Below are positions 1 to 64,000 of a stretch of DNA of 64,000 bases, one piece after another. Made by a program: the position numbers and the translations under genes. Origin of the DNA: Maribacter stanieri (GTDB lineage: Bacteria > Bacteroidota > Bacteroidia > Flavobacteriales > Flavobacteriaceae); the NCBI RefSeq assembly GCF_900112245.1, contig NZ_FOYX01000001.1:1-64000 (forward strand), read 5' to 3'. Position 1 is the stretch's first letter; each line of letters starts with the position of its first letter. The notes under the pieces are model-generated. The model was not told the origin of the DNA, did no database searches, and saw nothing but the letters and a program-made list of their open reading frames with translations.

Positions 1-89
1 CACAATATTTCAATGAACTTCTATCCACTCCGCACCGAATCTCTCGATTCCTTCGCTTCGTTTCCCTTAGGTGTTTCCCTAAGCGGCTG
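1..89 (-). other. 5' leader of a probable rRNA operon
   Basis: Read on the minus strand, the sequence downstream of two consensus promoters is untranslated. It contains a CTTAGG/CCTAAG hairpin and ends with GTTCATTGAAATATTG, which resembles the leader usually found just before 16S rRNA in Flavobacteriaceae. The 16S gene itself would lie beyond the left edge, so the assignment is inferred from the leader and promoters only. A tRNA or another stable RNA operon is the alternative. Confidence 0.6.
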
Positions 90-119
90 CAAATATACAA
101 CTGTTTTTTAACCTGACAA
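90..119 (-). promoter_or_regulatory. Proximal stable-RNA promoter (P2)
   Basis: On the minus strand TTG (119-117) is followed after exactly 19 bases by TATATTTG (97-90), a full match to the Bacteroidota housekeeping consensus TTG-N19-TAnnTTTG. The core GTTGTATATTTGCAGCC also occurs in front of the initiator tRNA gene near 54960, which supports a stable-RNA role. Confidence 0.8.
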
Positions 120-227
120 CTTTTATCGAAAAAAAATATTTTTTCTTTTTTCCCAGATCAAATCAACATATACATGAACCTTTTTCCAACTCCCGATTCA
201 GAACTAATCTTCCTCGTTTGCGGGGTG

Positions 228-257
228 CAAATGTACACACTATTTCTAAATACACAA
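228..257 (-). promoter_or_regulatory. Distal stable-RNA promoter (P1)
   Basis: On the minus strand TTG (257-255), a 19-base spacer and TACATTTG (235-228) form a second full consensus promoter, 138 bases upstream of P2 and pointing the same way. Tandem promoters are typical of rRNA operons. The stretch 120-433 between the promoters and the porin gene shows no credible coding region. Confidence 0.75.
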
Positions 258-433
258 CTACTTTTAAAACAAAATAAACAAAGTTTTTTGCACCAACACA
301 CAACACCTTTGTTTACAGGTTTTTATAACTCTGAAATAAAGAAATACATACAAAACACTAACTGTCAGATACTTAATCAATCAGACAAGTATAACTTTCC
401 AATAATCAATGATTTAGAACTTATGCAATAAGG

Positions 434-2425
434 TTAAGAAAAGAAATTCCACACCAAACCAAAGCGTATTACAAAATCTCGATAAGGGTAGTTTGGTGCT
501 GCATAGTAATCATACCCTGAGAAAGAAGAATTAAAATGTTCTGCCTTTAAATAAATTCTTGTCTGTTTAATTCGTGCATTAATAAAGAAATCTAATAAAG
601 GATACCCACCTAGCTCTTCTTTATTCTGAACATAAAACTCACCTAAAATAGGATTGTAACCATTCATATTATAACTAGTAAAGTATTTAAAGGTAATACC
701 TGTTTGTAGGTACATTGCTTTTTCAAATACATCGGAAGAAAAATACAGTGTATTCCTTGTGACTAATTGCGGAACATTCAAAACTTGGGTATCTTGAGTT
801 ACGTTTTGATACATTACCGTATTATTCAAGGCAAACATCCCTACCTTAAATTCTTTTTCATATTTAACCTTTAGATGAGATACAGTATTACCTTCTTGTA
901 ACGGTTGCAAAAAAGCATTATCAAAACCATCTGCTATTTCCTCATCTGAAACCGGTGCGAAATATGTATAGTTATCTAAATTACTATACTTTACCATTAA
1001 GTTACCCCACGTTTTTGACAAGAGCTCCACTTTTAAACTACTAGTGCGTTCTTTTTCAAAAACATCACTATTATTCCAATTATAATTTAAGTATTCGCTT
1101 TGATATAATAGATAATTGAAATCTGGCATCCTTGAAGAGGTGTGCAATGAGAATCTCAACTTATTATTCTTATTAATACTATATGATGCCGAAGCATTAA
1201 AAAGGTTCCCCGCCAATTGACCTGAAAGGTTATATTTCAAATCAGCATCAAAATCAAATTGCCCTATCCGCTTTGTGTACTTACCAACAATACCTAACTC
1301 TGTTCCATTTAATCTACTAGGTATTATTATCCCATCTGCTTCTATAAACTGACTATTGAAATAATAATCATAATTATAAACATTTACGCCCCCAGTTAAT
1401 TTACCCAAGGTTCTATTATAAAACTCAGCATTTACTTCGTTATAAAAAGATTTTAAAATTGCTTTATCATCTATACTACTTAAAATTGCTTCACCGAACA
1501 AATCGTTATTACTCGTCTGGACAAACTGATAATATTTAGTCTCATAATCAAAAGTATGACCTATAGATAAAGATGTTTTTTCAAAGCGAGTTGAATCTAA
1601 CTGCTTTCTAACTAATTTATAGGTCTGATCCAAATAATACCTTTTACCTAAAATCTTATTATTTGCATCATCTAAATAAACATCTACTCTCGGCCTATTG
1701 ATGAAATCTGGATCTCCTGATTCAAATTGATCTTCTTTTTCTGATAAACCTCCATTTTCTTCAGAAGTAATATTCTGGGCAGCTATGTGGGCCCTTAACG
1801 CATATCTACCGTTTTTAGACAAGTAATTTGTTGTGGTGATAAAGTTTCCTGACTCTATTTCAGTATCATTATATTTCCCTAATGATCTAAAACCGGTATA
1901 ACCTATAGAGAAGTTTAATCTTCTGGAAGTATTAAAAGTTAAATTGGCATCTAAAAGTTGACCTTCTTCCAATGTTGTTTTAAAAAAGAGCTCTGTCATT
2001 GGTGTTGCAACATTATAATAATCTATTTGCTCTTTTTCCAAATACTTGCAATCTTTTGCTTTAGCACCTAAACTGGGATAGCTAGTTATTCTATCAAAAT
2101 CTACTCCTAATTCATTATAAGCTTGACCTATATTAGAAAAGGACATCAACTCAAAATCATCTTCACGTAAGTAATTATACTTATATTCCTTTTGAATGGT
2201 AAGGGTAGTATCTAAAAAAGTAGTATCTCTCTCAAAAGAAATTATTTTATAATCTTCTATTGTCAACGTTATAGAATCTTTCTGCAACTTCTCTTTTGGA
2301 CTAATTGGTTTGGTCTTTTTACCCGGCGGAAGTGAATCATTCTTTCTTTCTGACTTCTCAATTACATCTTGGCCTAAAGTAATCGAAGTTGTTAAACACA
2401 ATAAAACTATAATTATATATCTCAT
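434..2425 (-). CDS. Putative outer-membrane porin (Porin_10-like)
   Basis: A 663-residue secreted protein with a clean signal peptide (MRYIIIVLLCLTTSITLGQ) and a short Lys/Pro/Ser-rich linker. The rest is rich in alternating aromatic and polar residues as in transmembrane beta-strands, and the last strand (VIRFGLVWNFFS) ends in an aromatic residue as outer-membrane proteins do. Length and composition fit the putative-porin family of Flavobacteriia (PF14121 type), whose substrate is not known. It is transcribed alone, toward the presumed rRNA operon and divergently from the T9SS protein gene. A possible -7 element lies at 2444-2451. The outer-membrane assignment is firm; the family name rests on overall resemblance. 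Confidence 0.7.
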   Translation of the reverse strand: MRYIIIVLLCLTTSITLGQDVIEKSERKNDSLPPGKKTKPISPKEKLQKDSITLTIEDYKIISFERDTTFLDTTLTIQKEYKYNYLREDDFELMSFSNIGQAYNELGVDFDRITSYPSLGAKAKDCKYLEKEQIDYYNVATPMTELFFKTTLEEGQLLDANLTFNTSRRLNFSIGYTGFRSLGKYNDTEIESGNFITTTNYLSKNGRYALRAHIAAQNITSEENGGLSEKEDQFESGDPDFINRPRVDVYLDDANNKILGKRYYLDQTYKLVRKQLDSTRFEKTSLSIGHTFDYETKYYQFVQTSNNDLFGEAILSSIDDKAILKSFYNEVNAEFYNRTLGKLTGGVNVYNYDYYFNSQFIEADGIIIPSRLNGTELGIVGKYTKRIGQFDFDADLKYNLSGQLAGNLFNASASYSINKNNKLRFSLHTSSRMPDFNYLLYQSEYLNYNWNNSDVFEKERTSSLKVELLSKTWGNLMVKYSNLDNYTYFAPVSDEEIADGFDNAFLQPLQEGNTVSHLKVKYEKEFKVGMFALNNTVMYQNVTQDTQVLNVPQLVTRNTLYFSSDVFEKAMYLQTGITFKYFTSYNMNGYNPILGEFYVQNKEELGGYPLLDFFINARIKQTRIYLKAEHFNSSFSGYDYYAAPNYPYRDFVIRFGLVWNFFS

Positions 2426-2443
2426 GAAGTCTTGTTACCCTTG

Positions 2444-2451
2444 CAAAGTTA
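2444..2451 (-). promoter_or_regulatory. Possible -7 element of the porin gene
   Basis: TAACTTTG on the minus strand fits TAnnTTTG and lies 19 bases before the porin start codon. No TTG sits at the ideal distance upstream, so this is a half match. Confidence 0.4.
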
Positions 2452-2587
2452 ATTTTTTTGTTGCTAAGTAAATGTGAAAATTCAATTGACTTTAATAACC
2501 ACAATACAAAGGATTCCCAAATTAATATTAAATTTTAACTGATGTCTTTATTATATAAAGGAATATTTTTCTGATTTTTATAAAAAA

Positions 2588-5500
2588 ATGTTAATGAAAA
2601 TATTGCTTTTTAATGCATTCGCATTCTTAGCGTTTGCATCCGCTTCTGCGCAGTTCAATGAAAATGCGCCTTGGATGAAAGAACTAAACGGAAATGAACA
2701 AACCTCAAAGTCTTTCAAAAGTACCCATTCTTTATATGATATCTCTGATGCGTTCAATGATTATTGGCGAGATAAAGACTATTCTAAAAAAGGTAGCGGA
2801 TTTAAACCTTACAAAAGGTGGGAGAATTACTGGAGTTATTATATAGATAAGAATGGAAATTTACCTACTTCTTATGATTTATGGGAATCATGGAAAAGCA
2901 AGCAAGAAAGTATTGGCAAAGAACTTAACCCAACTGCTAGTTGGAATGCAATAGGTCCTTTTACCCATGACACCTATTCTGGTGCTCTTTCTGGTCAAGG
3001 AAGGGTAAATGCAATTGCAGTAGACCCTAATAATGCTAACATTTGGTATGTTGGCGCACCTGCCGGTGGAATTTGGAAATCAATTGACGGTGGCGCTTCG
3101 TGGGTAAACTTATTTGACGATTTTCCCCAAATTGGTGTTTCGGGTATAGCAATTGACCCTAATAATTCGCAAATTATATATATAGCTACAGGTGATGATG
3201 ATGCCGCAGATTCTTATAGTGTAGGTGTTTTTAAATCTATTGATGGCGGAAATAGTTGGAACGAAACTGGATTAAACCCTAGTACTTCTAACATTAATTT
3301 ATTGATGAATGAAATTACCATTGACCCGACCAACTCTAATACTATTTGGGTAGCTACCAGTGTTGGCCTTCAAAAATCCATAGATGGTGGTACAACTTGG
3401 GAAGTAAAAAGAGCAGGTAATATTCAAGATTTTAAATTAAAACCTAATGACCCGAACACCATTTACGCGGTTACGTCTAATACTTTTGTGAAATCTACAG
3501 ACGGAGGAAACACTTTTACTGAAATAACAGATGGAATTCCTGGAAGTTCAGGAAGGTTAGTTATAGGAACAAGTGTAGCAAACCCAAGTGGGGTATATCT
3601 ACTTAGAGCTTTAACAGGGGGAAATAGTTTTGCGTTTGGAGGGCTATATAAATCTTTAGACAGTGGTGAATCTTTTACAAAAACAGCAAGTGAACAAGAT
3701 ATCTTTGAATCTAATCAAGCTTGGTTTGATTTAGCCATTGAAGTTTCCCCTACGAATTTTAATGAAGTATACACAGGTTGTTTAAATGTATGGAAAAGTA
3801 CTAATGGCGGTAACACTTTTATTAGAGTAAATAGATGGAATGTTAGTGACCAAGGTTATACCCATGCAGATATACATACCATTAAAATTTTCAATAATAA
3901 GGTATACGTTGGTAGCGACGGTGGAATCTATATGTCTGAAAATGGGGGAAGCACTTTTACCGATTACACTGCTGGAATTTCTATTAGCCAGTTCTATAGA
4001 ATTTCTGTAGCTAAAAATGATTCAGGGAAAATAACTGGAGGACTACAAGATAACGCTGGTTTTATTAGAGATCAAGAACAATGGAATGTTTTTACCGGTG
4101 GTGACGGCATGGATTATGAAATAGACCCAAACAACAGTAGCTTGGTTTATGGATTTGTACAGTTTGGTGGAAGTTTATTTATTTCTTCGGACTCCGGTCA
4201 ATCTGTTGGTGTAGTTGGTGCACCAAATGATGCCAATGGAAATACAATTCAAGGAAACTGGATTACACCATTAGCTATAAGTTCTGACGGCAATGTTTAC
4301 GCTGGTTTTGATGCACTCTACAAATTAGAAAACAATGAATGGACTAAAATTTCTTCATCTATAGGAACAGGAAATATAGATGATTTAGAAATAGACCCGC
4401 AAAATCCCGAAACTATTTTCGCAGCTGAAAGTAATATACTGTACAGAAGTAGAAATGGGGGGCTTACGTTCAGCTTAATAAAAGTTATGGATTCTGAAAT
4501 TTCAGATATGGCCATTAACTCGAACGACAGTAATATAATTTACCTCACAACTTCTAATAGAGTAGGACTTGCTTTAACAGACCAACCAGCCGAGAGAGGT
4601 GTATTTAAGGTTACCATTGGTGAAACAGAAACTACTTCTGAGAACATAACTTATGACATACCTACAGATCAAGCTTTTTTCTCTATAGCGCATCAAGGCA
4701 GACATACAGATAACCCTATATATGTAGGTACTAGTTTAGGTGTTTACAGATTAGATGACACTTTAACCGAATGGGAAGAATACTATACCAATTTACCAAA
4801 TGTTGCGATTAGCGATATTGAAATAAATTTAGATGGAGAGAAAATTATTGCCTCCACTTACGGTAGAGGTGTATGGGAATCAAGTATACCTATACAAATT
4901 CCCGATGATGAAATTAGATTGGTTTCTATAAGCCCATCATCTAATGAAGTTCTGTGTAGCAATTTTATTCCTACGGCGACGGTAGAAAACCAAGGTATTA
5001 ATGCAATTACAGCTGTGGATATTGAATATTCCATAAACGAAAGCCCTACTCAAACCTTTACTTGGACCGGAAACCTTTTAAGCAATGAAACTGCTATAAT
5101 TGAATTACCCTTAGAAACCACAGTAACTTTTGGCACCTCTACAATAGCGTTAACGGCAACTATTGCCAATGACACTTATAATGATAATAACACTTTACAA
5201 AACAGGTTCTTTTTGAATGAACCTGGCTCTGGTGGTACGGTGAACACTTTTGAAACAGAAGAAGAATCGTTAATTACCTATAATGATGGTAATTCTGAAA
5301 ATGTTTGGCAAAAAGGTATCCCAACAGGAACAAAATTAAATACATCAACATCGGGTACTAATGTTTACGGTACAAATTTAAGTGGCGATCACCCAAACAG
5401 TACCAAAGCTATTCTTTTAAGTAATTGTTATGATATGACTACTATTATAGCTCCAGTGCTGAAATTTAATATGGCTTATGACCTAGAATTAAACTTTGAT

Positions 5501-6868
5501 GTGTTGTATGTGGAATACTCTATTGACGAAGGTGGCAATTGGGACATTTTAGGAAATATTGATAGCGAGCCAAATTGGTATAATAGTAATAGAACCAACG
5601 CACTTTCTGAAGAAGCGGACGATTGTCAAAATTGCCCTGGTGCACAATGGACAGGTGAAAATACTGATATGACAGCATATGCTTATGATTTTAATTTGAA
5701 TGCTACCAATGGAGAACAAAACCTTACCGGTGAAACTAATGTTCTATTCAGAATTGTTTTTCAATCAGACCCTGCAGTAACTCAAGAAGGTGTAATTATT
5801 GACGATTTTGTCGTTGATGGTTTACCAGATGATGATGACGATGATGATGATGGTATTTTAGATATTGATGATAATTGCCCATTAATTGCTAATGCCGATC
5901 AGTTAGATACCGATAATGATGGAGCTGGAGATGTTTGTGACACTGATGATGACAATGACGGTATTTTAGATGTTGATGATAATTGCCCATTGGTTGCCAA
6001 CCCAAATCAAGAAGATGATGATTTAGATGGTATTGGTAATGTTTGTGACAATGACAGTGACAACGACGGTGTACCAAACGATATAGATTTATGCGATGAC
6101 ACACCAAATGGTACAGTCGTAAACATTGATGGTTGTGAGGTATTTTCTTTGCCAAATACTAACTTTCAGATTCAAACAATAGGCGAAGGTTGTAGCATAA
6201 GTAATAATGGTAGTATTTCAATTACCGCTGCAGATACATCTTTTAACTATAATGCAGTTCTAACAAGCTCAAATGGCTCTGCAAACGCCAGCTTTACCGA
6301 AGAAAATACATTTACAGATTTAGCCTCTGGCAATTATGAATTATGTGTAACAGTTGAAGGACAAGATGATTACCAAGCATGTTTTGAACTTACTATTTCT
6401 GAACCAGATGCATTATCCGTATCCGCTAAGATAAACTCACTAAACAACGAGGTAACACTTAGGCTATCTGGAGGTGAATTATATACCATCTTTTTAAACG
6501 ATAAAATGTATTCTACCACGGAAAAAGAAATTACTTTGCCTTTGGAAGATGCTTCTACATTAATTTCAGTTAAAACAGGTTTAGATTGCCAAGGAGTATT
6601 TACAGAAAAAGTAGTACTGAGCGATGCTTTACTTATATATCCGAACCCAATTGAAGGAGGAGATTTAACTATTTATCTTGGAGCAGAAGCTGCACCTGAA
6701 ATAACCATATCACTTTATAACGTAAATGGAACAAGTGTTTTATCTAAAAACATGAAACCATCTAATAACGAAATAAAGCTTAGTGTTGACGGTTTAGCCA
6801 CCGGAGTTTATCTATTAAATATAAAATCTGGCAGTACACTTTCTAATTACAAAATTATAAGAAAATGA
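2588..6868 (+). CDS. T9SS-exported beta-propeller (VPS10/BNR-like) protein with thrombospondin type 3 repeats
   Basis: A 1426-residue secreted protein. Residues 1-22 are a signal peptide; translation could also begin at the second Met (2594). Residues about 130-770 carry many copies of a propeller-blade signature (W/F-K-S-x-D-G-G-x-S/T-W and IAxDPxNxxxxY), as in sortilin/VPS10 and sialidase-like propellers. A CARDB-like region and a jelly-roll-like region follow. About 1080-1185 is an Asp-rich calcium-binding block of thrombospondin type 3 repeats (DNCP...N..Q.D.D.DG.GD.CD). The C-terminus (YPNP..., LATGVYLLNIKSG, YKIIRK) is a type A T9SS sorting domain, so the protein is probably secreted or anchored on the cell surface. 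The next gene overlaps its stop by 4 bases. Its ligand or substrate is unknown. Confidence 0.85.
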   Translation: MLMKILLFNAFAFLAFASASAQFNENAPWMKELNGNEQTSKSFKSTHSLYDISDAFNDYWRDKDYSKKGSGFKPYKRWENYWSYYIDKNGNLPTSYDLWESWKSKQESIGKELNPTASWNAIGPFTHDTYSGALSGQGRVNAIAVDPNNANIWYVGAPAGGIWKSIDGGASWVNLFDDFPQIGVSGIAIDPNNSQIIYIATGDDDAADSYSVGVFKSIDGGNSWNETGLNPSTSNINLLMNEITIDPTNSNTIWVATSVGLQKSIDGGTTWEVKRAGNIQDFKLKPNDPNTIYAVTSNTFVKSTDGGNTFTEITDGIPGSSGRLVIGTSVANPSGVYLLRALTGGNSFAFGGLYKSLDSGESFTKTASEQDIFESNQAWFDLAIEVSPTNFNEVYTGCLNVWKSTNGGNTFIRVNRWNVSDQGYTHADIHTIKIFNNKVYVGSDGGIYMSENGGSTFTDYTAGISISQFYRISVAKNDSGKITGGLQDNAGFIRDQEQWNVFTGGDGMDYEIDPNNSSLVYGFVQFGGSLFISSDSGQSVGVVGAPNDANGNTIQGNWITPLAISSDGNVYAGFDALYKLENNEWTKISSSIGTGNIDDLEIDPQNPETIFAAESNILYRSRNGGLTFSLIKVMDSEISDMAINSNDSNIIYLTTSNRVGLALTDQPAERGVFKVTIGETETTSENITYDIPTDQAFFSIAHQGRHTDNPIYVGTSLGVYRLDDTLTEWEEYYTNLPNVAISDIEINLDGEKIIASTYGRGVWESSIPIQIPDDEIRLVSISPSSNEVLCSNFIPTATVENQGINAITAVDIEYSINESPTQTFTWTGNLLSNETAIIELPLETTVTFGTSTIALTATIANDTYNDNNTLQNRFFLNEPGSGGTVNTFETEEESLITYNDGNSENVWQKGIPTGTKLNTSTSGTNVYGTNLSGDHPNSTKAILLSNCYDMTTIIAPVLKFNMAYDLELNFDVLYVEYSIDEGGNWDILGNIDSEPNWYNSNRTNALSEEADDCQNCPGAQWTGENTDMTAYAYDFNLNATNGEQNLTGETNVLFRIVFQSDPAVTQEGVIIDDFVVDGLPDDDDDDDDGILDIDDNCPLIANADQLDTDNDGAGDVCDTDDDNDGILDVDDNCPLVANPNQEDDDLDGIGNVCDNDSDNDGVPNDIDLCDDTPNGTVVNIDGCEVFSLPNTNFQIQTIGEGCSISNNGSISITAADTSFNYNAVLTSSNGSANASFTEENTFTDLASGNYELCVTVEGQDDYQACFELTISEPDALSVSAKINSLNNEVTLRLSGGELYTIFLNDKMYSTTEKEITLPLEDASTLISVKTGLDCQGVFTEKVVLSDALLIYPNPIEGGDLTIYLGAEAAPEITISLYNVNGTSVLSKNMKPSNNEIKLSVDGLATGVYLLNIKSGSTLSNYKIIRK

Positions 6869-7590
6869 GAATATTAAAATATACATACTACATAATACTA
6901 GTAAACCTACTACTAATATCTTGCGGTGGTGGATCTGATAATGACACTCCTGTTGACCCCATAGTACCAGTTGTACTAGATCCAGATGCGGCAAGCTTAA
7001 TATTTCCAGAAGACAATACGGAATGTAATGAAGGTGTTGTAAGCACTAGCGATGAAACAAAAAGTACCGTTACATTTGAATGGTCAGCTGCAGAGAATAC
7101 AGATTCCTATGAGATTAAGCTTAAGAATTTAGATACGGGAAGTGTAACAACTGCCGTTTCTAATACTAACGAGAAAGATATCAGTATAAATAGAGGCACG
7201 CCTTATGAATGGTATGTTATTTCTCTCGCAAATGGTACATCTACTAGTGCAACCAGCGACACATGGTCTTTTTATAATCAAGGACCTGGAATTGAAAATT
7301 ACGCACCTTTTCCTGCTATTGCTATTAGCCCACAAAGGGGATCTACAGTTTCAAGTTCTAGTACAACTATAATTTTAGAATGGACAACATCAGATGTAGA
7401 TGATGATATTGTCTCTTATGAAATTTTGTTCGATACTAGCGAAACACCTACAGTTTCTTTAGGTGAAACAATCGAATCAACTATAGAAGCTACTATTGCT
7501 TCAGGCAACACTTATTATTGGAAGGTTATCACAAAAGACTCATTTGACAATTCTTCTATCTCTGAATTATTTGAATTTAGAATAGAATAA
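6865..7590 (+). CDS. Lipoprotein with fibronectin type III-like domains
   Basis: A 241-residue lipoprotein: the signal peptide ends in LLLISC with lipidated Cys20, followed by a Gly/Ser/Asp-rich tether of the kind that often marks surface export in Bacteroidota. Two fibronectin III-like modules follow at about 45-135 and 150-241, with the repeated ending YEW/YYWKVI. It starts within the stop codon of the T9SS propeller gene (ATGA overlap) and is therefore translationally coupled to it, so the two products probably act together at the surface. A strong bidirectional terminator follows. No enzymatic motif is visible. Confidence 0.75.
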   Translation: MRILKYTYYIILVNLLLISCGGGSDNDTPVDPIVPVVLDPDAASLIFPEDNTECNEGVVSTSDETKSTVTFEWSAAENTDSYEIKLKNLDTGSVTTAVSNTNEKDISINRGTPYEWYVISLANGTSTSATSDTWSFYNQGPGIENYAPFPAIAISPQRGSTVSSSSTTIILEWTTSDVDDDIVSYEILFDTSETPTVSLGETIESTIEATIASGNTYYWKVITKDSFDNSSISELFEFRIE

Positions 7591-7599
7591 CAAAATTAA

Positions 7600-7637
7600 A
7601 AAAGCCAAGGATGCAATTACACCCTTGGCTTTTTTAA
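7600..7637. terminator. Bidirectional intrinsic terminator
   Basis: AAAAAAGCCAAGG and CCTTGGCTTTTTT form an A/T-flanked hairpin between two convergent genes. The A-run on the left and T-run on the right let it serve both strands. Confidence 0.85.
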
Positions 7638-7653
7638 TTTAATAAATATTTTT

Positions 7654-8355
7654 TTATAGCGAGTTATAATAATTAAGGAAACTAATTACATCTTTCTCTT
7701 GACGAAGGTTCAATTTATTTTCCTTCACATATTCTTTCATTTCCTCTTTTCTATCTCCCGTAAAGTCCAAAATACTTTTTTTCGTTAGACGTACTTTAAC
7801 CGCATGGTTTTCTGCATCTGCAATCGTTTCATCTAACATATAATAAGAACTATTCCAAACAAATGTTGGTGGTACATACTTTTCATAAGATGTACTTGGG
7901 CTCCGTGCTTGTTTCAATAAAGCCTCTGGTTTAAATAAAAGTTTTAAAGCTCCTTCATTTAAATCAGTAAAATAGCTTGTCTTTATTGATTCATCTGAAT
8001 CAACATAGGTGTAAATGCTATAATTCTTACCATCTATCTCAACTCTAATATAAGCACGCTTTAAAAGCGAATAGTAAGAATCTTTTGAAATATTATCTAA
8101 TATTTCAACCTCATTTCTGTAGGCATTATAGCGCATCTTACCAACCTCTTTAACTTTATCGTCAACAATAACCTCACCATGTACAAACTCTTCATTTAAA
8201 TAAGGTGTTCCCTTGGCTTTTGAAGGTTCTATCTCGGTACTACTAGTAACAAAATTCACTATACCTTCCTCAGGTACTGGCGAATAAGCGTTTTGTCCAT
8301 TTACGTTGTTGATTACAAAAGTGGTAATGAAAATTACCGTTAAAATTTTATTCAT
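7654..8355 (-). CDS. Secreted protein of unknown function
   Basis: About 233 residues. A signal peptide (MNKILTVIFITTFVINNVNGQ) is followed by a soluble, mixed-charge domain with no Cys pair and no catalytic motif that I can recognise. Three extra codons (start 8364) are possible, but the Met at 8355 gives a more typical signal peptide. The gene stands alone between the terminator at 7600 and a 130-base gap, convergent with the lipoprotein gene before it. The C-terminal part (about 165-233) is Lys/Glu-rich and predicted helical. Confidence 0.65.
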   Translation of the reverse strand: MNKILTVIFITTFVINNVNGQNAYSPVPEEGIVNFVTSSTEIEPSKAKGTPYLNEEFVHGEVIVDDKVKEVGKMRYNAYRNEVEILDNISKDSYYSLLKRAYIRVEIDGKNYSIYTYVDSDESIKTSYFTDLNEGALKLLFKPEALLKQARSPSTSYEKYVPPTFVWNSSYYMLDETIADAENHAVKVRLTKKSILDFTGDRKEEMKEYVKENKLNLRQEKDVISFLNYYNSL

Positions 8356-8487
8356 TTTATGCATTGATTTTGGGACAATTTAATTGTTTATTATGAATTG
8401 AAGTGTTTAAAAACTGTTATTAAAAACTTAAAATATATAGTTTTATAACAAATTATTATACGACCATTCTACTGTTAATTTTAAATA

Positions 8488-9879
8488 TTACGGAGTATCA
8501 TTATTTAAAAAAGAAATAGCTGGACTATCAAGATTATAATGATAAGATCTCCAGTAGAAACCAGTACCCTCAAACTCCCAAACTACTTCTTTTGCATTAG
8601 TTACTTCGATAACACCCATAGAACCAGAAGTTATCAATGTATTGCCATTATCTAAACGAATTGCTCCCGAAACTCTAGCAGAATAAAGATTATCCCTAGT
8701 GTATTGCCATACAGTTTCTGGTTCATTATTTTCATTTGGAATTAAATTCAATTCTGCCGGTAAGCTAAATTCGTAAACTACAGATTGTTTAGTATCGCCA
8801 TTTCCATTAGCATATACTAAAATATTACCAGCACCCGGCAAACCATCTTTTAAAACATTAGGGAAGTGATTATTGTAGAATAATCGTTCACCACTCTCGT
8901 TATTATAAGCCCTAGGATTTCCAAAACGATAAACTAAATCTCCACCTTTACCAAAATTACCACCTGTATCTATTATAGCTTCCTCAGCAGTTGTACTATG
9001 ATCAATAACCCAAACCTCACTAAAATAGTTTACACTTAAATAAATTAAATCTTTATTACTATCATAACTTAATCCATTTGCATGCATAATATCACCGTCC
9101 GGACCTGTTTCTTCTCTTAAAACATCTATAAAGTTGATGTTAATTTTTTCAGGGTTATCTGCCACAACACCAAAATGCGGTTTAGAACTATCAGCATCTT
9201 GAACTATATGGTCCCAAGAATCCCACTTCCAAACAATTTCATTTGTAGCAGGATTTATTTCTATTATCGATTCTGTATACACTTTTTCCTCCTCACCAAG
9301 GTAACCTATGGCATCAAGTTCATCGGGAAGTCTTAGATCCCACACTAAGGCCAATACATTTCCATTAGGCAACATTTCTACATCATGATGGATGATATGT
9401 TCTTCATTTGCCAATATAAACTCCCAATCAATTGAATTATCAGGATTTATTATTTGGATTATTCCACCAAATCCACCAAAACTAAAAGTTGGAGAATCTA
9501 CTCCCAATGACGCCAAAAGCTGACCATTTGGCATTAACTCCACATCATTACCTAAACCAAATTCTAATTGCCATTCATGAACAATTTTTGCAGAATCTTT
9601 TTCCATTAAATACACCCGATCCTCAGTAGCTTCGTTGAACAAAACATATCCTTCTTTTGACAAAGAATTATCATACAGCAAAACGCTACCTGTTTCTCCT
9701 TCCAAAGGATACACGGTTTCAACCGGAGTTTCTGTTTCAACTTCTTCCACTATTTCTTCTTCAACAACTTCTTCATTCAGCTCTTCTTGCTCTATTACCC
9801 TATCATCATCTGATGAACAAGAAATAACAAAACTTAAAAAAAAGATACTTAATACTTTAAAAACTATTTTATGTTTCAT
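8488..9879 (-). CDS. Arylsulfotransferase (ASST)-like beta-propeller lipoprotein
   Basis: A 463-residue lipoprotein with lipidated Cys21 and a very acidic linker (about 24-55, nearly all Glu/Asp/Val/Thr) before the folded domain. The body has regular blades with NDVELMPNGQLL, HHDVEMLPNGNVL, MHANGLSYD and RLDNGNTLITS, the pattern of the arylsulfotransferase propeller families (PF05935/PF14269). These enzymes move sulfate between phenolic esters and acceptors outside the cytoplasm. His residues lie in the expected blade positions (HHDVEM, MHANG), but I cannot confirm that the full catalytic set is kept, so a binding role remains possible. It lies downstream of the SusC/SusD operon, separated from it by a terminator at 9938-9973. 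Confidence 0.65.
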   Translation of the reverse strand: MKHKIVFKVLSIFFLSFVISCSSDDDRVIEQEELNEEVVEEEIVEEVETETPVETVYPLEGETGSVLLYDNSLSKEGYVLFNEATEDRVYLMEKDSAKIVHEWQLEFGLGNDVELMPNGQLLASLGVDSPTFSFGGFGGIIQIINPDNSIDWEFILANEEHIIHHDVEMLPNGNVLALVWDLRLPDELDAIGYLGEEEKVYTESIIEINPATNEIVWKWDSWDHIVQDADSSKPHFGVVADNPEKININFIDVLREETGPDGDIMHANGLSYDSNKDLIYLSVNYFSEVWVIDHSTTAEEAIIDTGGNFGKGGDLVYRFGNPRAYNNESGERLFYNNHFPNVLKDGLPGAGNILVYANGNGDTKQSVVYEFSLPAELNLIPNENNEPETVWQYTRDNLYSARVSGAIRLDNGNTLITSGSMGVIEVTNAKEVVWEFEGTGFYWRSYHYNLDSPAISFLNNDTP

Positions 9880-9937
9880 AACTAGGAATGCATTTTAAAG
9901 ATTTTGTCGTAAAACCTAAGTAAGACTTTATAATGAA

Positions 9938-9973
9938 AATAAAAAAATCAGGCTAAATTGCTTCAGCCTGATT
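9938..9973 (-). terminator. Terminator of the SusC/SusD operon
   Basis: AAATCAGGCT and AGCCTGATTT pair as a 10-bp hairpin. On the minus strand the right arm continues into a run of seven T, so it ends transcripts arriving from the lipoprotein gene at 10053-10853. Confidence 0.8.
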
Positions 9974-10052
9974 TCATATATATTATAATGATGTTTTTAA
10001 ATCATCATAAATTCAAACAATATTCAATTGTTACAGAGAAAATGTTCAAATT

Positions 10053-10853
10053 TTACTTACAATAATCAACTGTGATTAAACCTGCATCTGCGCTTTCATA
10101 ACCTCCAGCAACATTACCTTTTGGCGATATAATTTCAAATCCAATTTCACCATACTGATCTCCTGGAAAGAACCACTCGACAGATTCAGTACCCTCAGGT
10201 ATTGTAATCGTTGCAGTTCCTTCTGATCCATCATTAGGTGTACATTCGCCATCTCCTAAAAAAGTACCCGCAGCACTACCATATGGAGAACAAAGTCCAA
10301 CTTCAAATACAGTACCGTCATTTAAAGTAATGGTTAAACCAGAACCTCCAGTAGCTGCATCAGTCTGCCAGCCATCTCCATAAGAGTCAGACATATTAAT
10401 AATCCAATCGCCAGGGGTAATTGGACATTCTCTATAAAATTCTAACGCTAACGGTGAATCTTTTATGACAAGATCATTAGATCCAGTTACATCTACTAAG
10501 TTAAGCACAAGATTGGCTCTACCCTCTTCTGGTAAAGCATCAAAATTACTGGTTATAGTAAGTGTAGATCCAAAAGCACCTGCTGGAATAGTTAAACCGC
10601 TGATCGAATATTGATCTGCTGTTGCTGTAGATGAAGGATCAACCTCCACGGAAATAGTTCTTTCACTATCCGTTTTTGTAGTAACAAACACATCTACAGT
10701 TATTGATGCCCCTTCCGCAGGAGTTGGCACTAAAATAGAACTCTCTGAAAAATTGGCGAATGTTTGGCCATTTTCACTATCAAATACTATATTCTCTTCT
10801 TCACAAGAAACAAAAGCAAAAAGTACTGCTATTATTGAAATATATTTTTTCAT
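10053..10853 (-). CDS. SusC/D-operon lipoprotein with Calx-beta-like and DSYGDGW domains
   Basis: A 266-residue lipoprotein with lipidated Cys17. Residues about 25-140 resemble a Calx-beta or immunoglobulin-like domain (ADQYSISGLTIPAG, LTITSNFDALPEEGRANLVL). Residues 145-266 hold the motif DSYGDGWQT and a matching GDQYGEIGFEI segment, a small beta domain seen in Bacteroidota surface proteins, with four Cys. It begins 14 bases after the SusD-like gene on the same strand and is the last gene before the operon terminator. This is the usual place of a surface ligand-binding lipoprotein in a SusCD locus. The ligand is unknown. Confidence 0.65.
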   Translation of the reverse strand: MKKYISIIAVLFAFVSCEEENIVFDSENGQTFANFSESSILVPTPAEGASITVDVFVTTKTDSERTISVEVDPSSTATADQYSISGLTIPAGAFGSTLTITSNFDALPEEGRANLVLNLVDVTGSNDLVIKDSPLALEFYRECPITPGDWIINMSDSYGDGWQTDAATGGSGLTITLNDGTVFEVGLCSPYGSAAGTFLGDGECTPNDGSEGTATITIPEGTESVEWFFPGDQYGEIGFEIISPKGNVAGGYESADAGLITVDYCK

Positions 10854-10867
10854 AATTTATCTAATTT

Positions 10868-12307
10868 TTAGTAGCCAGGATTCTGAACTATATTTTGGTT
10901 AGAATTGATTTCAGCAATTGGAATAGGCATTTGAAATCTGAAATTATCCGCAGCTAAAGTTGGGAAATCTGGAGGTGTTCCAGAACCATCAATAATATCT
11001 CCCATAGTAGAACGCATTACAGGTTCACCACGACGTTTTAAGTCAAAGAATCTATGTCCTTCGAAAGACAACTCAACTCTTCTCTCAAATTGAATAGCAT
11101 CCTCAAGATCTTGACCTGCTTCACCACCATCATAAGCTACATATCTTAAATCTCTAAGCTCGTTAAGGGTAGATAAAGCATCTAGTCCTAACTCAAACTG
11201 AGCCTCTGCCTTATTCAATAACACTTCCTCAGCACGCAAAACCTTAATATCTACACGACCATTAACTTCACCTGTTTCTCCAAGAAACTTGGCAATTGCA
11301 TTATATTGGTTACCACTATTTTCACCGATATAAGAAATTACTCCTAATCTTAAATCATCTTCATCAATACTATTAAAGAAATCAAAATCAAAAGCATATT
11401 CCAAAACATCAGAAGCTGTAGTTTGGCTATACAAAACACCCACGTTATTACCTGTACTTTCAGATGAAGTATTAATTGCCAATTCTACCACTAAGCCTGC
11501 TTCATTTACATCAGTATACAAACCTTCAAGATCCTCAGCCGTAGCTAATTCTACATCAACTTTATTAGCAGCGTCAATTACTTTCTGATATTCTCCATTA
11601 TAAAGATATACTCTTGAAAGCAATCCGTAAACACCATTGACGTCAAGCTTGCCCTCTCCATTATCTTCACCTATTAGTTGCGCAGCTCTTTCTAAATCAC
11701 CAATAATCTCAGCGTAGTTACTAGCAACGGTTTCCCTTACTGGCTCAGCTAAAGGATCTTCTGTATCACCATCTTCGGCCTTAATATAAACAACTCCTAA
11801 AGAAGCATTTGCATCAGCAGATTGTGTAGGTATTTTTCCGTAAAATCTAACCAAATCAAAATGTGCCCAAGCTCTAATTGCCAAAGCTTGTCCTAAGATG
11901 TTATCTTTTTCAGCACCATCGGCTAAATTGTCTATTTGAGCAATCACCAAATTGGCAACATTTACGGCCTCATAAGCTTCACTCCAATAAAAATCTATTG
12001 GACCAGCTGTACTTGCTACATATCTATAATCAAAGTAAGTACTGTTTGAGGTTCTACCTGTTCTTACAAGAGTAACATTATCTGAAAGAATGTCAGGAAT
12101 ACCTTGCAATCCAGAACCTGGATCAGAATAGTAATTCCACAATTGCCTGTAAGCTCCATCTACACCGTTCTGGAATGCTGATACACTTGTAAAAAATGTT
12201 TCAGGATTTCCTTCAACAAACGGTTGCAGATCATTCAACTCATCGTCACAGGACAAAAAGAACCCGAACGAAAATAAAAGAACTAATAATTTTATGTTAT
12301 TTTTCAT
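10868..12307 (-). CDS. SusD/RagB-family surface nutrient-binding lipoprotein
   Basis: A 479-residue SusD/RagB homologue. The signal peptide ends in FFLSC with lipidated Cys20; the TPR-like helical core includes AIRAWAHFDLVRFYG near 145, a hallmark of the family, and the C-terminus has FEGHRFFDLKRRGE and the closing QNPGY. SusD proteins sit as a lid on the partner TonB-dependent channel and hand over the ligand. The gene follows the SusC-like gene by 20 bases and precedes another lipoprotein. No glycoside hydrolase, peptidase or anti-sigma gene accompanies it, so the substrate cannot be inferred. Confidence 0.93.
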   Translation of the reverse strand: MKNNIKLLVLLFSFGFFLSCDDELNDLQPFVEGNPETFFTSVSAFQNGVDGAYRQLWNYYSDPGSGLQGIPDILSDNVTLVRTGRTSNSTYFDYRYVASTAGPIDFYWSEAYEAVNVANLVIAQIDNLADGAEKDNILGQALAIRAWAHFDLVRFYGKIPTQSADANASLGVVYIKAEDGDTEDPLAEPVRETVASNYAEIIGDLERAAQLIGEDNGEGKLDVNGVYGLLSRVYLYNGEYQKVIDAANKVDVELATAEDLEGLYTDVNEAGLVVELAINTSSESTGNNVGVLYSQTTASDVLEYAFDFDFFNSIDEDDLRLGVISYIGENSGNQYNAIAKFLGETGEVNGRVDIKVLRAEEVLLNKAEAQFELGLDALSTLNELRDLRYVAYDGGEAGQDLEDAIQFERRVELSFEGHRFFDLKRRGEPVMRSTMGDIIDGSGTPPDFPTLAADNFRFQMPIPIAEINSNQNIVQNPGY

Positions 12308-12327
12308 TTCTAACTTTTTTTTTGTTT

Positions 12328-15300
12328 TTAAAATCCTACTTCAACACCAAAAGTGTAAGACCTTGTATTTGGATAGCTAAATAGGTTAAATGATCCAGGT
12401 ACGAAACCAGTATCTCCAGGCTCACCTGACTCTGCTGAACCTAAACCAACTTCTGGATCACCATTAAAATCAGTAATGGTAAATAAATTCTGTCCAGCTA
12501 CGAAGAACCTTAGAGAATTTAAGCCAATACCATCAATCATATCTCTAGGCATGTTATAATCTAAAGTAAGAGTACGTAGTCTTAAGTAATCACCCTTTTC
12601 CAAAAATCTTGTTGAAGTTTGGTCTGCATTACTTTGATATACCGGACTAGGTAACACATCAGTATCACCTGGCTGTTTCCAGTAGTTGAAAGCTTCAACC
12701 CTTTGACTGCTAGCTATGTTCCCAATAGAAATTCCTGAAGAACGTTGAAAGTTATAAATATAATTTCCGCCTTTGTAAACGAAATCACCTCTAAGACCAA
12801 AACCTTTGTAAGAGAACGCAGTGTAAAAACCACCTTCAAAATCAGCTATTGGAGATTTTCCTTCTTGTAATTGTTGAAAACTATCACTAAACTCGTTAGT
12901 AACATTCCCATCTAAATCATAATATAAAGGCTCACCGTTTGCAGGGTTAACACCAGCATATTCAACCGCATAGTAAGAATTAATTTCTTCACCAACACGT
13001 AAAATGTTATCTCCAAATGTACCAGTAACAATATCTTCACCATCAACTAACTCAACAACTTCATTATCAATAAAGGTAATGTTACCACCAAGTGTCCATT
13101 TAAAGTTTTGCGTTCTAATAACATCTCCGCTTAAAGAAACTTCAATACCTGAGTTTTCTATTTCGCCAATATTAGAGAATATAGAGTTGTTTTCATCACC
13201 TACTGTATAAGAGATAGGACGATCTAAAAGTAATTCATTTGAGTTTTTCTTAAAGTAATCCACAACACCATTTAATCTATTGTTGAACAAACCAAATTCT
13301 ACACCAACATCAAAAATAGCCTGAGACTCCCATTGAATCTGTGGGTTACCTACACCTACAGGTAAGGCAGTTGTTTGACCATTATATGTATTTGCAAAAT
13401 CTAATAAGTTCAAATATTGGAAATCACCAATATTTTGGTTACCAGAAGTACCGTAAGAAGCTCTTAATTTCAATGTATTGAAAATAGAGTTTTCCATAAA
13501 GCTTTCATTAGCAATGTTCCATGCCGCACTAGCACTATAGAAATAACCGTATTTATTATCAGGACCGAATCTTGAAGAACCATCACGTCTTACTGATCCA
13601 GATAGAATATACTTTCCATCATAGTCATAGTCCATAAATAAACCTTGAGAGAATAAAATTCTTCTAGACTCTACAGAACCAACTGTAGTTGCTTCAGCAG
13701 CTACATCTAAATAAGGAATACTCGGTGAAGGAAAACCTCTACCTGAAGCCAACAAATCCGTTGAAATGTTTTCGTTATACTCCAATAGGAAACTAGCTGA
13801 AAAATTGTGAACACCATTAAAAGTATCTGAATATGTAAACACGTTATTAACGTTATATTCAAAATCAACTTCTAACTCATCCGTCTGAGTACCCGGAAAG
13901 GCAGCAGAACCAACTATAGAATTTAATACTCCACCAGCCAAAGAACGGCTAGTTCTATTATATCTGTTACTAATCAAACCAACACTAAAATTATTTGAGA
14001 ATTTATCGCTAAAAGTCATTCCAGCAGTTAAATTCCCTATCAACAATAGATTCCTTGTATCTTCTGGCTCAGTAATCAATGCATTAGCAACTTGAAAACC
14101 TTGTCTTGTAGGATTATATACATTTTCACCTTGACTATCCGTTACTAAAGAACCATCATCATTGGTCAAAAATAAAGGCTCATAAGGATTGTAAGTGTAC
14201 ATAGCACTAATAGGATTCTGTACATTATTTCTATCTCTTGGCAAATCTGTAGTACTACGAGATACCGAAACATTCGCTCCTATATTCAACCAATCTTTAG
14301 CTTGATAATTAGTATTTAAACGAGTAGAAATTCTTTCGAAACCATCAATATTCTGAATGATACCTGAATTTTTGTCATAACCTAAAGACAAGAAATACGT
14401 TAACTTTTCGTCTCCACCAGAAATAGACAGATTATTAGATTGAATCACAGAATTTTTCAAAAGTGCTTCTTGCCAGTCGGTATCTAAAGATATCAATCTT
14501 GCAAGTTCTGCAGGTGAAGAAGTCGCACCAGGAGTACTAGTTGCAGCACCAACACCTAAAGCAGCATATTGACGCTCTAACTCTAGTTTTTGAGATGCAT
14601 TCATAACATCAAAATTATCTGGAATTTTTTCTCCAAAACCATATGATGATGAAAACTTAATTTGGGCTTCACCAGCTTTACCTCTTTTCGTAGTAATTAA
14701 AATAACACCATTAGCTCCACGAGAACCGTATTTAGAAACGGTAGCCGCATCTTTCAATATTGAGAATGTCTCAATATCACTTGGGTTCAAGTTACTAATT
14801 GGGTTAAAATCTCTTTCCGTATCAATTGGAATTGGAACACCATCAATAACATACAAAGGAGTAGTTTGTGCATTAATTGAACCAACACCTCTAATTTGAA
14901 CGAAGGCAGTATTACCTGGTCTACCGTTTGCAGCAGTTACCTGAACACCTGCAGCTTGACCTTGCAAAATGTTATCAATACTAGTAGAAGGTACAAATGC
15001 TTCAATTTTCTCAGCAGAAACTGTAGAAATTGCAGATGTAGAAAGTTCTTTAGATCTAGAACCATACCCTACAACAACAACTTCTTCCAATGCCTCAGCA
15101 TCTTCTTCTAATTGTACATTAATAGTGTTAGATGCACCAACACTCATTGTCACTGTTTTTTGACCTAGGTAAGAAAATCTTAATTTTTCACCTTGATTTA
15201 CGTTGATGGCATAGTTACCATCAAAATCTGTTTGAGATCCGTTTGTTGTTCCAACAACTACAACCGACACTCCCGGTAACGGCAAACCGCTTTGATCGGT

Positions 15301-15393
15301 TACAACACCGGTCACTGTTTTTTCCTGTGCAAAGGAAAATGTCATGAAGAGCACCAATAAAGGTGTCAACATCCACGTCAACTTCTGTTTCAT
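12328..15393 (-). CDS. SusC/RagA-family TonB-dependent outer-membrane transporter
   Basis: About 1021 residues. The signal peptide begins at MKQKLTW, which fixes the start at 15393; ten upstream codons are also open (to 15423) but would spoil the signal. A carboxypeptidase-regulatory-like domain (TGVVTDQSGLPLPGVSVVV) follows, then the TonB-box region (EEVVVVGYG), the plug with the family signature (LYVIDGVP, ILKDAATVSKYGSRGANGVILITTKRG) and a 22-strand barrel ending in SYTFGVEVGF. It imports an oligomeric ligand with the SusD-like partner downstream. It is the first gene of a three-gene operon. No clear consensus promoter is visible in the 177 bases before it. Confidence 0.95.
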   Translation of the reverse strand: MKQKLTWMLTPLLVLFMTFSFAQEKTVTGVVTDQSGLPLPGVSVVVVGTTNGSQTDFDGNYAINVNQGEKLRFSYLGQKTVTMSVGASNTINVQLEEDAEALEEVVVVGYGSRSKELSTSAISTVSAEKIEAFVPSTSIDNILQGQAAGVQVTAANGRPGNTAFVQIRGVGSINAQTTPLYVIDGVPIPIDTERDFNPISNLNPSDIETFSILKDAATVSKYGSRGANGVILITTKRGKAGEAQIKFSSSYGFGEKIPDNFDVMNASQKLELERQYAALGVGAATSTPGATSSPAELARLISLDTDWQEALLKNSVIQSNNLSISGGDEKLTYFLSLGYDKNSGIIQNIDGFERISTRLNTNYQAKDWLNIGANVSVSRSTTDLPRDRNNVQNPISAMYTYNPYEPLFLTNDDGSLVTDSQGENVYNPTRQGFQVANALITEPEDTRNLLLIGNLTAGMTFSDKFSNNFSVGLISNRYNRTSRSLAGGVLNSIVGSAAFPGTQTDELEVDFEYNVNNVFTYSDTFNGVHNFSASFLLEYNENISTDLLASGRGFPSPSIPYLDVAAEATTVGSVESRRILFSQGLFMDYDYDGKYILSGSVRRDGSSRFGPDNKYGYFYSASAAWNIANESFMENSIFNTLKLRASYGTSGNQNIGDFQYLNLLDFANTYNGQTTALPVGVGNPQIQWESQAIFDVGVEFGLFNNRLNGVVDYFKKNSNELLLDRPISYTVGDENNSIFSNIGEIENSGIEVSLSGDVIRTQNFKWTLGGNITFIDNEVVELVDGEDIVTGTFGDNILRVGEEINSYYAVEYAGVNPANGEPLYYDLDGNVTNEFSDSFQQLQEGKSPIADFEGGFYTAFSYKGFGLRGDFVYKGGNYIYNFQRSSGISIGNIASSQRVEAFNYWKQPGDTDVLPSPVYQSNADQTSTRFLEKGDYLRLRTLTLDYNMPRDMIDGIGLNSLRFFVAGQNLFTITDFNGDPEVGLGSAESGEPGDTGFVPGSFNLFSYPNTRSYTFGVEVGF

Positions 15394-15600
15394 AAAATTT
15401 GTTTTTGAATTAGCTTGCGCCAAAAGTCCAAAAATTTGCTTAGTATTCCAAAAGCTATCTTAACCCAAAAAAGTTATATGTTAAAAAAACACGTATTATT
15501 ATTTTTTTCTTTTCAAAAGGAGAAATTTGTTGAAAAAAAGACAATTATTTAACAATAAATCATTATTTAAAATTCAAAATTTTAAGTTAAAAAAAACATA

Positions 15601-16182
15601 ATGCTTCTTAATTTTTACAAAAATATTAACGAAACAGGTACCGACGAGGCTGGCAGAGGCTGTTTAGCAGGACCTGTCACTGCTGCCGCAATCATTCTTC
15701 CCGAATCATTTGAGAACACTATTTTAACAGATTCAAAGCTATTATCAGAGAAAAACAGAGAATTATTAGAGCCTCTTCTAAAGAGCAAAAGTATCTGTTA
15801 TGGTATAGCTCATATACAACAAAATGTCATAGATGACATCAATATCTTAAATGCTTCTATTTTAGCAATGCACCAAGCAATAGATTCATTGTCCAAAACT
15901 CCAGATTATATAATTGTTGACGGCAACAGATTTAAACCATATAAAGACATTCCACATTCATGCATAATTAAAGGAGACTCTAAATATTTAAGTATTGCTG
16001 CAGCTTCAGTTTTAGCGAAGACGGCTCGAGATGCCTACATGTTAAAACTTCATGAAGAATACCCTATGTATAACTGGAAGAAAAACAAAGGCTACCCTAC
16101 CAAAGAGCATAGAGCGGCTATTAAAAAATATGGTCCTACTAAATATCATAGAATGAGTTTTAAGCTTTTGCCCGACAACTAA
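15601..16182 (+). CDS. rnhB: Ribonuclease HII
   Basis: A 193-residue enzyme that cleaves the RNA strand of RNA/DNA hybrids and removes single ribonucleotides misincorporated in DNA. The N-terminal motif [13 protein letters not shown] carries the catalytic Asp-Glu pair. [18 protein letters not shown] (third catalytic Asp), [21 protein letters not shown] (fourth Asp and the conserved Lys) and the C-terminal [19 protein letters not shown] complete the family pattern. The length is normal. It starts 207 bases from the divergent SusC gene and is followed closely by a lipoprotein gene. Confidence 0.97.
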
Positions 16183-16202
16183 ACCTAATTATACAAATAG
16201 TA

Positions 16203-16210
16203 TAACTTTG
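16203..16210 (+). promoter_or_regulatory. Possible -7 element before the 817-residue lipoprotein gene
   Basis: TAACTTTG fits TAnnTTTG and lies 15 bases before the ATG at 16226. No TTG sits at the ideal upstream distance, so the gene may instead be read through from rnhB. Confidence 0.35.
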
Positions 16211-16225
16211 CAAAAACTTATCTGA

Positions 16226-18679
16226 ATGAGGCATACCTTATTATATGTAGTAATAGTACTATTATGCATAAATTGTACGAATAACAAGACCACGGAGAAT
16301 TACGTATTAGATTTAGTTCCAAATAATGCTGCCTTAGTTTTTAAAATTAATGATTTTGAGACCTTAACAGATGTACTTTCTACTAACGAAATTTTAAAAT
16401 CGCTAGAAACTCAAAAGGCATTCGCCAATATAAAAAATACCTTAAAACCGTTACAACATCTATCTAACCAGAAAAAAGGTTTACTAGCCTTATCTATTGA
16501 CAGCACACACTTAGATTACACCTATATTTCAAATGATAGTCTTTTAATACGCAATTGGGACAGCATTACCAGCAAAAGCATTGAGACCATTTTTTTCAAC
16601 GATACAAAAATTACAAAATACGTAATTGAAGATTCCACTTTCTTTAGTTCTCATATCGAAAACAATTGGGTTTTGTGCTCTTCTCAAACTTTACTACAAA
16701 ACATAATAACCAATATTGAAAACCCTAATATCAACGAAGCATTAAAACGATTCTATGATGTCTCTAGTGAAGAAAAGATTTTGAATGTTTTTCTTGACAT
16801 TGAGCATGGCGAAACATTGCTTAAACAGCTTTTTGATGAAGACCAAAATATTTCGAATTTTGCAAGATGGTTAACTCTAGATCTTACCTTAAACGACACG
16901 GAAATTCTACTAAACGGCGTTGCAGAATCGAATACTGATGAAAACAAGTTTTTAAGTTTTTTCCAGAATACTAAACCAATACAGAACAAAATATGGAATT
17001 TAGCGCCGAGCGATGTAAACTATATAACATCATTTGGTTTAGATGATTTTAAAAAATACTCGGCAAACAAAACAGTCTTAAATTCTGCTAAAACAGCATT
17101 AGACTCCTTATTGACTACAGTTGAAGAAATTGGAATTACCGAATATGACAATGAGCATATATTATTCTTAAGAACTTATGGTACGGCAACACTATTGGAT
17201 TACTTTAATGAACAAAAAATTTCTACCGATGAATTTAGTGGCAACGAAATCTGGGAGTTAAAATCAAACCTTGAAATTTTTGAACCATTGACCCCATTAA
17301 TTGGCGAACATTCATTTAAATATTCTAGTATAATCGAAAACACTTTTATCTTCTCAAAATCTAAAAGCGTATTAGAATCGGTTATTACAAAAATTAAAAC
17401 GGGAGATACTTTTGAAAAAACCATGCTTTTTAATAATGCCGAAAGTAAACTAACTTCGTCATCAAGCGTACTTTCTATTTCTAACTTAAAAGGTGCTGTT
17501 TCAATTTTAAACGAATCGGTTTCTAAAACACTAGGAGATTCATTTAATAAAAGTGACTTAAACGATTATGTTTATGGCTCGCAATTTATTGCCGATGCCG
17601 GTTTTTTTCACACAAATTTTTTAATTAAAAAAATAACAAAAGAAGAAGATCAAAATTCAGTCTCTTCAGCATTTGAAGTTCAATTCAATACAGATCTAGC
17701 AACATTGCCTCAATTTGTGACCAACCATAGCAATGGAAGAAAAGAAATTGTAGTCCAAGATCAAGAAAATATACTTTACCTTATTTCTAATAGTGGGAAA
17801 ATTTTATGGAAAAAACAACTAGACGGACTTATACAGGGTAAAGTACAACAAGTAGACCTATTCAAAAACGGCAAATTACAATTAGCATTTACAACAAATA
17901 ATGAATTCTTAATTTTAGACAGAAACGGCAAGGAAGTAAAACCGTTCACCAAAAAATTTACTGGAGGAAATTTAAACCCTCTGGCTGTATTTGATTACGA
18001 GGGCACCAAAAACTACAGATTTGTTGTTACTCAAGATAAAAAAGTGTTCATGTACAACGGTAAAGGTGACATTGTTAAGGGTTATAAATATGACAAAGAC
18101 GAAGCTAATATTTTAGCTGCCCCACAGCATTTTAGAATTGGGAAGAAAGATTATATTGTTTTCAAGCTTGAAAATGGGCGCTTAAAAATAACTAATAGAG
18201 TAGGTAACACAAGAGTTAATGTAAAAGATAAATTTTCGTTTTCCGAGAATGACATTAAACTTTATCAAAATAAATTCACCTTCACATCTGAAGATGGAAT
18301 CTTGTATCAAATTGATTCTCAAGGAAAATCCACATCTAGTAATTTAAACCTTGCAAAAGACCATGGAATAGATGCCACTTCTAGGACACTGGTTATTATG
18401 AATGATAATTTATTACGCATACGCGATAAAAAAGTGGAACTTGAATTAGGTGTGTATTCTAAACCAATCATTTTCTACCTGAACGATAAAATTTACGTTT
18501 CGGTTACCGATATTCAGAATCAGAAAATTTACTTGTATGATAGTCAAGGAGCATCTATACCAAACTTTCCGATTTTCGGCAGTTCCAACATAGATATGGC
18601 AGATATGAATCTAAACAAAAGAGCAGAGTTTGTTTTTAAAGATCAAGAAAACAGCATTAAAGTCTTTAAAATAAGATAA
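16226..18679 (+). CDS. Large lipoprotein of unknown function with a C-terminal repeat (propeller-like) half
   Basis: 817 residues with a lipoprotein signal (VLLCINC, lipidated Cys17 likely). The N-terminal half (about 25-490) resembles DUF3352-type secreted proteins in style (NNAALVFKINDFETL) but I cannot assign it. The C-terminal half (about 510-817) has repeated segments such as NSGKILWKKQLDG, LDRNGKEVKPF and YNGKGDIVKGY, and ends with an integrin/FG-GAP-like ADMNLNKRAEFVFKD, suggesting a beta-propeller. It follows rnhB by 43 bases and may be co-transcribed. Its location is the periplasm or outer membrane. Confidence 0.6.
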   Translation: MRHTLLYVVIVLLCINCTNNKTTENYVLDLVPNNAALVFKINDFETLTDVLSTNEILKSLETQKAFANIKNTLKPLQHLSNQKKGLLALSIDSTHLDYTYISNDSLLIRNWDSITSKSIETIFFNDTKITKYVIEDSTFFSSHIENNWVLCSSQTLLQNIITNIENPNINEALKRFYDVSSEEKILNVFLDIEHGETLLKQLFDEDQNISNFARWLTLDLTLNDTEILLNGVAESNTDENKFLSFFQNTKPIQNKIWNLAPSDVNYITSFGLDDFKKYSANKTVLNSAKTALDSLLTTVEEIGITEYDNEHILFLRTYGTATLLDYFNEQKISTDEFSGNEIWELKSNLEIFEPLTPLIGEHSFKYSSIIENTFIFSKSKSVLESVITKIKTGDTFEKTMLFNNAESKLTSSSSVLSISNLKGAVSILNESVSKTLGDSFNKSDLNDYVYGSQFIADAGFFHTNFLIKKITKEEDQNSVSSAFEVQFNTDLATLPQFVTNHSNGRKEIVVQDQENILYLISNSGKILWKKQLDGLIQGKVQQVDLFKNGKLQLAFTTNNEFLILDRNGKEVKPFTKKFTGGNLNPLAVFDYEGTKNYRFVVTQDKKVFMYNGKGDIVKGYKYDKDEANILAAPQHFRIGKKDYIVFKLENGRLKITNRVGNTRVNVKDKFSFSENDIKLYQNKFTFTSEDGILYQIDSQGKSTSSNLNLAKDHGIDATSRTLVIMNDNLLRIRDKKVELELGVYSKPIIFYLNDKIYVSVTDIQNQKIYLYDSQGASIPNFPIFGSSNIDMADMNLNKRAEFVFKDQENSIKVFKIR

Positions 18680-18795
18680 AGTATCAAACTGAAAAATACA
18701 CAAACATTTATACCAATTACACAAATAGGATAAATAGATAATTTGATTTCCATATATTTAAGTAGTTATTAAACAGAACCTTAACTACAAGTAAA

Positions 18796-19488
18796 ATGAA
18801 AACTAAACTTCTTCTTTTCTTATCTTTCTTAATTGGCACTACTTCATTTTTTGCTCAAGACAATTGTAGCAAATTTTACCCTATGACTGAAGGTGTATCT
18901 ATGGAATACACCAATTACAATAAAAAGGGCAAGGTTGAAAACGTTAGCTCGTTTAAGGTTGTTGATGTAAATAATAGGGGAGGTGCCACAAATGCTACTA
19001 TGGATATCAATTTAAAAGACCATAAAGGGAAAGACATCTATAGTACCAACTATAATCTAACTTGCAAAGACAATGTTGTTACTTTAGATTATGAATCATT
19101 ATTGCCTACAGAAATGATGCAGCAGTATGGTGATATGGATATTGAAGTTTCTGGTAATGATATTGAAATACCAAACAATTTAAGCGTTGGCCAAAACCTT
19201 CGAGATGCCAATGTATCCATGAAAATTGGCATGAGCGGCATTAATATGAATATGACCGTTAATATGGTGAATAGAAAAGTAGAGAAAAAAGAGAGTATTA
19301 CTACCACTGCAGGAACTTACGATTGCTTTGTGCTTTATAGCGAAAACCAATCAAAAATGATGATGGCAAACCAAGTATACCCAACTAGAGTTTGGTTGGC
19401 CGAGGGTATAGGTATGGTAAAACAGGAGACGTACAAGAAAAACGGAGATGTAATGAGTAGTACAATCCTCGCAGCATATAGTAAATAA
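18796..19488 (+). CDS. Secreted DUF3108/TapB-like protein
   Basis: 230 residues, signal peptide MKTKLLLFLSFLIGTTSFFAQ, then a single beta-rich domain. The pattern YPMTEGVSMEYTNYNKKGK near the start and YPTRVWLAEGIGMVKQE near the end matches the fold in which a secreted protein begins by describing a baseline and ends with a conserved VWLAEGIGMVK strand (DUF3108/TapB-like). Two Cys in the mature part (in DNCSKF and NLTCKD), with a third in YDCF, could form a disulfide. The molecular function of the family is not established. It has its own terminator. Confidence 0.6.
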   Translation: MKTKLLLFLSFLIGTTSFFAQDNCSKFYPMTEGVSMEYTNYNKKGKVENVSSFKVVDVNNRGGATNATMDINLKDHKGKDIYSTNYNLTCKDNVVTLDYESLLPTEMMQQYGDMDIEVSGNDIEIPNNLSVGQNLRDANVSMKIGMSGINMNMTVNMVNRKVEKKESITTTAGTYDCFVLYSENQSKMMMANQVYPTRVWLAEGIGMVKQETYKKNGDVMSSTILAAYSK

Positions 19489-19507
19489 CAACTTCTACAA
19501 CTATCAA

Positions 19508-19540
19508 TAAAAAAACCGAAGCTTATGCTTCGGTTTTTTT
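19508..19540 (+). terminator. Intrinsic terminator, ACCGAAGC type
   Basis: ACCGAAGC-TTAT-GCTTCGGT hairpin flanked by A-run and T-run. The same hairpin reappears at 21133-21162 and a variant at 20337-20368. Confidence 0.9.
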
Positions 19541-19604
19541 ATGCCTTATTGTTAACCTTTAACCTTTTGCTTCATTAAGAGGAAACAATCTTAAAATATT
19601 TAAA

Positions 19605-20315
19605 ATGAAGACAACAACAAATTTTATTAAGTGTGCAATTTTGCTATGCGCAATTATATTGACCTCATGTTCAAAAGATGGAGACATTGGTCCAATTGGA
19701 CCTCAAGGTGAACAAGGAATACAAGGTGAGCGAGGTCCCGCAGGAGAAGACGGTGAAGATGGAGAAGCTCTAGGTGTACCTGGCCCACAAGGAGAACAAG
19801 GCGAACAGGGTGAAACCGGACCTGCTGGACCAGCTGGTGAAGACGGAGAGAATGGTGAAGACGGTGAAGATGGCAACGCCAATGTGATATCTTCTAGTTG
19901 GCTTGTAGCAGATTTTCCAAATAATTATTCTTTCTCTGCAGCAACTGTTACCATTAACGATTCTAGAATTACGCAAGATGTATTGGATAATTATACTGTT
20001 TTGGGTTATTTTTCTTTTAGTGACAGTTATTCTGAAGTTTATGCCATACCGTTTACAGAACCTTTATTCAGATCTTTTATTATGGAGCAAAAAATGGCTA
20101 TTGGCGAATATAAAATTACCGAAATGGGTAATTTAGATACTGTAGACACTATTGATCCTGTAGATGGTTTCGTACGCTATGTTCTAATTGCTAATTCCAC
20201 AATTACACTTAAATCTGGAGAGAATAATCTACATACCGTTAGCGCTATGAAGGCCAACAACGTAAATCTTTCTAACTATCATGAAGTAATGGACTACTTA
20301 GGAATAGATTACTAA
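19605..20315 (+). CDS. Collagen-like Gly-X-Y repeat lipoprotein, copy 1
   Basis: 236 residues: lipidated Cys22 in [10 protein letters not shown], then an uninterrupted collagen-like tract of about 22 Gly-X-Y triplets ([17 protein letters not shown] and on, rich in GEDGE and GPAGP) to about residue 92, then a globular C-terminal domain of about 140 residues. Collagen-like tracts trimerise, so the head domains are probably displayed as a trimer from the outer membrane. The next gene is a paralogue with the same order of parts, the same upstream block and a similar terminator. The head domain has no motif that I recognise. Confidence 0.8.
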
Positions 20316-20336
20316 ACTTTGAGTTTAATCAAAAGG

Positions 20337-20368
20337 AAAAACCGAGGCTTACACCTCGGTTTTTTTTA
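20337..20368 (+). terminator. Intrinsic terminator, ACCGAGG variant
   Basis: ACCGAGG-CTTACA-CCTCGGT hairpin with flanking A-run and T-run directly after collagen-like copy 1. Confidence 0.9.
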
Positions 20369-20432
20369 TACACTATTGTTAACCTTTGCTATTTAGTTTT
20401 CATTAAAAAGAAATAATCTTAAAATAAGAAAA

Positions 20433-21113
20433 ATGAAAACTACAATGACTATTATTAAATGTACACTCATGACTATTGCTATTGCATGTACCTCATGCTC
20501 AAAAGATGGGGATATTGGTCCTATTGGACCCCAAGGAGAGCAAGGCATTCAAGGAGAACAAGGTCCTGCTGGCGAAGATGGCGAAGCACTTGGCATACCA
20601 GGTCCACAAGGTGAAACTGGAGCCACTGGAGCCACTGGTCCGGCTGGTGAGGATGGTACAAATGGTGCTGACGGGGAAGACGGCAATGCAAATGTATCAA
20701 CATTCACTTATGATCTTTCAACTGAATCTGGTGCAACTATTGCTATTACAGCCACCGCTTTAACTCAAGATGTTGTTGAAAACGACCTTATACTTGGTTA
20801 TCTTTTAAAAAATGAAGATACCTACACCCCTATTCCTTCGTCAATATATGCTTTTGGACTAAATGACAATAGTGATATAGCTATTGAAATACAACTAAAT
20901 AGATATTGGATGTTTTTTTATGAAGTTGGCACAGAGAATTTTAAATCAGTTACTGCCGGGCAATTGGACGAACTAAAATTAGTGATCATAGAATCAAACA
21001 GCACAACTTCTGGAAAATCAAGTAAAGAGGATATACTTTCAAAAATGAAGTCCGATGGAGTAAATACCGATGACTACTACGCAGTAATGGATTACTTCGA
21101 TTTAAATTTTTAA
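20433..21113 (+). CDS. Collagen-like Gly-X-Y repeat lipoprotein, copy 2
   Basis: 226 residues, paralogue of the preceding gene. Lipidated Cys22 ([10 protein letters not shown]), a slightly shorter Gly-X-Y tract with GETGATGATGPAG replacing the GEQGEQ part, then a head domain clearly diverged from copy 1 except for short matches (NANV at the start, T-Q-D-V-x-x-N, NxxxYxAVMDYxxxxx at the end). The tract and signal peptide are much better conserved than the head, as if the heads were diversifying for binding. The upstream 60 bases repeat those of copy 1. Confidence 0.8.
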   Translation: MKTTMTIIKCTLMTIAIACTSCSKDGDIGPIGPQGEQGIQGEQGPAGEDGEALGIPGPQGETGATGATGPAGEDGTNGADGEDGNANVSTFTYDLSTESGATIAITATALTQDVVENDLILGYLLKNEDTYTPIPSSIYAFGLNDNSDIAIEIQLNRYWMFFYEVGTENFKSVTAGQLDELKLVIIESNSTTSGKSSKEDILSKMKSDGVNTDDYYAVMDYFDLNF

Positions 21114-21132
21114 ACCTATATAAATACACACT

Positions 21133-21162
21133 AAAAAACCGAAGCTTATGCTTCGGTTTTTT
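21133..21162 (+). terminator. Intrinsic terminator overlapping the end of lipB
   Basis: ACCGAAGC-TTAT-GCTTCGGT hairpin with A- and T-runs. It terminates the collagen-like gene 2 transcript, and its loop, right arm and T-run also encode the last codons and stop of convergent lipB. Confidence 0.85.
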
Positions 21163-21859
21163 CTATTATTGCAGCTTCAAAAAGTACTTGAAAATGCTTC
21201 AGTAATTTTTGTTTAACTTCCACCAAGTCCACCTCTTTTTTTCCTAATTCCACATTTAATGAAGTAACAGCTTTTCCTTTTATACCACAAGGAATCATCA
21301 TATCAAAGTATCCTAAATCGGCATTTACATTTAATGCAAAACCGTGCATGGTCACCCAACGGCTAGCACGTACGCCCATTGCACAAATTTTACGTGCAAA
21401 CGGAGTACCAACATCTAACCATACTCCTGTTTCCCCTGGTGAACGTTCAGATTTTATTCCGTACTCTGCTAAAGTTAAAATGACCATTTCCTCCAGAAAA
21501 CGAAGGTATTTATGTATATCGGTAAAGAAGTTGTCCAAATCTAAAATGGGATAGCCTACAATTTGCCCAGGACCATGATAAGTAATATCTCCTCCTCTAT
21601 TAATTTTATAGAAAGTTGCACCTTTGGCAGCTAATACTTTTTCATCTACTAATAGATTGGAAATATCACCGCTTTTACCCAACGTATAAACATGAGGGTG
21701 TTCAACATATAAAAAGTGATTAGGAGTTTCTAAATCCAGAGCTTCTCTCCTATTTCGGATTTTTAAATCTAAGGTTCCCTTAAATAACTGTTCTTGGTAG
21801 TCCCAAGTTTCCTTATAGTCTTTAAGACCTAAATCTTGTACTAGCACCTTCTTGTTCAT
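21146..21859 (-). CDS. lipB: Octanoyltransferase (lipoate biosynthesis)
   Basis: 237 residues. LipB moves octanoyl from acyl-carrier protein to lipoyl domains, the first step of lipoate synthesis. Visible family motifs are VEHPHVYTLGKSGD, INRGGDITYHGPGQIVGYPILDL (the RGG-x-x-T-x-H-G-P-G-Q signature) and GVWLD...KICAMGVRASRWVTMHGFALNVNADL, with the catalytic Lys and Cys of the family (the Lys in RKICAMG, the Cys in MMIPCGIKGKAVTSL). It is the last gene of a minus-strand group (Pmp3-like peptide, lipoprotein, lipB). Its final codons lie inside the terminator of the convergent collagen-like gene. A possible -7 element (TATCTTTG, 21864-21871) lies just before it. Confidence 0.96.
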   Translation of the reverse strand: MNKKVLVQDLGLKDYKETWDYQEQLFKGTLDLKIRNRREALDLETPNHFLYVEHPHVYTLGKSGDISNLLVDEKVLAAKGATFYKINRGGDITYHGPGQIVGYPILDLDNFFTDIHKYLRFLEEMVILTLAEYGIKSERSPGETGVWLDVGTPFARKICAMGVRASRWVTMHGFALNVNADLGYFDMMIPCGIKGKAVTSLNVELGKKEVDLVEVKQKLLKHFQVLFEAAIIEKTEA

Positions 21860-21885
21860 CTTACAAAGATATGAAAAGCTAAATC

Positions 21886-22623
21886 CTATTTTTCTAGCTC
21901 TACTTCAATTACAATAGATTCTGGATTTTTCATCATATCCAAGAAATTTACTTCGTGAATCATGGTTTTACCATCCATTGAAAATGTAGCCTCTTCAATA
22001 TTGGTAGATTTAACCCGCTTTGGAAAATGGTATTTAAATGTATATGTAGAACTGGACAGAAACATTTCTGCACTTGCCAAACTATCAATACTTTTTTCAA
22101 ATAAGGCTTGATCTAAAATAATAGTCTCACGTTTAAACTTATTCTTTTTAAAAGTATAATTAACTTGTGTTGTTTCCTCTGTTGCACTATTTGGCATAGA
22201 TTTACCTCCTGCAATTGGACCTACAGCACTAGCATTTTGAAAAGCGTTGAATGCATCATTTACTTCAGAAACCTTTTTAAAATCTGTATACATATTAAAG
22301 TTCATTACCCCATTGTCTGGATCTACCTTCATATGTAATTTAAAAGGCTCTAGCCTTTTAAATTTAGCCTGCTCCTCTGCAGATAATTGAGCAATACTAT
22401 CCTTTTTATCTTGTAATAAATCTTTAAATACAAGTGTTGAATCTATTGCTTTATCTAATTGTGTAGAATCTGAGGCAGGTAACATTTGCATCATTTCTCC
22501 ACCATCAAACAGTATGCTCATTTTACCAGAACCGTCTTTATTAAAATAAATCTCTTCGGTAAAATTACAAGCAGCAAAAAGTACTGTTATTATAACAGCT
22601 GACAAAATTTTAAAAAGTCTCAT
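21886..22623 (-). CDS. Lipoprotein of unknown function
   Basis: 245 residues with a lipoprotein signal (VLFAACNF, lipidated Cys19). The N-terminal sequence EEIYFNKDGSGKMSILFDGGEM is followed by a Lys/Glu-rich helical stretch (about 60-115) and a beta-rich C-terminal half ending KNPESIVIEVELEK. I do not recognise a family with a known function. It lies 10 bases after the Pmp3-like gene and 26 before lipB on the same strand, so co-transcription is likely, though no functional link to lipoylation is evident. Confidence 0.65.
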   Translation of the reverse strand: MRLFKILSAVIITVLFAACNFTEEIYFNKDGSGKMSILFDGGEMMQMLPASDSTQLDKAIDSTLVFKDLLQDKKDSIAQLSAEEQAKFKRLEPFKLHMKVDPDNGVMNFNMYTDFKKVSEVNDAFNAFQNASAVGPIAGGKSMPNSATEETTQVNYTFKKNKFKRETIILDQALFEKSIDSLASAEMFLSSSTYTFKYHFPKRVKSTNIEEATFSMDGKTMIHEVNFLDMMKNPESIVIEVELEK

Positions 22624-22633
22624 GTATTTGATT

Positions 22634-22789
22634 CTAATTAGGATTATTCAATATGACCAATGCAGCGATTACACCTGGCACCCAGCCGCAAAAAGTCAAA
22701 AGTAGAACAATTAGAAAAGACCCACAACCTTTACCTAAAACTGCTAAAGGGGGAAAAAATATGGCAAGTAATACTCGAATTAAACTCAT
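22634..22789 (-). CDS. Pmp3/YqaE-family small membrane protein
   Basis: A 51-residue protein on the minus strand: MSLIRVLLAIFFPPLAVL, then GKGCGSFLIVLLLTFCGW, then VPGVIAALVILNN. This is the classic Pmp3/YqaE layout of two transmembrane helices with the FPPLAV motif in the first, a polar GKGCG turn, and WVPG(V/I)IAA in the second. Members are proteolipids induced by membrane or salt stress. It is first in a possible three-gene operon with the lipoprotein and lipB. Because of its length it is easily missed by automatic calling. Confidence 0.9.
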   Translation of the reverse strand: MSLIRVLLAIFFPPLAVLGKGCGSFLIVLLLTFCGWVPGVIAALVILNNPN

Positions 22790-22885
22790 TTGATTATTAT
22801 TTTGATTGATTGATGTACCTTATACGTCGCAAGTATAATCGCTTTGTTACAAAATCTATTATTTTAAATGATTATTATACCACCA

Positions 22886-23947
22886 ATGCTTAGAAAGTTT
22901 TTCTTAATTATTATTCTTCTCTCCTCTTCCATTGGTCTATCTCAATATAATTTCAAAGGTCAGATTGCAGAACAAAAGAGCGGCAAAACTATTTATCTCT
23001 CCATAATTGAAGATTACAGAAAGTTCGGTAGAATATCTATGAATCAAATTCTAAAAAAAACCACAACAGACTCTTTGGGTTATTTCAGTTTTAATGGAAA
23101 CAACCTTATTAACGAAAATAGAATCTATAGAATTCATTTAGATGATTGTCCAAAATCCTCTTCTAGTTCAGAACATTTTTTTGGCAGTTGCGAATACAGC
23201 AAGAGTATACTATTTATAGCCAATAATACTGACACCATTACATTTCCCACTTCATTTGATAATGAAGCCCTTTGTGAAATTACATCTACTAACAGTAAAT
23301 CATCTACCTTTTTAGATATTGATGTATTAAAGGAGCAAATGGCTTTCGATTTTAATGATTTTAGAAGTGACGCCAATAGAAAACTAAACTCCAAAAAATG
23401 GTTCTCCACCTTGCAAGATTTTGGAGAAAAACTAGATGAGCCTTTAGCCGAACTATATATCTTCAATTTTTTATCTGACAAAAGAAATGAAACCTACAGT
23501 TATTACTTAAAAGACATTGGCAATACAGACTACTATATAAAACTTGGCGAAAGATTAAACGCAAAATATCCTAAGGCACCATTTACCAATCTGTACATAA
23601 ATGAAATTGCCATAGACCAACAGATTGCCGGTAGCAACACGCCAAAACCGCAATTATGGAAATGGCTTCTACCTTTATTGCTTACACTGTCAATTGCACT
23701 GAATATTTACTTTCTAATTAGAAATAAACAAAATATAAAAAATGCAGACAATGAAGCTCTTGAAAAATTAACGGAGCAAGAGCAAAATATTGTTCAACAG
23801 ATTCTTGAGAATAAAACAAATAAAGAAATTGCTTCTTCTATGTTTATAAGTGTTAGTACCGTAAAGACCCATATCAACAACATCTATAGGAAATTACAAG
23901 TAGCTTCAAGAGATGAAATTAAACGGCGATATAGACCCCTAACTTAA
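22886..23947 (+). CDS. Membrane-tethered LuxR-type transcription regulator
   Basis: About 353 residues from the Met at 22886 (a start at 22868 is also open). A signal-like segment (MLRKFFLIIILLSSSIGLSQ) leads into an extracytoplasmic region of about 230 residues starting with a carboxypeptidase-regulatory-like strand (YNFKGQIAEQKSGK). One membrane helix (LLPLLLTLSIALNIYFLI) near 255-280 follows, then a C-terminal LuxR/GerE helix-turn-helix (LTEQEQNIVQQILENKTNKEIA, VSTVKTHINNIYRKL). There is no receiver domain. The layout suggests that an extracellular or periplasmic signal is passed to a DNA-binding domain held at the inner membrane. The likely targets are unknown; the thioredoxin-like gene follows on the same strand after 97 bases. 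Confidence 0.8.
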   Translation: MLRKFFLIIILLSSSIGLSQYNFKGQIAEQKSGKTIYLSIIEDYRKFGRISMNQILKKTTTDSLGYFSFNGNNLINENRIYRIHLDDCPKSSSSSEHFFGSCEYSKSILFIANNTDTITFPTSFDNEALCEITSTNSKSSTFLDIDVLKEQMAFDFNDFRSDANRKLNSKKWFSTLQDFGEKLDEPLAELYIFNFLSDKRNETYSYYLKDIGNTDYYIKLGERLNAKYPKAPFTNLYINEIAIDQQIAGSNTPKPQLWKWLLPLLLTLSIALNIYFLIRNKQNIKNADNEALEKLTEQEQNIVQQILENKTNKEIASSMFISVSTVKTHINNIYRKLQVASRDEIKRRYRPLT

Positions 23948-24044
23948 TTTCCACCTAGGGTCTAGTACCTTTTTCCACCCCATTAAATCCGTTTTGCACT
24001 AACAATTTCTAGAATTTTCAGGTCTAATACTAAAACTGAAAATC

Positions 24045-24608
24045 ATGAAATTATCATTTATATTGACCACACTTCTTTTGAGCTTCTTCCTCAACACATT
24101 TTCTCAAAACACCAACCAAGAGGTTAGTATTGAAAATCAGCAGCCGTTTTTATTAGGAGAAATAACTATAGACGGCCTTTTATCCAACACCTATAAAACC
24201 TGGTTTGAATCTAATTTCGATAATTATAACACCGACAGCAAACAGATAGATTTGATTAAAGATAAATTGAAACCTTATAAAATTTTAGTTTTTATGGGTA
24301 CTTGGTGTGGCGATAGCAAACGTGAAGTGCCAAGGTTTATAAAAATTCTAGAATCTTCTGAATATGCTATGGATAACCTAAAAATAGTAGCTTTAGATAA
24401 GCGAAAAGAAACTTATAAAAAAAGTCCTCAAGGCGAAGAATGGGGTTTGAATATACGTAGGGTTCCTACTTTTATATTCTATAAAAACGGACGGGAAGTC
24501 AATAGAATTATTGAAACCCCTATTACAACTCTAGAAGATGACATTTTAAAAATTATTTCAGAGGAAGAATATATCCCTAATTATTCAGCATCATTACATT
24601 TCGACTGA
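24045..24608 (+). CDS. Secreted thioredoxin-like protein with a CxxS-type active site
   Basis: 187 residues with a signal peptide (MKLSFILTTLLLSFFLNTFSQ) and a thioredoxin fold: ILVFMGTWCGDSKREVPRF near 80-98 is the active-site strand and helix, and VPTFIFYKNGREV near 145 holds the cis-Pro. The usual CxxC is CGDS, so only the first Cys remains. Such monothiol sites cannot do ordinary disulfide reduction alone and suggest an isomerase, a peroxidase-like role or a binding role. It acts outside the cytoplasm. Neighbours are the tethered LuxR regulator upstream and lysS downstream. Confidence 0.75.
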   Translation: MKLSFILTTLLLSFFLNTFSQNTNQEVSIENQQPFLLGEITIDGLLSNTYKTWFESNFDNYNTDSKQIDLIKDKLKPYKILVFMGTWCGDSKREVPRFIKILESSEYAMDNLKIVALDKRKETYKKSPQGEEWGLNIRRVPTFIFYKNGREVNRIIETPITTLEDDILKIISEEEYIPNYSASLHFD

Positions 24609-24782
24609 TGTACTTTTTGGTAAATAAATGCTATAAAAAAAACAATAATAAATCTAGGTATCACCAACATCTAAATAAAAGGAATGAGCCAAAAAAATTT
24701 TGCAATTATTGATAGATTGCATCGTTCAGCACTCAACTATAAAAATTTTGCATAAAGACGGTATCCTTTAGTGCTTTCTAAA

Positions 24783-24813
24783 TTGAAAGATTAATACATA
24801 TCGATTATATTTG
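24783..24813 (+). promoter_or_regulatory. lysS promoter
   Basis: TTG (24783-24785), a 20-base spacer and TATATTTG (24806-24813) match the Bacteroidota consensus within one base of spacing. The ATG of lysS lies 20 bases downstream. Confidence 0.8.
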
Positions 24814-24833
24814 CCAGCTAAATAAACGACGGC

Positions 24834-26525
24834 ATGCAATTATCGGAGCAAGAGCTTATCAGAAGAGAAAAATTGGAGAAATTAAGAACACTGGGTATTA
24901 ATCCTTATCCCGCTGCTTTATATCCTGTTGATGCTACATCAGCAAGCATAAAATCCAATTATGAAGAAGGCAAACAAGTGGTTGTTGCCGGAAGGTTAAT
25001 GTCTCGTCGTATTCAGGGGAAAGCTTCTTTTGCTGAGCTTCAAGATAGCACTGGCAGAATACAAGTTTATTTCAATAGAGATGAAATTTGTACTGGTGAG
25101 GATAAAACATTGTATAACGATGTTTATAAAAAATTACTAGATATTGGCGATATCATTGGTATCGAAGGGGACCTTTTTACCACGCAAGTAGGTGAAAAAA
25201 CGATTATGGTGAAGAAATTTACCATGCTTAGTAAATCGTTAAGACCTTTGCCATTACCAAAAAAGGATGCAGAAGGTAAAGTTTATGATGAGTTCAATGA
25301 CCCTGAGTTACGCTACCGCCAACGTTATGTTGATTTGGTTGTTAACCCAAAGGTGAAAGAAACATTCATTAAAAGAACTAAAATAACAACCAGTATTCGT
25401 GAGTTTTATAATGCAGCTGGGTATTTAGAAGTAGAGACTCCGATCTTACAACCTATACCTGGTGGTGCAACTGCGCGTCCGTTTTTAACGCACCATAATG
25501 CATTAAATATTCCTTTATACTTAAGAATTGCTAACGAACTTTACCTTAAGAGGTTAATTGTTGGTGGTTTTGATGGTGTTTATGAATTCTCAAAAGATTT
25601 TAGAAACGAAGGAATGGACCGTACCCATAACCCAGAATTTACTGTAATGGAATTGTATGTTGCATACAAAGATTACAACTGGATGATGGATACCACTGAG
25701 AAATTATTGGAGAAAATTGCGATGGATTCTAACGGTACTACAAAAATAACCGTTGGCAAACATGAAATTGAATTTAAAGCTCCGTATGCACGTGTACCAA
25801 TTCTTGAAGCTATAAAAATACATACCGGTTATGACGTAGCTGGTATGCCTGAAGATGAACTTCGTGAAACAGCAAAGAAGTTAGGTATTGAAGTAGACGA
25901 AACTATGGGTATCGGTAAATTAATCGATGAAATTTTTGGTGAAAAATGTGAGCATCATTATGTGCAACCTACATTTATTACAGACTACCCTAAAGAAATG
26001 AGTCCGCTTACCAAAGAGCATAGGGACAACCCTGCGTTAACAGAGCGTTTTGAGCTTATGGTTAATGGTAAAGAACTTGCAAATGCATATTCTGAGCTTA
26101 ATGACCCCATTGATCAAAGAGAGCGTTTTGAAGATCAATTGAAGCTTTCTGAAAAAGGAGATGATGAGGCTATGTTCATTGACCAAGATTTTCTTAGAGC
26201 TCTTGAATATGGTATGCCCCCAACTTCTGGTATTGGTATTGGTATTGACCGTCTGGTGATGTTGATGACTAACAATGCGTCAATACAAGAAGTATTGTTC
26301 TTCCCACAAATGAGACCAGAAAAGAAGCCTTTACAACTGTCTGAAAATGAAAAAGTGATTTTCGATATTCTAAAGGCGGAAAAGAAAATGGAACTCGACG
26401 CCCTTAAAACAAAGTCTGACTTAAGTAACAAAGCTTGGGACAAGGGCATCAAAGGGATTACGAAGCAACAGTTGGCTAAAATCTACAAAGAAGATGACGT
26501 TCTTTTAGTGGAAATTTTAAAATAG
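24834..26525 (+). CDS. lysS: Lysyl-tRNA synthetase, class II
   Basis: 563 residues. An N-terminal OB-fold anticodon-binding domain (about 50-155; VAGRLMSRRIQGKASFAELQD) precedes the class II catalytic core with motif 2 (FRNEGMDRTHNPEF, about 263) and motif 3 (GIGIGIDRLVMLM, about 465), plus the LysRS signature YRQRYVDL. The enzyme charges tRNA-Lys. After motif 3 about 60 extra residues (ENEKVIFDILKAEKK and on) form a predicted helical tail absent from shorter LysRS; such tails occur in other Flavobacteriia. It has its own consensus promoter. Confidence 0.98.
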   Translation: MQLSEQELIRREKLEKLRTLGINPYPAALYPVDATSASIKSNYEEGKQVVVAGRLMSRRIQGKASFAELQDSTGRIQVYFNRDEICTGEDKTLYNDVYKKLLDIGDIIGIEGDLFTTQVGEKTIMVKKFTMLSKSLRPLPLPKKDAEGKVYDEFNDPELRYRQRYVDLVVNPKVKETFIKRTKITTSIREFYNAAGYLEVETPILQPIPGGATARPFLTHHNALNIPLYLRIANELYLKRLIVGGFDGVYEFSKDFRNEGMDRTHNPEFTVMELYVAYKDYNWMMDTTEKLLEKIAMDSNGTTKITVGKHEIEFKAPYARVPILEAIKIHTGYDVAGMPEDELRETAKKLGIEVDETMGIGKLIDEIFGEKCEHHYVQPTFITDYPKEMSPLTKEHRDNPALTERFELMVNGKELANAYSELNDPIDQRERFEDQLKLSEKGDDEAMFIDQDFLRALEYGMPPTSGIGIGIDRLVMLMTNNASIQEVLFFPQMRPEKKPLQLSENEKVIFDILKAEKKMELDALKTKSDLSNKAWDKGIKGITKQQLAKIYKEDDVLLVEILK

Positions 26526-26580
26526 TCATTTCAAGGGACGTTAAAAAATAGTAGCTTAGAAGCTGGCTAAACCAACCAGC

Positions 26581-28011
26581 ATGAATTTAAGTAGCAAAAT
26601 AGGCTTGTTCGCAGGTCCTATTATATTTTTCACTATCCTTTTATTACCTAATGTACTTATATCTGAAAATGCAGATGCTGTAATTGCTGTTGCCCTATGG
26701 ATGGTTACTTGGTGGGTTACCGAAGCTGTCTCCATATCTGTTACCGCACTATTACCCTTGCTGCTTTTTCCTATTTTAAAAGTAATGCCTATTGGAGATG
26801 TTGGGGCAAACTACGGTAGTCCTATAGTTTTTCTATTCTTTGGTGGATTTGTAATGGCATTGGCATTAGAAAAGGTTAATCTTCATAAACGTATTGCCCT
26901 TAATATTATTAGACTTACGGGTACAACGGCTAATAAAGTAGTGCTCGGTTTCATGATCGCCACTGCCGTATTAAGCATGTGGATCAGTAATACAGCCAGT
27001 ACGGTAGTAATGCTACCCATTGCCATGTCCGTTATTAATCTGTTGATAGAAGATGAAGATGGTTTTACAAAACGAGACCGAAACTTTGCTTTAAGTGTGA
27101 TGTTAGGTATCGCCTTTGCTGCCAACGCTGGTGGTATTGCAACTGTTATTGGCACTCCCCCAAATTCTGTTCTAATTGGCTTATTAGAAAATGAATACAA
27201 TATTGAAATATCATTCCTAAAATGGATGATCATTGGGCTACCATTTTCCCTGATTATGATTACTATTTGTTACTTTGTATTGGTGAAAGTATTTTTTCCT
27301 ACTCACGGCTTAAAATTCAAAGCATCTAAAACAATTATACACAAAGAGCTTCAAAAATTAGGGCCTACATCTGGAAAAGAAAAAATGGTACTTACCATAT
27401 TTGGGGTTACTATATTTCTATGGATATTTAGAACCTTAATCAATTCCATATTTCCAAATCTAGGGCTATCAGATACACTAATTAGTATTTTTGCGGCTAT
27501 TGCTTTGTTCACCCTACCTTACAATATTAAAAAGGGTGATTTTATTCTACAATGGCAAGACACCCAAAAACTTGCGTGGGGAATTCTAATTTTATTTGGT
27601 GGCGGGTTATCCTTAGCAAACGGCATGTCGGTTTCTGGCATTGTAGATTTAGTAGCCCAGGTTATTGGAGAAAGTAATCTGAGTATATTGTTAACCGCGT
27701 CGTTATTGATAACACTAATGCTATTTATGACAGAGTTAATGAGCAACGTTGCGCTTGTTGCCGTTCTTGCGCCTGTAGTTGCAGGTATTGCTATTGGTCT
27801 TGGTATACCTATCATCTATTTACTTATACCAATTACCATTGCTAGTAGTTGTGCTTTTATGCTACCAATGGCTACACCACCAAATGCAATTGTTTTTGCA
27901 AGTGGTTACATAAAGGTTCATGAAATGGCACGTGCCGGTGTTATTCTAAATCTAATTGCAGTGCTATTATTAATAGGACTATTTCAATTTATACTACCAC
28001 TAATATTTTAG
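26581..28011 (+). CDS. SLC13/DASS-family sodium:dicarboxylate or anion symporter
   Basis: 476 residues, about 12 hydrophobic helices. Family signatures are MVTWWVTEAVSISVTALLP near the start, ISNTASTVVMLPIA (the first Ser-Asn-Thr substrate/sodium motif, about 140) and the matching second-half motif LMSNVALVAVLAP with CAFMLPMATPPNAIVFASG near the end. Members import di- or tricarboxylates, or sulfate, with Na+. It begins 55 bases after lysS, and a partly paired hairpin follows. The substrate cannot be told from the sequence. Confidence 0.9.
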   Translation: MNLSSKIGLFAGPIIFFTILLLPNVLISENADAVIAVALWMVTWWVTEAVSISVTALLPLLLFPILKVMPIGDVGANYGSPIVFLFFGGFVMALALEKVNLHKRIALNIIRLTGTTANKVVLGFMIATAVLSMWISNTASTVVMLPIAMSVINLLIEDEDGFTKRDRNFALSVMLGIAFAANAGGIATVIGTPPNSVLIGLLENEYNIEISFLKWMIIGLPFSLIMITICYFVLVKVFFPTHGLKFKASKTIIHKELQKLGPTSGKEKMVLTIFGVTIFLWIFRTLINSIFPNLGLSDTLISIFAAIALFTLPYNIKKGDFILQWQDTQKLAWGILILFGGGLSLANGMSVSGIVDLVAQVIGESNLSILLTASLLITLMLFMTELMSNVALVAVLAPVVAGIAIGLGIPIIYLLIPITIASSCAFMLPMATPPNAIVFASGYIKVHEMARAGVILNLIAVLLLIGLFQFILPLIF

Positions 28012-28030
28012 TTTTCAACTGAACAAAAAA

Positions 28031-28061
28031 ATAAAGCCCTTGCTATTTGCAAAGGCTTTAT
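28031..28061 (+). terminator. Probable terminator after the SLC13 gene
   Basis: ATAAAGCC and GGCTTTAT pair with an inner TTGC/GCAA stem and one mismatch. The T-run is short, so termination may be partial. Confidence 0.5.
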
Positions 28062-28208
28062 AATTGACTAATTCAGAATGAAAAAATGTTTATTCCTACT
28101 TAATAGACGCCTTTCTCATGGTAATGTTACAAATAGGCTTAAGAAATTATTAACTATTTGTTCCATATATTATTTCAATCTTTGAAAAATTACCTAACTA
28201 ACTCAAAA

Positions 28209-30698
28209 ATGAAAAGAAAATTACTATTAAAATTATTACTCCTATTATGTGTTCTTGGCTACCAAAATGCCGACGCACAAATCTTTAAAAAGAAGAAAAA
28301 AGATACTGAGCAAGAAGCTGGCAAATCATCAAAAGATAAAATTCAACCTTACAATAAGGTAATTACCAAAGATGCCATAAGTGATACCGGACTTTTCACA
28401 ACACATATAGTTGATGAAAATCACTTCTTTGAAATTCCAGATTCTCTTTTCAACAAAGAAATGTTGATGGTTAGTAGAATATCGAAAACCGCTTCTGGTA
28501 TAGGTTTCGGAGGCGGAAAAATCAATACACAGGTTTTACGATGGGAAAAGAAAGATAAAAAAGTGTTGCTTCGTGTTGTATCCCATGACGTAGTTGCTGC
28601 AGATTCTCTTCCGGTACATGAGGCTGTAGTAAATTCAAACTTTGAACCTGTACTTTTTTCCTTTGACATTAAAGCTGTTCAGAAAGATTCACTGAATTCT
28701 TCAACAGTAATTGAGATCAACGACATATTCACAAAAGATACCAAAGCTTTTGGTATGCCAGAGCAGTATAGAAAACGTTATAAAGTTTCTCGTTTAGATG
28801 AAGGTAGAGGATATATTGAAACGATCAAGAGTTATCCTTTAAATGTAGAAGTACGTCACGTAAAAACATATTTGGCAAGTAATTCTCCAAGCAATTCTAC
28901 ATTGGGATCTATTTCTGTAGAAATCAACAACTCCATGATTTTACTTCCTAAAGAGCAAATGAAACGTCGTTATTTTGACGAGCGTGTTGGTTGGTTTGCC
29001 AGAGGTCAAGTAGATTATGGTTTAGATGCCCAAGAAAGTAAGACTATTAAATTTCTTGATAGATGGCGTTTAGAAGTTAAAGATGAAGACCTTGAAAAAT
29101 TTAAAAATGGCGAACTCGTTGAGCCTAAAAAACAAATCATCTACTATGTAGATAGAGCTACACCTAAAAAATGGGTGCCGTTCATTAAACAAGGTATAGA
29201 AGATTGGCAAGTTGCTTTTGAGGCTGCAGGTTTCAAAAATGCAATTATTGCCAAAGAGCCACCAACTGTAGAAGAAGATCCAGAATGGTCTCCTGAAGAT
29301 ATACGCTATTCTGTAGTGCGTTATTTAGCATCACCAATACCTAATGCTAATGGACCACATGTTAGTGATCCACGAAGTGGTGAGATATTGGAATCTGATA
29401 TTAATTGGTACCATAACGTAATGACTCTTTTAAGAAATTGGTATTTCGTGCAAACAGCGACCATAAATCCTGCTGCTAGAGGCGTTTCCTTCGATGATGA
29501 TGTAATGGGCAGGTTAATTCGATTTGTATCATCTCATGAAGTAGGACATACTCTAGGTCTGCCACATAACATGGGTAGTAGTGTTGCTTACCCTGTAGAT
29601 TCGCTTCGTTCTAAAACTTTTACAAAGAAATACGGCACCGCTCCATCGATAATGGATTATGCCCGTTTCAACTATATAGCCCAACCTGGTGATGAAGGTG
29701 TCGCATTAATGCCTGACATTGGTGTTTATGACAAGTATGCTATTCAATGGGGTTACAAGCCAATCTTGAACACTACTGCAGAGGAAGAAAAATCAATATT
29801 AGATAAATGGATTACAGCTCATAGTGGTGACCCATTATATCGTTTTGGCCATCAACAGGTAGGAGATATCGTTGACCCTAGCTCGCAAACCGAAGATTTA
29901 GGTGATGATGCAATGAAGGCAAGTGAATATGGTATTGCCAATTTAAAAAGGATTGTTCCTAAATTAATTGAATGGACAGCCGAGGATGGTAAGAACTACG
30001 AAGACCTAAATAAATTATACGGTCAAGTATTCTCCCAATTCAATAGATACATGGGCCATGTTTCCAACAACATAGGTGGGGTTTACGAAAACCATAAAAC
30101 TTATGATCAAGAAGGAGCGGTATATACTGCAGTTCCTAAAGCCCATCAACAAAAAGCAATGGCGTTTTTACAAAAGCAATTATTTAATACGCCTATGTGG
30201 ATGTTAGATCAAGATATTCTTGACCGTACAGAGTATTCAGGATTCTTAGAGCAAATGCGTTCTATGCAAGTACGTACACTTAATAATGTACTTAGCTTAG
30301 GAAAAATGGCTAGATTAATTGAATATGAAACCATAAATAAGACCGAAGCCTATACATTGGTTCAAATGATGAGCGAACTAAGAAAGGGTATTTGGTCTGA
30401 AACAAAAAGCGGCAAATCAATTGATACCTATAGAAGAAACCTTCAAAAAGCACATATTGATCGCTTGGAATACCTATTGACCGCAGAAAACCAAGCAAAG
30501 GCTTCAGATTTTGGTGGCTACAGAAAATCAACAGTTGTCAACACCAGTCAATCTGATATTAGAACTATAGCGAGAGCAGAATTAAATATTTTGAAACGAG
30601 ATATTAGAAATGCGAAAAATAGAACATATGATATGATGACAAAATATCATTACGACGATGTTTCTGAGCGTATTAACGTCATTCTTGACCCAAAATAA
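28209..30698 (+). CDS. Secreted zinc metalloprotease (DUF5117/DUF5118 type)
   Basis: About 829 residues from the Met at 28209, which opens a signal peptide (MKRKLLLKLLLLLCVLGYQNADAQ); 17 further codons upstream are open but unlikely. A Lys-rich segment follows. The catalytic motif SHEVGHTLGLPHNMGSS near residue 450 is an extended HExGHxLGLxHN zinc site of the metzincin kind, with a downstream Met-turn-like segment (SIMDYARFNY). The flanking beta regions match the DUF5117/DUF5118 arrangement common in Bacteroidota. The protein is about 830 residues, normal for the family. It probably acts in the periplasm or outside the cell; its natural substrate is unknown. Confidence 0.88.
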   Translation: MKRKLLLKLLLLLCVLGYQNADAQIFKKKKKDTEQEAGKSSKDKIQPYNKVITKDAISDTGLFTTHIVDENHFFEIPDSLFNKEMLMVSRISKTASGIGFGGGKINTQVLRWEKKDKKVLLRVVSHDVVAADSLPVHEAVVNSNFEPVLFSFDIKAVQKDSLNSSTVIEINDIFTKDTKAFGMPEQYRKRYKVSRLDEGRGYIETIKSYPLNVEVRHVKTYLASNSPSNSTLGSISVEINNSMILLPKEQMKRRYFDERVGWFARGQVDYGLDAQESKTIKFLDRWRLEVKDEDLEKFKNGELVEPKKQIIYYVDRATPKKWVPFIKQGIEDWQVAFEAAGFKNAIIAKEPPTVEEDPEWSPEDIRYSVVRYLASPIPNANGPHVSDPRSGEILESDINWYHNVMTLLRNWYFVQTATINPAARGVSFDDDVMGRLIRFVSSHEVGHTLGLPHNMGSSVAYPVDSLRSKTFTKKYGTAPSIMDYARFNYIAQPGDEGVALMPDIGVYDKYAIQWGYKPILNTTAEEEKSILDKWITAHSGDPLYRFGHQQVGDIVDPSSQTEDLGDDAMKASEYGIANLKRIVPKLIEWTAEDGKNYEDLNKLYGQVFSQFNRYMGHVSNNIGGVYENHKTYDQEGAVYTAVPKAHQQKAMAFLQKQLFNTPMWMLDQDILDRTEYSGFLEQMRSMQVRTLNNVLSLGKMARLIEYETINKTEAYTLVQMMSELRKGIWSETKSGKSIDTYRRNLQKAHIDRLEYLLTAENQAKASDFGGYRKSTVVNTSQSDIRTIARAELNILKRDIRNAKNRTYDMMTKYHYDDVSERINVILDPK

Positions 30699-30796
30699 GA
30701 ACACGTAAAAACATCGATTAAATGCACCTATCGATGAAAAACCAATATCATCGATGAATGTAATCTGTTTACCACATATTAGATATCCTAAACATC

Positions 30797-30829
30797 AAAA
30801 AAAGCCCATTACACAACAATGGGCTTTTT
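30797..30829 (+). terminator. Intrinsic terminator after the metalloprotease
   Basis: AAAAAAGCCCATT and AATGGGCTTTTT form a strong hairpin with T-run. Confidence 0.88.
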
Positions 30830-30878
30830 CATGCGTTATTGTTTTTTAGATTAGCAATGAATTTAAAACCCCCAAATC

Positions 30879-31058
30879 ATGACCAACAAATTAAAGAGTC
30901 TTATTTACTTAGCTTGTTTTATCTGTGCTTCTGTGGTATACCACCAAAACACAAATGATAATGTACAAGAGGATATTGTGAATACTACTTACGAACAAGA
31001 TGTTGATATAGTTATCAATCCCTACAAAAACATTGAGGGCAGGACTCAACAGAATTAA
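30879..31058 (+). CDS. Small secreted or membrane-anchored protein of unknown function (59 aa)
   Basis: A 59-residue reading frame starting MTNKLKSLIYLACFICASVV, that is two Lys then a hydrophobic segment as in a signal peptide or anchor, followed by a short polar tail ending NPYKNIEGRTQQN. It is isolated between a terminator at 30797-30829 and another at 31084-31112, so it forms a one-gene transcription unit of its own. That placement, rather than homology, is the main argument that it is real. I recognise no family. Confidence 0.55.
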   Translation: MTNKLKSLIYLACFICASVVYHQNTNDNVQEDIVNTTYEQDVDIVINPYKNIEGRTQQN

Positions 31059-31083
31059 AAAACATTAAAGAACTTACCTACTT

Positions 31084-31112
31084 AAAAGCGCGGCCCTAAA
31101 GCCGCGCTTTTT
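31084..31112 (+). terminator. Intrinsic terminator after the 59-residue gene
   Basis: AAAAGCGCGGC-CCTAAA-GCCGCGCTTTTT: an unusually GC-rich stem for this genome with an immediate T-run. Confidence 0.9.
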
Positions 31113-31220
31113 GATTTTTAAAACTTTCCTAATCTCGTTAAATATTTACTAAAGTGATTATGATCCTTAAACCTATCTGTAAAATTCATGTCCAAGTAAC
31201 AAATACAAAAAATAAAAAAC

Positions 31221-31676
31221 ATGAAAAAATTAGTAATGGCCATATTAATAATGGCAGGCATAACCGCAAGCGCACAAGATTATAGTAAAAAAGGAAACAG
31301 AGGCGATATGAAGGATTTTACTCCAGAACAAATTGCAACTATCCAGACAAAAAAAATGACTTTGGCTTTAGACTTAAATGATTCTCAGCAAGCAAAAATC
31401 AAACAGATTCTAACTGAAGATGCGAAGACCAGAAAGGCTAAAATGACCGAAAGAAAAGCCAGTAAGGAAGAAGGTAAAAAAGTAGTGACGGCAGATGAAA
31501 AATACGCTATGGCAAATGAGCGATTAGATCATGAAATTGCACGTAAAAAAGAAATGAAATCTATACTTAATGATGACCAATTTGAAAAATGGGAAAAAAT
31601 GAGTAATAGAAAAAAAATGCGCGGTCATAACAAAGAAAGGGACGGCAAGAATGGAAAACGTACTTCTAGAGATTAA
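31221..31676 (+). CDS. DUF4890-like (Spy/CpxP-like) secreted protein
   Basis: 151 residues: signal peptide MKKLVMAILIMAGITASAQ, then a highly charged, Lys-rich helical protein with the repeated pattern FTPEQIATIQTKKMTLALDLND and LNDDQFEKWEKM. This is the DUF4890 arrangement, related in style to the LTxxQ-bearing Spy/CpxP chaperones of the periplasm. The tail is extremely basic. A chaperone or envelope-stress role is an inference from that resemblance. It is a single-gene unit with its own terminator. Confidence 0.75.
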   Translation: MKKLVMAILIMAGITASAQDYSKKGNRGDMKDFTPEQIATIQTKKMTLALDLNDSQQAKIKQILTEDAKTRKAKMTERKASKEEGKKVVTADEKYAMANERLDHEIARKKEMKSILNDDQFEKWEKMSNRKKMRGHNKERDGKNGKRTSRD

Positions 31677-31693
31677 TATTAAAAAATCAGGAT

Positions 31694-31726
31694 AAAAAAA
31701 AGACTTGCTTTGGGCAGGTCTTTTTT
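31694..31726 (+). terminator. Intrinsic terminator after the DUF4890 gene
   Basis: AAAAAAGACTTGC and GCAGGTCTTTTTT pair with one G-T wobble and end in a T-run. Confidence 0.8.
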
Positions 31727-31770
31727 GCATTTAATCGATTTGCAAATTCCTCTCCATAGCCCCAAAAACG

Positions 31771-31790
31771 TACTATAATGCACTATAATG
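31771..31790 (+). repeat. Tandem direct repeat of ACTATAATG
   Basis: Two perfect copies of ACTATAATG lie one base apart, 143 bases before the start of the large polysaccharide-type lipoprotein gene, followed by a near-perfect 18-base inverted repeat (31791-31808, ATTCATTC/GGATGAAT). They may be regulator-binding sites. Confidence 0.45.
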
Positions 31791-31863
31791 ATTCATTCAT
31801 GGATGAATTTGAATATTTGACCAATAAATTTCAATGCCCTATCATTATTAAAGTACTTAGTTA

Positions 31864-31917
31864 GTTCTAATTGAGAACCAAACATTTTTTGTTTCAAAGG
31901 CGGTCTCTAATTAGAAC
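31864..31917. promoter_or_regulatory. Paired palindromic operator-like sites
   Basis: Two related dyads, GTTCTAATTGAGAAC (31864-31878) and GTCTCTAATTAGAAC (31903-31917), lie about 38 bases apart and end 15 bases before the ATG at 31933. Each is palindromic, and they also pair with each other as a long imperfect inverted repeat around a 22-base loop. They look like a double operator or a leader hairpin. Confidence 0.55.
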
Positions 31918-31932
31918 TTAAGACACCAAGCC

Positions 31933-34900
31933 ATGATAGCAAAAAAAATAGGTTATTTATCACTACTTATAGCCTTTAGCTTGTTGACCAGTTGCCAACA
32001 GGAATTATACAAGTCTAACAATAAATTTAATATTCCAGAAAAAAGTACGGAGGAGCCTCTTGTACAATTCTTAATTGAACCTACAAATTATAGCGCTATT
32101 CTTGAAACCGAGAATTTAGCAAAGGCTTTAGACTATTCCAAAATTGCACATAAAACGCTATGGGTAAATCAATTCAACGAGAAACTTAATATTTCACCGA
32201 CTACAAGAGTGATAACTGTTCACGAAACTGCTGGTTTAAGTACTACTGCCATAGATAGCCTTTTAAAATTCGTATCTAAGGGCGGAACACTTTTCGTTAC
32301 CAAAGCAGCTAAAGATGAACGTTTATCTTACTTTTTTGGAATGACACCAGATGCTGACTGGAGTACGAATAGAGAAGCATCAGGGTTGTTCTTCAATAAA
32401 GCCCTATTCCCTGGTATGCAAGGGCGTGGTTTTGATAACAAAACAGTTCACCTTGGTTTTGATGGCTCTAACTTTTCTAGTCACGTAAATGTTTTAGTAG
32501 CCGCCCACAACAACAAAAACTACCCTGTCTTAATAGAAAATAGAATAGGCAATGGAAAAGTAATTCTTTACAACTCATCTCAAATTCTAAAAAAGGAAAT
32601 GAGAGGCCTTTTATTTTCCGCAAGTTTATTAGGGCTAGAGGGTATTCCTTATCCAATTGCAAATATTGGAACTTTATTTCTCGATGATTTTCCAGCCGCT
32701 ATGTATGATGATAACGGAAAAGCCATCAACATACAAAATGGCATCAGTAAATCTGAGATGTTAAAAGCAGACTGGTGGCCTAAAATGAAGAAATTTGCAC
32801 AAGAAGAAGATATAAAATACTCTGCTTATGTAACTTTTAATGCTAATGAAAAAAACACTGGCGATGCTAATTTTAAAAGTTGGGATCAAACCGGATTATT
32901 AGATGGTAAAAATGAGAATGGCACCAACAAATGGCTTACCAACGAATTTACCAATATAGGTCATGAACTTGGTTTTCGTGGTTATAATGACCTTCCGCTT
33001 TCTAAAAAGTTATGGAAAGACACTGATCTAATTCTAGATAACGCCAAAGCTTCTGCTAATAAATGGGAAGACGATGTATCAAAAACATTACCAAGCTCAT
33101 ACGCAGCCCCAGACAATCAAATAGATAGTCTAGGTCTTATAGCTTTAAAGAAAGGTTTTCCTAGCTTAAATTTTGTACATACTTCTTTTTCAGGAGATGT
33201 TTATGAAGGTGGAAATAGAGAGTTTGACCCAGACCCATTAAACAATAGGTTTTTTGACTACCCACGTTTAAGCAGCGGATATGAAATATCCCAAAAAGAT
33301 CAATGGGCATTAGAATCTACTTACCTATATACCGGGATTTGGTCACATGTATTAAATACCAATGATATTCTAAAAATTGGAAGTACAACGAACGCTATTG
33401 GTGAACTAAAAAAGCATATTGTAGATTATAAGCGAAGACACCCTTACATGAAGTTTTTAACTGCCAAACAATCTACAGAAGCAGCTATGGACTGGCGTTA
33501 CCAAAGTATACGCCACTTAAGTTACGAGGGGCAATACGAAGTTTCCAGTTCTTTAAATTCTGACGAAAAAAAGGACTCTTATTGGCTAATGTATGTTGAA
33601 GAACATAACAATGTTAAGGTACATGAACAATTATTCTTTAACCAAGTTGAGTTTAGTTCGGTTCCTTTATTGAACGGTTTTCTGTATAGCATTAAAACCA
33701 ACACCCCAAATATTAGTGTACCAGATATTCGACCAGAAATAAGAATACTTATAGGCACAACCTCAACTTTAATTACCAATACAAAAAACGATTATAAATC
33801 GTATAATAAGAGTAAGCAAACTATGGTTCCATTAAAGCAAAAAATCGACAGATTGGTTGTGGAAGAAAAAACAGAACAGGCAACAAATTTAATGGAGAAG
33901 TTATTTAAGGATAATAAATTTATTAATGTCAAACAAATAGTTACTTATGCCGAAGGGATGGAAGCACAAGGAAAAACCGAGGAATTGTGGTCTCAATTAA
34001 ATGGCATGTACCTTAAAAATCCTTCTAGCTCTTATGCAGATTTTTCTAGAAATATTAGCACCGTAAGTAATTATCCATCGCCTGCTGTCAAAAAAATGTG
34101 GATGGAGAGACAAATGGAATGGGGACAAAATGACGTAGCTATTCTAAAAGAATATTATCAGGATTTCAATACTGACGACAACACCAAAATCATAGAACAA
34201 GTCTTAGAAGTACTATATACTTTAGAACCCACTGAAGCGAATAAATTGACCTATTACGAATTTCTAGTAAAGTCTAATTACGAAGATCTTTTGAGCAAAC
34301 TTGATGCTATTGAACCCTGCAGTATTTCTAATAAAGATTTAGCAACTTCAATTAGCCATGTCTATGCCAATAAACTAAATTTTGAAAAGGCAGAATTATG
34401 GCAAAAATGCGGGAATATTTCTCCGGAAGTTGTTAAAGAGTGGAAGGAAAAAACGAAAACTATAGCAAGCAAAAAGTTTACAGATTTCGAATATTACACA
34501 AGATACTTATTGGTCAATGATCCAGATAAGGCGGTTGAAGAATTACAGGATATTGAACCTTGTAGACCAGACCTTATAAGGATATCTAAAAATATAGCAT
34601 TATTATTTGCGCAATATACCCAATACCAAAAAGCATTAGATTGGAGTACCTGTACCAATACTATACCCATATCAAAATTGCTAGATTGGAATTTAGAATT
34701 TGCCAATGGTAGATATCTAAAGAAAGTATATGCTGACCATATAGAAAAAAATCCTAGAGATTATAAAACTATGAACCACATGGTGAAGTTGCTATTATTA
34801 AAAGGTGATGTAAACGGTGCCGGTGAAATTGCCATGAACATACCATCTTCTAAAATTGATTCTGATTTTAAAATAGCTTTTAACAATGAGGTGAAAACTG

Positions 34901-35862
34901 AATCTGACGATAAACAATCACTATACATAAGTAAATTCAAAATTCTAATGGATGATGCTATTGTCAAAAAATCAGAGATTGAAGCAAGAAAAAAGAAAGG
35001 CCATTCTATAGGTCTAACTTCTACTGCTATAGCCGATGAGTTTAACCCTACATTATTTAACAATGCTTTCAATTTTGGATTTTACAATACAAAATTAGAT
35101 TTTCATCAGTTCTCTATTGTTCAAGGTACTGCATATTCTGTTTTAAAAGACACATTGGTACCAAATGATATAGGTAGAGATTTATTGGGTGTAGAATATA
35201 TGTACAAGAAGGAATCTAACGAAAAAAGTCCGTTTTATGTTGGTGCAAAAGTAGAACTTGACAACTTCAATAAATTATTCTTTCACGTAAAAACGGGTAT
35301 AGATTTTATTGGAGACAACAACAAATCTTCTTTAGCTCTTAAAACTAATCCTGTTACTACCGGACCTGGATATGATTTAAACATCTATGATATTCAAGTT
35401 AAGGCTACGCAAGAATTTGAGTATTCCCAGAACTTGAATCACGAATTTTATGTGAAAGGAGATTATTATACAGATAGTCAATACTACGCAGTGGGCGGCA
35501 CAAGGTTAGAATACAATCTAATTAATTTAGATAAGTTTAAAATTGGCCCTTTGGCTGAAGGCGCCTATGGTGTTGGTTCTGAAGACAGAAGAAACGGATT
35601 TCCATACTGGTTAACAGAAGATAGACTTTTTGCCGGTGGAGGATTACAGTTACAGTTAGGAAATGAAGATTCAGATTTTAATCTAAAAAGTGACTTCTCA
35701 CTTTTTGCAGAACAAGACGAACCTACTTTTCAACGGTATGAAGGTGAATTGTCTTATAGAATTAAAAACTTTACTACTATCAATTTAAACTACTCTTACT
35801 TTACTATAGACCAATTTTTCTCAAATGCTGTTCAGTTGGGTGTTCAGTACAATTTCAAATAA
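31933..35862 (+). CDS. Lipoprotein fusing a DUF2194/deacetylase-like region, helical repeats and an outer-membrane barrel
   Basis: 1309 residues. Signal peptide with lipidated Cys21 (LLTSCQQ). Residues about 40-235 look like a glutamine-amidotransferase-like beta-alpha domain (KGGTLFVTKAAKDER). About 240-620 resembles DUF2194/polysaccharide-deacetylase barrels: GTLFLDDFPAAM near 250 and NIGHELGFRGYND near 341 recall the first two metal-site motifs of that fold. About 640-1010 is all-helical with TPR-like spacing. About 1030-1309 is a beta-barrel (alternating aromatic/polar strands, C-terminal LGVQYNFK). The combination recalls separate exopolysaccharide deacetylases (PelA, PgaB) and TPR-plus-porin exporters (PelB, PgaA) in one chain. 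No glycosyltransferase is nearby. The barrel and lipobox are clear; the catalytic assignment is an inference. Confidence 0.65.
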   Translation: MIAKKIGYLSLLIAFSLLTSCQQELYKSNNKFNIPEKSTEEPLVQFLIEPTNYSAILETENLAKALDYSKIAHKTLWVNQFNEKLNISPTTRVITVHETAGLSTTAIDSLLKFVSKGGTLFVTKAAKDERLSYFFGMTPDADWSTNREASGLFFNKALFPGMQGRGFDNKTVHLGFDGSNFSSHVNVLVAAHNNKNYPVLIENRIGNGKVILYNSSQILKKEMRGLLFSASLLGLEGIPYPIANIGTLFLDDFPAAMYDDNGKAINIQNGISKSEMLKADWWPKMKKFAQEEDIKYSAYVTFNANEKNTGDANFKSWDQTGLLDGKNENGTNKWLTNEFTNIGHELGFRGYNDLPLSKKLWKDTDLILDNAKASANKWEDDVSKTLPSSYAAPDNQIDSLGLIALKKGFPSLNFVHTSFSGDVYEGGNREFDPDPLNNRFFDYPRLSSGYEISQKDQWALESTYLYTGIWSHVLNTNDILKIGSTTNAIGELKKHIVDYKRRHPYMKFLTAKQSTEAAMDWRYQSIRHLSYEGQYEVSSSLNSDEKKDSYWLMYVEEHNNVKVHEQLFFNQVEFSSVPLLNGFLYSIKTNTPNISVPDIRPEIRILIGTTSTLITNTKNDYKSYNKSKQTMVPLKQKIDRLVVEEKTEQATNLMEKLFKDNKFINVKQIVTYAEGMEAQGKTEELWSQLNGMYLKNPSSSYADFSRNISTVSNYPSPAVKKMWMERQMEWGQNDVAILKEYYQDFNTDDNTKIIEQVLEVLYTLEPTEANKLTYYEFLVKSNYEDLLSKLDAIEPCSISNKDLATSISHVYANKLNFEKAELWQKCGNISPEVVKEWKEKTKTIASKKFTDFEYYTRYLLVNDPDKAVEELQDIEPCRPDLIRISKNIALLFAQYTQYQKALDWSTCTNTIPISKLLDWNLEFANGRYLKKVYADHIEKNPRDYKTMNHMVKLLLLKGDVNGAGEIAMNIPSSKIDSDFKIAFNNEVKTESDDKQSLYISKFKILMDDAIVKKSEIEARKKKGHSIGLTSTAIADEFNPTLFNNAFNFGFYNTKLDFHQFSIVQGTAYSVLKDTLVPNDIGRDLLGVEYMYKKESNEKSPFYVGAKVELDNFNKLFFHVKTGIDFIGDNNKSSLALKTNPVTTGPGYDLNIYDIQVKATQEFEYSQNLNHEFYVKGDYYTDSQYYAVGGTRLEYNLINLDKFKIGPLAEGAYGVGSEDRRNGFPYWLTEDRLFAGGGLQLQLGNEDSDFNLKSDFSLFAEQDEPTFQRYEGELSYRIKNFTTINLNYSYFTIDQFFSNAVQLGVQYNFK

Positions 35863-35878
35863 AAAAATAATCACGCAT

Positions 35879-35911
35879 AAAAAAAGAGCCTTGCATAAGG
35901 GCTCTTTTTTT
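35879..35911. terminator. Bidirectional intrinsic terminator
   Basis: AAAAAAAGAGCCTT and AAGGGCTCTTTTTTT pair with a single bulged G between the convergent large lipoprotein gene and hemL. Confidence 0.87.
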
Positions 35912-35941
35912 ATTTCTGTTATTCATATATAATCTGATTTG

Positions 35942-37222
35942 CTATAAGTCGATTTCCTTTAGTGCATTTATAGTTGCATCTAAATCTTCATAACTTAATG
36001 CATCATTTAGAAAATAACTTTCAAAGGCACTTGGAGGTAGATAAATTCCTCTTTCTAACAAACCGTGAAAATATTTCTTGAAGGTGTCGTTATCACCTTT
36101 TGCAGAAGATGCGAAATCAACCACAGGCTCATCGGTAAAATGGACGGAGATCATACTACCAAAACGATTGATTTGATGCGGTACATTTTTCTCCGTAAGC
36201 ACTTTCCCAATACCTTTATGTAAATATGCTGTTTTCTCTGCTAGACTTTTAAATACTTCCGGGGCATTGTTCAACTCGGTCAACATTGCCAAACCAGCAC
36301 TCATGGCAAGTGGATTTCCACTTAAAGTTCCTGCTTGATATACAGGACCATCAGGCGCTAGATAATCCATTATTTCTGTTCGCGCAGCAAAAGCACCTAC
36401 TGGCAAACCACCACCAATGACTTTTCCATAAGTAACAATATCAGCTTTTATATTCAATACTTCTTGGGCACCGCCTTTTCCTAAACGGAAACCCGTCATT
36501 ACCTCGTCAAATATCAATAAGATATTTTCTTGGGTACATATTTCCCGTAATCCTTTTATAAACTCATCGGTAGGCACAATGCAACCCATATTACCGGCTA
36601 TAGGCTCTATAATAATTGCAGCTAATTCACCTTTATTTGCTTGAACCAATTCTTTGACCCCAGCCAAATCATTATACGCTGCCAACAATGTATCTTTTGC
36701 CGTGCCCTGGGTAACACCTGGACTATTAGGACTACCAAAAGTTACGGCCCCACTACCCGCTTGAATTAAAAACGAATCTGAATGCCCGTGGTAGCAACCA
36801 GCAAATTTTATGATTTTGTCTTTACCGGTATAACCCCTTGCCAAACGTACAGCACTCATACAAGCTTCCGTACCGCTATTTACAAACCTTATCTTGTCCA
36901 TATTAGGCACCATAGAGATAGCTAGCTTAGCTAGCTCTGTTTCAATCTCGGTAGGCATACCAAAAGAAGTACCATTTTGCGCTTTTTCAACAACTGCTTT
37001 TATAACAGGTTCATATGCGTGACCTAAAATTAACGGACCCCAAGATGCTATATAGTCAATTAACTTATTGCCATCCTCATCAAATAAATAAGCTCCTTTT
37101 GCTTTCTTTACAAAAATTGGATCACCGCCAACGGCTTTAAATGCACGTACAGGAGAATTTACTCCTCCTGGTATATATTTTTTAGCCTCAGCAAACAAGG
37201 CACTACTTCTTTGATAAATCAT
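35942..37222 (-). CDS. hemL: Glutamate-1-semialdehyde 2,1-aminomutase
   Basis: 426 residues, a PLP enzyme that turns glutamate-1-semialdehyde into 5-aminolevulinate for heme (C5 route). Motifs: [12 protein letters not shown] at the start, [37 protein letters not shown] (PLP-binding Asp) and [17 protein letters not shown], with the Schiff-base Lys. Length is normal. It is the last of four overlapping or closely spaced minus-strand genes, 18 bases after the glucosaminidase gene. Confidence 0.97.
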
Positions 37223-37240
37223 TTCTCTTAATTGATTTTA

Positions 37241-38065
37241 CTATTTTTTTACTTTAATAGGTTGCCCAATAGATAAGTCAGAACTACGTAAATTATTCAA
37301 TTGCATAAGTTCATCAACACTCATATAATACTTTCTAGACAATGAATATAAAGTATCTCCTTTTTGTACTGTGTGTATGTTATCTGAATCTGTAGCAACT
37401 ATAGTTGTATTATCATAACCTGCTTTTTTTATTTGCCTATCATACTTATGCAAATCATATTTCTCTATTAAATAAATAAGCTTCTGCGGGTATCTTGGAT
37501 CTGTTGCGTAACCTGCCTTTCGTAATCCTCTCGCCCAACCTTTATAATCCGTATGTTTTAAATCGAATAAAAAAGCATATCTAGACCTTGTAGTTAAAAA
37601 TATACTGTGGTCTCTAAATGAATACATAGGATGGTTGTATTTTCTAAAGCACTCTCCTTTTTCATCGTCATCATGAAAATCATAATCACCCTCCCAACCT
37701 TTATGGCATTTTATCCCAAAATGATTGTTCGTTTTCATAGCTAATTCACCTTTGCCATTTCCACTTTCTAAAAGACCTTGTGCTAAGGTTATACTTGCAG
37801 GTATTCCATAACCCATCATTTCTAATTGGGCTGTTTCTGCAAATGTAGAAATGTAATCGGTTGGAGAGTCTATTCTAAATTGTATAAATTTTGAAGGTTC
37901 TGCAGGTAAATCTTCTTTCCCTACTTTTTTAGAATTATTAGTTGTTGATTTACTTCGTTCATTTTGAACGTTTTTAGTTCTCAACTGGTCTGAATATCTT
38001 TTTTTAGATTTACAAGAGGTAAAACCTAAACCCACCAACAACGCCAATAAAATTATCTTTTTCAT
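37241..38065 (-). CDS. Glucosaminidase lipoprotein with LysM domain (peptidoglycan hydrolase)
   Basis: 274 residues: lipoprotein signal with Cys18 (GFTSCKSKKR), a basic Ser-rich linker, then an FlgJ-like glucosaminidase domain at about 75-215 (TLAQGLLESGNGKGELAMKTNNHFGIKC, catalytic Glu in LLESG; YRFxxSF-type region YNHPMYSFRDHSIFL; KAGYATDPRYPQKL). A C-terminal LysM (HTVQKGDTLYSLSRKYYMSVDELMQLN) binds peptidoglycan. It cleaves glycan strands in the wall. Start overlaps the preceding PLP gene stop by 4 bases. Confidence 0.92.
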   Translation of the reverse strand: MKKIILLALLVGLGFTSCKSKKRYSDQLRTKNVQNERSKSTTNNSKKVGKEDLPAEPSKFIQFRIDSPTDYISTFAETAQLEMMGYGIPASITLAQGLLESGNGKGELAMKTNNHFGIKCHKGWEGDYDFHDDDEKGECFRKYNHPMYSFRDHSIFLTTRSRYAFLFDLKHTDYKGWARGLRKAGYATDPRYPQKLIYLIEKYDLHKYDRQIKKAGYDNTTIVATDSDNIHTVQKGDTLYSLSRKYYMSVDELMQLNNLRSSDLSIGQPIKVKK

Positions 38066-38988
38066 ATATTCAACAAAGGTAAATTTTTCTTTTTCAGTAC
38101 ACTATTCATGCCAACAATTCCTTGCAAGCCACCGGTATGTATTGCTAGAATTTTAGTATTTGGCACAAAAATATCAAGCTTGATCATATCGAACAACCCA
38201 AACATCATTTTTCCAGTATAAATAGGGTCTAAAGGAATTTTAGTTTTTTCCTTAAAGTCATTTATAAAATTAATTAGCTCTTCGGATATTTTTGCATACC
38301 CACCAAAATGATAATCGGTATTTAAATCCCATCGGTCATTACTGGCTAATTTCTGAATATCATTTTTTAAAAAATCTCCATTTAGGGCGGAGAATGCTAA
38401 TATTCTTTGATGTGAAAAGGAAGCATTTATTAATCCGGATGCGGTACCGCCTGTTCCTGCACTTGTACAAACAATATTGAATTCCTTATCGTTATGTGTC
38501 AAAATTTCCTCACATCCTTTTATAGCCAAGCTATTTGTTCCTCCTTCAGGCACTAAATAAAACTCTCCAAATTCTTTTCTTAACTGTTCAATAAACTCGG
38601 GATCCTCTTTCTTACGATAGTCATTTCTACTAATGAATTTAAAACGCATTCCATCTTCATAAGCCCGAGATAATGTAGAATTTGATTGCCAAGAATTTTC
38701 TAACTCTTCGCCACGTACAACCCCTATTGCACGAAATCCTTTCTCTTTCGCCGCATATGCGGTAGCTGCAATATGGTTAGAATATGCTCCGCCAAAGGTC
38801 AATAAGGTATTTTGATCTTCTGCTTTGGCAGCCAATAAATTGTATTTGAGCTTTCTGTATTTATTACCAGAAATGAAAGGATGCAGTAAATCTTCGCGTT
38901 TTAAGACAAGGGTAACTTGCTTTTCTGATAATAAAGGATGTTCAACAAGTTGATTGATGCTTTGCAAGTAGGGCGAATTTAACGCCAA
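38062..38988 (-). CDS. 1-aminocyclopropane-1-carboxylate deaminase/D-cysteine desulfhydrase family enzyme
   Basis: 308 residues, fold type II PLP enzyme. VTLVLKREDLLHPFISGNKYRKLKYNL carries the PLP-Lys, TFGGAYSNHIAATAYAAKEKG the substrate-binding Ser-Asn, and CTSAGTGGTASGL the phosphate-binding loop. The substrate (D-cysteine, ACC or another beta-substituted D-amino acid) cannot be decided by eye. Its start lies inside the end of the upstream 109-residue gene and its end overlaps the glucosaminidase start, so the group is translationally coupled. Confidence 0.88.
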   Translation of the reverse strand: MALNSPYLQSINQLVEHPLLSEKQVTLVLKREDLLHPFISGNKYRKLKYNLLAAKAEDQNTLLTFGGAYSNHIAATAYAAKEKGFRAIGVVRGEELENSWQSNSTLSRAYEDGMRFKFISRNDYRKKEDPEFIEQLRKEFGEFYLVPEGGTNSLAIKGCEEILTHNDKEFNIVCTSAGTGGTASGLINASFSHQRILAFSALNGDFLKNDIQKLASNDRWDLNTDYHFGGYAKISEELINFINDFKEKTKIPLDPIYTGKMMFGLFDMIKLDIFVPNTKILAIHTGGLQGIVGMNSVLKKKNLPLLNI

Positions 38989-39308
38989 AGATATTTAATA
39001 AAGCTAAATGTTTTGCGGCTAGACAGATAATCCATATTATTTTCATGCATATATGCCTCTTGCTCAAAACTAAGATTCTGATAAGCCTTATAAGAATCTA
39101 AATACCAAATGGCTCTAATTGCCCACTCGGTTAAGTAAAGTACATAAAAAGGTAAAATCAATAATTCTTGTTGTTGACGTAAATGAATTTTTTCATGATT
39201 TATGAGTACATCGTCATTTTTTAAACTTCTAGTTTTTAAAAATATAAAGGGCCATAGTGAAAGCCCCACATAATTTTTATAGAAGAAATGTCTAAAAACC
39301 AATATCAT
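38979..39308 (-). CDS. Small membrane protein with an HExxH-like (HEKIH) motif
   Basis: 109 residues with hydrophobic stretches around 10-25 and 45-70. DDVLINHEKIHLRQQQELL near 32-50 fits the HExxH metalloprotease pattern (HEKIH), and EQEAYMHEN downstream offers a possible third ligand. The short length suggests a minimal or truncated M56-like membrane peptidase; such reading frames recur in Flavobacteriia. It is first in the hemL group and overlaps the PLP enzyme gene by 10 bases. Proteolytic activity is unproven. Confidence 0.6.
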   Translation of the reverse strand: MILVFRHFFYKNYVGLSLWPFIFLKTRSLKNDDVLINHEKIHLRQQQELLILPFYVLYLTEWAIRAIWYLDSYKAYQNLSFEQEAYMHENNMDYLSSRKTFSFIKYLWR

Positions 39309-39332
39309 AGATTTACTTTGGTATTACTATAA

Positions 39333-39340
39333 CAAAGATA
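39333..39340 (-). promoter_or_regulatory. Possible -7 element of the hemL group
   Basis: TATCTTTG on the minus strand fits TAnnTTTG and lies 25 bases before the ATG at 39308. No -33 TTG is seen at 19-20 bases. A bulged hairpin (39371-39395) lies further upstream. Confidence 0.4.
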
Positions 39341-39504
39341 AAGCCAAAAATCGCTTGCTAAAAACTTACCGGTTTTTGTTGCCAACAAAACCGATTAAAT
39401 GCCAAAGCTTAGCTTAAGCGCTTTTACGTCTATCTTCAAGTCATTAACTACCAAGGTTATCAACAGAAAGAATTAACTTTATATCATTAAAAATCAGCGA
39501 TTAC

Positions 39505-39663
39505 ATGAAAGAGATAATTCCGATAGAGGAAGGAGATTTTTACTGGTCTGAAAACGGATTTAGAGTTTTTACAAAACAGTATCACTTAAAAAGAGGTTAT
39601 TGTTGTGAAAGTGGTTGTAGACATTGCCCGTATGGATATGACCCAAAAACTAACATGCAGTAA
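39505..39663 (+). CDS. DUF5522-family small Cys-rich protein (52 aa)
   Basis: A 52-residue protein: MKEIIPIEEGDFYWSENG, RVFTKQYHLKRGYCCESGCRHCPYGYDP, then a short tail. The CC...C..CPYGY arrangement (Cys33, Cys34, Cys38, Cys41) is the hallmark of DUF5522 and related short domains and could bind a metal. It is short and often not annotated. The gene lies between the hemL group (divergent) and the DUF4136 lipoprotein gene. Function unknown. Confidence 0.88.
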   Translation: MKEIIPIEEGDFYWSENGFRVFTKQYHLKRGYCCESGCRHCPYGYDPKTNMQ

Positions 39664-39737
39664 GTTTTTAACATAGCTCGGCATGATATTTGTATTTAAT
39701 TCTATCAGAAAATTGAGTCTTTAAAAAATATAACGTT

Positions 39738-40307
39738 ATGAAAAACATCAAATTACTTGGTTTACCATTGCTACTTCTAGTCCTTATTTCTTCTTGTTCT
39801 TCTGTTAGTGTTCTTTCAGATTACGACCAAAAAGCAGATTTTAATGGCTACAAAACTTACGCCTTCTATAAGACAGGTATTGATAAAGCACAAATATCAG
39901 ATTTAGAAAAGAAACGAATTCTACGCGCCATTGAAACGGAAATGAGTTCTAGAGGCTTTGTAAAATCTGAGACACCAGATTTGTTGGTGAGTATTTTTAC
40001 CAAAGAACAAGAAAGAGTTGATGTTTACAATAATAACTACGGTTGGGGCGGTGCCTGGGGATGGGGATACAACCCATGGGCTTGGGGTCCTGGTTTTGGC
40101 TGGGGAGGAACTAGTGTAAGTGCTAGTACACAAGGCTCTCTTTATATCGATTTAATTGATAACAAATCAAATGAGCTAGTATGGCAAGGAAAAGGTGTTG
40201 GCACATTGTCAAACACAAGCAATATTGCTAAAAAGGAAGAACGTATTCGAGAATTTGTTTCTCAAATATTAGAGCAATACCCACCTAATGCTGTTGCTTT
40301 GAAATAA
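39738..40307 (+). CDS. DUF4136 lipoprotein
   Basis: 189 residues, lipidated Cys20 (VLISSCSSV). The DUF4136 pattern DYDQKADFNGYKTYAFYK opens the mature protein, and PDLLVSIFTKEQE and GSLYIDLIDNKSNELVWQGKGVGTL follow. A Trp/Gly-rich loop (about 100-128, GWGGAWGWGYNPWAWGPGFGWGG) interrupts the domain, as in other members. These are outer-membrane or periplasmic lipoproteins of unknown role. A long perfect palindromic terminator follows. Confidence 0.85.
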   Translation: MKNIKLLGLPLLLLVLISSCSSVSVLSDYDQKADFNGYKTYAFYKTGIDKAQISDLEKKRILRAIETEMSSRGFVKSETPDLLVSIFTKEQERVDVYNNNYGWGGAWGWGYNPWAWGPGFGWGGTSVSASTQGSLYIDLIDNKSNELVWQGKGVGTLSNTSNIAKKEERIREFVSQILEQYPPNAVALK

Positions 40308-40321
40308 TAAAATATATACTT

Positions 40322-40365
40322 AAAAAAAGAGGCTGTCAATACATGTATTGACAGCCTCTTTTTTT
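40322..40365. terminator. Bidirectional terminator, 44-bp perfect palindrome
   Basis: Seven A, then GAGGCTGTCAATACA and its exact complement, then seven T: a 44-base perfect palindrome without an unpaired loop between convergent DUF4136 and Lrp/AsnC genes. Confidence 0.88.
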
Positions 40366-40367
40366 AT

Positions 40368-40835
40368 TTACAATAATGGAAAATTAGTATTATTCTTTAC
40401 CTCATTTAAAACGAATGCACTTTTAACACCTCCAATACTAGGTAATGAAGCAATTTTAAATTTTGCAAAATTATAATATGCATCAAGGTTTTTGACTACG
40501 ACTTTTAATAAAAAATCGAACTCACCACCCACAACAAAACATTCTACCACTTCTGGATATTTCATAACCTGCTCAAAGAAATCATCCATCATTGCTCCTT
40601 TTTGTGCCTCTAAAGAAACAAAGCTAAATACCGTTATGCTCTCCTCTATTTTATCCTTGTTTAATATAGCTACATAGTTCTTTATAAACCCGTCATGCTC
40701 TAATCGTTTAATACGTTCATAAACGGGTGTTTTTGTCAATCCTAATTGCTCTGCTATAGTTTTGGCACCCGTCTTAGCATCTTTCTGTAAAATCTTTAAT
40801 ATCTCCCTATCTATAAAATCCAGTTTCTCCACCAT
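40368..40835 (-). CDS. Lrp/AsnC-family transcription regulator
   Basis: 155 residues. N-terminal helix-turn-helix (DREILKILQKDAKTGAKTIAEQLGLTKTPVYERIKRLE, about 7-45) and a C-terminal RAM/AsnC ligand domain (VVECFVVGGEFDFLLKVVV, about 95-115) of normal length. Such proteins form octamers that sense amino acids. The gene is divergent from the aromatic amino acid hydroxylase with a 168-base gap containing dyad repeats, so it probably controls that gene in response to an aromatic amino acid. The pairing is an inference from position. Confidence 0.92.
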   Translation of the reverse strand: MVEKLDFIDREILKILQKDAKTGAKTIAEQLGLTKTPVYERIKRLEHDGFIKNYVAILNKDKIEESITVFSFVSLEAQKGAMMDDFFEQVMKYPEVVECFVVGGEFDFLLKVVVKNLDAYYNFAKFKIASLPSIGGVKSAFVLNEVKNNTNFPLL

Positions 40836-40953
40836 ACTTTTTCCTTTTTTTCGAATATAACTTGTGCTTATAAGGTAATTATTCCTTTAAATATATATTT
40901 AATAAGTCTTATTTACCAATTTAAATAATATTAACAATTAATTGATCTGTAAA

Positions 40954-40989
40954 TTCTATTTTTAATAGAAATAATTAGAGTTAACTCTA
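40954..40989. promoter_or_regulatory. Two dyad sites, candidate Lrp/AsnC operators
   Basis: TTCTATT-TTT-AATAGAA (40954-40970, perfect 7-bp arms) and the perfect palindrome TAGAGTTAACTCTA (40976-40989) lie between the divergent Lrp/AsnC and hydroxylase genes, the second 14 bases before the hydroxylase start. They share a TAGA/TCTA edge and fit the roughly 15-bp palindromic sites of this regulator family. Confidence 0.5.
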
Positions 40990-41003
40990 GAAAACTTAAG
41001 CGT

Positions 41004-42761
41004 ATGAATACTTCTGAATATGAAAGCAATCCTATCTTGGATAAACTTCCTAAACATTTAAGACAGTATATCAAGCCTCAAAATTATGAGGATTATACGC
41101 CAGTTAACCAAGCTGTGTGGCGCTACGTTATGCGTAAAAATGTGGATTACCTTAGTAAAGTCGCGCATAAGTCCTACACCGATGGTTTACGCAAGACAGG
41201 AATATCTATAGACAATATACCTAACATGTACGGCATGAACCGTATTTTAAAGGATTTAGGCTGGGCTGCAGTAGCTGTTGATGGCTTTATACCACCTGCG
41301 GCATTTATGGAGTTTCAGGCGTATAATGTACTTGTTATTGCTTCAGATATTAGACAACTCGAAAATATAGCTTATACACCCGCCCCAGATATAATTCATG
41401 AAGGCGCAGGACATGCCCCTATTATTGCAAATCCAGAATATGCGGCATATTTAAGACGTTTTGGAGAGATTGGCTGTAAAGCTATTTCAAGTGCAAAAGA
41501 TTTTGAACTTTATGAAGCGGTACGCCATCTATCTATTATTAAAGAAGCTAAAGGGACTGCTTTAGAAGAAATTGAAAAAGCTGAAAAACATATAGAATTT
41601 CTTCAAGATAATATGGGTGAACCTAGTGAAATGGCTTTTATAAGAAATCTTCATTGGTGGACAGTTGAATACGGGTTAATAGGCTCTCTAGAAGACCCTA
41701 AAATTTATGGTGCGGGACTTTTATCTTCTATAGGGGAAAGTCAATGGTGTATGACCGACAAGGTCAAAAAACTACCTTATTCTATAGAGGCGGCAAGAAC
41801 ATCTTTTGATATTACCAAACCTCAACCACAACTATTCGTTACACCAGATTTTGCCTTTTTAAGTCAGGTACTGGAAGATTTTGCTAATACAATGGCGCTG
41901 CGAAAGGGCGGATTATCAGGTTTACAGAAACTTATAGACTCTAAGGAATTAGGAACCATAGAACTGAGTACCGGATTACAAGTATCTGGTAATTTCGAAT
42001 CTTTAATTTCTCATGATGGTAAACCTATCTACTTTCAGACTAGAGGAAAATCAGCACTTGCATACAGAGAAAAAGAATTAGTTGGGCAAGATGTAAATCA
42101 ACATGAAACAGGTTTTGGCTCACCTATTGGAAGACTAAAAGGGATAAATATACCTATAGAAGATATGAGTCCGCGCGATCTAAAAGCATATAAAATTTAC
42201 GAAGGAGAAATTGTATCCCTAGACTTTACTGGCGGAATCAATGTTACCGGTAAAATTGTAACCGGTACGCGTAACCTTCAAGGTCGTATTATTTTAATCA
42301 CTTTCGAAAATTGTAAGGTTACCTACAAAAATGATATTCTTTTTGAATCTTACGATGAATTGTATAACATGGCCATTGGAGAAGAAATCGTTTCTGCATA
42401 CCACGGCCCTGCAGATTTAAAGAGTTTTGACCTTTTAGACCATTCTTTAAGCACCAACTGTTACAACAACCATCAAGAAGGCTTAACCGAATTGGAGTCT
42501 TACTATAAATTAATTCGTGATTTTAGAGAGGGCAATAACACTATAATCTCGAGAACAAAAGTTTTTGAAGTAATACAAGAAAAATATCCAAATGATTGGT
42601 TATTACCTATTGAAATTTATGAATTGGCAATTCTAAGCAACGAAAAGAAATTAGCCGAAAGCATAAAGAAACATCTTGAAAATATTAAACTAGACCAACC
42701 TAAACTTGGGCAATTAATTGATGACGGACTAGAATTGGCAACTGTTACAACTATGGCTTAA
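41004..42761 (+). CDS. phhA: Aromatic amino acid hydroxylase (phenylalanine 4-monooxygenase type), long form
   Basis: 585 residues. The catalytic domain occupies about 60-290: IIHEGAGHAPI near 131 supplies the two iron-binding His and WTVEYGLIG near 221 the iron-binding Glu, with EPSEMAFIRNLHWW between. The tetrahydropterin-dependent enzyme hydroxylates phenylalanine to tyrosine. The other half (about 300-585) is absent from short bacterial forms of about 260-300 residues; long forms are known in Bacteroidota but the tail has no named function. The 3' end overlaps the end of the convergent DUF4230 gene by 11 bases. The divergent Lrp/AsnC gene is a likely regulator. Confidence 0.93.
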   Translation: MNTSEYESNPILDKLPKHLRQYIKPQNYEDYTPVNQAVWRYVMRKNVDYLSKVAHKSYTDGLRKTGISIDNIPNMYGMNRILKDLGWAAVAVDGFIPPAAFMEFQAYNVLVIASDIRQLENIAYTPAPDIIHEGAGHAPIIANPEYAAYLRRFGEIGCKAISSAKDFELYEAVRHLSIIKEAKGTALEEIEKAEKHIEFLQDNMGEPSEMAFIRNLHWWTVEYGLIGSLEDPKIYGAGLLSSIGESQWCMTDKVKKLPYSIEAARTSFDITKPQPQLFVTPDFAFLSQVLEDFANTMALRKGGLSGLQKLIDSKELGTIELSTGLQVSGNFESLISHDGKPIYFQTRGKSALAYREKELVGQDVNQHETGFGSPIGRLKGINIPIEDMSPRDLKAYKIYEGEIVSLDFTGGINVTGKIVTGTRNLQGRIILITFENCKVTYKNDILFESYDELYNMAIGEEIVSAYHGPADLKSFDLLDHSLSTNCYNNHQEGLTELESYYKLIRDFREGNNTIISRTKVFEVIQEKYPNDWLLPIEIYELAILSNEKKLAESIKKHLENIKLDQPKLGQLIDDGLELATVTTMA

Positions 42762-43365
42762 CCACTTGTACACCTTCTAAAGATTCTATGGTTTGATCTT
42801 GATATGTTAAACGCCACCCCATAGAATTGGTAAGAATGTAGAATTTCTGCAACTCACTGATCAGTCTATTTTCTGCATTGCTACGAAGCGAAGAAGCTTC
42901 TACTTTTTTCATTAAGGAAGCTTTGACCGTTTTTTTTATTTTATTGTAATCTGCAGCATCAAACTGATTTAAGTAATCTGCAGTTACATCATAATATTCA
43001 AAATCTGGATTTAGTTTTATTTCAGCTTCTGGAATGCTATTTATTTTGACTGTCTTTGTTGCTTCATCAATCTCAAAATTAATGAGACTTAAATCATATG
43101 CTACGGTTACATCTGCATTTACTACAACCAATGCCTTTTTTTCTGCTCTTAGCAAAGGGCCAAAAAGCTCCTTAGAATCTTTGTAATTATAAACTTCAGA
43201 AAAATGACCTTCGGTTACTATCAATTTAGAAACGTTAGTTATCTCTTGCTGAATGAGCATGGAGTTTTCCTCAAGAATGGATTTATCTTCATTACTATCA
43301 TTGCAGGAACGAACAATAAAAACAATTGCCAAAGTAATTAAAACGCCTGCTACAAATTTCCTCAT
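42751..43365 (-). CDS. DUF4230 membrane-anchored protein
   Basis: 204 residues with one N-terminal membrane helix (MRKFVAGVLITLAIVFIVRSC). The soluble part begins IQQEITNVSKLIVTEGHFSEVYNYKD, the DUF4230 signature, and is mixed alpha/beta with KKALVVVNADVTVAYDLSLINF. The family is widespread but has no known function. Start overlaps the GSCFA gene stop by 4 bases; the stop overlaps phhA by 11 bases from the opposite strand. Confidence 0.85.
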   Translation of the reverse strand: MRKFVAGVLITLAIVFIVRSCNDSNEDKSILEENSMLIQQEITNVSKLIVTEGHFSEVYNYKDSKELFGPLLRAEKKALVVVNADVTVAYDLSLINFEIDEATKTVKINSIPEAEIKLNPDFEYYDVTADYLNQFDAADYNKIKKTVKASLMKKVEASSLRSNAENRLISELQKFYILTNSMGWRLTYQDQTIESLEGVQVVKP

Positions 43366-44321
43366 GCTTTTGAAGTTTTAAAATCCATAAATGGATATGC
43401 ATTCTGTATATACGCAATTTTGTGTGTGAGTGATTTTAAAAACTTTTGATGTGCCTCTCCTTCGGGATTAAAAGCCCTATGTTGCAAACCGCGCTTAATT
43501 TCATCTACCTTTTTCATTACTCCATTACTAGTTTCATCAATCCATACTTCTACAAATTTCTCCCAAATATATTCTATTGCTATTTCGCTTGGATGAATCA
43601 TATCTTTAGCATAAAAACGATAATCCCTAAGTTCATCTATCATTATTTCATAACTAGGAAAATACGAAATCCCATCACTGTCAATGACTTGATGAATAGC
43701 CGAAATTAAATGCGCTTTACTCAACTGGTTTTCAACGAAACCATCCTTTAAATGCCTAACTGGTGATACGGTAAATATAAATTGCACTTCTGGGTTTACT
43801 GATTTAACCAAGGCAATAATACACTGAAGACTCTCCTTTACCTTCGAAACACTTAATAATTCTTTTGTAAAATCTTTCTGAGGCACTTTGTGACAATTTG
43901 CCACAACCTGTGCGTTTAACGTGTTTAGATATACCCAAGCAGTACCTAAAGTAATAATTACGTGACTGGTCTGTTTCAATTGAACCAATGTCTGCTCTAC
44001 CTCAAGATTTAAATCTGAAATTATTTTTTCTTTGGATGGATTACTGAGTTCTGAATGTGCATCAAAACAATGCCATTGTTCATTTAAAAAGAACACATCA
44101 TCTTCAGTATAAACATACTCCTGAACCGCCCTTTGAATTACTTTCTCAATAGCCAACGGATGAAACAAAATCCCGAACGGATTCTGCAGCCCTTGAAATT
44201 TATAATACTCAAGTTTAGCACCTATATTTTCAGAAAAACAAGAGCCCAAAAGCAATAATTGACTAGAATAATCAATCTGATTTTGGGATTTTGATAATGA
44301 TATTTTCGTTAAGAGATTCAT
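43362..44321 (-). CDS. GSCFA-domain protein
   Basis: 319 residues. The signature LLLGSCFSENIGAKLEYYKF gives the family its name (Gly-Ser-Cys-Phe-Ala class), and NPFGILFHPLAIEKVIQRA plus the closing DMIHPSEIAIEYIWEKF complete it. The fold is SGNH/GDSL-hydrolase-like, with HPSEIA possibly carrying the catalytic His, but the substrate is unknown. Cytoplasmic, no signal peptide. It lies 46 bases after alaS on the same strand. Confidence 0.9.
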   Translation of the reverse strand: MNLLTKISLSKSQNQIDYSSQLLLLGSCFSENIGAKLEYYKFQGLQNPFGILFHPLAIEKVIQRAVQEYVYTEDDVFFLNEQWHCFDAHSELSNPSKEKIISDLNLEVEQTLVQLKQTSHVIITLGTAWVYLNTLNAQVVANCHKVPQKDFTKELLSVSKVKESLQCIIALVKSVNPEVQFIFTVSPVRHLKDGFVENQLSKAHLISAIHQVIDSDGISYFPSYEIMIDELRDYRFYAKDMIHPSEIAIEYIWEKFVEVWIDETSNGVMKKVDEIKRGLQHRAFNPEGEAHQKFLKSLTHKIAYIQNAYPFMDFKTSKA

Positions 44322-44367
44322 CTATTAGAATTAGTATCGTATTACGAATTTCTTAAACTGGAATTAC

Positions 44368-46983
44368 TTATTTGATATAGCTCTCTGCCATTGTTAATGC
44401 CTCATCAATACCTCCAGGATTTTTACCTCCTGCGGTTGCAAAAAATGGTTGACCACCACCGCCTCCTTGAATATACTTACCAAGCTCCCTTACTATAGTA
44501 CCTGCATTCAAATTTTTAGAAGCCACTAGTTCCTTTGAAATATAGCAAGACAATAATGCTTTACCATTTTGCTCAGAACCAAACAAAAGAAATAAATTAT
44601 CTTTCTGGTTACCCATTTCAAAACTTAAATCCTTGATTCCCGATGCATCCAAATCAATTTTTTTAGCTAGAAATTGTATTCCGTTTACTTCTTTAAGTTC
44701 TGACAGTAAATCTCCTTTTAAATTCTTCGCCTTATCTTTCAATAACTCAGCTACTTGTTTTTTAAGATTGCTATTCTCTTCTTGTAAACCAGATACCGAC
44801 TTAACCGGATCTTGAGTGTTACCCAACACATCTTTTATCTTGGTCAAAAGCATATCATTATCTATATGAAAATCTTTTACCGCATCACCCGTAATTGCTT
44901 CAATTCTACGAATACCAGCTGCTACCGCACCCTCAGACTTAATTTTAAATTGCCAGATATCAGCAGTATTTTTAACATGGGTACCTCCACAAAGTTCTAT
45001 AGATTGTCCAAAACGAATAGTTCTAACAGCATCTCCATATTTTTCACCGAACAATGCCATAGCTCCATCATCAATAGCTACTTTCATAGGTACATTTCGC
45101 TGTTCTTGAAGTTGCAAATGACCTTCTATACGTGCATTAACAAAATTCTCTACCTCCCTTAATTCTTCTGCTGTCATTTTAGAAAAATGCGAAAAATCAA
45201 ATCTCAAATATTTGGAATGTACCGAAGAACCTTTTTGTTCTACATGCTTACCTAAAACTTCACGAAGTGCTTGGTGCAACAAATGCGTTGCCGTATGGTT
45301 CGCCTCTGTTCTACTACGTTGTTTTTTATCTACTACCGCTTTAAAACTTTCTCCTAAATGTTTTGGTAGGTTTTTAGCAAAGTGAATAATCTCATTATTT
45401 TCTTTCTTGGTGTCGATAATGTAAACAACATCGCCATGTGAATCTTCTAAATAACCTTTATCACCTACTTGACCACCACCTTCAGCGTAAAATGGAGTGA
45501 GATTAAATACCAATTGAAACTGGGTTCCATCCTTTTTAGAAACGATTTTACGGTATTTAGTGATCTTTACCTCAACATCAAGCATATCATAACCAACAAA
45601 TTCTTGTTCGTTATCTTCATGCAATATTTCCCAATCTTGTTTTGAAACGACTGATGCAGATTTAGAACGATTTTTCTGTTGTTGCATAGCCTCGTCAAAA
45701 CCAGCTTCATCTAATTGATACCCCTTTTCACTTAAAATTAAAGCCGTTAAATCTATAGGAAAACCGAAAGTATCATAAAGCTCAAAAGCTTTACCACCAT
45801 CGACTGTTTTTCCTTTAGTATTTTTAATAATTGTATCGAGCAATACCAAACCTTGATCTAATGTTTTCAAGAAAGAATTCTCTTCTTCCTTAATTACATT
45901 TTCAATTAACTGCTTTTGTTCTTTCAATTCAGGATATGCATCCCCTAAAGATTTAGTCAACACATTAACCAAACGAAACATAAAAGGTTCCTTGGTATCC
46001 AAAAATGTAAATCCGTAACGAACTGCTCTTCTAAGTATTCTTCTAATTACATAACCAGCACCTGTATTACTAGGTAATTGACCATCTGCAATTGAAAAAG
46101 CTACTGCACGTATATGATCACTTATTACACGTATTGCTATATCATTTTCCTCATTCTTACCATATTCGGAATTAGTAATGACTTCTATTTCACGAATTAA
46201 TGGCATAAAAATATCCGTATCGTAGTTAGATTGTACACCTTGCAATACCATACACAGACGCTCAAAGCCCATACCTGTATCTACATGTTTTGCAGGCAAA
46301 CTTTCTAATGAACCATCTGCTTTACGATTATATTGCATAAATACGAGGTTCCATATTTCCACTACCTGCGGGTGATCTTGGTTTACCAAGCTTGCACCAG
46401 ATACTTTTGCCTTTTCTTCTTTAGATCGGATATCAACATGAATTTCAGAACATGGTCCACATGGACCTTGATCGCCCATTTCCCAGAAATTATCCTTTTT
46501 GTTACCCATGATAATTCTATCCTCAGGAACAATATTCTTCCAAAGCTTAAATGCTTCTGTATCCAGTTCTAATTTATCCGCATCATTACTTCCTTCAAAT
46601 ACCGATACATAAAGACTATCCTTATCGATATTAAAAACTTCTGTCAACAACTCCCAAGCCCAGGTAATAGCCTCTTCCTTAAAATAATCACCAAAACTCC
46701 AGTTGCCCAACATCTCGAACATAGTATGGTGATAGGTATCTTTACCAACTTCTTCTAAATCATTATGCTTACCACTTACTCGTAAACATTTTTGAGTATC
46801 AACTACTCTAGAATTTTTAGATTGGCTTATTCCTAAAAAATATTCTTTAAATTGATTCATTCCCGCATTTGTAAAAAGCAGGGTTGGGTCATCTTTAATG
46901 ACCATTGGCGCAGAAGGCACTATTTTGTGTTCTTTTCCCTTGAAAAAATTCAGAAATTGAGTTCTTGTATCTTTTGAATTCAT
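44368..46983 (-). CDS. alaS: Alanyl-tRNA synthetase
   Basis: 871 residues of usual length. Catalytic domain at 1-450 ([50 protein letters not shown]), editing domain at 560-740 with the zinc site [16 protein letters not shown] and CGGTHVKNT, and a C-terminal coiled-coil and DHHA1-like oligomerisation region ending [19 protein letters not shown]. It charges tRNA-Ala and edits mischarged Ser/Gly. It heads alaS-GSCFA-DUF4230 and is divergent from the M23 peptidase gene. Confidence 0.98.
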
Positions 46984-47033
46984 CTAAAATGCTAAGCTTT
47001 TACAAATTGTAACGGTTTATATAAAACTATTTT

Positions 47034-47041
47034 TATATTTG
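47034..47041 (+). promoter_or_regulatory. Promoter -7 element of the M23 operon
   Basis: TATATTTG, a full TAnnTTTG match, 46 bases before the ATG at 47088. The nearest TTG is 23 bases upstream, slightly further than ideal. Confidence 0.55.
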
Positions 47042-47087
47042 TTTGTTCCCTAATAATTAAAGAACAAAAATAGGATAAATAACATAC

Positions 47088-48065
47088 ATGTCTAAGGTAA
47101 AATACTATTACGACCCAGACACGCTGTCGTACCGTAAGATAGAACCCGAAAAATCTAAACGTTATAGAAATATAACCTTCTTTATTTTGGGGGCATGCCT
47201 TTTTGGTTTTTTAGGTCTTATTCTTCTTCTAAACACCAATCTTGTCAACACACCAAGAGAACTTTCACTATCTCGTGAAGTAAAAAATTATGAACTTCAG
47301 TACGAGTTACTGAACAAGAAAATGGAACAAATTGAAGAGGTTCTAGGCAACATAGAAGATAGGGACAATAACATTTACAGATTATATTTTGAAGCTAACC
47401 CTATACCAGACGAACAGCGAAAAGCTGGTTTTGGTGGTATAAACAGATACAAATCTTTAGAAGGCTTCAACAATTCTGAAATGATTATTTCTACAACAAA
47501 GAGATTGGATATCATTAAAAAGCAAATTGCCATTCAATCGAAGTCGTTGGATGAAATCACAAAACTGGCAGAAGAGAAGGAGAAGTTATTAATGTCCATA
47601 CCTGCAATTCAGCCTATAAACAATGAAGACTTAAAGCGCATGGCTTCTGGTTATGGATGGAGATCAGATCCTTTTACAAAGGCAAGGAAAATGCATTACG
47701 GAATGGATTTCACTGCCCCAAGAGGCACGCCTGTTTATGCTTCTGGAGATGGCAAGATAACCAGGGCAGATAATAACTCATCTGGTTATGGAAAGCACAT
47801 TCGTATAGACCACGGTTATGGCTATTTGAGCCTATATGGGCATTTGAGCCAGTATAATGTTAAAAAGGGACAAAAAGTAAAACGAGGTGATTTAATAGGT
47901 TTTGTAGGAAGCACAGGCCGCTCAGAAGCACCGCACTTGCACTATGAAGTCTGGAAAGATAATGACCGAATCAACCCAATGAATTTCTACTATGGTAGTT
48001 TATCACCAGAAGAATTCGAGAACATGTTGAAATTCGCTAATCAAGAAAATCAATCACTGGATTAA
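47088..48065 (+). CDS. M23-family peptidase (membrane-anchored)
   Basis: 325 residues. A short cytoplasmic N-terminus (VKYYYDPDTLSYRKIE) precedes a membrane helix (about 30-52), then a coiled-coil-like region, then the M23/LytM domain at about 190-305: ASGYGWRSDPFTKARKMHYGMDFTAPRGTPV, HIRIDHGYGYLSLYGHLS and SGRSEAPHLHYEVW keep the zinc ligands (HxxxD, HLH). It trims peptidoglycan cross-links in the periplasm or acts as an activator. It overlaps the MerR gene start by 1 base (TAATG) and heads a five-gene operon. Confidence 0.95.
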   Translation: MSKVKYYYDPDTLSYRKIEPEKSKRYRNITFFILGACLFGFLGLILLLNTNLVNTPRELSLSREVKNYELQYELLNKKMEQIEEVLGNIEDRDNNIYRLYFEANPIPDEQRKAGFGGINRYKSLEGFNNSEMIISTTKRLDIIKKQIAIQSKSLDEITKLAEEKEKLLMSIPAIQPINNEDLKRMASGYGWRSDPFTKARKMHYGMDFTAPRGTPVYASGDGKITRADNNSSGYGKHIRIDHGYGYLSLYGHLSQYNVKKGQKVKRGDLIGFVGSTGRSEAPHLHYEVWKDNDRINPMNFYYGSLSPEEFENMLKFANQENQSLD

Positions 48066-48394
48066 TGCAGATAGAACTCCCTGAAAAAAGATATTATGGT
48101 ATTGGCGAAGTAGCCCGTGCCTTTGGTGTAAACGCCTCATTAATTCGTTTTTGGGAGAAAGAATTCGACGTGCTTCAGCCTAAGAAAAATGCGAAGGGGA
48201 ACAGGAAATTTACACCCCAAGACATCAAAAACCTTCAATTAATTTATCATTTGGTAAAAGAAAGAGGTTTTACTCTTGATGGCGCCAAAACCCATTTAAA
48301 AGAAGAGAAACAAAAAACACTCTCCAATTTTGATATAATTCAAAAGCTTGAGCGTGTAAAGGCTGAACTAAATAAAATTAAAGACCAATTATAA
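48065..48394 (+). CDS. MerR-family DNA-binding protein
   Basis: 109 residues: MerR-type winged helix (KRYYGIGEVARAFGVNASLIRFWEKEFDVLQPKKNAKGNRKFTPQDI, truncated in this description) at about 8-60 and a short C-terminal helix. No Cys-rich effector loop. The regulated genes are unknown. Its start codon overlaps the M23 stop, so the two are translated together; this pairing is frequent in Flavobacteriia. Confidence 0.9.
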   Translation: MQIELPEKRYYGIGEVARAFGVNASLIRFWEKEFDVLQPKKNAKGNRKFTPQDIKNLQLIYHLVKERGFTLDGAKTHLKEEKQKTLSNFDIIQKLERVKAELNKIKDQL

Positions 48395-48404
48395 CACAAC
48401 CATT

Positions 48405-49004
48405 ATGAAAAAAGGAATTATTGCATTAATCGTTATCGTAGTCATCGCATTTGGCTTATACCAATGGGGCGTAGGTTTTAATAACACTGCTGTAGCATTA
48501 AAAGAAACATCTACTAAAACTTGGGCGAATGTAGAAAGTGCTTATCAACGAAGAAACGACCTAATTGGCAATTTGGTTAAAACAGTACAAGGCGCAGCAG
48601 ATTTTGAAAGAGGAACATTAACTGATGTTATTGAAGCGAGAGCCAAAGCTACATCAGTAAGCATTGACCCAAGCAACATTACACCAGAACAATTAACACA
48701 GTTTAATCAAGCACAAAGTGGACTTAGCAGTGCATTAAGCAGATTATTGGTAACCGTTGAACGCTACCCTGATTTAAAAGCTAATCAGAATTTTCTTGAG
48801 TTACAATCTCAATTAGAAGGTACTGAAAATAGAATAAACGTTGCAAGAGACAGATTTAATGCAACCGTTGAACCGTATAATCTTCACATTAAAAAGTTCC
48901 CGAACTCCATACTTGCAGGCATCTTTAATTTCGATGAATTAGCGTACTACAAAGCAGATGTTGGTTCTGAAAATGCACCAGATGTTAATTTTGATTTTGA
49001 TTAA
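48405..49004 (+). CDS. lemA: LemA-family protein
   Basis: 199 residues: a single N-terminal membrane helix (IIALIVIVVIAFGLYQWGV) and a soluble helical body with AYQRRNDLIGNLVKTVQGAADFERGTL and VARDRFNATVEPYNLHIKKFPNSILAGIF, the LemA signature. These proteins form a four-helix bundle, with the N-terminus facing outward. They commonly sit next to TPM-domain proteins as here. Biological role not settled. Confidence 0.93.
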   Translation: MKKGIIALIVIVVIAFGLYQWGVGFNNTAVALKETSTKTWANVESAYQRRNDLIGNLVKTVQGAADFERGTLTDVIEARAKATSVSIDPSNITPEQLTQFNQAQSGLSSALSRLLVTVERYPDLKANQNFLELQSQLEGTENRINVARDRFNATVEPYNLHIKKFPNSILAGIFNFDELAYYKADVGSENAPDVNFDFD

Positions 49005-49007
49005 TAT

Positions 49008-49445
49008 ATGTCTAAAGTAGAAGATTTTTTAACGGCATCAGAAGAGCAAGAGGTAGTGGGCGCTATTCTTGAGGCAGAAAAAAACACTTCTGGAGAAATT
49101 AGGGTACATATAGAAGCCCACACCCGTAAAGAGCATTACGAGCGCGCAAAAGAGGTTTTTCATTTATTGAAAATGGATAATACCAAACAAGAAAATGGCG
49201 TTTTAATTTATGTTGCCGTAAATGACAAGAAATTTGTTATTTGTGGCGATAAGGGGATTGACGCTGTTGTTCCCACAGATTTTTGGCAATCTACTAGAAA
49301 TAGCATTCAAACACATTTTGAAAAAGGAGAATTTAAAGAAGGACTAGTTGCTGGTATTATAAAAGCTGGTGAAGAATTAAATAGTCATTTCCCTTGGCAA
49401 TCAGACGACACCAACGAATTAAGCAATGAGATATCTAAAGGTTAG
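49008..49445 (+). CDS. TPM-domain protein, soluble (TLP18.3/Psb32/MOLO-1 type)
   Basis: 145 residues without a signal peptide or membrane helix. The TPM domain covers nearly the whole protein (SGEIRVHIEAH, NGVLIYVAVNDKKFVICGDKGID, FKEGLVAGIIKAGEELNSHF). It starts 3 bases after lemA. The TPM gene next downstream overlaps it by 20 bases. Confidence 0.9.
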   Translation: MSKVEDFLTASEEQEVVGAILEAEKNTSGEIRVHIEAHTRKEHYERAKEVFHLLKMDNTKQENGVLIYVAVNDKKFVICGDKGIDAVVPTDFWQSTRNSIQTHFEKGEFKEGLVAGIIKAGEELNSHFPWQSDDTNELSNEISKG

Positions 49446-50220
49446 CCTTATAATTCTTTTTTTTTGGTGCACTCCTTCATGGAGCCAATTTGAGATACCA
49501 GATAAACCAGCATTACAAACCAGTGTCTACGATTACACCAATCTTCTTACCGATCAGCAAAAGGTAGCATTAAGCCAAAAACTGGTTCGTTATTCAGATA
49601 GTACCTCAACCCAGATTGTAATTACAATTATTGCTAGCACTAATGGAGAAAACATTAATTACCTAGGTGCTAACTGGGGGCAAAAATGGGGGATTGGACA
49701 AGATGGAAAAGACAATGGTATACTTATAATACTTGCCGAGAATGACCGAAAAGTTGCTATTAGCACTGGTTACGGAGTAGAAGGTTCATTAACAGATGCC
49801 CTTTCGAAACGTATTATTGAAAATGTTATCCTTCCCGAATTTAGAACCGGTGATTATTACGCAGGATTAGACAAAGGATCAGATGTAATTTTCCAAGTAC
49901 TAAACGGAGAATTTCAAGAAGACAGAACCTTTAGTAATAATGGAAGTAATCCATTCTCATCTTTTCTACCTTTTATCATATTCTTAGTCATCTTGTTCAT
50001 ACTTTGGAATCGCAAAAACGATGACAATGATAGTAATGGCGGCAGAAGACGTAGAGGTTTAAGTCCGTGGGATATGATTATCCTTAGTAATATGGGTCGT
50101 TCTAATGGCTCTGGCGGATTTGGAGGCAGTAGCGGAGGCGGAAGTTTCGGCGGTGGTGGATTTGGTGGAGGCTTCGGAGGCGGAGGCTTTGGCGGTGGCG
50201 GTGCCTCTGGGGGTTGGTAA
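49426..50220 (+). CDS. TPM-domain protein, membrane-anchored (YgcG-like)
   Basis: 264 residues: signal peptide (LIILFFWCTPSWSQ), a TPM domain at about 35-170 (VYDYTNLLTDQQKVALSQKL, IGQDGKDNGILIILAENDRKVAISTGYGVEGSLTD), one membrane helix at about 180-195 and a basic segment RRRRG. The last 40 residues are almost pure Gly with Ser/Phe (SGGGSFGGGGFGGG...), typical of YgcG-type proteins. The start lies 20 bases inside the preceding gene. Likely an envelope protein working with the LemA protein; function unknown. Confidence 0.92.
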   Translation: MRYLKVSLIILFFWCTPSWSQFEIPDKPALQTSVYDYTNLLTDQQKVALSQKLVRYSDSTSTQIVITIIASTNGENINYLGANWGQKWGIGQDGKDNGILIILAENDRKVAISTGYGVEGSLTDALSKRIIENVILPEFRTGDYYAGLDKGSDVIFQVLNGEFQEDRTFSNNGSNPFSSFLPFIIFLVILFILWNRKNDDNDSNGGRRRRGLSPWDMIILSNMGRSNGSGGFGGSSGGGSFGGGGFGGGFGGGGFGGGGASGGW

Positions 50221-50242
50221 ACACCTAAATGCGATGTAAAAA

Positions 50243-50290
50243 AAATTGGTCAAATAGTTTTGTGTAAACACAAAACTATTTGACCAATTT
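50243..50290. terminator. Bidirectional terminator, long hairpin
   Basis: About 23-bp arms (AAATTGGTCAAATAGTTTTG and its complement) separated by only two unpaired bases, flanked by A- and T-rich DNA between the convergent TPM and der genes. Confidence 0.8.
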
Positions 50291-50310
50291 AAACTTATAA
50301 TTCCTAAAGA

Positions 50311-51615
50311 TTACTTCTTCCTCATAAATACCGTAATCGGCACACCTGTAAAGTCGTATTCTTCTCTTATCTTATTCTCCAGATATCTTTTATAAGGCTC
50401 CCTAACATATTGCGGTAGGTTACAAAAGAACGCAAACTGGGGATAAGGAGTAGGTAATTGAGTACAGAATTTTATCTTAACGAATTTACCTTTATATGCT
50501 GGCGGTGGATAGTTCTCTATTAAAGGCAGCATAGTTTCATTAAACTTACGGGTAATAATCTTCTTATTACGATTATTATAAACCTCAACCGCAGTTTCTA
50601 TTGCTTTGAAAATACGTTGCTTTGTCAAAACAGAAACAAAAAGTATCGGCACATCTGTAAATGGCTCAATAGCTTTTTTAATTTTATCAGTATAGTGCTT
50701 TATAGTATTGGTTTCTTTATCCTCTACTAAATCCCACTTATTTACAAGAATTACTATCCCCTTATGGTTACGTTGAGCAAGCCAAAAAATATTCTCTACC
50801 TGTCCATCAAAACCTCTAGTAGCATCTAACATTAAAATACATACATCGCAATGTTCAATAGCTCTAACAGAACGCATTACAGAGTAAAACTCTAAATCTT
50901 CCTTAACTTTTGCTTTTCGGCGTATACCTGCAGTATCGACCAGGTTAAATTCAAACCCGAAACGATTATATTTGGTATCAATACTATCTCTTGTAGTACC
51001 TGCAATATCAGTTACTATATACCTGTCCTCACCAATAAGCGCATTAATGAAAGAAGATTTACCAGCATTTGGTCTTCCAACAACTGCAAATCTTGGCAAT
51101 TCACTTTTTTCTTCTATAACATCAGGTAGTTTCTCAACTAAGTCATCTAATAACTCTCCTGTACCTCCACCATTTATACTAGATAGTGTGTAATACTCAC
51201 CTAAACCTAGAGAATAGAATTCAACTGCGTCTTCTGCTCGTTTAGCATTATCAACTTTATTGACAGCCAAGAAAACAGGTTTTTTAACTCGTCTTAATAA
51301 TTTAGCTACATCTTCATCCATTCCGGTCACTCCGGTTTCAACATCTACCATAAAGATAATAGCATCGGCTTCTTCGATTGCCAATTCTACTTGCTTATCG
51401 ATTTCCTTTTCAAAAACATCATCACTACCAACGACGTATCCACCGGTATCAATAATGGAGAACTCTTTTCCGTTCCAATCACTTTTACCATAATGACGAT
51501 CACGCGTAACACCACTAACGGCATCAACAATAGCCTCGCGTCTTTGAATTAATCGATTAAAAAATGTTGATTTTCCTACATTAGGTCTCCCTACAATGGC
51601 AACAATAGCACCCAT
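50311..51615 (-). CDS. der: Ribosome-assembly GTPase Der (EngA)
   Basis: 434 residues with two GTPase domains: [14 protein letters not shown] (about 8) and [14 protein letters not shown] (about 182) are the two P-loops, with DTGGYV and [10 protein letters not shown] switch motifs and NKVD/NKWD specificity motifs. A KH-like C-terminal domain follows ([25 protein letters not shown] and on). Der is needed for 50S subunit maturation. A consensus promoter lies immediately upstream (51631-51660). Confidence 0.98.
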
Positions 51616-51630
51616 AGCTTAAATTTGCTG

Positions 51631-51660
51631 CAAAGGTAGTACTTATAGTGGCAATTACAA
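51631..51660 (-). promoter_or_regulatory. der promoter
   Basis: TTG (51660-51658), 19 bases, TACCTTTG (51638-51631) on the minus strand match the consensus. It lies entirely in the 51-base gap between the acetyltransferase stop and the der ATG. Confidence 0.8.
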
Positions 51661-51666
51661 TATATC

Positions 51667-52398
51667 TTAAATGGAGAGATTTGACTTGAATTCATCAAAA
51701 CTATCAAATTTGAAAAATTGTTGTTTTTTAGGGGTAGACAGATATGGTTCGCCAACAGCTCTTTTTCGAATAATTCTAGCAGGTGAACCATATATAACCA
51801 GATTATCGCCAAAATGATCAACAACAAGAGAACCGGCTCCTACAACTGAATGCTGACCTAATACAATGTTATTAACAACTGAAGCACCTAAACAAATTGA
51901 CGAGAAACTTCCAATGGACACATTACCGCCGCAACATGACGATGGAGCTAAACTGGAGTAACTTTCCATTAAACAATCATGCTCCAAAATCGATTGAGAA
52001 TTAAGTATGCAGAAATCGTGAATAATAGAATTTGCATTTATTATAGAACCTGGCATAATTACATTACCACAACCCAATTGCACATCTTTCCCTAAAACGG
52101 CATCAGGATGAATAGTGTTAACAAAATTAAAATATGGAACTATTTTAGAAATTCTATCTACAATCAATTTTCTAGTCCAATTATCACCTATTGCTACTAA
52201 GCCTCCTGTAATGTTAAATCTACTTATTAAATATGGTAAGTCAATTTCGCTACCTAAGACCTGGTACCCGTTAACTAGTGAACCTTTCTCTTTAAATGAA
52301 TCTACAAAACCAATTACGTTGTATTTACCTTCTTTTTCCAAACAATCCAAAACAACACTACCATGACCGGAGGCACCAAAAATGATTATATTTTGCAT
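51667..52398 (-). CDS. NeuD/PglD-like sugar O- or N-acyltransferase
   Basis: 243 residues: an N-terminal nucleotide-binding-like segment (MQNIIIFGASGHGSVVLDCLE, GASGHG motif) and a left-handed beta-helix of hexapeptide repeats (IINANSIIHDFCILNSQSILEHD, SFSSICLGASVVNNIVLGQHSVVGAGSLV). This is the NeuD/PglD type of sugar acetyltransferase, which modifies an amino sugar for surface glycans. It stands alone between der and era, with no sugar-synthesis neighbours. Its own terminator-like element for incoming transcription is weak. Confidence 0.85.
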   Translation of the reverse strand: MQNIIIFGASGHGSVVLDCLEKEGKYNVIGFVDSFKEKGSLVNGYQVLGSEIDLPYLISRFNITGGLVAIGDNWTRKLIVDRISKIVPYFNFVNTIHPDAVLGKDVQLGCGNVIMPGSIINANSIIHDFCILNSQSILEHDCLMESYSSLAPSSCCGGNVSIGSFSSICLGASVVNNIVLGQHSVVGAGSLVVDHFGDNLVIYGSPARIIRKRAVGEPYLSTPKKQQFFKFDSFDEFKSNLSI

Positions 52399-52513
52399 TT
52401 CATCGGATTTTTTAAACAGTTTATCGATGAATCAAAAATAGTCTTTTATTGTTGTAATGAAGAATTAAAACTCTATTTGAGATAAAAATTTTATGATAAA
52501 TGTCAATAAAAAA

Positions 52514-52535
52514 AGGTGAAATCTAACAAACACCT
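52514..52535 (-). terminator. Weak terminator after era
   Basis: AGGTG and CACCT arms (5 bp) with a run of seven A on the left, that is a T-run on the minus strand. Short stem, modest confidence. Confidence 0.45.
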
Positions 52536-52625
52536 GATTACTAGCTGTTCATGAAATCCAAGGATAATATCTCATTTTCCTTTTCTTTATAAAACTGAAT
52601 TTAACTTAGATATGGTAGAGTTTTA

Positions 52626-53510
52626 TTATTTATTGTATCCAAAGCGCTTTAATTGACGAGCATTACTTCGCCAATTTTTATTCACTTTTACATACAATTC
52701 TATATGCACTTGTTTGCCAAAGAATTTTTCTAAATCTTTTCTAGACTCAACACCGACTTTCTTTAAAGCTGCACCTTTATGACCAATTATAATTCCTTTT
52801 TGAGAATCACGTTCTACCATAATCACCGCGCGCATACGAATGATGTCTTCATCTTCAAAAAATTCCTCGGTTTCTATTTCAACCGCATAAGGAATTTCCT
52901 TTTTATAATTTAATAAGATTTTCTCGCGAATAGTCTCATTTACAAAAAAACGCTCTGGTTTATCTGTTAATTGATCTTTTGGGTAATATGCTGGAGATTT
53001 AGGTAATAACTCAATAATACGCTCAAACACCCCCTTAACATTAAAATTAGATAGTGCCGATATAGGGTGTAATTCTACACTAGGCAACATCTCTTGCCAG
53101 TATTGAACCTGCTCTTCCAACAAATCTTGGGTTGCAGTATCTACTTTATTCAACAGTAATAGAACGGGAATTTTACTGTTCTTTATCTTTTCAAAGAATG
53201 CTTCATCCTTTAAGGCTTTCTCCCCTATCTCAACCATATATAAAAGCACGTCTGCATCTTCAAAAGCAGATTTCACAAAATCCATCATGCTGCTCTGAAG
53301 TTGATATGCTGGTTTAATAATACCAGGTGTATCAGATAAAATCATTTGAAAATCATCACCGTTTACTATGCCTAGAATACGATGTCTTGTAGTCTGTGCC
53401 TTTGAGGTAATAATAGATAATTTCTCACCTACAAAAGCATTCATCAAAGTAGATTTACCCACGTTAGGGTTTCCTATAATATTTACAAAGCCTGCTTTAT
53501 GATCTGCCAT
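52626..53510 (-). CDS. era: GTPase Era
   Basis: 294 residues: P-loop GNPNVGKSTLMNAF, switch II DTPGIIK, NKVD motif, then a C-terminal KH domain (MVERDSQKGIIIGHKGAALKKVGVESRKDLEKFFGKQVHIELYVKV) that binds the 3' end of 16S rRNA. It promotes 30S assembly. It begins 14 bases inside the end of the AGCS symporter gene and so is probably translated from the same transcript. Confidence 0.97.
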   Translation of the reverse strand: MADHKAGFVNIIGNPNVGKSTLMNAFVGEKLSIITSKAQTTRHRILGIVNGDDFQMILSDTPGIIKPAYQLQSSMMDFVKSAFEDADVLLYMVEIGEKALKDEAFFEKIKNSKIPVLLLLNKVDTATQDLLEEQVQYWQEMLPSVELHPISALSNFNVKGVFERIIELLPKSPAYYPKDQLTDKPERFFVNETIREKILLNYKKEIPYAVEIETEEFFEDEDIIRMRAVIMVERDSQKGIIIGHKGAALKKVGVESRKDLEKFFGKQVHIELYVKVNKNWRSNARQLKRFGYNK

Positions 53511-54861
53511 CCTTTAACTTTATTATGTATTTCTTCAATTCCACATTTACCTTTGGAGCCAACAAAAGTACGGCAATCATATTGGGTATCACCATAAGAG
53601 CATAAGACAAATCGATTAAATTCTTCACCAGTTCTAATGAAGCAACTGCTGCGAATACAATCATTATAACAAAATACCAATTATAAAATCTACCAATTTT
53701 AGCATTCGTTAAAAAAGATAATGATTTAACACCATAATAAGAATATGTAAAAAGTGTTGATAATGCAAAAGCCGTAACAATTACCATTAAAAGTATATCT
53801 CCCCACCCAAACAATGTAGTTTCAAAAGCTGATAAAGTCATTACAATACCACTAGAATCCTCTAAATATGCACCACTTAAAATAATAACTATTGCCGTAA
53901 AGGTACACACCAATATTGTATCAATAAAAGGACCTAACATTGCTACCAAGCCTTCGCGAATAGGTTCATCATTTTTAGATTGTCCATGATACATTGGCGC
54001 ACTACCTAAACCTGCCTCATTGGAAAACATCGCCCTACGAACCCCAATAATAACAAGCCCCCAAAATCCACCAGTTGCCAATGATTTAAAATTCCATGCC
54101 TCTGTTATAATCATTTTTAGAGATGGAAGTATTTGTTCCGAATTTAAGGCCATTACTACAATTACCGCAACTAAATACAAAGCCACCATAAAAGGTACTA
54201 TTGCGGATGCTACCTTTGCTATATTTGACAAACCTCCAAAAATCACCAAGGATGTTATTATCGCTAAAACTATACCAATAGTCCATTTCCAATTCTGATC
54301 ACTCATTTCAATCAGTGTAGTACCAGGATCTACAACACTCATGAATGTTTCTGTAAATTGATTAGCTGTAAATACGCCTAAAAATCCGAACAAACCACAA
54401 ACAGCAAAGAATATTGCTAACGGACGCGCCTTTTCACCTAATCCTTTGGTGATGTAATACATTGGACCACCTTGTAACTTACCCTCAGAATCTATACCAC
54501 GATACATAATTGCCAGACTACAAGAATAGAATTTAATACACATACCTATTAAAGCTGTCATCCAAATCCAGAAAACTACCCCAGGACCACCGTCATGAAT
54601 AGCAATTGCAACTCCAGAAATATTACCTAAGCCTACGGTAGCAGCAACAGCGGCAGATAGTGCTTGAAAAGAACTCACATCTCCTTTTGAATCTTTATTA
54701 TCATATTTACCTGCTGTAATTGCGATTGCATGACCGAAAAAACGGTAAGGCATTAGTTTTGAATAAAAAACAAGAAAGAGTCCGCCTCCTATTAACAAAA
54801 GAAACATTGGCCACTCGGTATACGGCAGTGCGCTCGCTATAAAGTCATTAATTGTATCCAT
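53497..54861 (-). CDS. Alanine/glycine:cation symporter family (AGCS) protein
   Basis: 454 residues with about 11 membrane helices. Family motifs: VAATVGLGNISGVAIAI near 70, GPGVVFWIWMTALIGM, LQGGPMYYITKG and FSNEAGLGSAPMYHG near 285. Members import alanine, glycine or related amino acids with Na+. The stop overlaps the start of era. The next gene upstream, on the other strand, is tRNA-fMet. Confidence 0.95.
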   Translation of the reverse strand: MDTINDFIASALPYTEWPMFLLLIGGGLFLVFYSKLMPYRFFGHAIAITAGKYDNKDSKGDVSSFQALSAAVAATVGLGNISGVAIAIHDGGPGVVFWIWMTALIGMCIKFYSCSLAIMYRGIDSEGKLQGGPMYYITKGLGEKARPLAIFFAVCGLFGFLGVFTANQFTETFMSVVDPGTTLIEMSDQNWKWTIGIVLAIITSLVIFGGLSNIAKVASAIVPFMVALYLVAVIVVMALNSEQILPSLKMIITEAWNFKSLATGGFWGLVIIGVRRAMFSNEAGLGSAPMYHGQSKNDEPIREGLVAMLGPFIDTILVCTFTAIVIILSGAYLEDSSGIVMTLSAFETTLFGWGDILLMVIVTAFALSTLFTYSYYGVKSLSFLTNAKIGRFYNWYFVIMIVFAAVASLELVKNLIDLSYALMVIPNMIAVLLLAPKVNVELKKYIIKLKDGRS

Positions 54862-54940
54862 AATATTGCAAAAAACCGAAGTTATGGATTTAATGTTTTT
54901 TAAAAGATAATGGTCTTAAAAAATATTATTTAAATAAGTT

Positions 54941-54971
54941 TTGAATATAGAGAAAATGTGTTGTATATTTG
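54941..54971 (+). promoter_or_regulatory. Promoter of initiator tRNA-Met
   Basis: TTG (54941-54943), 20 bases, TATATTTG (54964-54971). The core GTTGTATATTTGCAGCC is the same as in the presumed rRNA promoter at 90-119. Confidence 0.78.
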
Positions 54972-54997
54972 CAGCCCGTTACAAATAGTAGCGCACC

Positions 54998-55046
54998 TTT
55001 ATCTCGTCAGCTTAATGACCTGAAGTTGCAAAACAAGTGAGATAAA
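54998..55046 (+). other. Structured leader of tRNA-fMet
   Basis: TTTATCTC (54998-55005) pairs with GAGATAAA (55039-55046), and GTCA pairs with TGAC (55006-55009/55016-55019) inside the loop. The hairpin lies between promoter and tRNA and may guide 5' processing. Confidence 0.4.
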
Positions 55047-55055
55047 AACCCATAT

Positions 55056-55128
<73 letters not shown>

Positions 55129-55151
55129 CTAAGTTTAAAGTATTTAAAAAC

Positions 55152-55182
55152 AACGGTTTAGTTTTCGCTAAACCGTTTTTTT
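55152..55182 (+). terminator. tRNA-fMet terminator abutting the recombinase start
   Basis: AACGGTTTAG and CTAAACCGTT around TTTTCG, then a T-run whose last T is the base just before the recombinase ATG (55183). Confidence 0.9.
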
Positions 55183-56502
55183 ATGCCTAATTTCAAGGAG
55201 TTAGTTACCTTTGAATACGAAAATGAATACGAAAGTGCATACGATTTGTCTGTAAAAAGAACCTTTTCCTCACCTAAAATATATTCTGCAAACGGCGATT
55301 TAAAAAAACGCTGGTATGTCTATTTTTCTTTTCGGGAACCTAAAAGTGGAAAATTAAAGCGTCAAACTCCTTTCTACGGGGACGCAAATAAATATAAGAC
55401 CAAAGAAGATAGAATGTCCGTTTTGGTCATCTATAGAAAAGTTTTATTAAGACTACTGAACCAAGGTTATAATCCTTATTCCGATAACTTAGAATTACAC
55501 CAAAGTTTACATCGCAAAAACAATGTTGCAGTTCCTGCCGATCTAACCAATAATAATTTAGAGAAATCCATTCCACTGCCAGGGAAAACATCGATGACAG
55601 TAAAGGAAGCTTTTGATTTTGGAATGAAGCTAAAAGAAAAATTGGTAAGCACTAGTACCAAAAGAGATTATGAAAGCAAAATAAAGAACCTTTTGGAATG
55701 GCTTTCAGTAAATCACCCTGAAATACGATTCATACCTGAGCTTAACAAAAAGCTTGTTGTAGGATTCTTAAACGATGTGTTACACAGAAATAGTGCTCGT
55801 ACAAGAAATAATTACAAGACCGACCTAAGTAGCATTACCCAAGTATTGGTAGACAATGAAATTATAGAACAAAATTTCATAAAGAAAATACCTAACTTAA
55901 AATCCATACCAGAACGGAATAAAACATATTCCCAGAATATTCAAGAAAAGATTTTTGAATACCTAGAAGTTCACGACCCGATTTTATTACTCTACATTAA
56001 ATTTATTGCCTATAACTTTTTACGCCCTATAGAAGTCTGTCGACTTAAAGTAAAAGATATTGATATCGAAAACAAAAGAGTTCAATTCAAAGCTAAGAAC
56101 AGTCCATTAAAGACCAAAATAATACCAGAGCTATTGTGGATGGATTTGCCAGACCTTACGAAACTGGATAAAGAAGCCGTCTTATTTACACCGGAAAAAA
56201 TTGGCGGCGAATGGGACACCCTTGTAGATAATAGGCGAGACTATTTCAGTAAACGCTTTAGAAAAGTCGTTAAAGAGCATTTTAAATTAGGAATAAATTA
56301 TGGGCTATATAGCTTTAGACACACCTACATAACTAAGGTTTATAGAGCTTTAATGAAGGACTCCTCCCCTTTTGAGGCTAAAAGTAAGTTGATGTTGATC
56401 ACAGGACATTCTTCCATGACGGCCTTAGAAAAATATTTAAGGGATATAGATGCCGAACTTCCCGAAGATTACTCAACAATGTTAAAAAATGTACATGAAT
56501 AA
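55183..56502 (+). CDS. Tyrosine recombinase (phage-type integrase)
   Basis: 439 residues. The N-terminal 90 residues are an AP2-like/arm-binding region (KRTFSSPKIYSANGDLKKRWYVYFSFREP), then a SAM-like core-binding domain at about 155-255, then a catalytic domain with Arg281 (NFLRPIEV), Arg379-His380 (YSFRHTY), His409 (TGHSSM) and nucleophile Tyr418 (LEKYLRD). All catalytic residues that I can place are present. It lies 55 bases after tRNA-fMet, a common integration site. No second internal start is likely, so the ATG is at the T-run of the tRNA terminator. The attachment sites are not visible in the window. Confidence 0.92.
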   Translation: MPNFKELVTFEYENEYESAYDLSVKRTFSSPKIYSANGDLKKRWYVYFSFREPKSGKLKRQTPFYGDANKYKTKEDRMSVLVIYRKVLLRLLNQGYNPYSDNLELHQSLHRKNNVAVPADLTNNNLEKSIPLPGKTSMTVKEAFDFGMKLKEKLVSTSTKRDYESKIKNLLEWLSVNHPEIRFIPELNKKLVVGFLNDVLHRNSARTRNNYKTDLSSITQVLVDNEIIEQNFIKKIPNLKSIPERNKTYSQNIQEKIFEYLEVHDPILLLYIKFIAYNFLRPIEVCRLKVKDIDIENKRVQFKAKNSPLKTKIIPELLWMDLPDLTKLDKEAVLFTPEKIGGEWDTLVDNRRDYFSKRFRKVVKEHFKLGINYGLYSFRHTYITKVYRALMKDSSPFEAKSKLMLITGHSSMTALEKYLRDIDAELPEDYSTMLKNVHE

Positions 56503-57238
56503 AACCTCTTTGGAACTATTGTACAAGAACCTGTTCTCAAAGCTGTGGGAAGAACTATTATTTTTCATCCCTGATAATGAAGTTTCAAATGAATTCTTAG
56601 AAAACCATAAAGAAATAGAATTCGAAAAACTTCGTAATAAAATATTAGTGATAGATTATTATAAGGGGCCTACACGCTACGAAACAGGTAGGGACAATTA
56701 CATGATAATACTTAAAGACAGCACATTAAAAAAAAGTACACGTCAATTATTAAATGCAAAAGCAAATTCCAATGCACAGGAATTTAATTACATTCTAGAA
56801 TTATATTTCGAGCAGGTTGAGTGCTTACATTTTATTACAAATTGGCTGAATAAAAATATAACCCAAGTACTACCTCAAGAGGACACTATTCTAGGTTTGT
56901 TTAAACTCCAATATAATTTTCACAAGTCACATTTTGAAACAATTCTTAAACAGTTTTATCCCGATATGCAATCTTTGCCGAAAGGTAATTTTAATATCGG
57001 AAAATCGGTAGAGTCATCTTTGCCTCATGTATCCAAACTTTTTTATACTAGGGATATACAAAATGTAATACCTGGAGTTTCAAATTTACAAGAAGAGCTG
57101 CATGAAAACCTTCCCACTTCTACAGATAAGAAAACACAGCGCAGCAAAAATAAAAAACTACCTCTTATTTCCGATTCTGAGGCAGAAGCGATTTTATTAA
57201 AACGTATTTTCAATATTGATTCAAAAGTACTTAAATAA
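56489..57238 (+). CDS. Unknown protein linked to the recombinase
   Basis: 249 residues; the first codons overlap the end of the recombinase gene by 14 bases, so the two are coupled. Mostly helical, with ILELYFEQVECLHFITNWLNKNI in the middle and a basic patch KKTQRSKNKKLP near 220 before the C-terminal SDSEAEAILLKRIFNI. No family recognised. The arrangement recombinase plus unknown plus zinc finger suggests a mobile-element control protein. Confidence 0.65.
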   Translation: MYMNKTSLELLYKNLFSKLWEELLFFIPDNEVSNEFLENHKEIEFEKLRNKILVIDYYKGPTRYETGRDNYMIILKDSTLKKSTRQLLNAKANSNAQEFNYILELYFEQVECLHFITNWLNKNITQVLPQEDTILGLFKLQYNFHKSHFETILKQFYPDMQSLPKGNFNIGKSVESSLPHVSKLFYTRDIQNVIPGVSNLQEELHENLPTSTDKKTQRSKNKKLPLISDSEAEAILLKRIFNIDSKVLK

Positions 57239-57275
57239 ATTATACGTAAATTAAACGTTTAATTTACGTATAATT
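57238..57275. repeat. Perfect 38-bp palindrome before the zinc-finger gene
   Basis: Two 19-base arms (AATTATACGTAAATTAAAC and its exact complement) meet without a gap. It runs from the last base of the previous stop codon to the base before the next ATG, filling the whole intergenic space. Operator, attenuator hairpin or protein-binding site are possible. Confidence 0.9.
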
Positions 57276-57704
57276 ATGACAAAAACTGAAATTTGCAAGT
57301 ATTGTGGTGGTGACTATGTTCCAAAAAGAAGAGGTGCGCAAAAGTTCTGTAGCAACTCTTGCCGTAGTTTAAACTGGAAAAACAACCAACAGATTAAAGA
57401 ATTGAAGGTACCAGATGTAAACACTATAGATGAGAAACCTGTTTTAGTACAAAAGCCGAGCTTTCATGAAAAAATGTCTTTAGCAGGAATTGCAAATGCT
57501 GCCGCAGGAGCTGCTGTTACAGAAATAGCAAAGGATTTTGTAACACCTTATGCTAACAAACCTGCTACTAAAAAAGATATTGAAGATTTAAAAGCATTTC
57601 TTAAATCTCGTTATTTACCTATCTACAATTTAGGCAAAGATGTATATGATAGAATCCCATATTATGATGTCAAAACATGTAACATTATTTACTTGAAGAG
57701 TTAA
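57276..57704 (+). CDS. Small zinc-finger protein of a mobile element
   Basis: 142 residues with four Cys near the start (ICKYCGGDYVPKRRGAQKFCSNSCR: Cys7, Cys10, Cys25, Cys29) forming a CxxC-CxxxC zinc ribbon, followed by a linker, a small hydrophobic helix (SLAGIANAAAGAAVTEIA) and a C-terminal helical domain. The finger resembles those of single-stranded-nucleic-acid or nicking accessory proteins but I cannot name the family. It follows the unknown gene across a perfect palindrome and has no Shine-Dalgarno site. Confidence 0.7.
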   Translation: MTKTEICKYCGGDYVPKRRGAQKFCSNSCRSLNWKNNQQIKELKVPDVNTIDEKPVLVQKPSFHEKMSLAGIANAAAGAAVTEIAKDFVTPYANKPATKKDIEDLKAFLKSRYLPIYNLGKDVYDRIPYYDVKTCNIIYLKS

Positions 57705-58631
57705 AATAGAACAGACAAACTTCACTCATAAATATTTAAAAGCTTAAAAATACCAGAATTTTAAATCTCTATTTGCTGGTTAATGTTCCTATATCTTGCT
57801 CTATGGTGTTCCGGATTTTTGGCATTCTACTCTCGGTAATTTTTAAAAAAAGCATACTTAAAAATAATATACTATTCTATAGAAACTTTGGAATTAAATT
57901 ACAAATTAACATTCTCCGCACAAATTTAAAGCAGTTTTATAAGTATAGGTGGGGCATTAAAATATTGCGAAAAGCGCCATTAACATAGTTATAGTTTTGC
58001 GAAAATAAAGTTCGAGCGAAACCGGTCGTTGCTGCACTTGAGTAAAAAAAATAATGAACCAGAAGAATCCTGTAGTATTTTATAAATGATACGTCTTAAT
58101 TTTGAGGGTTTGATATGATTTAATAATACTGATTTTGATTTGAACCCTGTTTAAGTTTTTCATTTATGCTTTATTTTTTGATTTAAGACAAGGGAAGTAT
58201 GAATTTGTTGATCTGTAAGTTTCGTTTAAAATATTTCGGAGCAATTCTCCTATTATCAAACTATAAATAATCTTCTTTATAGGAACTGATAGAATAATTT
58301 TCTCAAATTCTCAAATGAATCAATGTGATGGTAAAGCGTATGACGCCATTAAAAAATACGCGATGCCTTAATATTCCGAAATTAGTTTAGAAATATTCAA
58401 TAAAGGTACACTCTAAATGTGATGATTAAAATCAACGAAATAGGAAATACGGGCTTCAACCTTGCAATTGCACCTAAAAAGGATAGTTATCTTATACTAA
58501 ATGAAACGTTTCAACAAGGAAATCAGCTAAACTTATTTTAAATATACTATTACATTCTAGAATATGCTTTTAAATAAATGAAGCTAACTTAAGTAAATCG
58601 AATCCACGAATCAAACAGAAAATTTACAAAT
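57705..58631. other. Gene-free stretch of about 930 bases
   Basis: Low GC, scattered short reading frames only (the longest 71 residues at 57773-57988, and a 39-residue one at 58422-58541), no promoter-terminator pair and no RNA gene that I can recognise. It separates the recombinase group from the catabolic cluster and may be the decayed remainder of an integrated element. Confidence 0.6.
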
Positions 58632-59591
58632 TTAAACGACTTTATTCCTCAACACCCCAATCCCCTCAATCTCTAATTCAACCTCGTCCCCAGGTTCTAA
58701 TGGTCTATGAACCGAAAAGTTATTTTCAATAAGACTTCCCCATCCAACGGTACCACTACCTAAAATGTCACCAGGCATTAACTGAACATTATTTTCTGAA
58801 GCTCTTTTTATCATTTGCGGAAAGGTCCAATACACGGTTTTATAATTGCCTTCACAGATGGTTTTTCCGTTTATTCGTGCAATCATTTTTAAATCGAAAC
58901 GGCCATCAGTTGTTTGAGGCATTTGCAAATGCTCTGGATGCATTTCTCTTGAAATCGTACACCTATATTTCTCGAATTCATCTTTGGTAACAATGCAAGG
59001 CCCAATGGCATTTGCAAAATCTTTGCCTTTATGCGGTCCAAGAGGCACGGTCATTTCCTGTCTTTGAATAGCTCTAGCGGTCCAATCATTAAATATGGTG
59101 TATCCAAAAATATAGTCATCGACATTTTCGACCTGAATATCTTTACCTTTCTTACCCATGATAACAGCCAGCTCTAACTCAATATCAAACTTGGTTTCCT
59201 TTTCTGGGCGCTTTATTTCAGCTTCTGGCCCATAAATCGCCTGATGATTGGTAAAGTAAAAGATAGGAATGTTATACCATTCTGGGCTAACGGTATGTCC
59301 AAAAGACTTTGAAGCATTTAACATGTGCTCCTCAAAAGCAACATAATCTCTAAAACTTCTTGGATTCGTTAGTGGAGCCAATAGTTTTACTTCTGATAAT
59401 TGATAATGAGGTGCTAGGTTTTCTAAATTATTATCCTTTATTATTTTGAAATACGTTTCATGGTCATCAATAAAGCTTAACATATCATTTGGTAAACTGG
59501 CGTCCGCTTTTTGCATAGCAATTACACCATTGCCTTTTAACCAGCCAATTTTAACAGCTCCTATATTATTTTGAAAAGTAACTAATTTCAT
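58632..59591 (-). CDS. Fumarylacetoacetate hydrolase (FAH)-family enzyme
   Basis: 319 residues. The FAH core carries FDIELELAVIMGKKG with metal ligands Glu138 and Glu140 and IFNDWTARAIQ with Asp169, and the closing MPGDILGSGTVGWGS and LEPGDEVELEIEGIG. Members hydrolyse acylpyruvates or hydrate or isomerise ring-cleavage products. It lies 15 bases after the FAD hydroxylase gene and is the last gene of the catabolic operon, as expected for a late step. Exact substrate unknown. Confidence 0.88.
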   Translation of the reverse strand: MKLVTFQNNIGAVKIGWLKGNGVIAMQKADASLPNDMLSFIDDHETYFKIIKDNNLENLAPHYQLSEVKLLAPLTNPRSFRDYVAFEEHMLNASKSFGHTVSPEWYNIPIFYFTNHQAIYGPEAEIKRPEKETKFDIELELAVIMGKKGKDIQVENVDDYIFGYTIFNDWTARAIQRQEMTVPLGPHKGKDFANAIGPCIVTKDEFEKYRCTISREMHPEHLQMPQTTDGRFDLKMIARINGKTICEGNYKTVYWTFPQMIKRASENNVQLMPGDILGSGTVGWGSLIENNFSVHRPLEPGDEVELEIEGIGVLRNKVV

Positions 59592-59606
59592 AACATTACT
59601 ATTTTA

Positions 59607-60746
59607 TTAATGTGGTGCCATTAAAGTACCAACAGCCTTACCAATGACTTGACCAATATTTGCTCCTTCAGGAAGCGGTTTTCCTTCAAACTCCAATAAT
59701 TCCCATTCTGCGAGGGTTTCTGATGCATCTACAATCGCCATACATCGTTGGTGACGTCTTTTCATAAAGGCTGTGAAAGCTTTTTCAACAGTATCTGCCT
59801 TATCCAATTCCTCTGCTAAAACTACACCATCTTCAAGCGCCAATGCGGCTCCGGAGCCTAATTGCGGAACGGTTGCATGGGCACCATCACCTATAACAAT
59901 AGCTCTGTTTTTAAACCAAGGGTCTGGTAAATGACTTGCTTCTATTGGACGATAATTGACCAAATCTGGTTCTGTAATTTGAGGGATGATGTCTTGGGCA
60001 ATCTTAGCTGGAAATTCAGATAAATAATCCTTTAACATAGGCACATAGGCAGATTTCTCAATCCATGGGTTATCGGCTCCTTCAGCAGACACCAAGAACA
60101 TATACATACTGTCATCAGACATTGGTATAAATCCAATTTTACTACGCTTTCCATAATACATATATGCTGTATCTAGGTCCTCATGCTTTTTAAAGGCATA
60201 CCGCCAAACTGAAACACCCATATACTTTGGTTTAAAATCACCAAAAATCAATTTACGCATATCAGAATTTATACCATCTGAAGCGATTAAGATATCATAG
60301 GTTTTTTTAGTGTTATCCGTAAATGTTACGGTAACGTCATCTTTGTTGTTTTCGATATGGGTAACCGTAGTTCCCATTTTATAGTGAACACCAAGTTTGA
60401 TAGCCTTATCATACATGATTTCATGTAAGGTACGTCTTGAAATACCATTATGGCTAGGGTACTTCCCTATTGGTGGTGCTCCTGCAAGACCAATAAAATG
60501 TCCTGTAGAAGTGTACATTTTTAATTGTCCGTATGGATAACCTTGCTTCATGGTTTCATCAGCTAAGCCTAATTCATCCAATGCTCGGAGTGCATTCATT
60601 TGTTGAATGATTCCTACTCCATATACATTATACACATCTAGTCTTTCTGCTATTTCAACTTCAACACCCTTTTGGGCTAAAGCAATTGCAACGGACTGAC
60701 CTCCAATACCACCACCAACTACGAGTACCTTTTTTACTGCTGACAT
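59607..60746 (-). CDS. FAD-dependent aromatic hydroxylase (class A monooxygenase)
   Basis: 379 residues with the flavin-monooxygenase fingerprints: GGGIGG at 11-16 (FAD ADP-binding), DG at 157-158 (IASDGINS) and GD at 286-287 (VIGDGAHATVPQLGSGAALALEDG). The overall look is that of salicylate/6-hydroxynicotinate hydroxylases, which place a hydroxyl on an aromatic ring with NAD(P)H and O2. It lies between the hydrolase gene (40 bases) and the FAH gene (15 bases). Confidence 0.9.
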   Translation of the reverse strand: MSAVKKVLVVGGGIGGQSVAIALAQKGVEVEIAERLDVYNVYGVGIIQQMNALRALDELGLADETMKQGYPYGQLKMYTSTGHFIGLAGAPPIGKYPSHNGISRRTLHEIMYDKAIKLGVHYKMGTTVTHIENNKDDVTVTFTDNTKKTYDILIASDGINSDMRKLIFGDFKPKYMGVSVWRYAFKKHEDLDTAYMYYGKRSKIGFIPMSDDSMYMFLVSAEGADNPWIEKSAYVPMLKDYLSEFPAKIAQDIIPQITEPDLVNYRPIEASHLPDPWFKNRAIVIGDGAHATVPQLGSGAALALEDGVVLAEELDKADTVEKAFTAFMKRRHQRCMAIVDASETLAEWELLEFEGKPLPEGANIGQVIGKAVGTLMAPH

Positions 60747-60786
60747 AATTAGAACTTTTAATATTATTACCTAGGGAAACAAGCTA

Positions 60787-61902
60787 TTACGCATGAATTT
60801 TTTCTGCAATCCAATCGTACATATCTAATGTAGGCATGAAATTATCTACTTGACAATGTTGCGCACCACTTTCTCCATCTGGTACAATTTTCATTTTATG
60901 TTCACAGGTAAGATGCTTTTCTAGTGTGATGGCATGCTCCGCAAAATTTTGCTTATCGCCACCACCATGCATAATGAATGTTGGCATAGAGATTTTTTCG
61001 GCAACACCGTTCTCTAAGGTAAAGCCTTCTAATTTTTTAAGAACAGCTTCATAACTATCAACACCCATAATATGCTGTACAATTTCAGCTAAAGGATGTT
61101 TCCCACTTCTACCTGCCCAAACAGAATAGTAAGACCAGACAGCTCCGAATACCATACATACTTTAAAACGAGGCTCAAATGCTGCACAACGTGCTGCCAT
61201 GTAACCTCCCATAGATACCCCTGCAATACCAACACTAGTAGTATCGACTTCATCTTTCAAGTTTTCTAAAACCCAATCCAAAACCGCTGTACCAGCAACA
61301 TTATAATCATGTCTAGAGTGAATATGGTTTAAACGTAAAGCAGCTCCTTGACCTGGGCCGTCCATAGCTAACAAGGCAACACCTCTTTCCATTAAATGGT
61401 CACCTATGCCAAAATAAAGTTCTTCAGCTAAACTATCTAAACCACCAAACATGACCATTACTGGTGGATTTTTTACGCCCTTTGGTTTAAAAAGATATCC
61501 TGGTAAAAAAGAACCTTCAAAAGGAACTTCTACCTGAATTGGTTTTTCTTCAAAATATTTGGTCGCCTTTATAAAAGCCTCTCTTGCTTTAAGGTAGGTC
61601 GGTATTTTTCGGTCATCTTGTAGATTCATAAAAAATTCCGCCGTGCGTAAATAATTAAATGCTCTTAAATAGGTTCGCCTAGCAGATACAAAAGCATTGT
61701 TCTTTTCATAATCTTCTGCCCAACCATAAACCTCATTACCTTTATTTAGCCAAGCTATATTAAAGGTTTCTCTATTATCTGGGTCAATATTGCCCGCTGC
61801 TTCTAATATTTCTGCAAACTCGCCACCACCATAATGTGCTTGGGTCAATGCTCTATTAACTTGATAAGAAGGCATGTATTTGCCTGGAAAAAAATGCCAC
61901 AT
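60787..61902 (-). CDS. Alpha/beta hydrolase, 2,6-dihydropseudooxynicotine hydrolase/Ayg1-like
   Basis: 371 residues. A helical N-terminal region (about 1-125) precedes the alpha/beta fold with the nucleophile elbow GVSMGG (Ser230), acid Asp316 (MHGGGDKQ) and His349 (GAQHCQVDN). A long helical N-terminal cap plus this core is the FrsA/2,6-dihydropseudooxynicotine-hydrolase/Ayg1 type that cleaves C-C bonds beside a carbonyl, rather than the MhpC/BphD type common after meta-cleavage. Between dioxygenase and hydroxylase genes it is likely to cut the ring-opened product. Family resemblance judged by eye. Confidence 0.82.
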   Translation of the reverse strand: MWHFFPGKYMPSYQVNRALTQAHYGGGEFAEILEAAGNIDPDNRETFNIAWLNKGNEVYGWAEDYEKNNAFVSARRTYLRAFNYLRTAEFFMNLQDDRKIPTYLKAREAFIKATKYFEEKPIQVEVPFEGSFLPGYLFKPKGVKNPPVMVMFGGLDSLAEELYFGIGDHLMERGVALLAMDGPGQGAALRLNHIHSRHDYNVAGTAVLDWVLENLKDEVDTTSVGIAGVSMGGYMAARCAAFEPRFKVCMVFGAVWSYYSVWAGRSGKHPLAEIVQHIMGVDSYEAVLKKLEGFTLENGVAEKISMPTFIMHGGGDKQNFAEHAITLEKHLTCEHKMKIVPDGESGAQHCQVDNFMPTLDMYDWIAEKIHA

Positions 61903-61950
61903 AATACGTGTGTGTTTTAAAAATTGTTATTGCTACTTAAATCAAGTAGC

Positions 61951-62943
61951 CTAAATATCTACAGGTTTCACTGTACCATCATCAGATAGTCCAAGTTTTT
62001 TACCTTTCGCCATTTCTGCAAACGGATTTACAGAGCCCCATGCATCATTTGGATTATCTTTTAAATAATGAACATCTAAATGATCTGGTGCAAACACTAA
62101 TCTAGCACAAGCATAGAATTCAAATAAAATTCCACTTCCTGGATCAACAATGTAGATAAAGAAACCTTCATCTGCCTTGTGCCTTGTTGGTGCACCCATA
62201 ACACTCTTATACCCCTTTTCTATAAAATAGTCTAAGGCTAAAAGTACCTCTTCACGACTATCTACATTCCAACAAATATGATTTAAAACTGCTTGATTTG
62301 GTTCTATATTCGGGTCTGTAAAGATGGCAATGTCATGTGATAAGTTTGCAAGGGTATGTAAACCTCCAATTGGGGGTATTTCATCTGAAATACGAATTTC
62401 ATCTGGATTTTTAAATCCTAAAGCTTTCCAAAATGCTTTTTCAGCAGGGTAAGCACCTTTTGATACCATATATGTTACGTGGTCAAATCTTCTTGGATTA
62501 GCACCTTGTAAACGATTGCTAGCATATCGATCGGCATACACACTACCACGTTCCCCTTCTTCACGAAGCCATTGTACATCCCAAAAAACCTCATGCATAT
62601 GGCCTTCAGGAGATTGAAATTTAAAAGCTTTACCATGACCTAGGTCACCATCATACCAACCTCTGCCTGCACCAATACTTTCCAAATATTCAACAGCTTC
62701 TTCTAAAGCCTCTGGGCTATCCGCTCTCCACCCAATATGTCCAAGTCCAGACTTGTCGCTTTGCGTTAATTTTAAGGTATGATGAAAATAATCTCCCCAA
62801 GCTCTTAAATAAACCGAACCTTCTTCTCTTCCTGTTATATCCATTCCAACGATATCACCAAAAAAATGTACCGATTTCTCAAGGTCTTTGGTTAAGACCT
62901 CAACATGGGCCATTTGCGAAAAATAATGTGGGTTTTTTGCCAT
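61951..62943 (-). CDS. Two-domain type I extradiol dioxygenase (VOC family)
   Basis: 330 residues with two VOC repeats (about 8-130 and 150-290). The C-terminal half keeps the iron/manganese triad: His155 (RRFDHVTYM), His222 (LNHICWNV) and Glu275 (ILFEFYACARL), with His255 and Tyr264 near the usual acid/base positions. The N-terminal repeat (MAHVEVLTKDLEKSVHFF) is non-metal, as in catechol 2,3-dioxygenases. It opens a catechol-like ring next to its hydroxyls. It comes first in the group of four catabolic genes; a possible -7 element lies at 62978-62985. Confidence 0.9.
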   Translation of the reverse strand: MAKNPHYFSQMAHVEVLTKDLEKSVHFFGDIVGMDITGREEGSVYLRAWGDYFHHTLKLTQSDKSGLGHIGWRADSPEALEEAVEYLESIGAGRGWYDGDLGHGKAFKFQSPEGHMHEVFWDVQWLREEGERGSVYADRYASNRLQGANPRRFDHVTYMVSKGAYPAEKAFWKALGFKNPDEIRISDEIPPIGGLHTLANLSHDIAIFTDPNIEPNQAVLNHICWNVDSREEVLLALDYFIEKGYKSVMGAPTRHKADEGFFIYIVDPGSGILFEFYACARLVFAPDHLDVHYLKDNPNDAWGSVNPFAEMAKGKKLGLSDDGTVKPVDI

Positions 62944-62977
62944 TTCTATAAATTTTATTATTCTTTCTTTAGTATTA

Positions 62978-62985
62978 CAAATTTA
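62978..62985 (-). promoter_or_regulatory. Possible -7 element of the catabolic operon
   Basis: TAAATTTG on the minus strand fits TAnnTTTG, 34 bases before the dioxygenase start. A TTG lies only 13 bases upstream, not at the ideal distance. The remainder of the 282-base gap 62944-63225 shows no gene. Confidence 0.38.
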
Positions 62986-63225
62986 CTTTATACTTACTCA
63001 AATTCTGAATCATTAAGAGGGATGTACTATTCTAAATCAATTATATTTATATTTATTACAAGGTTTATTTGGTTTAAATTATTCATTTTAAGCTAAAATC
63101 TGCTTAAGACAAGAAGGTTACTGATTTAGTGCTTAAGACTAATTTTACATATTAGGTCTCAATTACACTGAACTATTATCAATTATCTATTTATGCTTTT
63201 CGTTAATTAAACCTTTTCGTAAAAC

Positions 63226-63858
63226 CTATTTTATTTGCTCGTATTGACTCAATTCCATTCCACTTCCAATAGGCAATAATACTGAAGAGAAAACTCCTGT
63301 ATTACGTATTCGGTTTTGATAGCGTTTTGTTTCTTCAATTGATTGTGTCGGGAATATCATATTATCTGCAACCACCCAAGCCTTATTTTTTAATTTAGGA
63401 TAAAATAATTCAAAGCAAGGCAGGTATAATTCTTTCCAAACATCTACTAAAACAAAATCAAAAGTCTCTTTTGCTTCTTTCATAAGCGCTAAAGCATCAC
63501 CCACTCTAAAATCAACATATTTCGAAAGACCCGCTTCGTATAATCTATGTTTAGCGTATGTTACTTTGGTTTCATCGGCCTCTAACGTAATTACAATGCC
63601 GTCATTTTCTCTTGCTGCTTCTGCCAACCATAGGGTAGAATAGCCATAAGATGTTCCTATTTCTAATATCGTTTTCGATTTAGCTGATTTTAATAAGGTA
63701 TTCATAAAAACGGCAGCATCTTCACCTACCGATAACAAAAACTCATCACGCCGTTTCATACCTTCAACAACAGGCAAAGACTTCATAATCTCATCCTCTG
63801 ACTGCATGCGCTCATCATAAGCCGCTAAAACTTGAAGAAATTTCGAATCCTTTGTCAT
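63226..63858 (-). CDS. Class I SAM-dependent O-methyltransferase-like protein
   Basis: 210 residues: motif I ILEIGTSYGYSTLWLAEAAREN (about 64-85), VITLEADETKVTYAKHRLYEAGL, VDFRVGDALALM and FDFVLVDVWKELY complete a Rossmann methyltransferase of the catechol/caffeoyl-CoA O-methyltransferase kind. Its start lies 6 bases after the stop of the gene that runs off the right edge, so these two form a unit. Substrate unknown; it may modify an aromatic intermediate. Confidence 0.85.
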   Translation of the reverse strand: MTKDSKFLQVLAAYDERMQSEDEIMKSLPVVEGMKRRDEFLLSVGEDAAVFMNTLLKSAKSKTILEIGTSYGYSTLWLAEAARENDGIVITLEADETKVTYAKHRLYEAGLSKYVDFRVGDALALMKEAKETFDFVLVDVWKELYLPCFELFYPKLKNKAWVVADNMIFPTQSIEETKRYQNRIRNTGVFSSVLLPIGSGMELSQYEQIK

Positions 63859-63864
63859 TCCTTT

Positions 63865-64000
63865 TTATTCCTCGGATTTTAATTTTTTCATCATAGCACC
63901 AAAAGCTGGTCTGAAATCTTCAAATAGTGGATTGTCTTTGTTCTTTAACATAACTTCACTAAAAAGTTTAAGTCCAATTGCAAATTCTACCGAATCTTGT
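63865..64000 (-). CDS. C-terminal part of a gene cut by the window edge
   Basis: Only the last 44 residues (…SVEFAIGLKLFSEVMLKNKDN and PLFEDFRPAFGAMMKKLKSEE) and the stop codon are visible; the start lies beyond position 64000. The fragment is helical and not recognisable. It runs into the methyltransferase gene with a 6-base gap. Confidence 0.6.
   Translation of the reverse strand, partial: QDSVEFAIGLKLFSEVMLKNKDNPLFEDFRPAFGAMMKKLKSEE

Follow-up and report, generated by a model that had tools for sequence, protein, structure and literature searches.

The window analysed here, a stretch of 64,000 nucleotides from Maribacter stanieri (contig NZ_FOYX01000001.1), holds at 31933..35862 of the forward strand a single 1309-residue open reading frame without an internal stop. 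A sequence-only reading had proposed that this frame joins a lipobox, a polysaccharide deacetylase, a helical scaffold and an outer-membrane exporter, with no synthase nearby; the locus raises the question of whether one chain holds these parts, and of what it would do alone. Its features are as follows.

31933..35862, +, whole gene, orphan PelADA-PelB-type fusion of 1309 aa (ORF, Pfam, homologues)
31933..31995, +, lipoprotein signal peptide ending in LLTSC, Cys21 (sequence; lipobox-like motif of the clade)
32038..32667, +, N-terminal alpha/beta domain, residues ~36-245, homologue of PelADA CBM114 (Pfam, alignments, model; PMC13254593)
32668..33522, +, CE26-type deacetylase-fold domain without active-site residues, residues ~246-530 (Pfam, alignments, model)
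32680..32694, +, MT1 motif LDDFP (250-254), base Asp and metal Asp kept (motif alignment)
32977..32991, +, MT2 motif RGYND (349-353) replacing HGYNH, both Zn-binding His gone (motif alignment)
33355..33366, +, MT5 motif NTND (475-478) replacing HPDD, catalytic acid gone (motif alignment)
33394..33399, +, deletion site of ~25 alignment columns (family RN...LNLGW loop) after residue 488 (alignment)
33523..33729, +, small alpha/beta module joining the scaffold, residues ~531-599 (AlphaFold2 models)
33730..34998, +, predicted helical (TPR-like) solenoid, residues ~600-1022 (AlphaFold2 model)
35002..35856, +, predicted 16-strand outer-membrane barrel, residues 1024-1308, C-terminal NFK (model; amphipathic beta pattern)
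35877..35913, +, terminator-like hairpin 3' of the gene (3 such sites found against 2.9 expected in shuffles)
31221..31676, +, LTXXQ/CpxP-like gene upstream, bounding the site on the left (LTXXQ match below its cut-off)
35942..37222, -, hemL, convergent, right border of the site (window annotation, site comparison)

Domain architecture and predicted folds

A Pfam scan matches DUF2194 (PF09960) to residues 29-556 (E 3.9e-46; 158 bits against a curated cut-off of 30.4), confirming the family that had been guessed from the letters. Bacillus cereus PelADA (PDB 9ZAU; CBM114 plus CE26; PMC13254593) belongs to this family, and the window protein is homologous to it over residues 60-522 (E 1.6e-34; profile E 3.2e-68), with the binding domain preceding the CE domain in both. 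The phmmer alignment to 9ZAU starts in the N-terminal alpha/beta domain, which is modelled confidently and, on alignment and model, qualifies as a CBM114 homologue with putative glycan binding. A lipobox-like motif is present in all 30 aligned members of the window's clade and in 81 of the 122 sequences with HH at 349/353.

AlphaFold2 (37-row alignments) models residues 22-660 confidently (mean pLDDT 88.0, pTM 0.88), with a CE26-type fold at ~246-530, and predicts for residues 560-1309 (mean pLDDT 88.9, pTM only 0.57) helices at ~600-1022 followed by 16 strands at 1024-1308. The expected membrane barrel near the C-terminus is thus borne out by prediction, and lipobox, DUF2194 half, predicted solenoid and predicted barrel share one frame, in what is predicted to be a PelB-type layout. 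For the per-domain counts below, the linker region was taken as 531-640 and the solenoid as 641-1030. TPR Pfam matches are weak: no single model hits more than 6 of 37 members, and none hits the window protein; convincing PDB sequence matches to the C-terminal half are to repeat proteins only, with no PelB chain among the PDB matches of the sequence profile; PgaA chains are likewise missing from the PDB sequence matches.

The homologue search gave 81 matches, three of them partial (P0021-P0023, 758-944 aa). Locus frames below 1100 aa, proteins below 1150 aa and 11 repeat loci were left out, and removal of identical sequences took 162 to the 153 distinct long ones that were aligned; the motif table and tree therefore lack the G020 copy, which is in two pieces (L003/L097), and L010, which is truncated. 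The same fused architecture recurs across Flavobacteriaceae, in many genomes, and the gene is therefore neither frameshifted nor an assembly-fused pair. A candidate second DUF2194 protein in the window genome, an 856-aa frame, was rejected as a weak match (E 5.6e-4, profile positions 54-160 only).

Operon context of the relatives and of the window copy

Neighbouring genes, which the sequence-only reading had singled out for a survey of synthases, were compared at the best 80 loci of 409 confirmed relatives, a sample that leans to the window's nearest kin. At 64 of these 80 loci the DUF2194 gene comes last in a cluster that also holds pelF, PelG-like and GH114 hydrolase genes and one for a polytopic membrane protein; four other loci are cut by contig ends, two start at a contig edge and 10 are orphans, outside any pel operon. 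Both representative operons that were scanned contain PelF (E 7e-46 and 3e-50) and GH114. Pfam recognises PelG in 12 of 28 (lowest E 3.1e-13). It matches none of 28 copies of a 659-aa operon protein with many TM segments, for which the PDB gives no match either, and neither Pfam nor NCBIfam names PelC, PelD or PelE in the operon genes scanned. Among 299 Flavobacteriaceae genomes, 16 exceed the DUF2194 cut-off, or 13 after removal of G237, G167 and G155 (30-33 bits, short matches, other proteins); all 10 with PelF over its cut-off also carry full-type DUF2194, and only three have full-type DUF2194 without PelF, all of them Maribacter orphans.

Because DUF2194 is the PelADA family and the operon context is pelF/PelG-like, the family represents a Pel-type system in which deacetylase and exporter are one protein, and as the relatives end a pelF/PelG-like/GH114 operon, the ancestral polymer was probably Pel-like. 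The fused chain would be the equivalent of the PelA deacetylase plus PelB, uniting in one protein (a putative lipoprotein in the window clade) the periplasmic and outer-membrane half of a Pel-type exopolysaccharide machine; its CBM114-type glycan-binding and CE26-type de-N-acetylase domains would feed the helical scaffold and 16-strand export barrel.

The window copy lies between the LTXXQ-like gene and hemL, with no linked pelF and pelG. No glycosyltransferase or polysaccharide synthase was found in the 49 window ORFs (Pfam, E limits 1, 1e-5 and 1e-8; 11 of 49 without a listed family), in agreement with what had been noted from sequence, and since the relatives end a synthase operon this is a property of the derived clade. 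In the window genome, rated 100% complete, neither PelG (PF16933) nor PelF (PF11997) nor an operon-derived PelG-like profile, the last without a positive control, finds a match at E <= 0.001. One Maribacter genome (G004) has an orphan alongside an operon copy (36% identity), as would fit a second exporter or regulator for an unlinked pel system of the same cell; we consider this most improbable, however, as a PelF match is missing from the window genome and from 14 of 15 orphan genomes (two of those 14, G022 and G026, being 83% and 68% complete). The LTXXQ-like neighbour is unsupported as a dedicated partner, having a relative in 36 of 36 genomes of the genus whether the orphan is present or absent.

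Active-site loss and selection in the orphan clade

The orphans form one clade (support 100/100), nested in a Maribacter set that includes operon copies (98/97). All ten residues of the motif table are present in 121 of the 153 sequences. Both zinc histidines (the HxxxH pair) are absent from all 30 aligned orphans and the catalytic acid histidine from 28, being kept in two. LDDFP and GHELGFRG lie where they had been read (250-254 and 343-350), and at MT1 the window copy has D251 and D252. The second string does not survive as a deacetylase motif, however: the zinc motif is broken exactly there (R349/D353), and at MT5 N475 stands for the acid histidine. The deacetylase assignment thus holds for the family, as PelA-type, and fails for the window clade because of these losses; judged by its residues, the window copy would not deacetylate. 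An active deacetylase and exporter with a non-canonical metal site could explain why Asp251, Asp252, Arg445 and Pro393 are kept in 30 of 30 orphans and Asn395 and Asp478 in 28 each, but is very unlikely given the missing histidines and the finding that MT1 and MT2 mutants of PelADA yield no detectable Pel (PMC13254593).

Residues invariant in operon copies have been lost from orphans more often in the CE domain (19 of 66) than elsewhere (3 of 54; Fisher p 0.0016). Median dN/dS is 0.047 for orphans against 0.117 for Maribacter operon copies, rough values because dS is near saturation (~1), and is low in every orphan domain. The barrel has a net charge of -9.2 in orphans against +7.6 in Maribacter operon copies, and the orphan scaffold is also more acidic; this shift could reflect other cargo or drift. 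The gene is dispensable: 15 of the 36 Maribacter genomes have some copy, one of these copies being interrupted by stops and another truncated at a contig end. A functionless relic of a lost pel operon, slowly decaying, would account for the remnants in G005 and G015, the empty site in G006, G014 and G034 and the stops in the G020 copy; we think it improbable in view of the low dN/dS in each domain, and since G004 carries both copies the orphan is not merely the leftover of a lost operon. Strong conservation despite the lost active site speaks for a new function independent of the enzyme.

The CBM is the most constrained orphan domain (dN/dS 0.035), with a stem/rest branch length of 0.023 against 0.097 for CE (per-domain rates, P0026 left out). 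Free GH114 genes (away from a pel operon, over cut-off) occur in 8 of the 15 genomes with an orphan and in 1 of the 21 remaining ones (Fisher p 0.0015, confounded by kinship), with none in the window genome. Both observations favour a surface glycan receptor, adhesin or uptake pore, in which the dead enzyme and CBM would bind an external polymer (for example neighbours' galactosamine-rich glycans) and the barrel would anchor or import rather than export. We regard this as unlikely, although less so than the other alternatives, because the predicted order from solenoid to 16-strand barrel is that of PelB (available text of PMC12141448) and the soluble domains precede the solenoid in the chain, where periplasmic parts of an exporter would be expected. 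At L111 the free GH114 lies between LRR and TPR genes. The search for a partner synthase through free GH114 genes found none in 10 ORFs scanned (nine of L111, one of L110).

Proposed role and comparison with known systems

On balance we lean towards the window copy being a disarmed, repurposed exporter-like outer-membrane protein. This Maribacter paralogue has lost zinc site, catalytic acid and active-site loop, but strong purifying selection has preserved its glycan-binding domain, scaffold and barrel. It would act as a non-catalytic conduit or scaffold, binding and guiding, without deacetylation, a glycan from an unlinked synthase of non-Pel type; cargo and outward direction are what we infer. 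The wider proposal, which we put forward more tentatively, is that Flavobacteriaceae have an undescribed Pel system with deacetylase, scaffold and pore in one polypeptide, and that Maribacter duplicated it, disarmed the enzyme and retained the copy, more strongly constrained than the original, to serve on its own as a polymer-binding conduit in the outer membrane for a new glycan. Such a paralogue would be a natural experiment that sets polymer-binding and conduit roles apart from catalysis, and it raises the question of a Pel-type exporter's role without Pel.

Our search of accessible literature, mainly of titles and abstract openings, found no Bacteroidota Pel fusion or Pel-type locus among the papers listed, and "Bacteroid" is absent from the main texts of PMC13254593, PMC7112194 and PMC7112168. 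PelADA differs from the window protein in being Gram-positive and catalytic with a transmembrane helix, whereas the latter has a lipobox and the additional scaffold and barrel, and lacks HxxxH and the acid histidine. PgaA and PgaB of the PNAG system (see also PMC9384988) likewise pair a TPR-barrel exporter with a deacetylase, but as separate proteins with another synthase. Zymomonas BcsZC is a precedent for a periplasmic enzyme fused to an outer-membrane pore; it is a cellulose-system hydrolase, however, not a deacetylase, and the available text (PMC7112194) describes no disarmed orphan. A parallel in parts is Pseudomonas aeruginosa, where, in the available text of PMC12141448, deacetylase, TPR scaffold and 16-strand barrel for Pel export are divided between PelA and PelB, with PelA binding to the TPR region of PelB. 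A hydrolase domain is a further part of PelA (available text of PMC7112168), and its role is probably taken by the separate GH114 of the Flavobacteriaceae operon. What is two proteins in P. aeruginosa is one chain in Flavobacteriaceae, a fusion that would fix the coupling of modification to export and make it testable in one protein.

Architecture of the fused protein

The gene is intact and single, and its product divides as follows.

31933-35862 (+): one gene of 1309 codons
residues 29-556: DUF2194 (Pfam, E = 3.9e-46)
residues about 600-1022: predicted helical solenoid (AlphaFold2, piece 560-1309)
residues 1024-1308: 16 predicted strands, a putative barrel (AlphaFold2, piece 560-1309)

The profile match bears out the DUF2194 assignment of the sequence-only reading. 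The protein was modelled as two overlapping pieces, both confidently (22-660, pLDDT 88.0, pTM 0.88; 560-1309, pLDDT 88.9, pTM 0.57), and the barrel expected after the helical repeats was predicted where it had been placed; the low pTM of the second piece leaves uncertain how the solenoid and the barrel are placed relative to each other. TPR matches are weak at the sequence level, any single Pfam TPR model matching at most 6 of the 37 members scanned and none matching the window protein. Among solved structures, 9ZAU chain A (E = 1.6e-34) alone is related at E ≤ 0.001; it is the crystal structure of the Bacillus cereus deacetylase PelADA (PMC13254593). A constant offset of 25 equates the DD, FPRITSG Arg and HPDD of the 9ZAU chain with D262/D263, R458 and H488/D490/D491 in the numbering of that paper, and this agreement fixes the residue mapping.

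Pel operons and the orphan site

A single-sequence search returned 81 homologues (three clearly partial) and a profile search 234, 120 of them listed. Among the loci of the best 80 of 409 confirmed relatives, 64 carry four conserved genes directly upstream on the same strand (median gaps -14 to 23 bases); four more show what the contig allows of this set, ten are orphans (copies outside a pel operon) and two begin at a contig edge. The four genes, named from two scanned representative loci (L012 and L055) and assigned elsewhere by clustering, encode PelF (NF038011, E = 7.3e-46 and 3.4e-50 in the two representatives); a PelG-like transporter, 12 of whose 28 members match PF16933 (best E = 3.1e-13), with a match below cut-off in L055 and none in L012; a GH114 hydrolase, present in both representatives; and, between GH114 and the fused gene, a polytopic membrane protein of about 660 residues (L012:7971-9947, equivalents in 28 aligned loci), which matches nothing in Pfam or the PDB and might stand in for PelD/PelE. 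A second GH114-like protein (L012:2827-3882, TIGR01370, MJ1477/TM1410 family) belongs to a gene cluster found at 32 of the 80 loci, 23 genes lying just before pelF on the same strand and nine on the opposite strand.

Full-type DUF2194 occurs in 13 of 299 sampled Flavobacteriaceae genomes, not counting three others that match weakly but above the cut-off. PelF exceeds its cut-off in ten genomes, all among these 13 (one, G236, has an open frame of only 843 residues); the other three are Maribacter orphans without PelF over cut-off. Together, operon context and co-occurrence indicate that the family is a Pel-type machine in which PelA-deacetylase and PelB-like parts are fused. Cooperation of the two is already known, PelA binding the TPR region of PelB (PMC12141448).

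The window genome itself gave no PelF or PelG match, and none to the operon's PelG-like profile in a search run without a positive control. The earlier claim that no synthase lies nearby holds for the window copy but not for most relatives, with PelF and a PelG-like gene upstream at 64 of 80 loci. The rival reading of the window protein as a second Pel exporter has in its favor a genus genome (G004) that carries both the orphan and the operon type, and these absences against it.

Within the genus, DUF2194 exceeds the cut-off in 18 of 36 genomes: orphan type only in 14, operon type only in three and both in one (G004, whose two copies are 36% identical). All 15 orphan copies follow an LTXXQ-like gene, and 14 were followed as far as hemL; at locus L010 the contig stops inside the orphan gene. 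Borders were checked by search in five of the 15 (window, L087, L088, L092 and L093) and in the rest via gene clusters and LTXXQ relatives. In nine orphan-free genomes inspected, the site is empty in G006, G014 and G034, holds remnants in G005 and G015 and other sequence in G009, G019 and G033; in G018, hemL lies outside the stretch examined. A single origin followed by losses is likely. Loci L103 and L104 hold degraded orphan-gene remnants at the usual place between LTXXQ and hemL.

Other features were noted. GH114 genes unlinked to pel were seen in G004, G010, G011, G020, G025, G027, G031, G035 and G030, that is, in 8 of 15 orphan genomes versus 1 of 21 others (kinship ignored); the window genome has none. 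Window positions 28158-30698 encode an 846-residue DUF5118/DUF5117/DUF4953 Met-zincin metalloprotease, found at the same site in orphan-free genomes too, and at 8488-15423 a SusC/SusD-type pair adjoins an arylsulfotransferase-like protein.

Loss of the active site under continued constraint

All 30 orphan sequences fall into a single monophyletic clade (support 1.0). In a 35-row ML tree its ten representatives group together (100/100), nested in a set also holding Maribacter operon copies (98/97); L083 is at most a candidate for its sister, the FastTree node uniting the clade with L083 alone having a support of only 0.357.

Ten residues were compared across 153 distinct long sequences, of which 121 keep all ten, while P0077 has a single substitution (Pro to Ser). 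Both histidines of the CE26 motif MT2 are absent from all 30 orphan-clade sequences and the acid His of HPDD from 28; the clade also lacks a loop spanning about 25 alignment columns beyond residue 488. MT1 and MT2 mutants of B. cereus PelADA gave no detectable Pel (PMC13254593). To judge from these motifs, the enzyme domain is disarmed in the window copy and its clade; an active enzyme, with the retained Asp251, Asp252, Arg445 and Pro393 in its favor, is among the least likely readings. Of the sequence-only proposal that one chain combines deacetylase, scaffold and exporter, the fused architecture survives and, for this copy, the working deacetylase very probably does not. P0026, a homologue from a Maribacter MAG, departs from the motifs differently (HGYNQ, no HPDD stretch), perhaps by a second, independent disarming.

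A functionless relic of a lost pel operon is an unlikely rival, favored by the remnants in G005 and G015 and the empty site in G006, G014 and G034. By the Nei-Gojobori method, however, median dN/dS is 0.047 in orphans (13 copies, 37 usable pairs) versus 0.117 in Maribacter operon copies (18 pairs), absolute values being rough because dS is about 1; per domain, the orphan values are 0.035 (CBM114-type N-terminal domain, CBM), 0.043 (CE26-type domain, CE), 0.047 (barrel), 0.049 (linker module) and 0.069 (TPR). On these estimates, the orphan gene is not decaying. Orphans have lost the operon-type invariant residue at 19 of the 66 such positions in CE versus 3 of the 54 elsewhere. With the tree fixed, CE outside the clade is slower than every other domain (summed length 9.8), but it has the longest clade stem (0.95; shortest, CBM, 0.39) and evolves relatively fastest within the clade (within/rest 0.136 versus 0.035 for CBM), a pattern that would be expected if catalysis were abandoned and binding retained.

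Orphan residues 641-1309 show an acidic shift relative to Maribacter operon copies: net charge is -9.2 in the barrel and -11.2 in the scaffold, versus +7.6 and +1.2, with +1.0 and -9.3 over all operon-type copies. This is a hint of changed cargo, and no more, because it comes from a single clade, and across the whole family such a scaffold value is ordinary.

Proposed role and precedent

The best-supported reading is a non-deacetylating, lipid-anchored outer-membrane glycan conduit. In the periplasm, the N-terminal domains of the anchored protein, which is predicted to lie in the outer membrane, would bind a glycan chain, and the solenoid would guide that chain to the barrel with no deacetylation on the way. 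On this reading a non-Pel source would have to supply the glycan; one was sought and not found. A receptor or uptake pore is the strongest rival, with the tight constraint on CBM and the GH114 counts for it and, against it, the predicted order of solenoid and then 16-strand barrel, which is that of PelB. Neither a Bacteroidota PelADA-PelB fusion nor a disarmed paralogue appeared among the matches listed in the literature searched, as far as the accessible text of those sources goes. The nearest precedent for the fusion is BcsZC in Zymomonas (PMC7112194).
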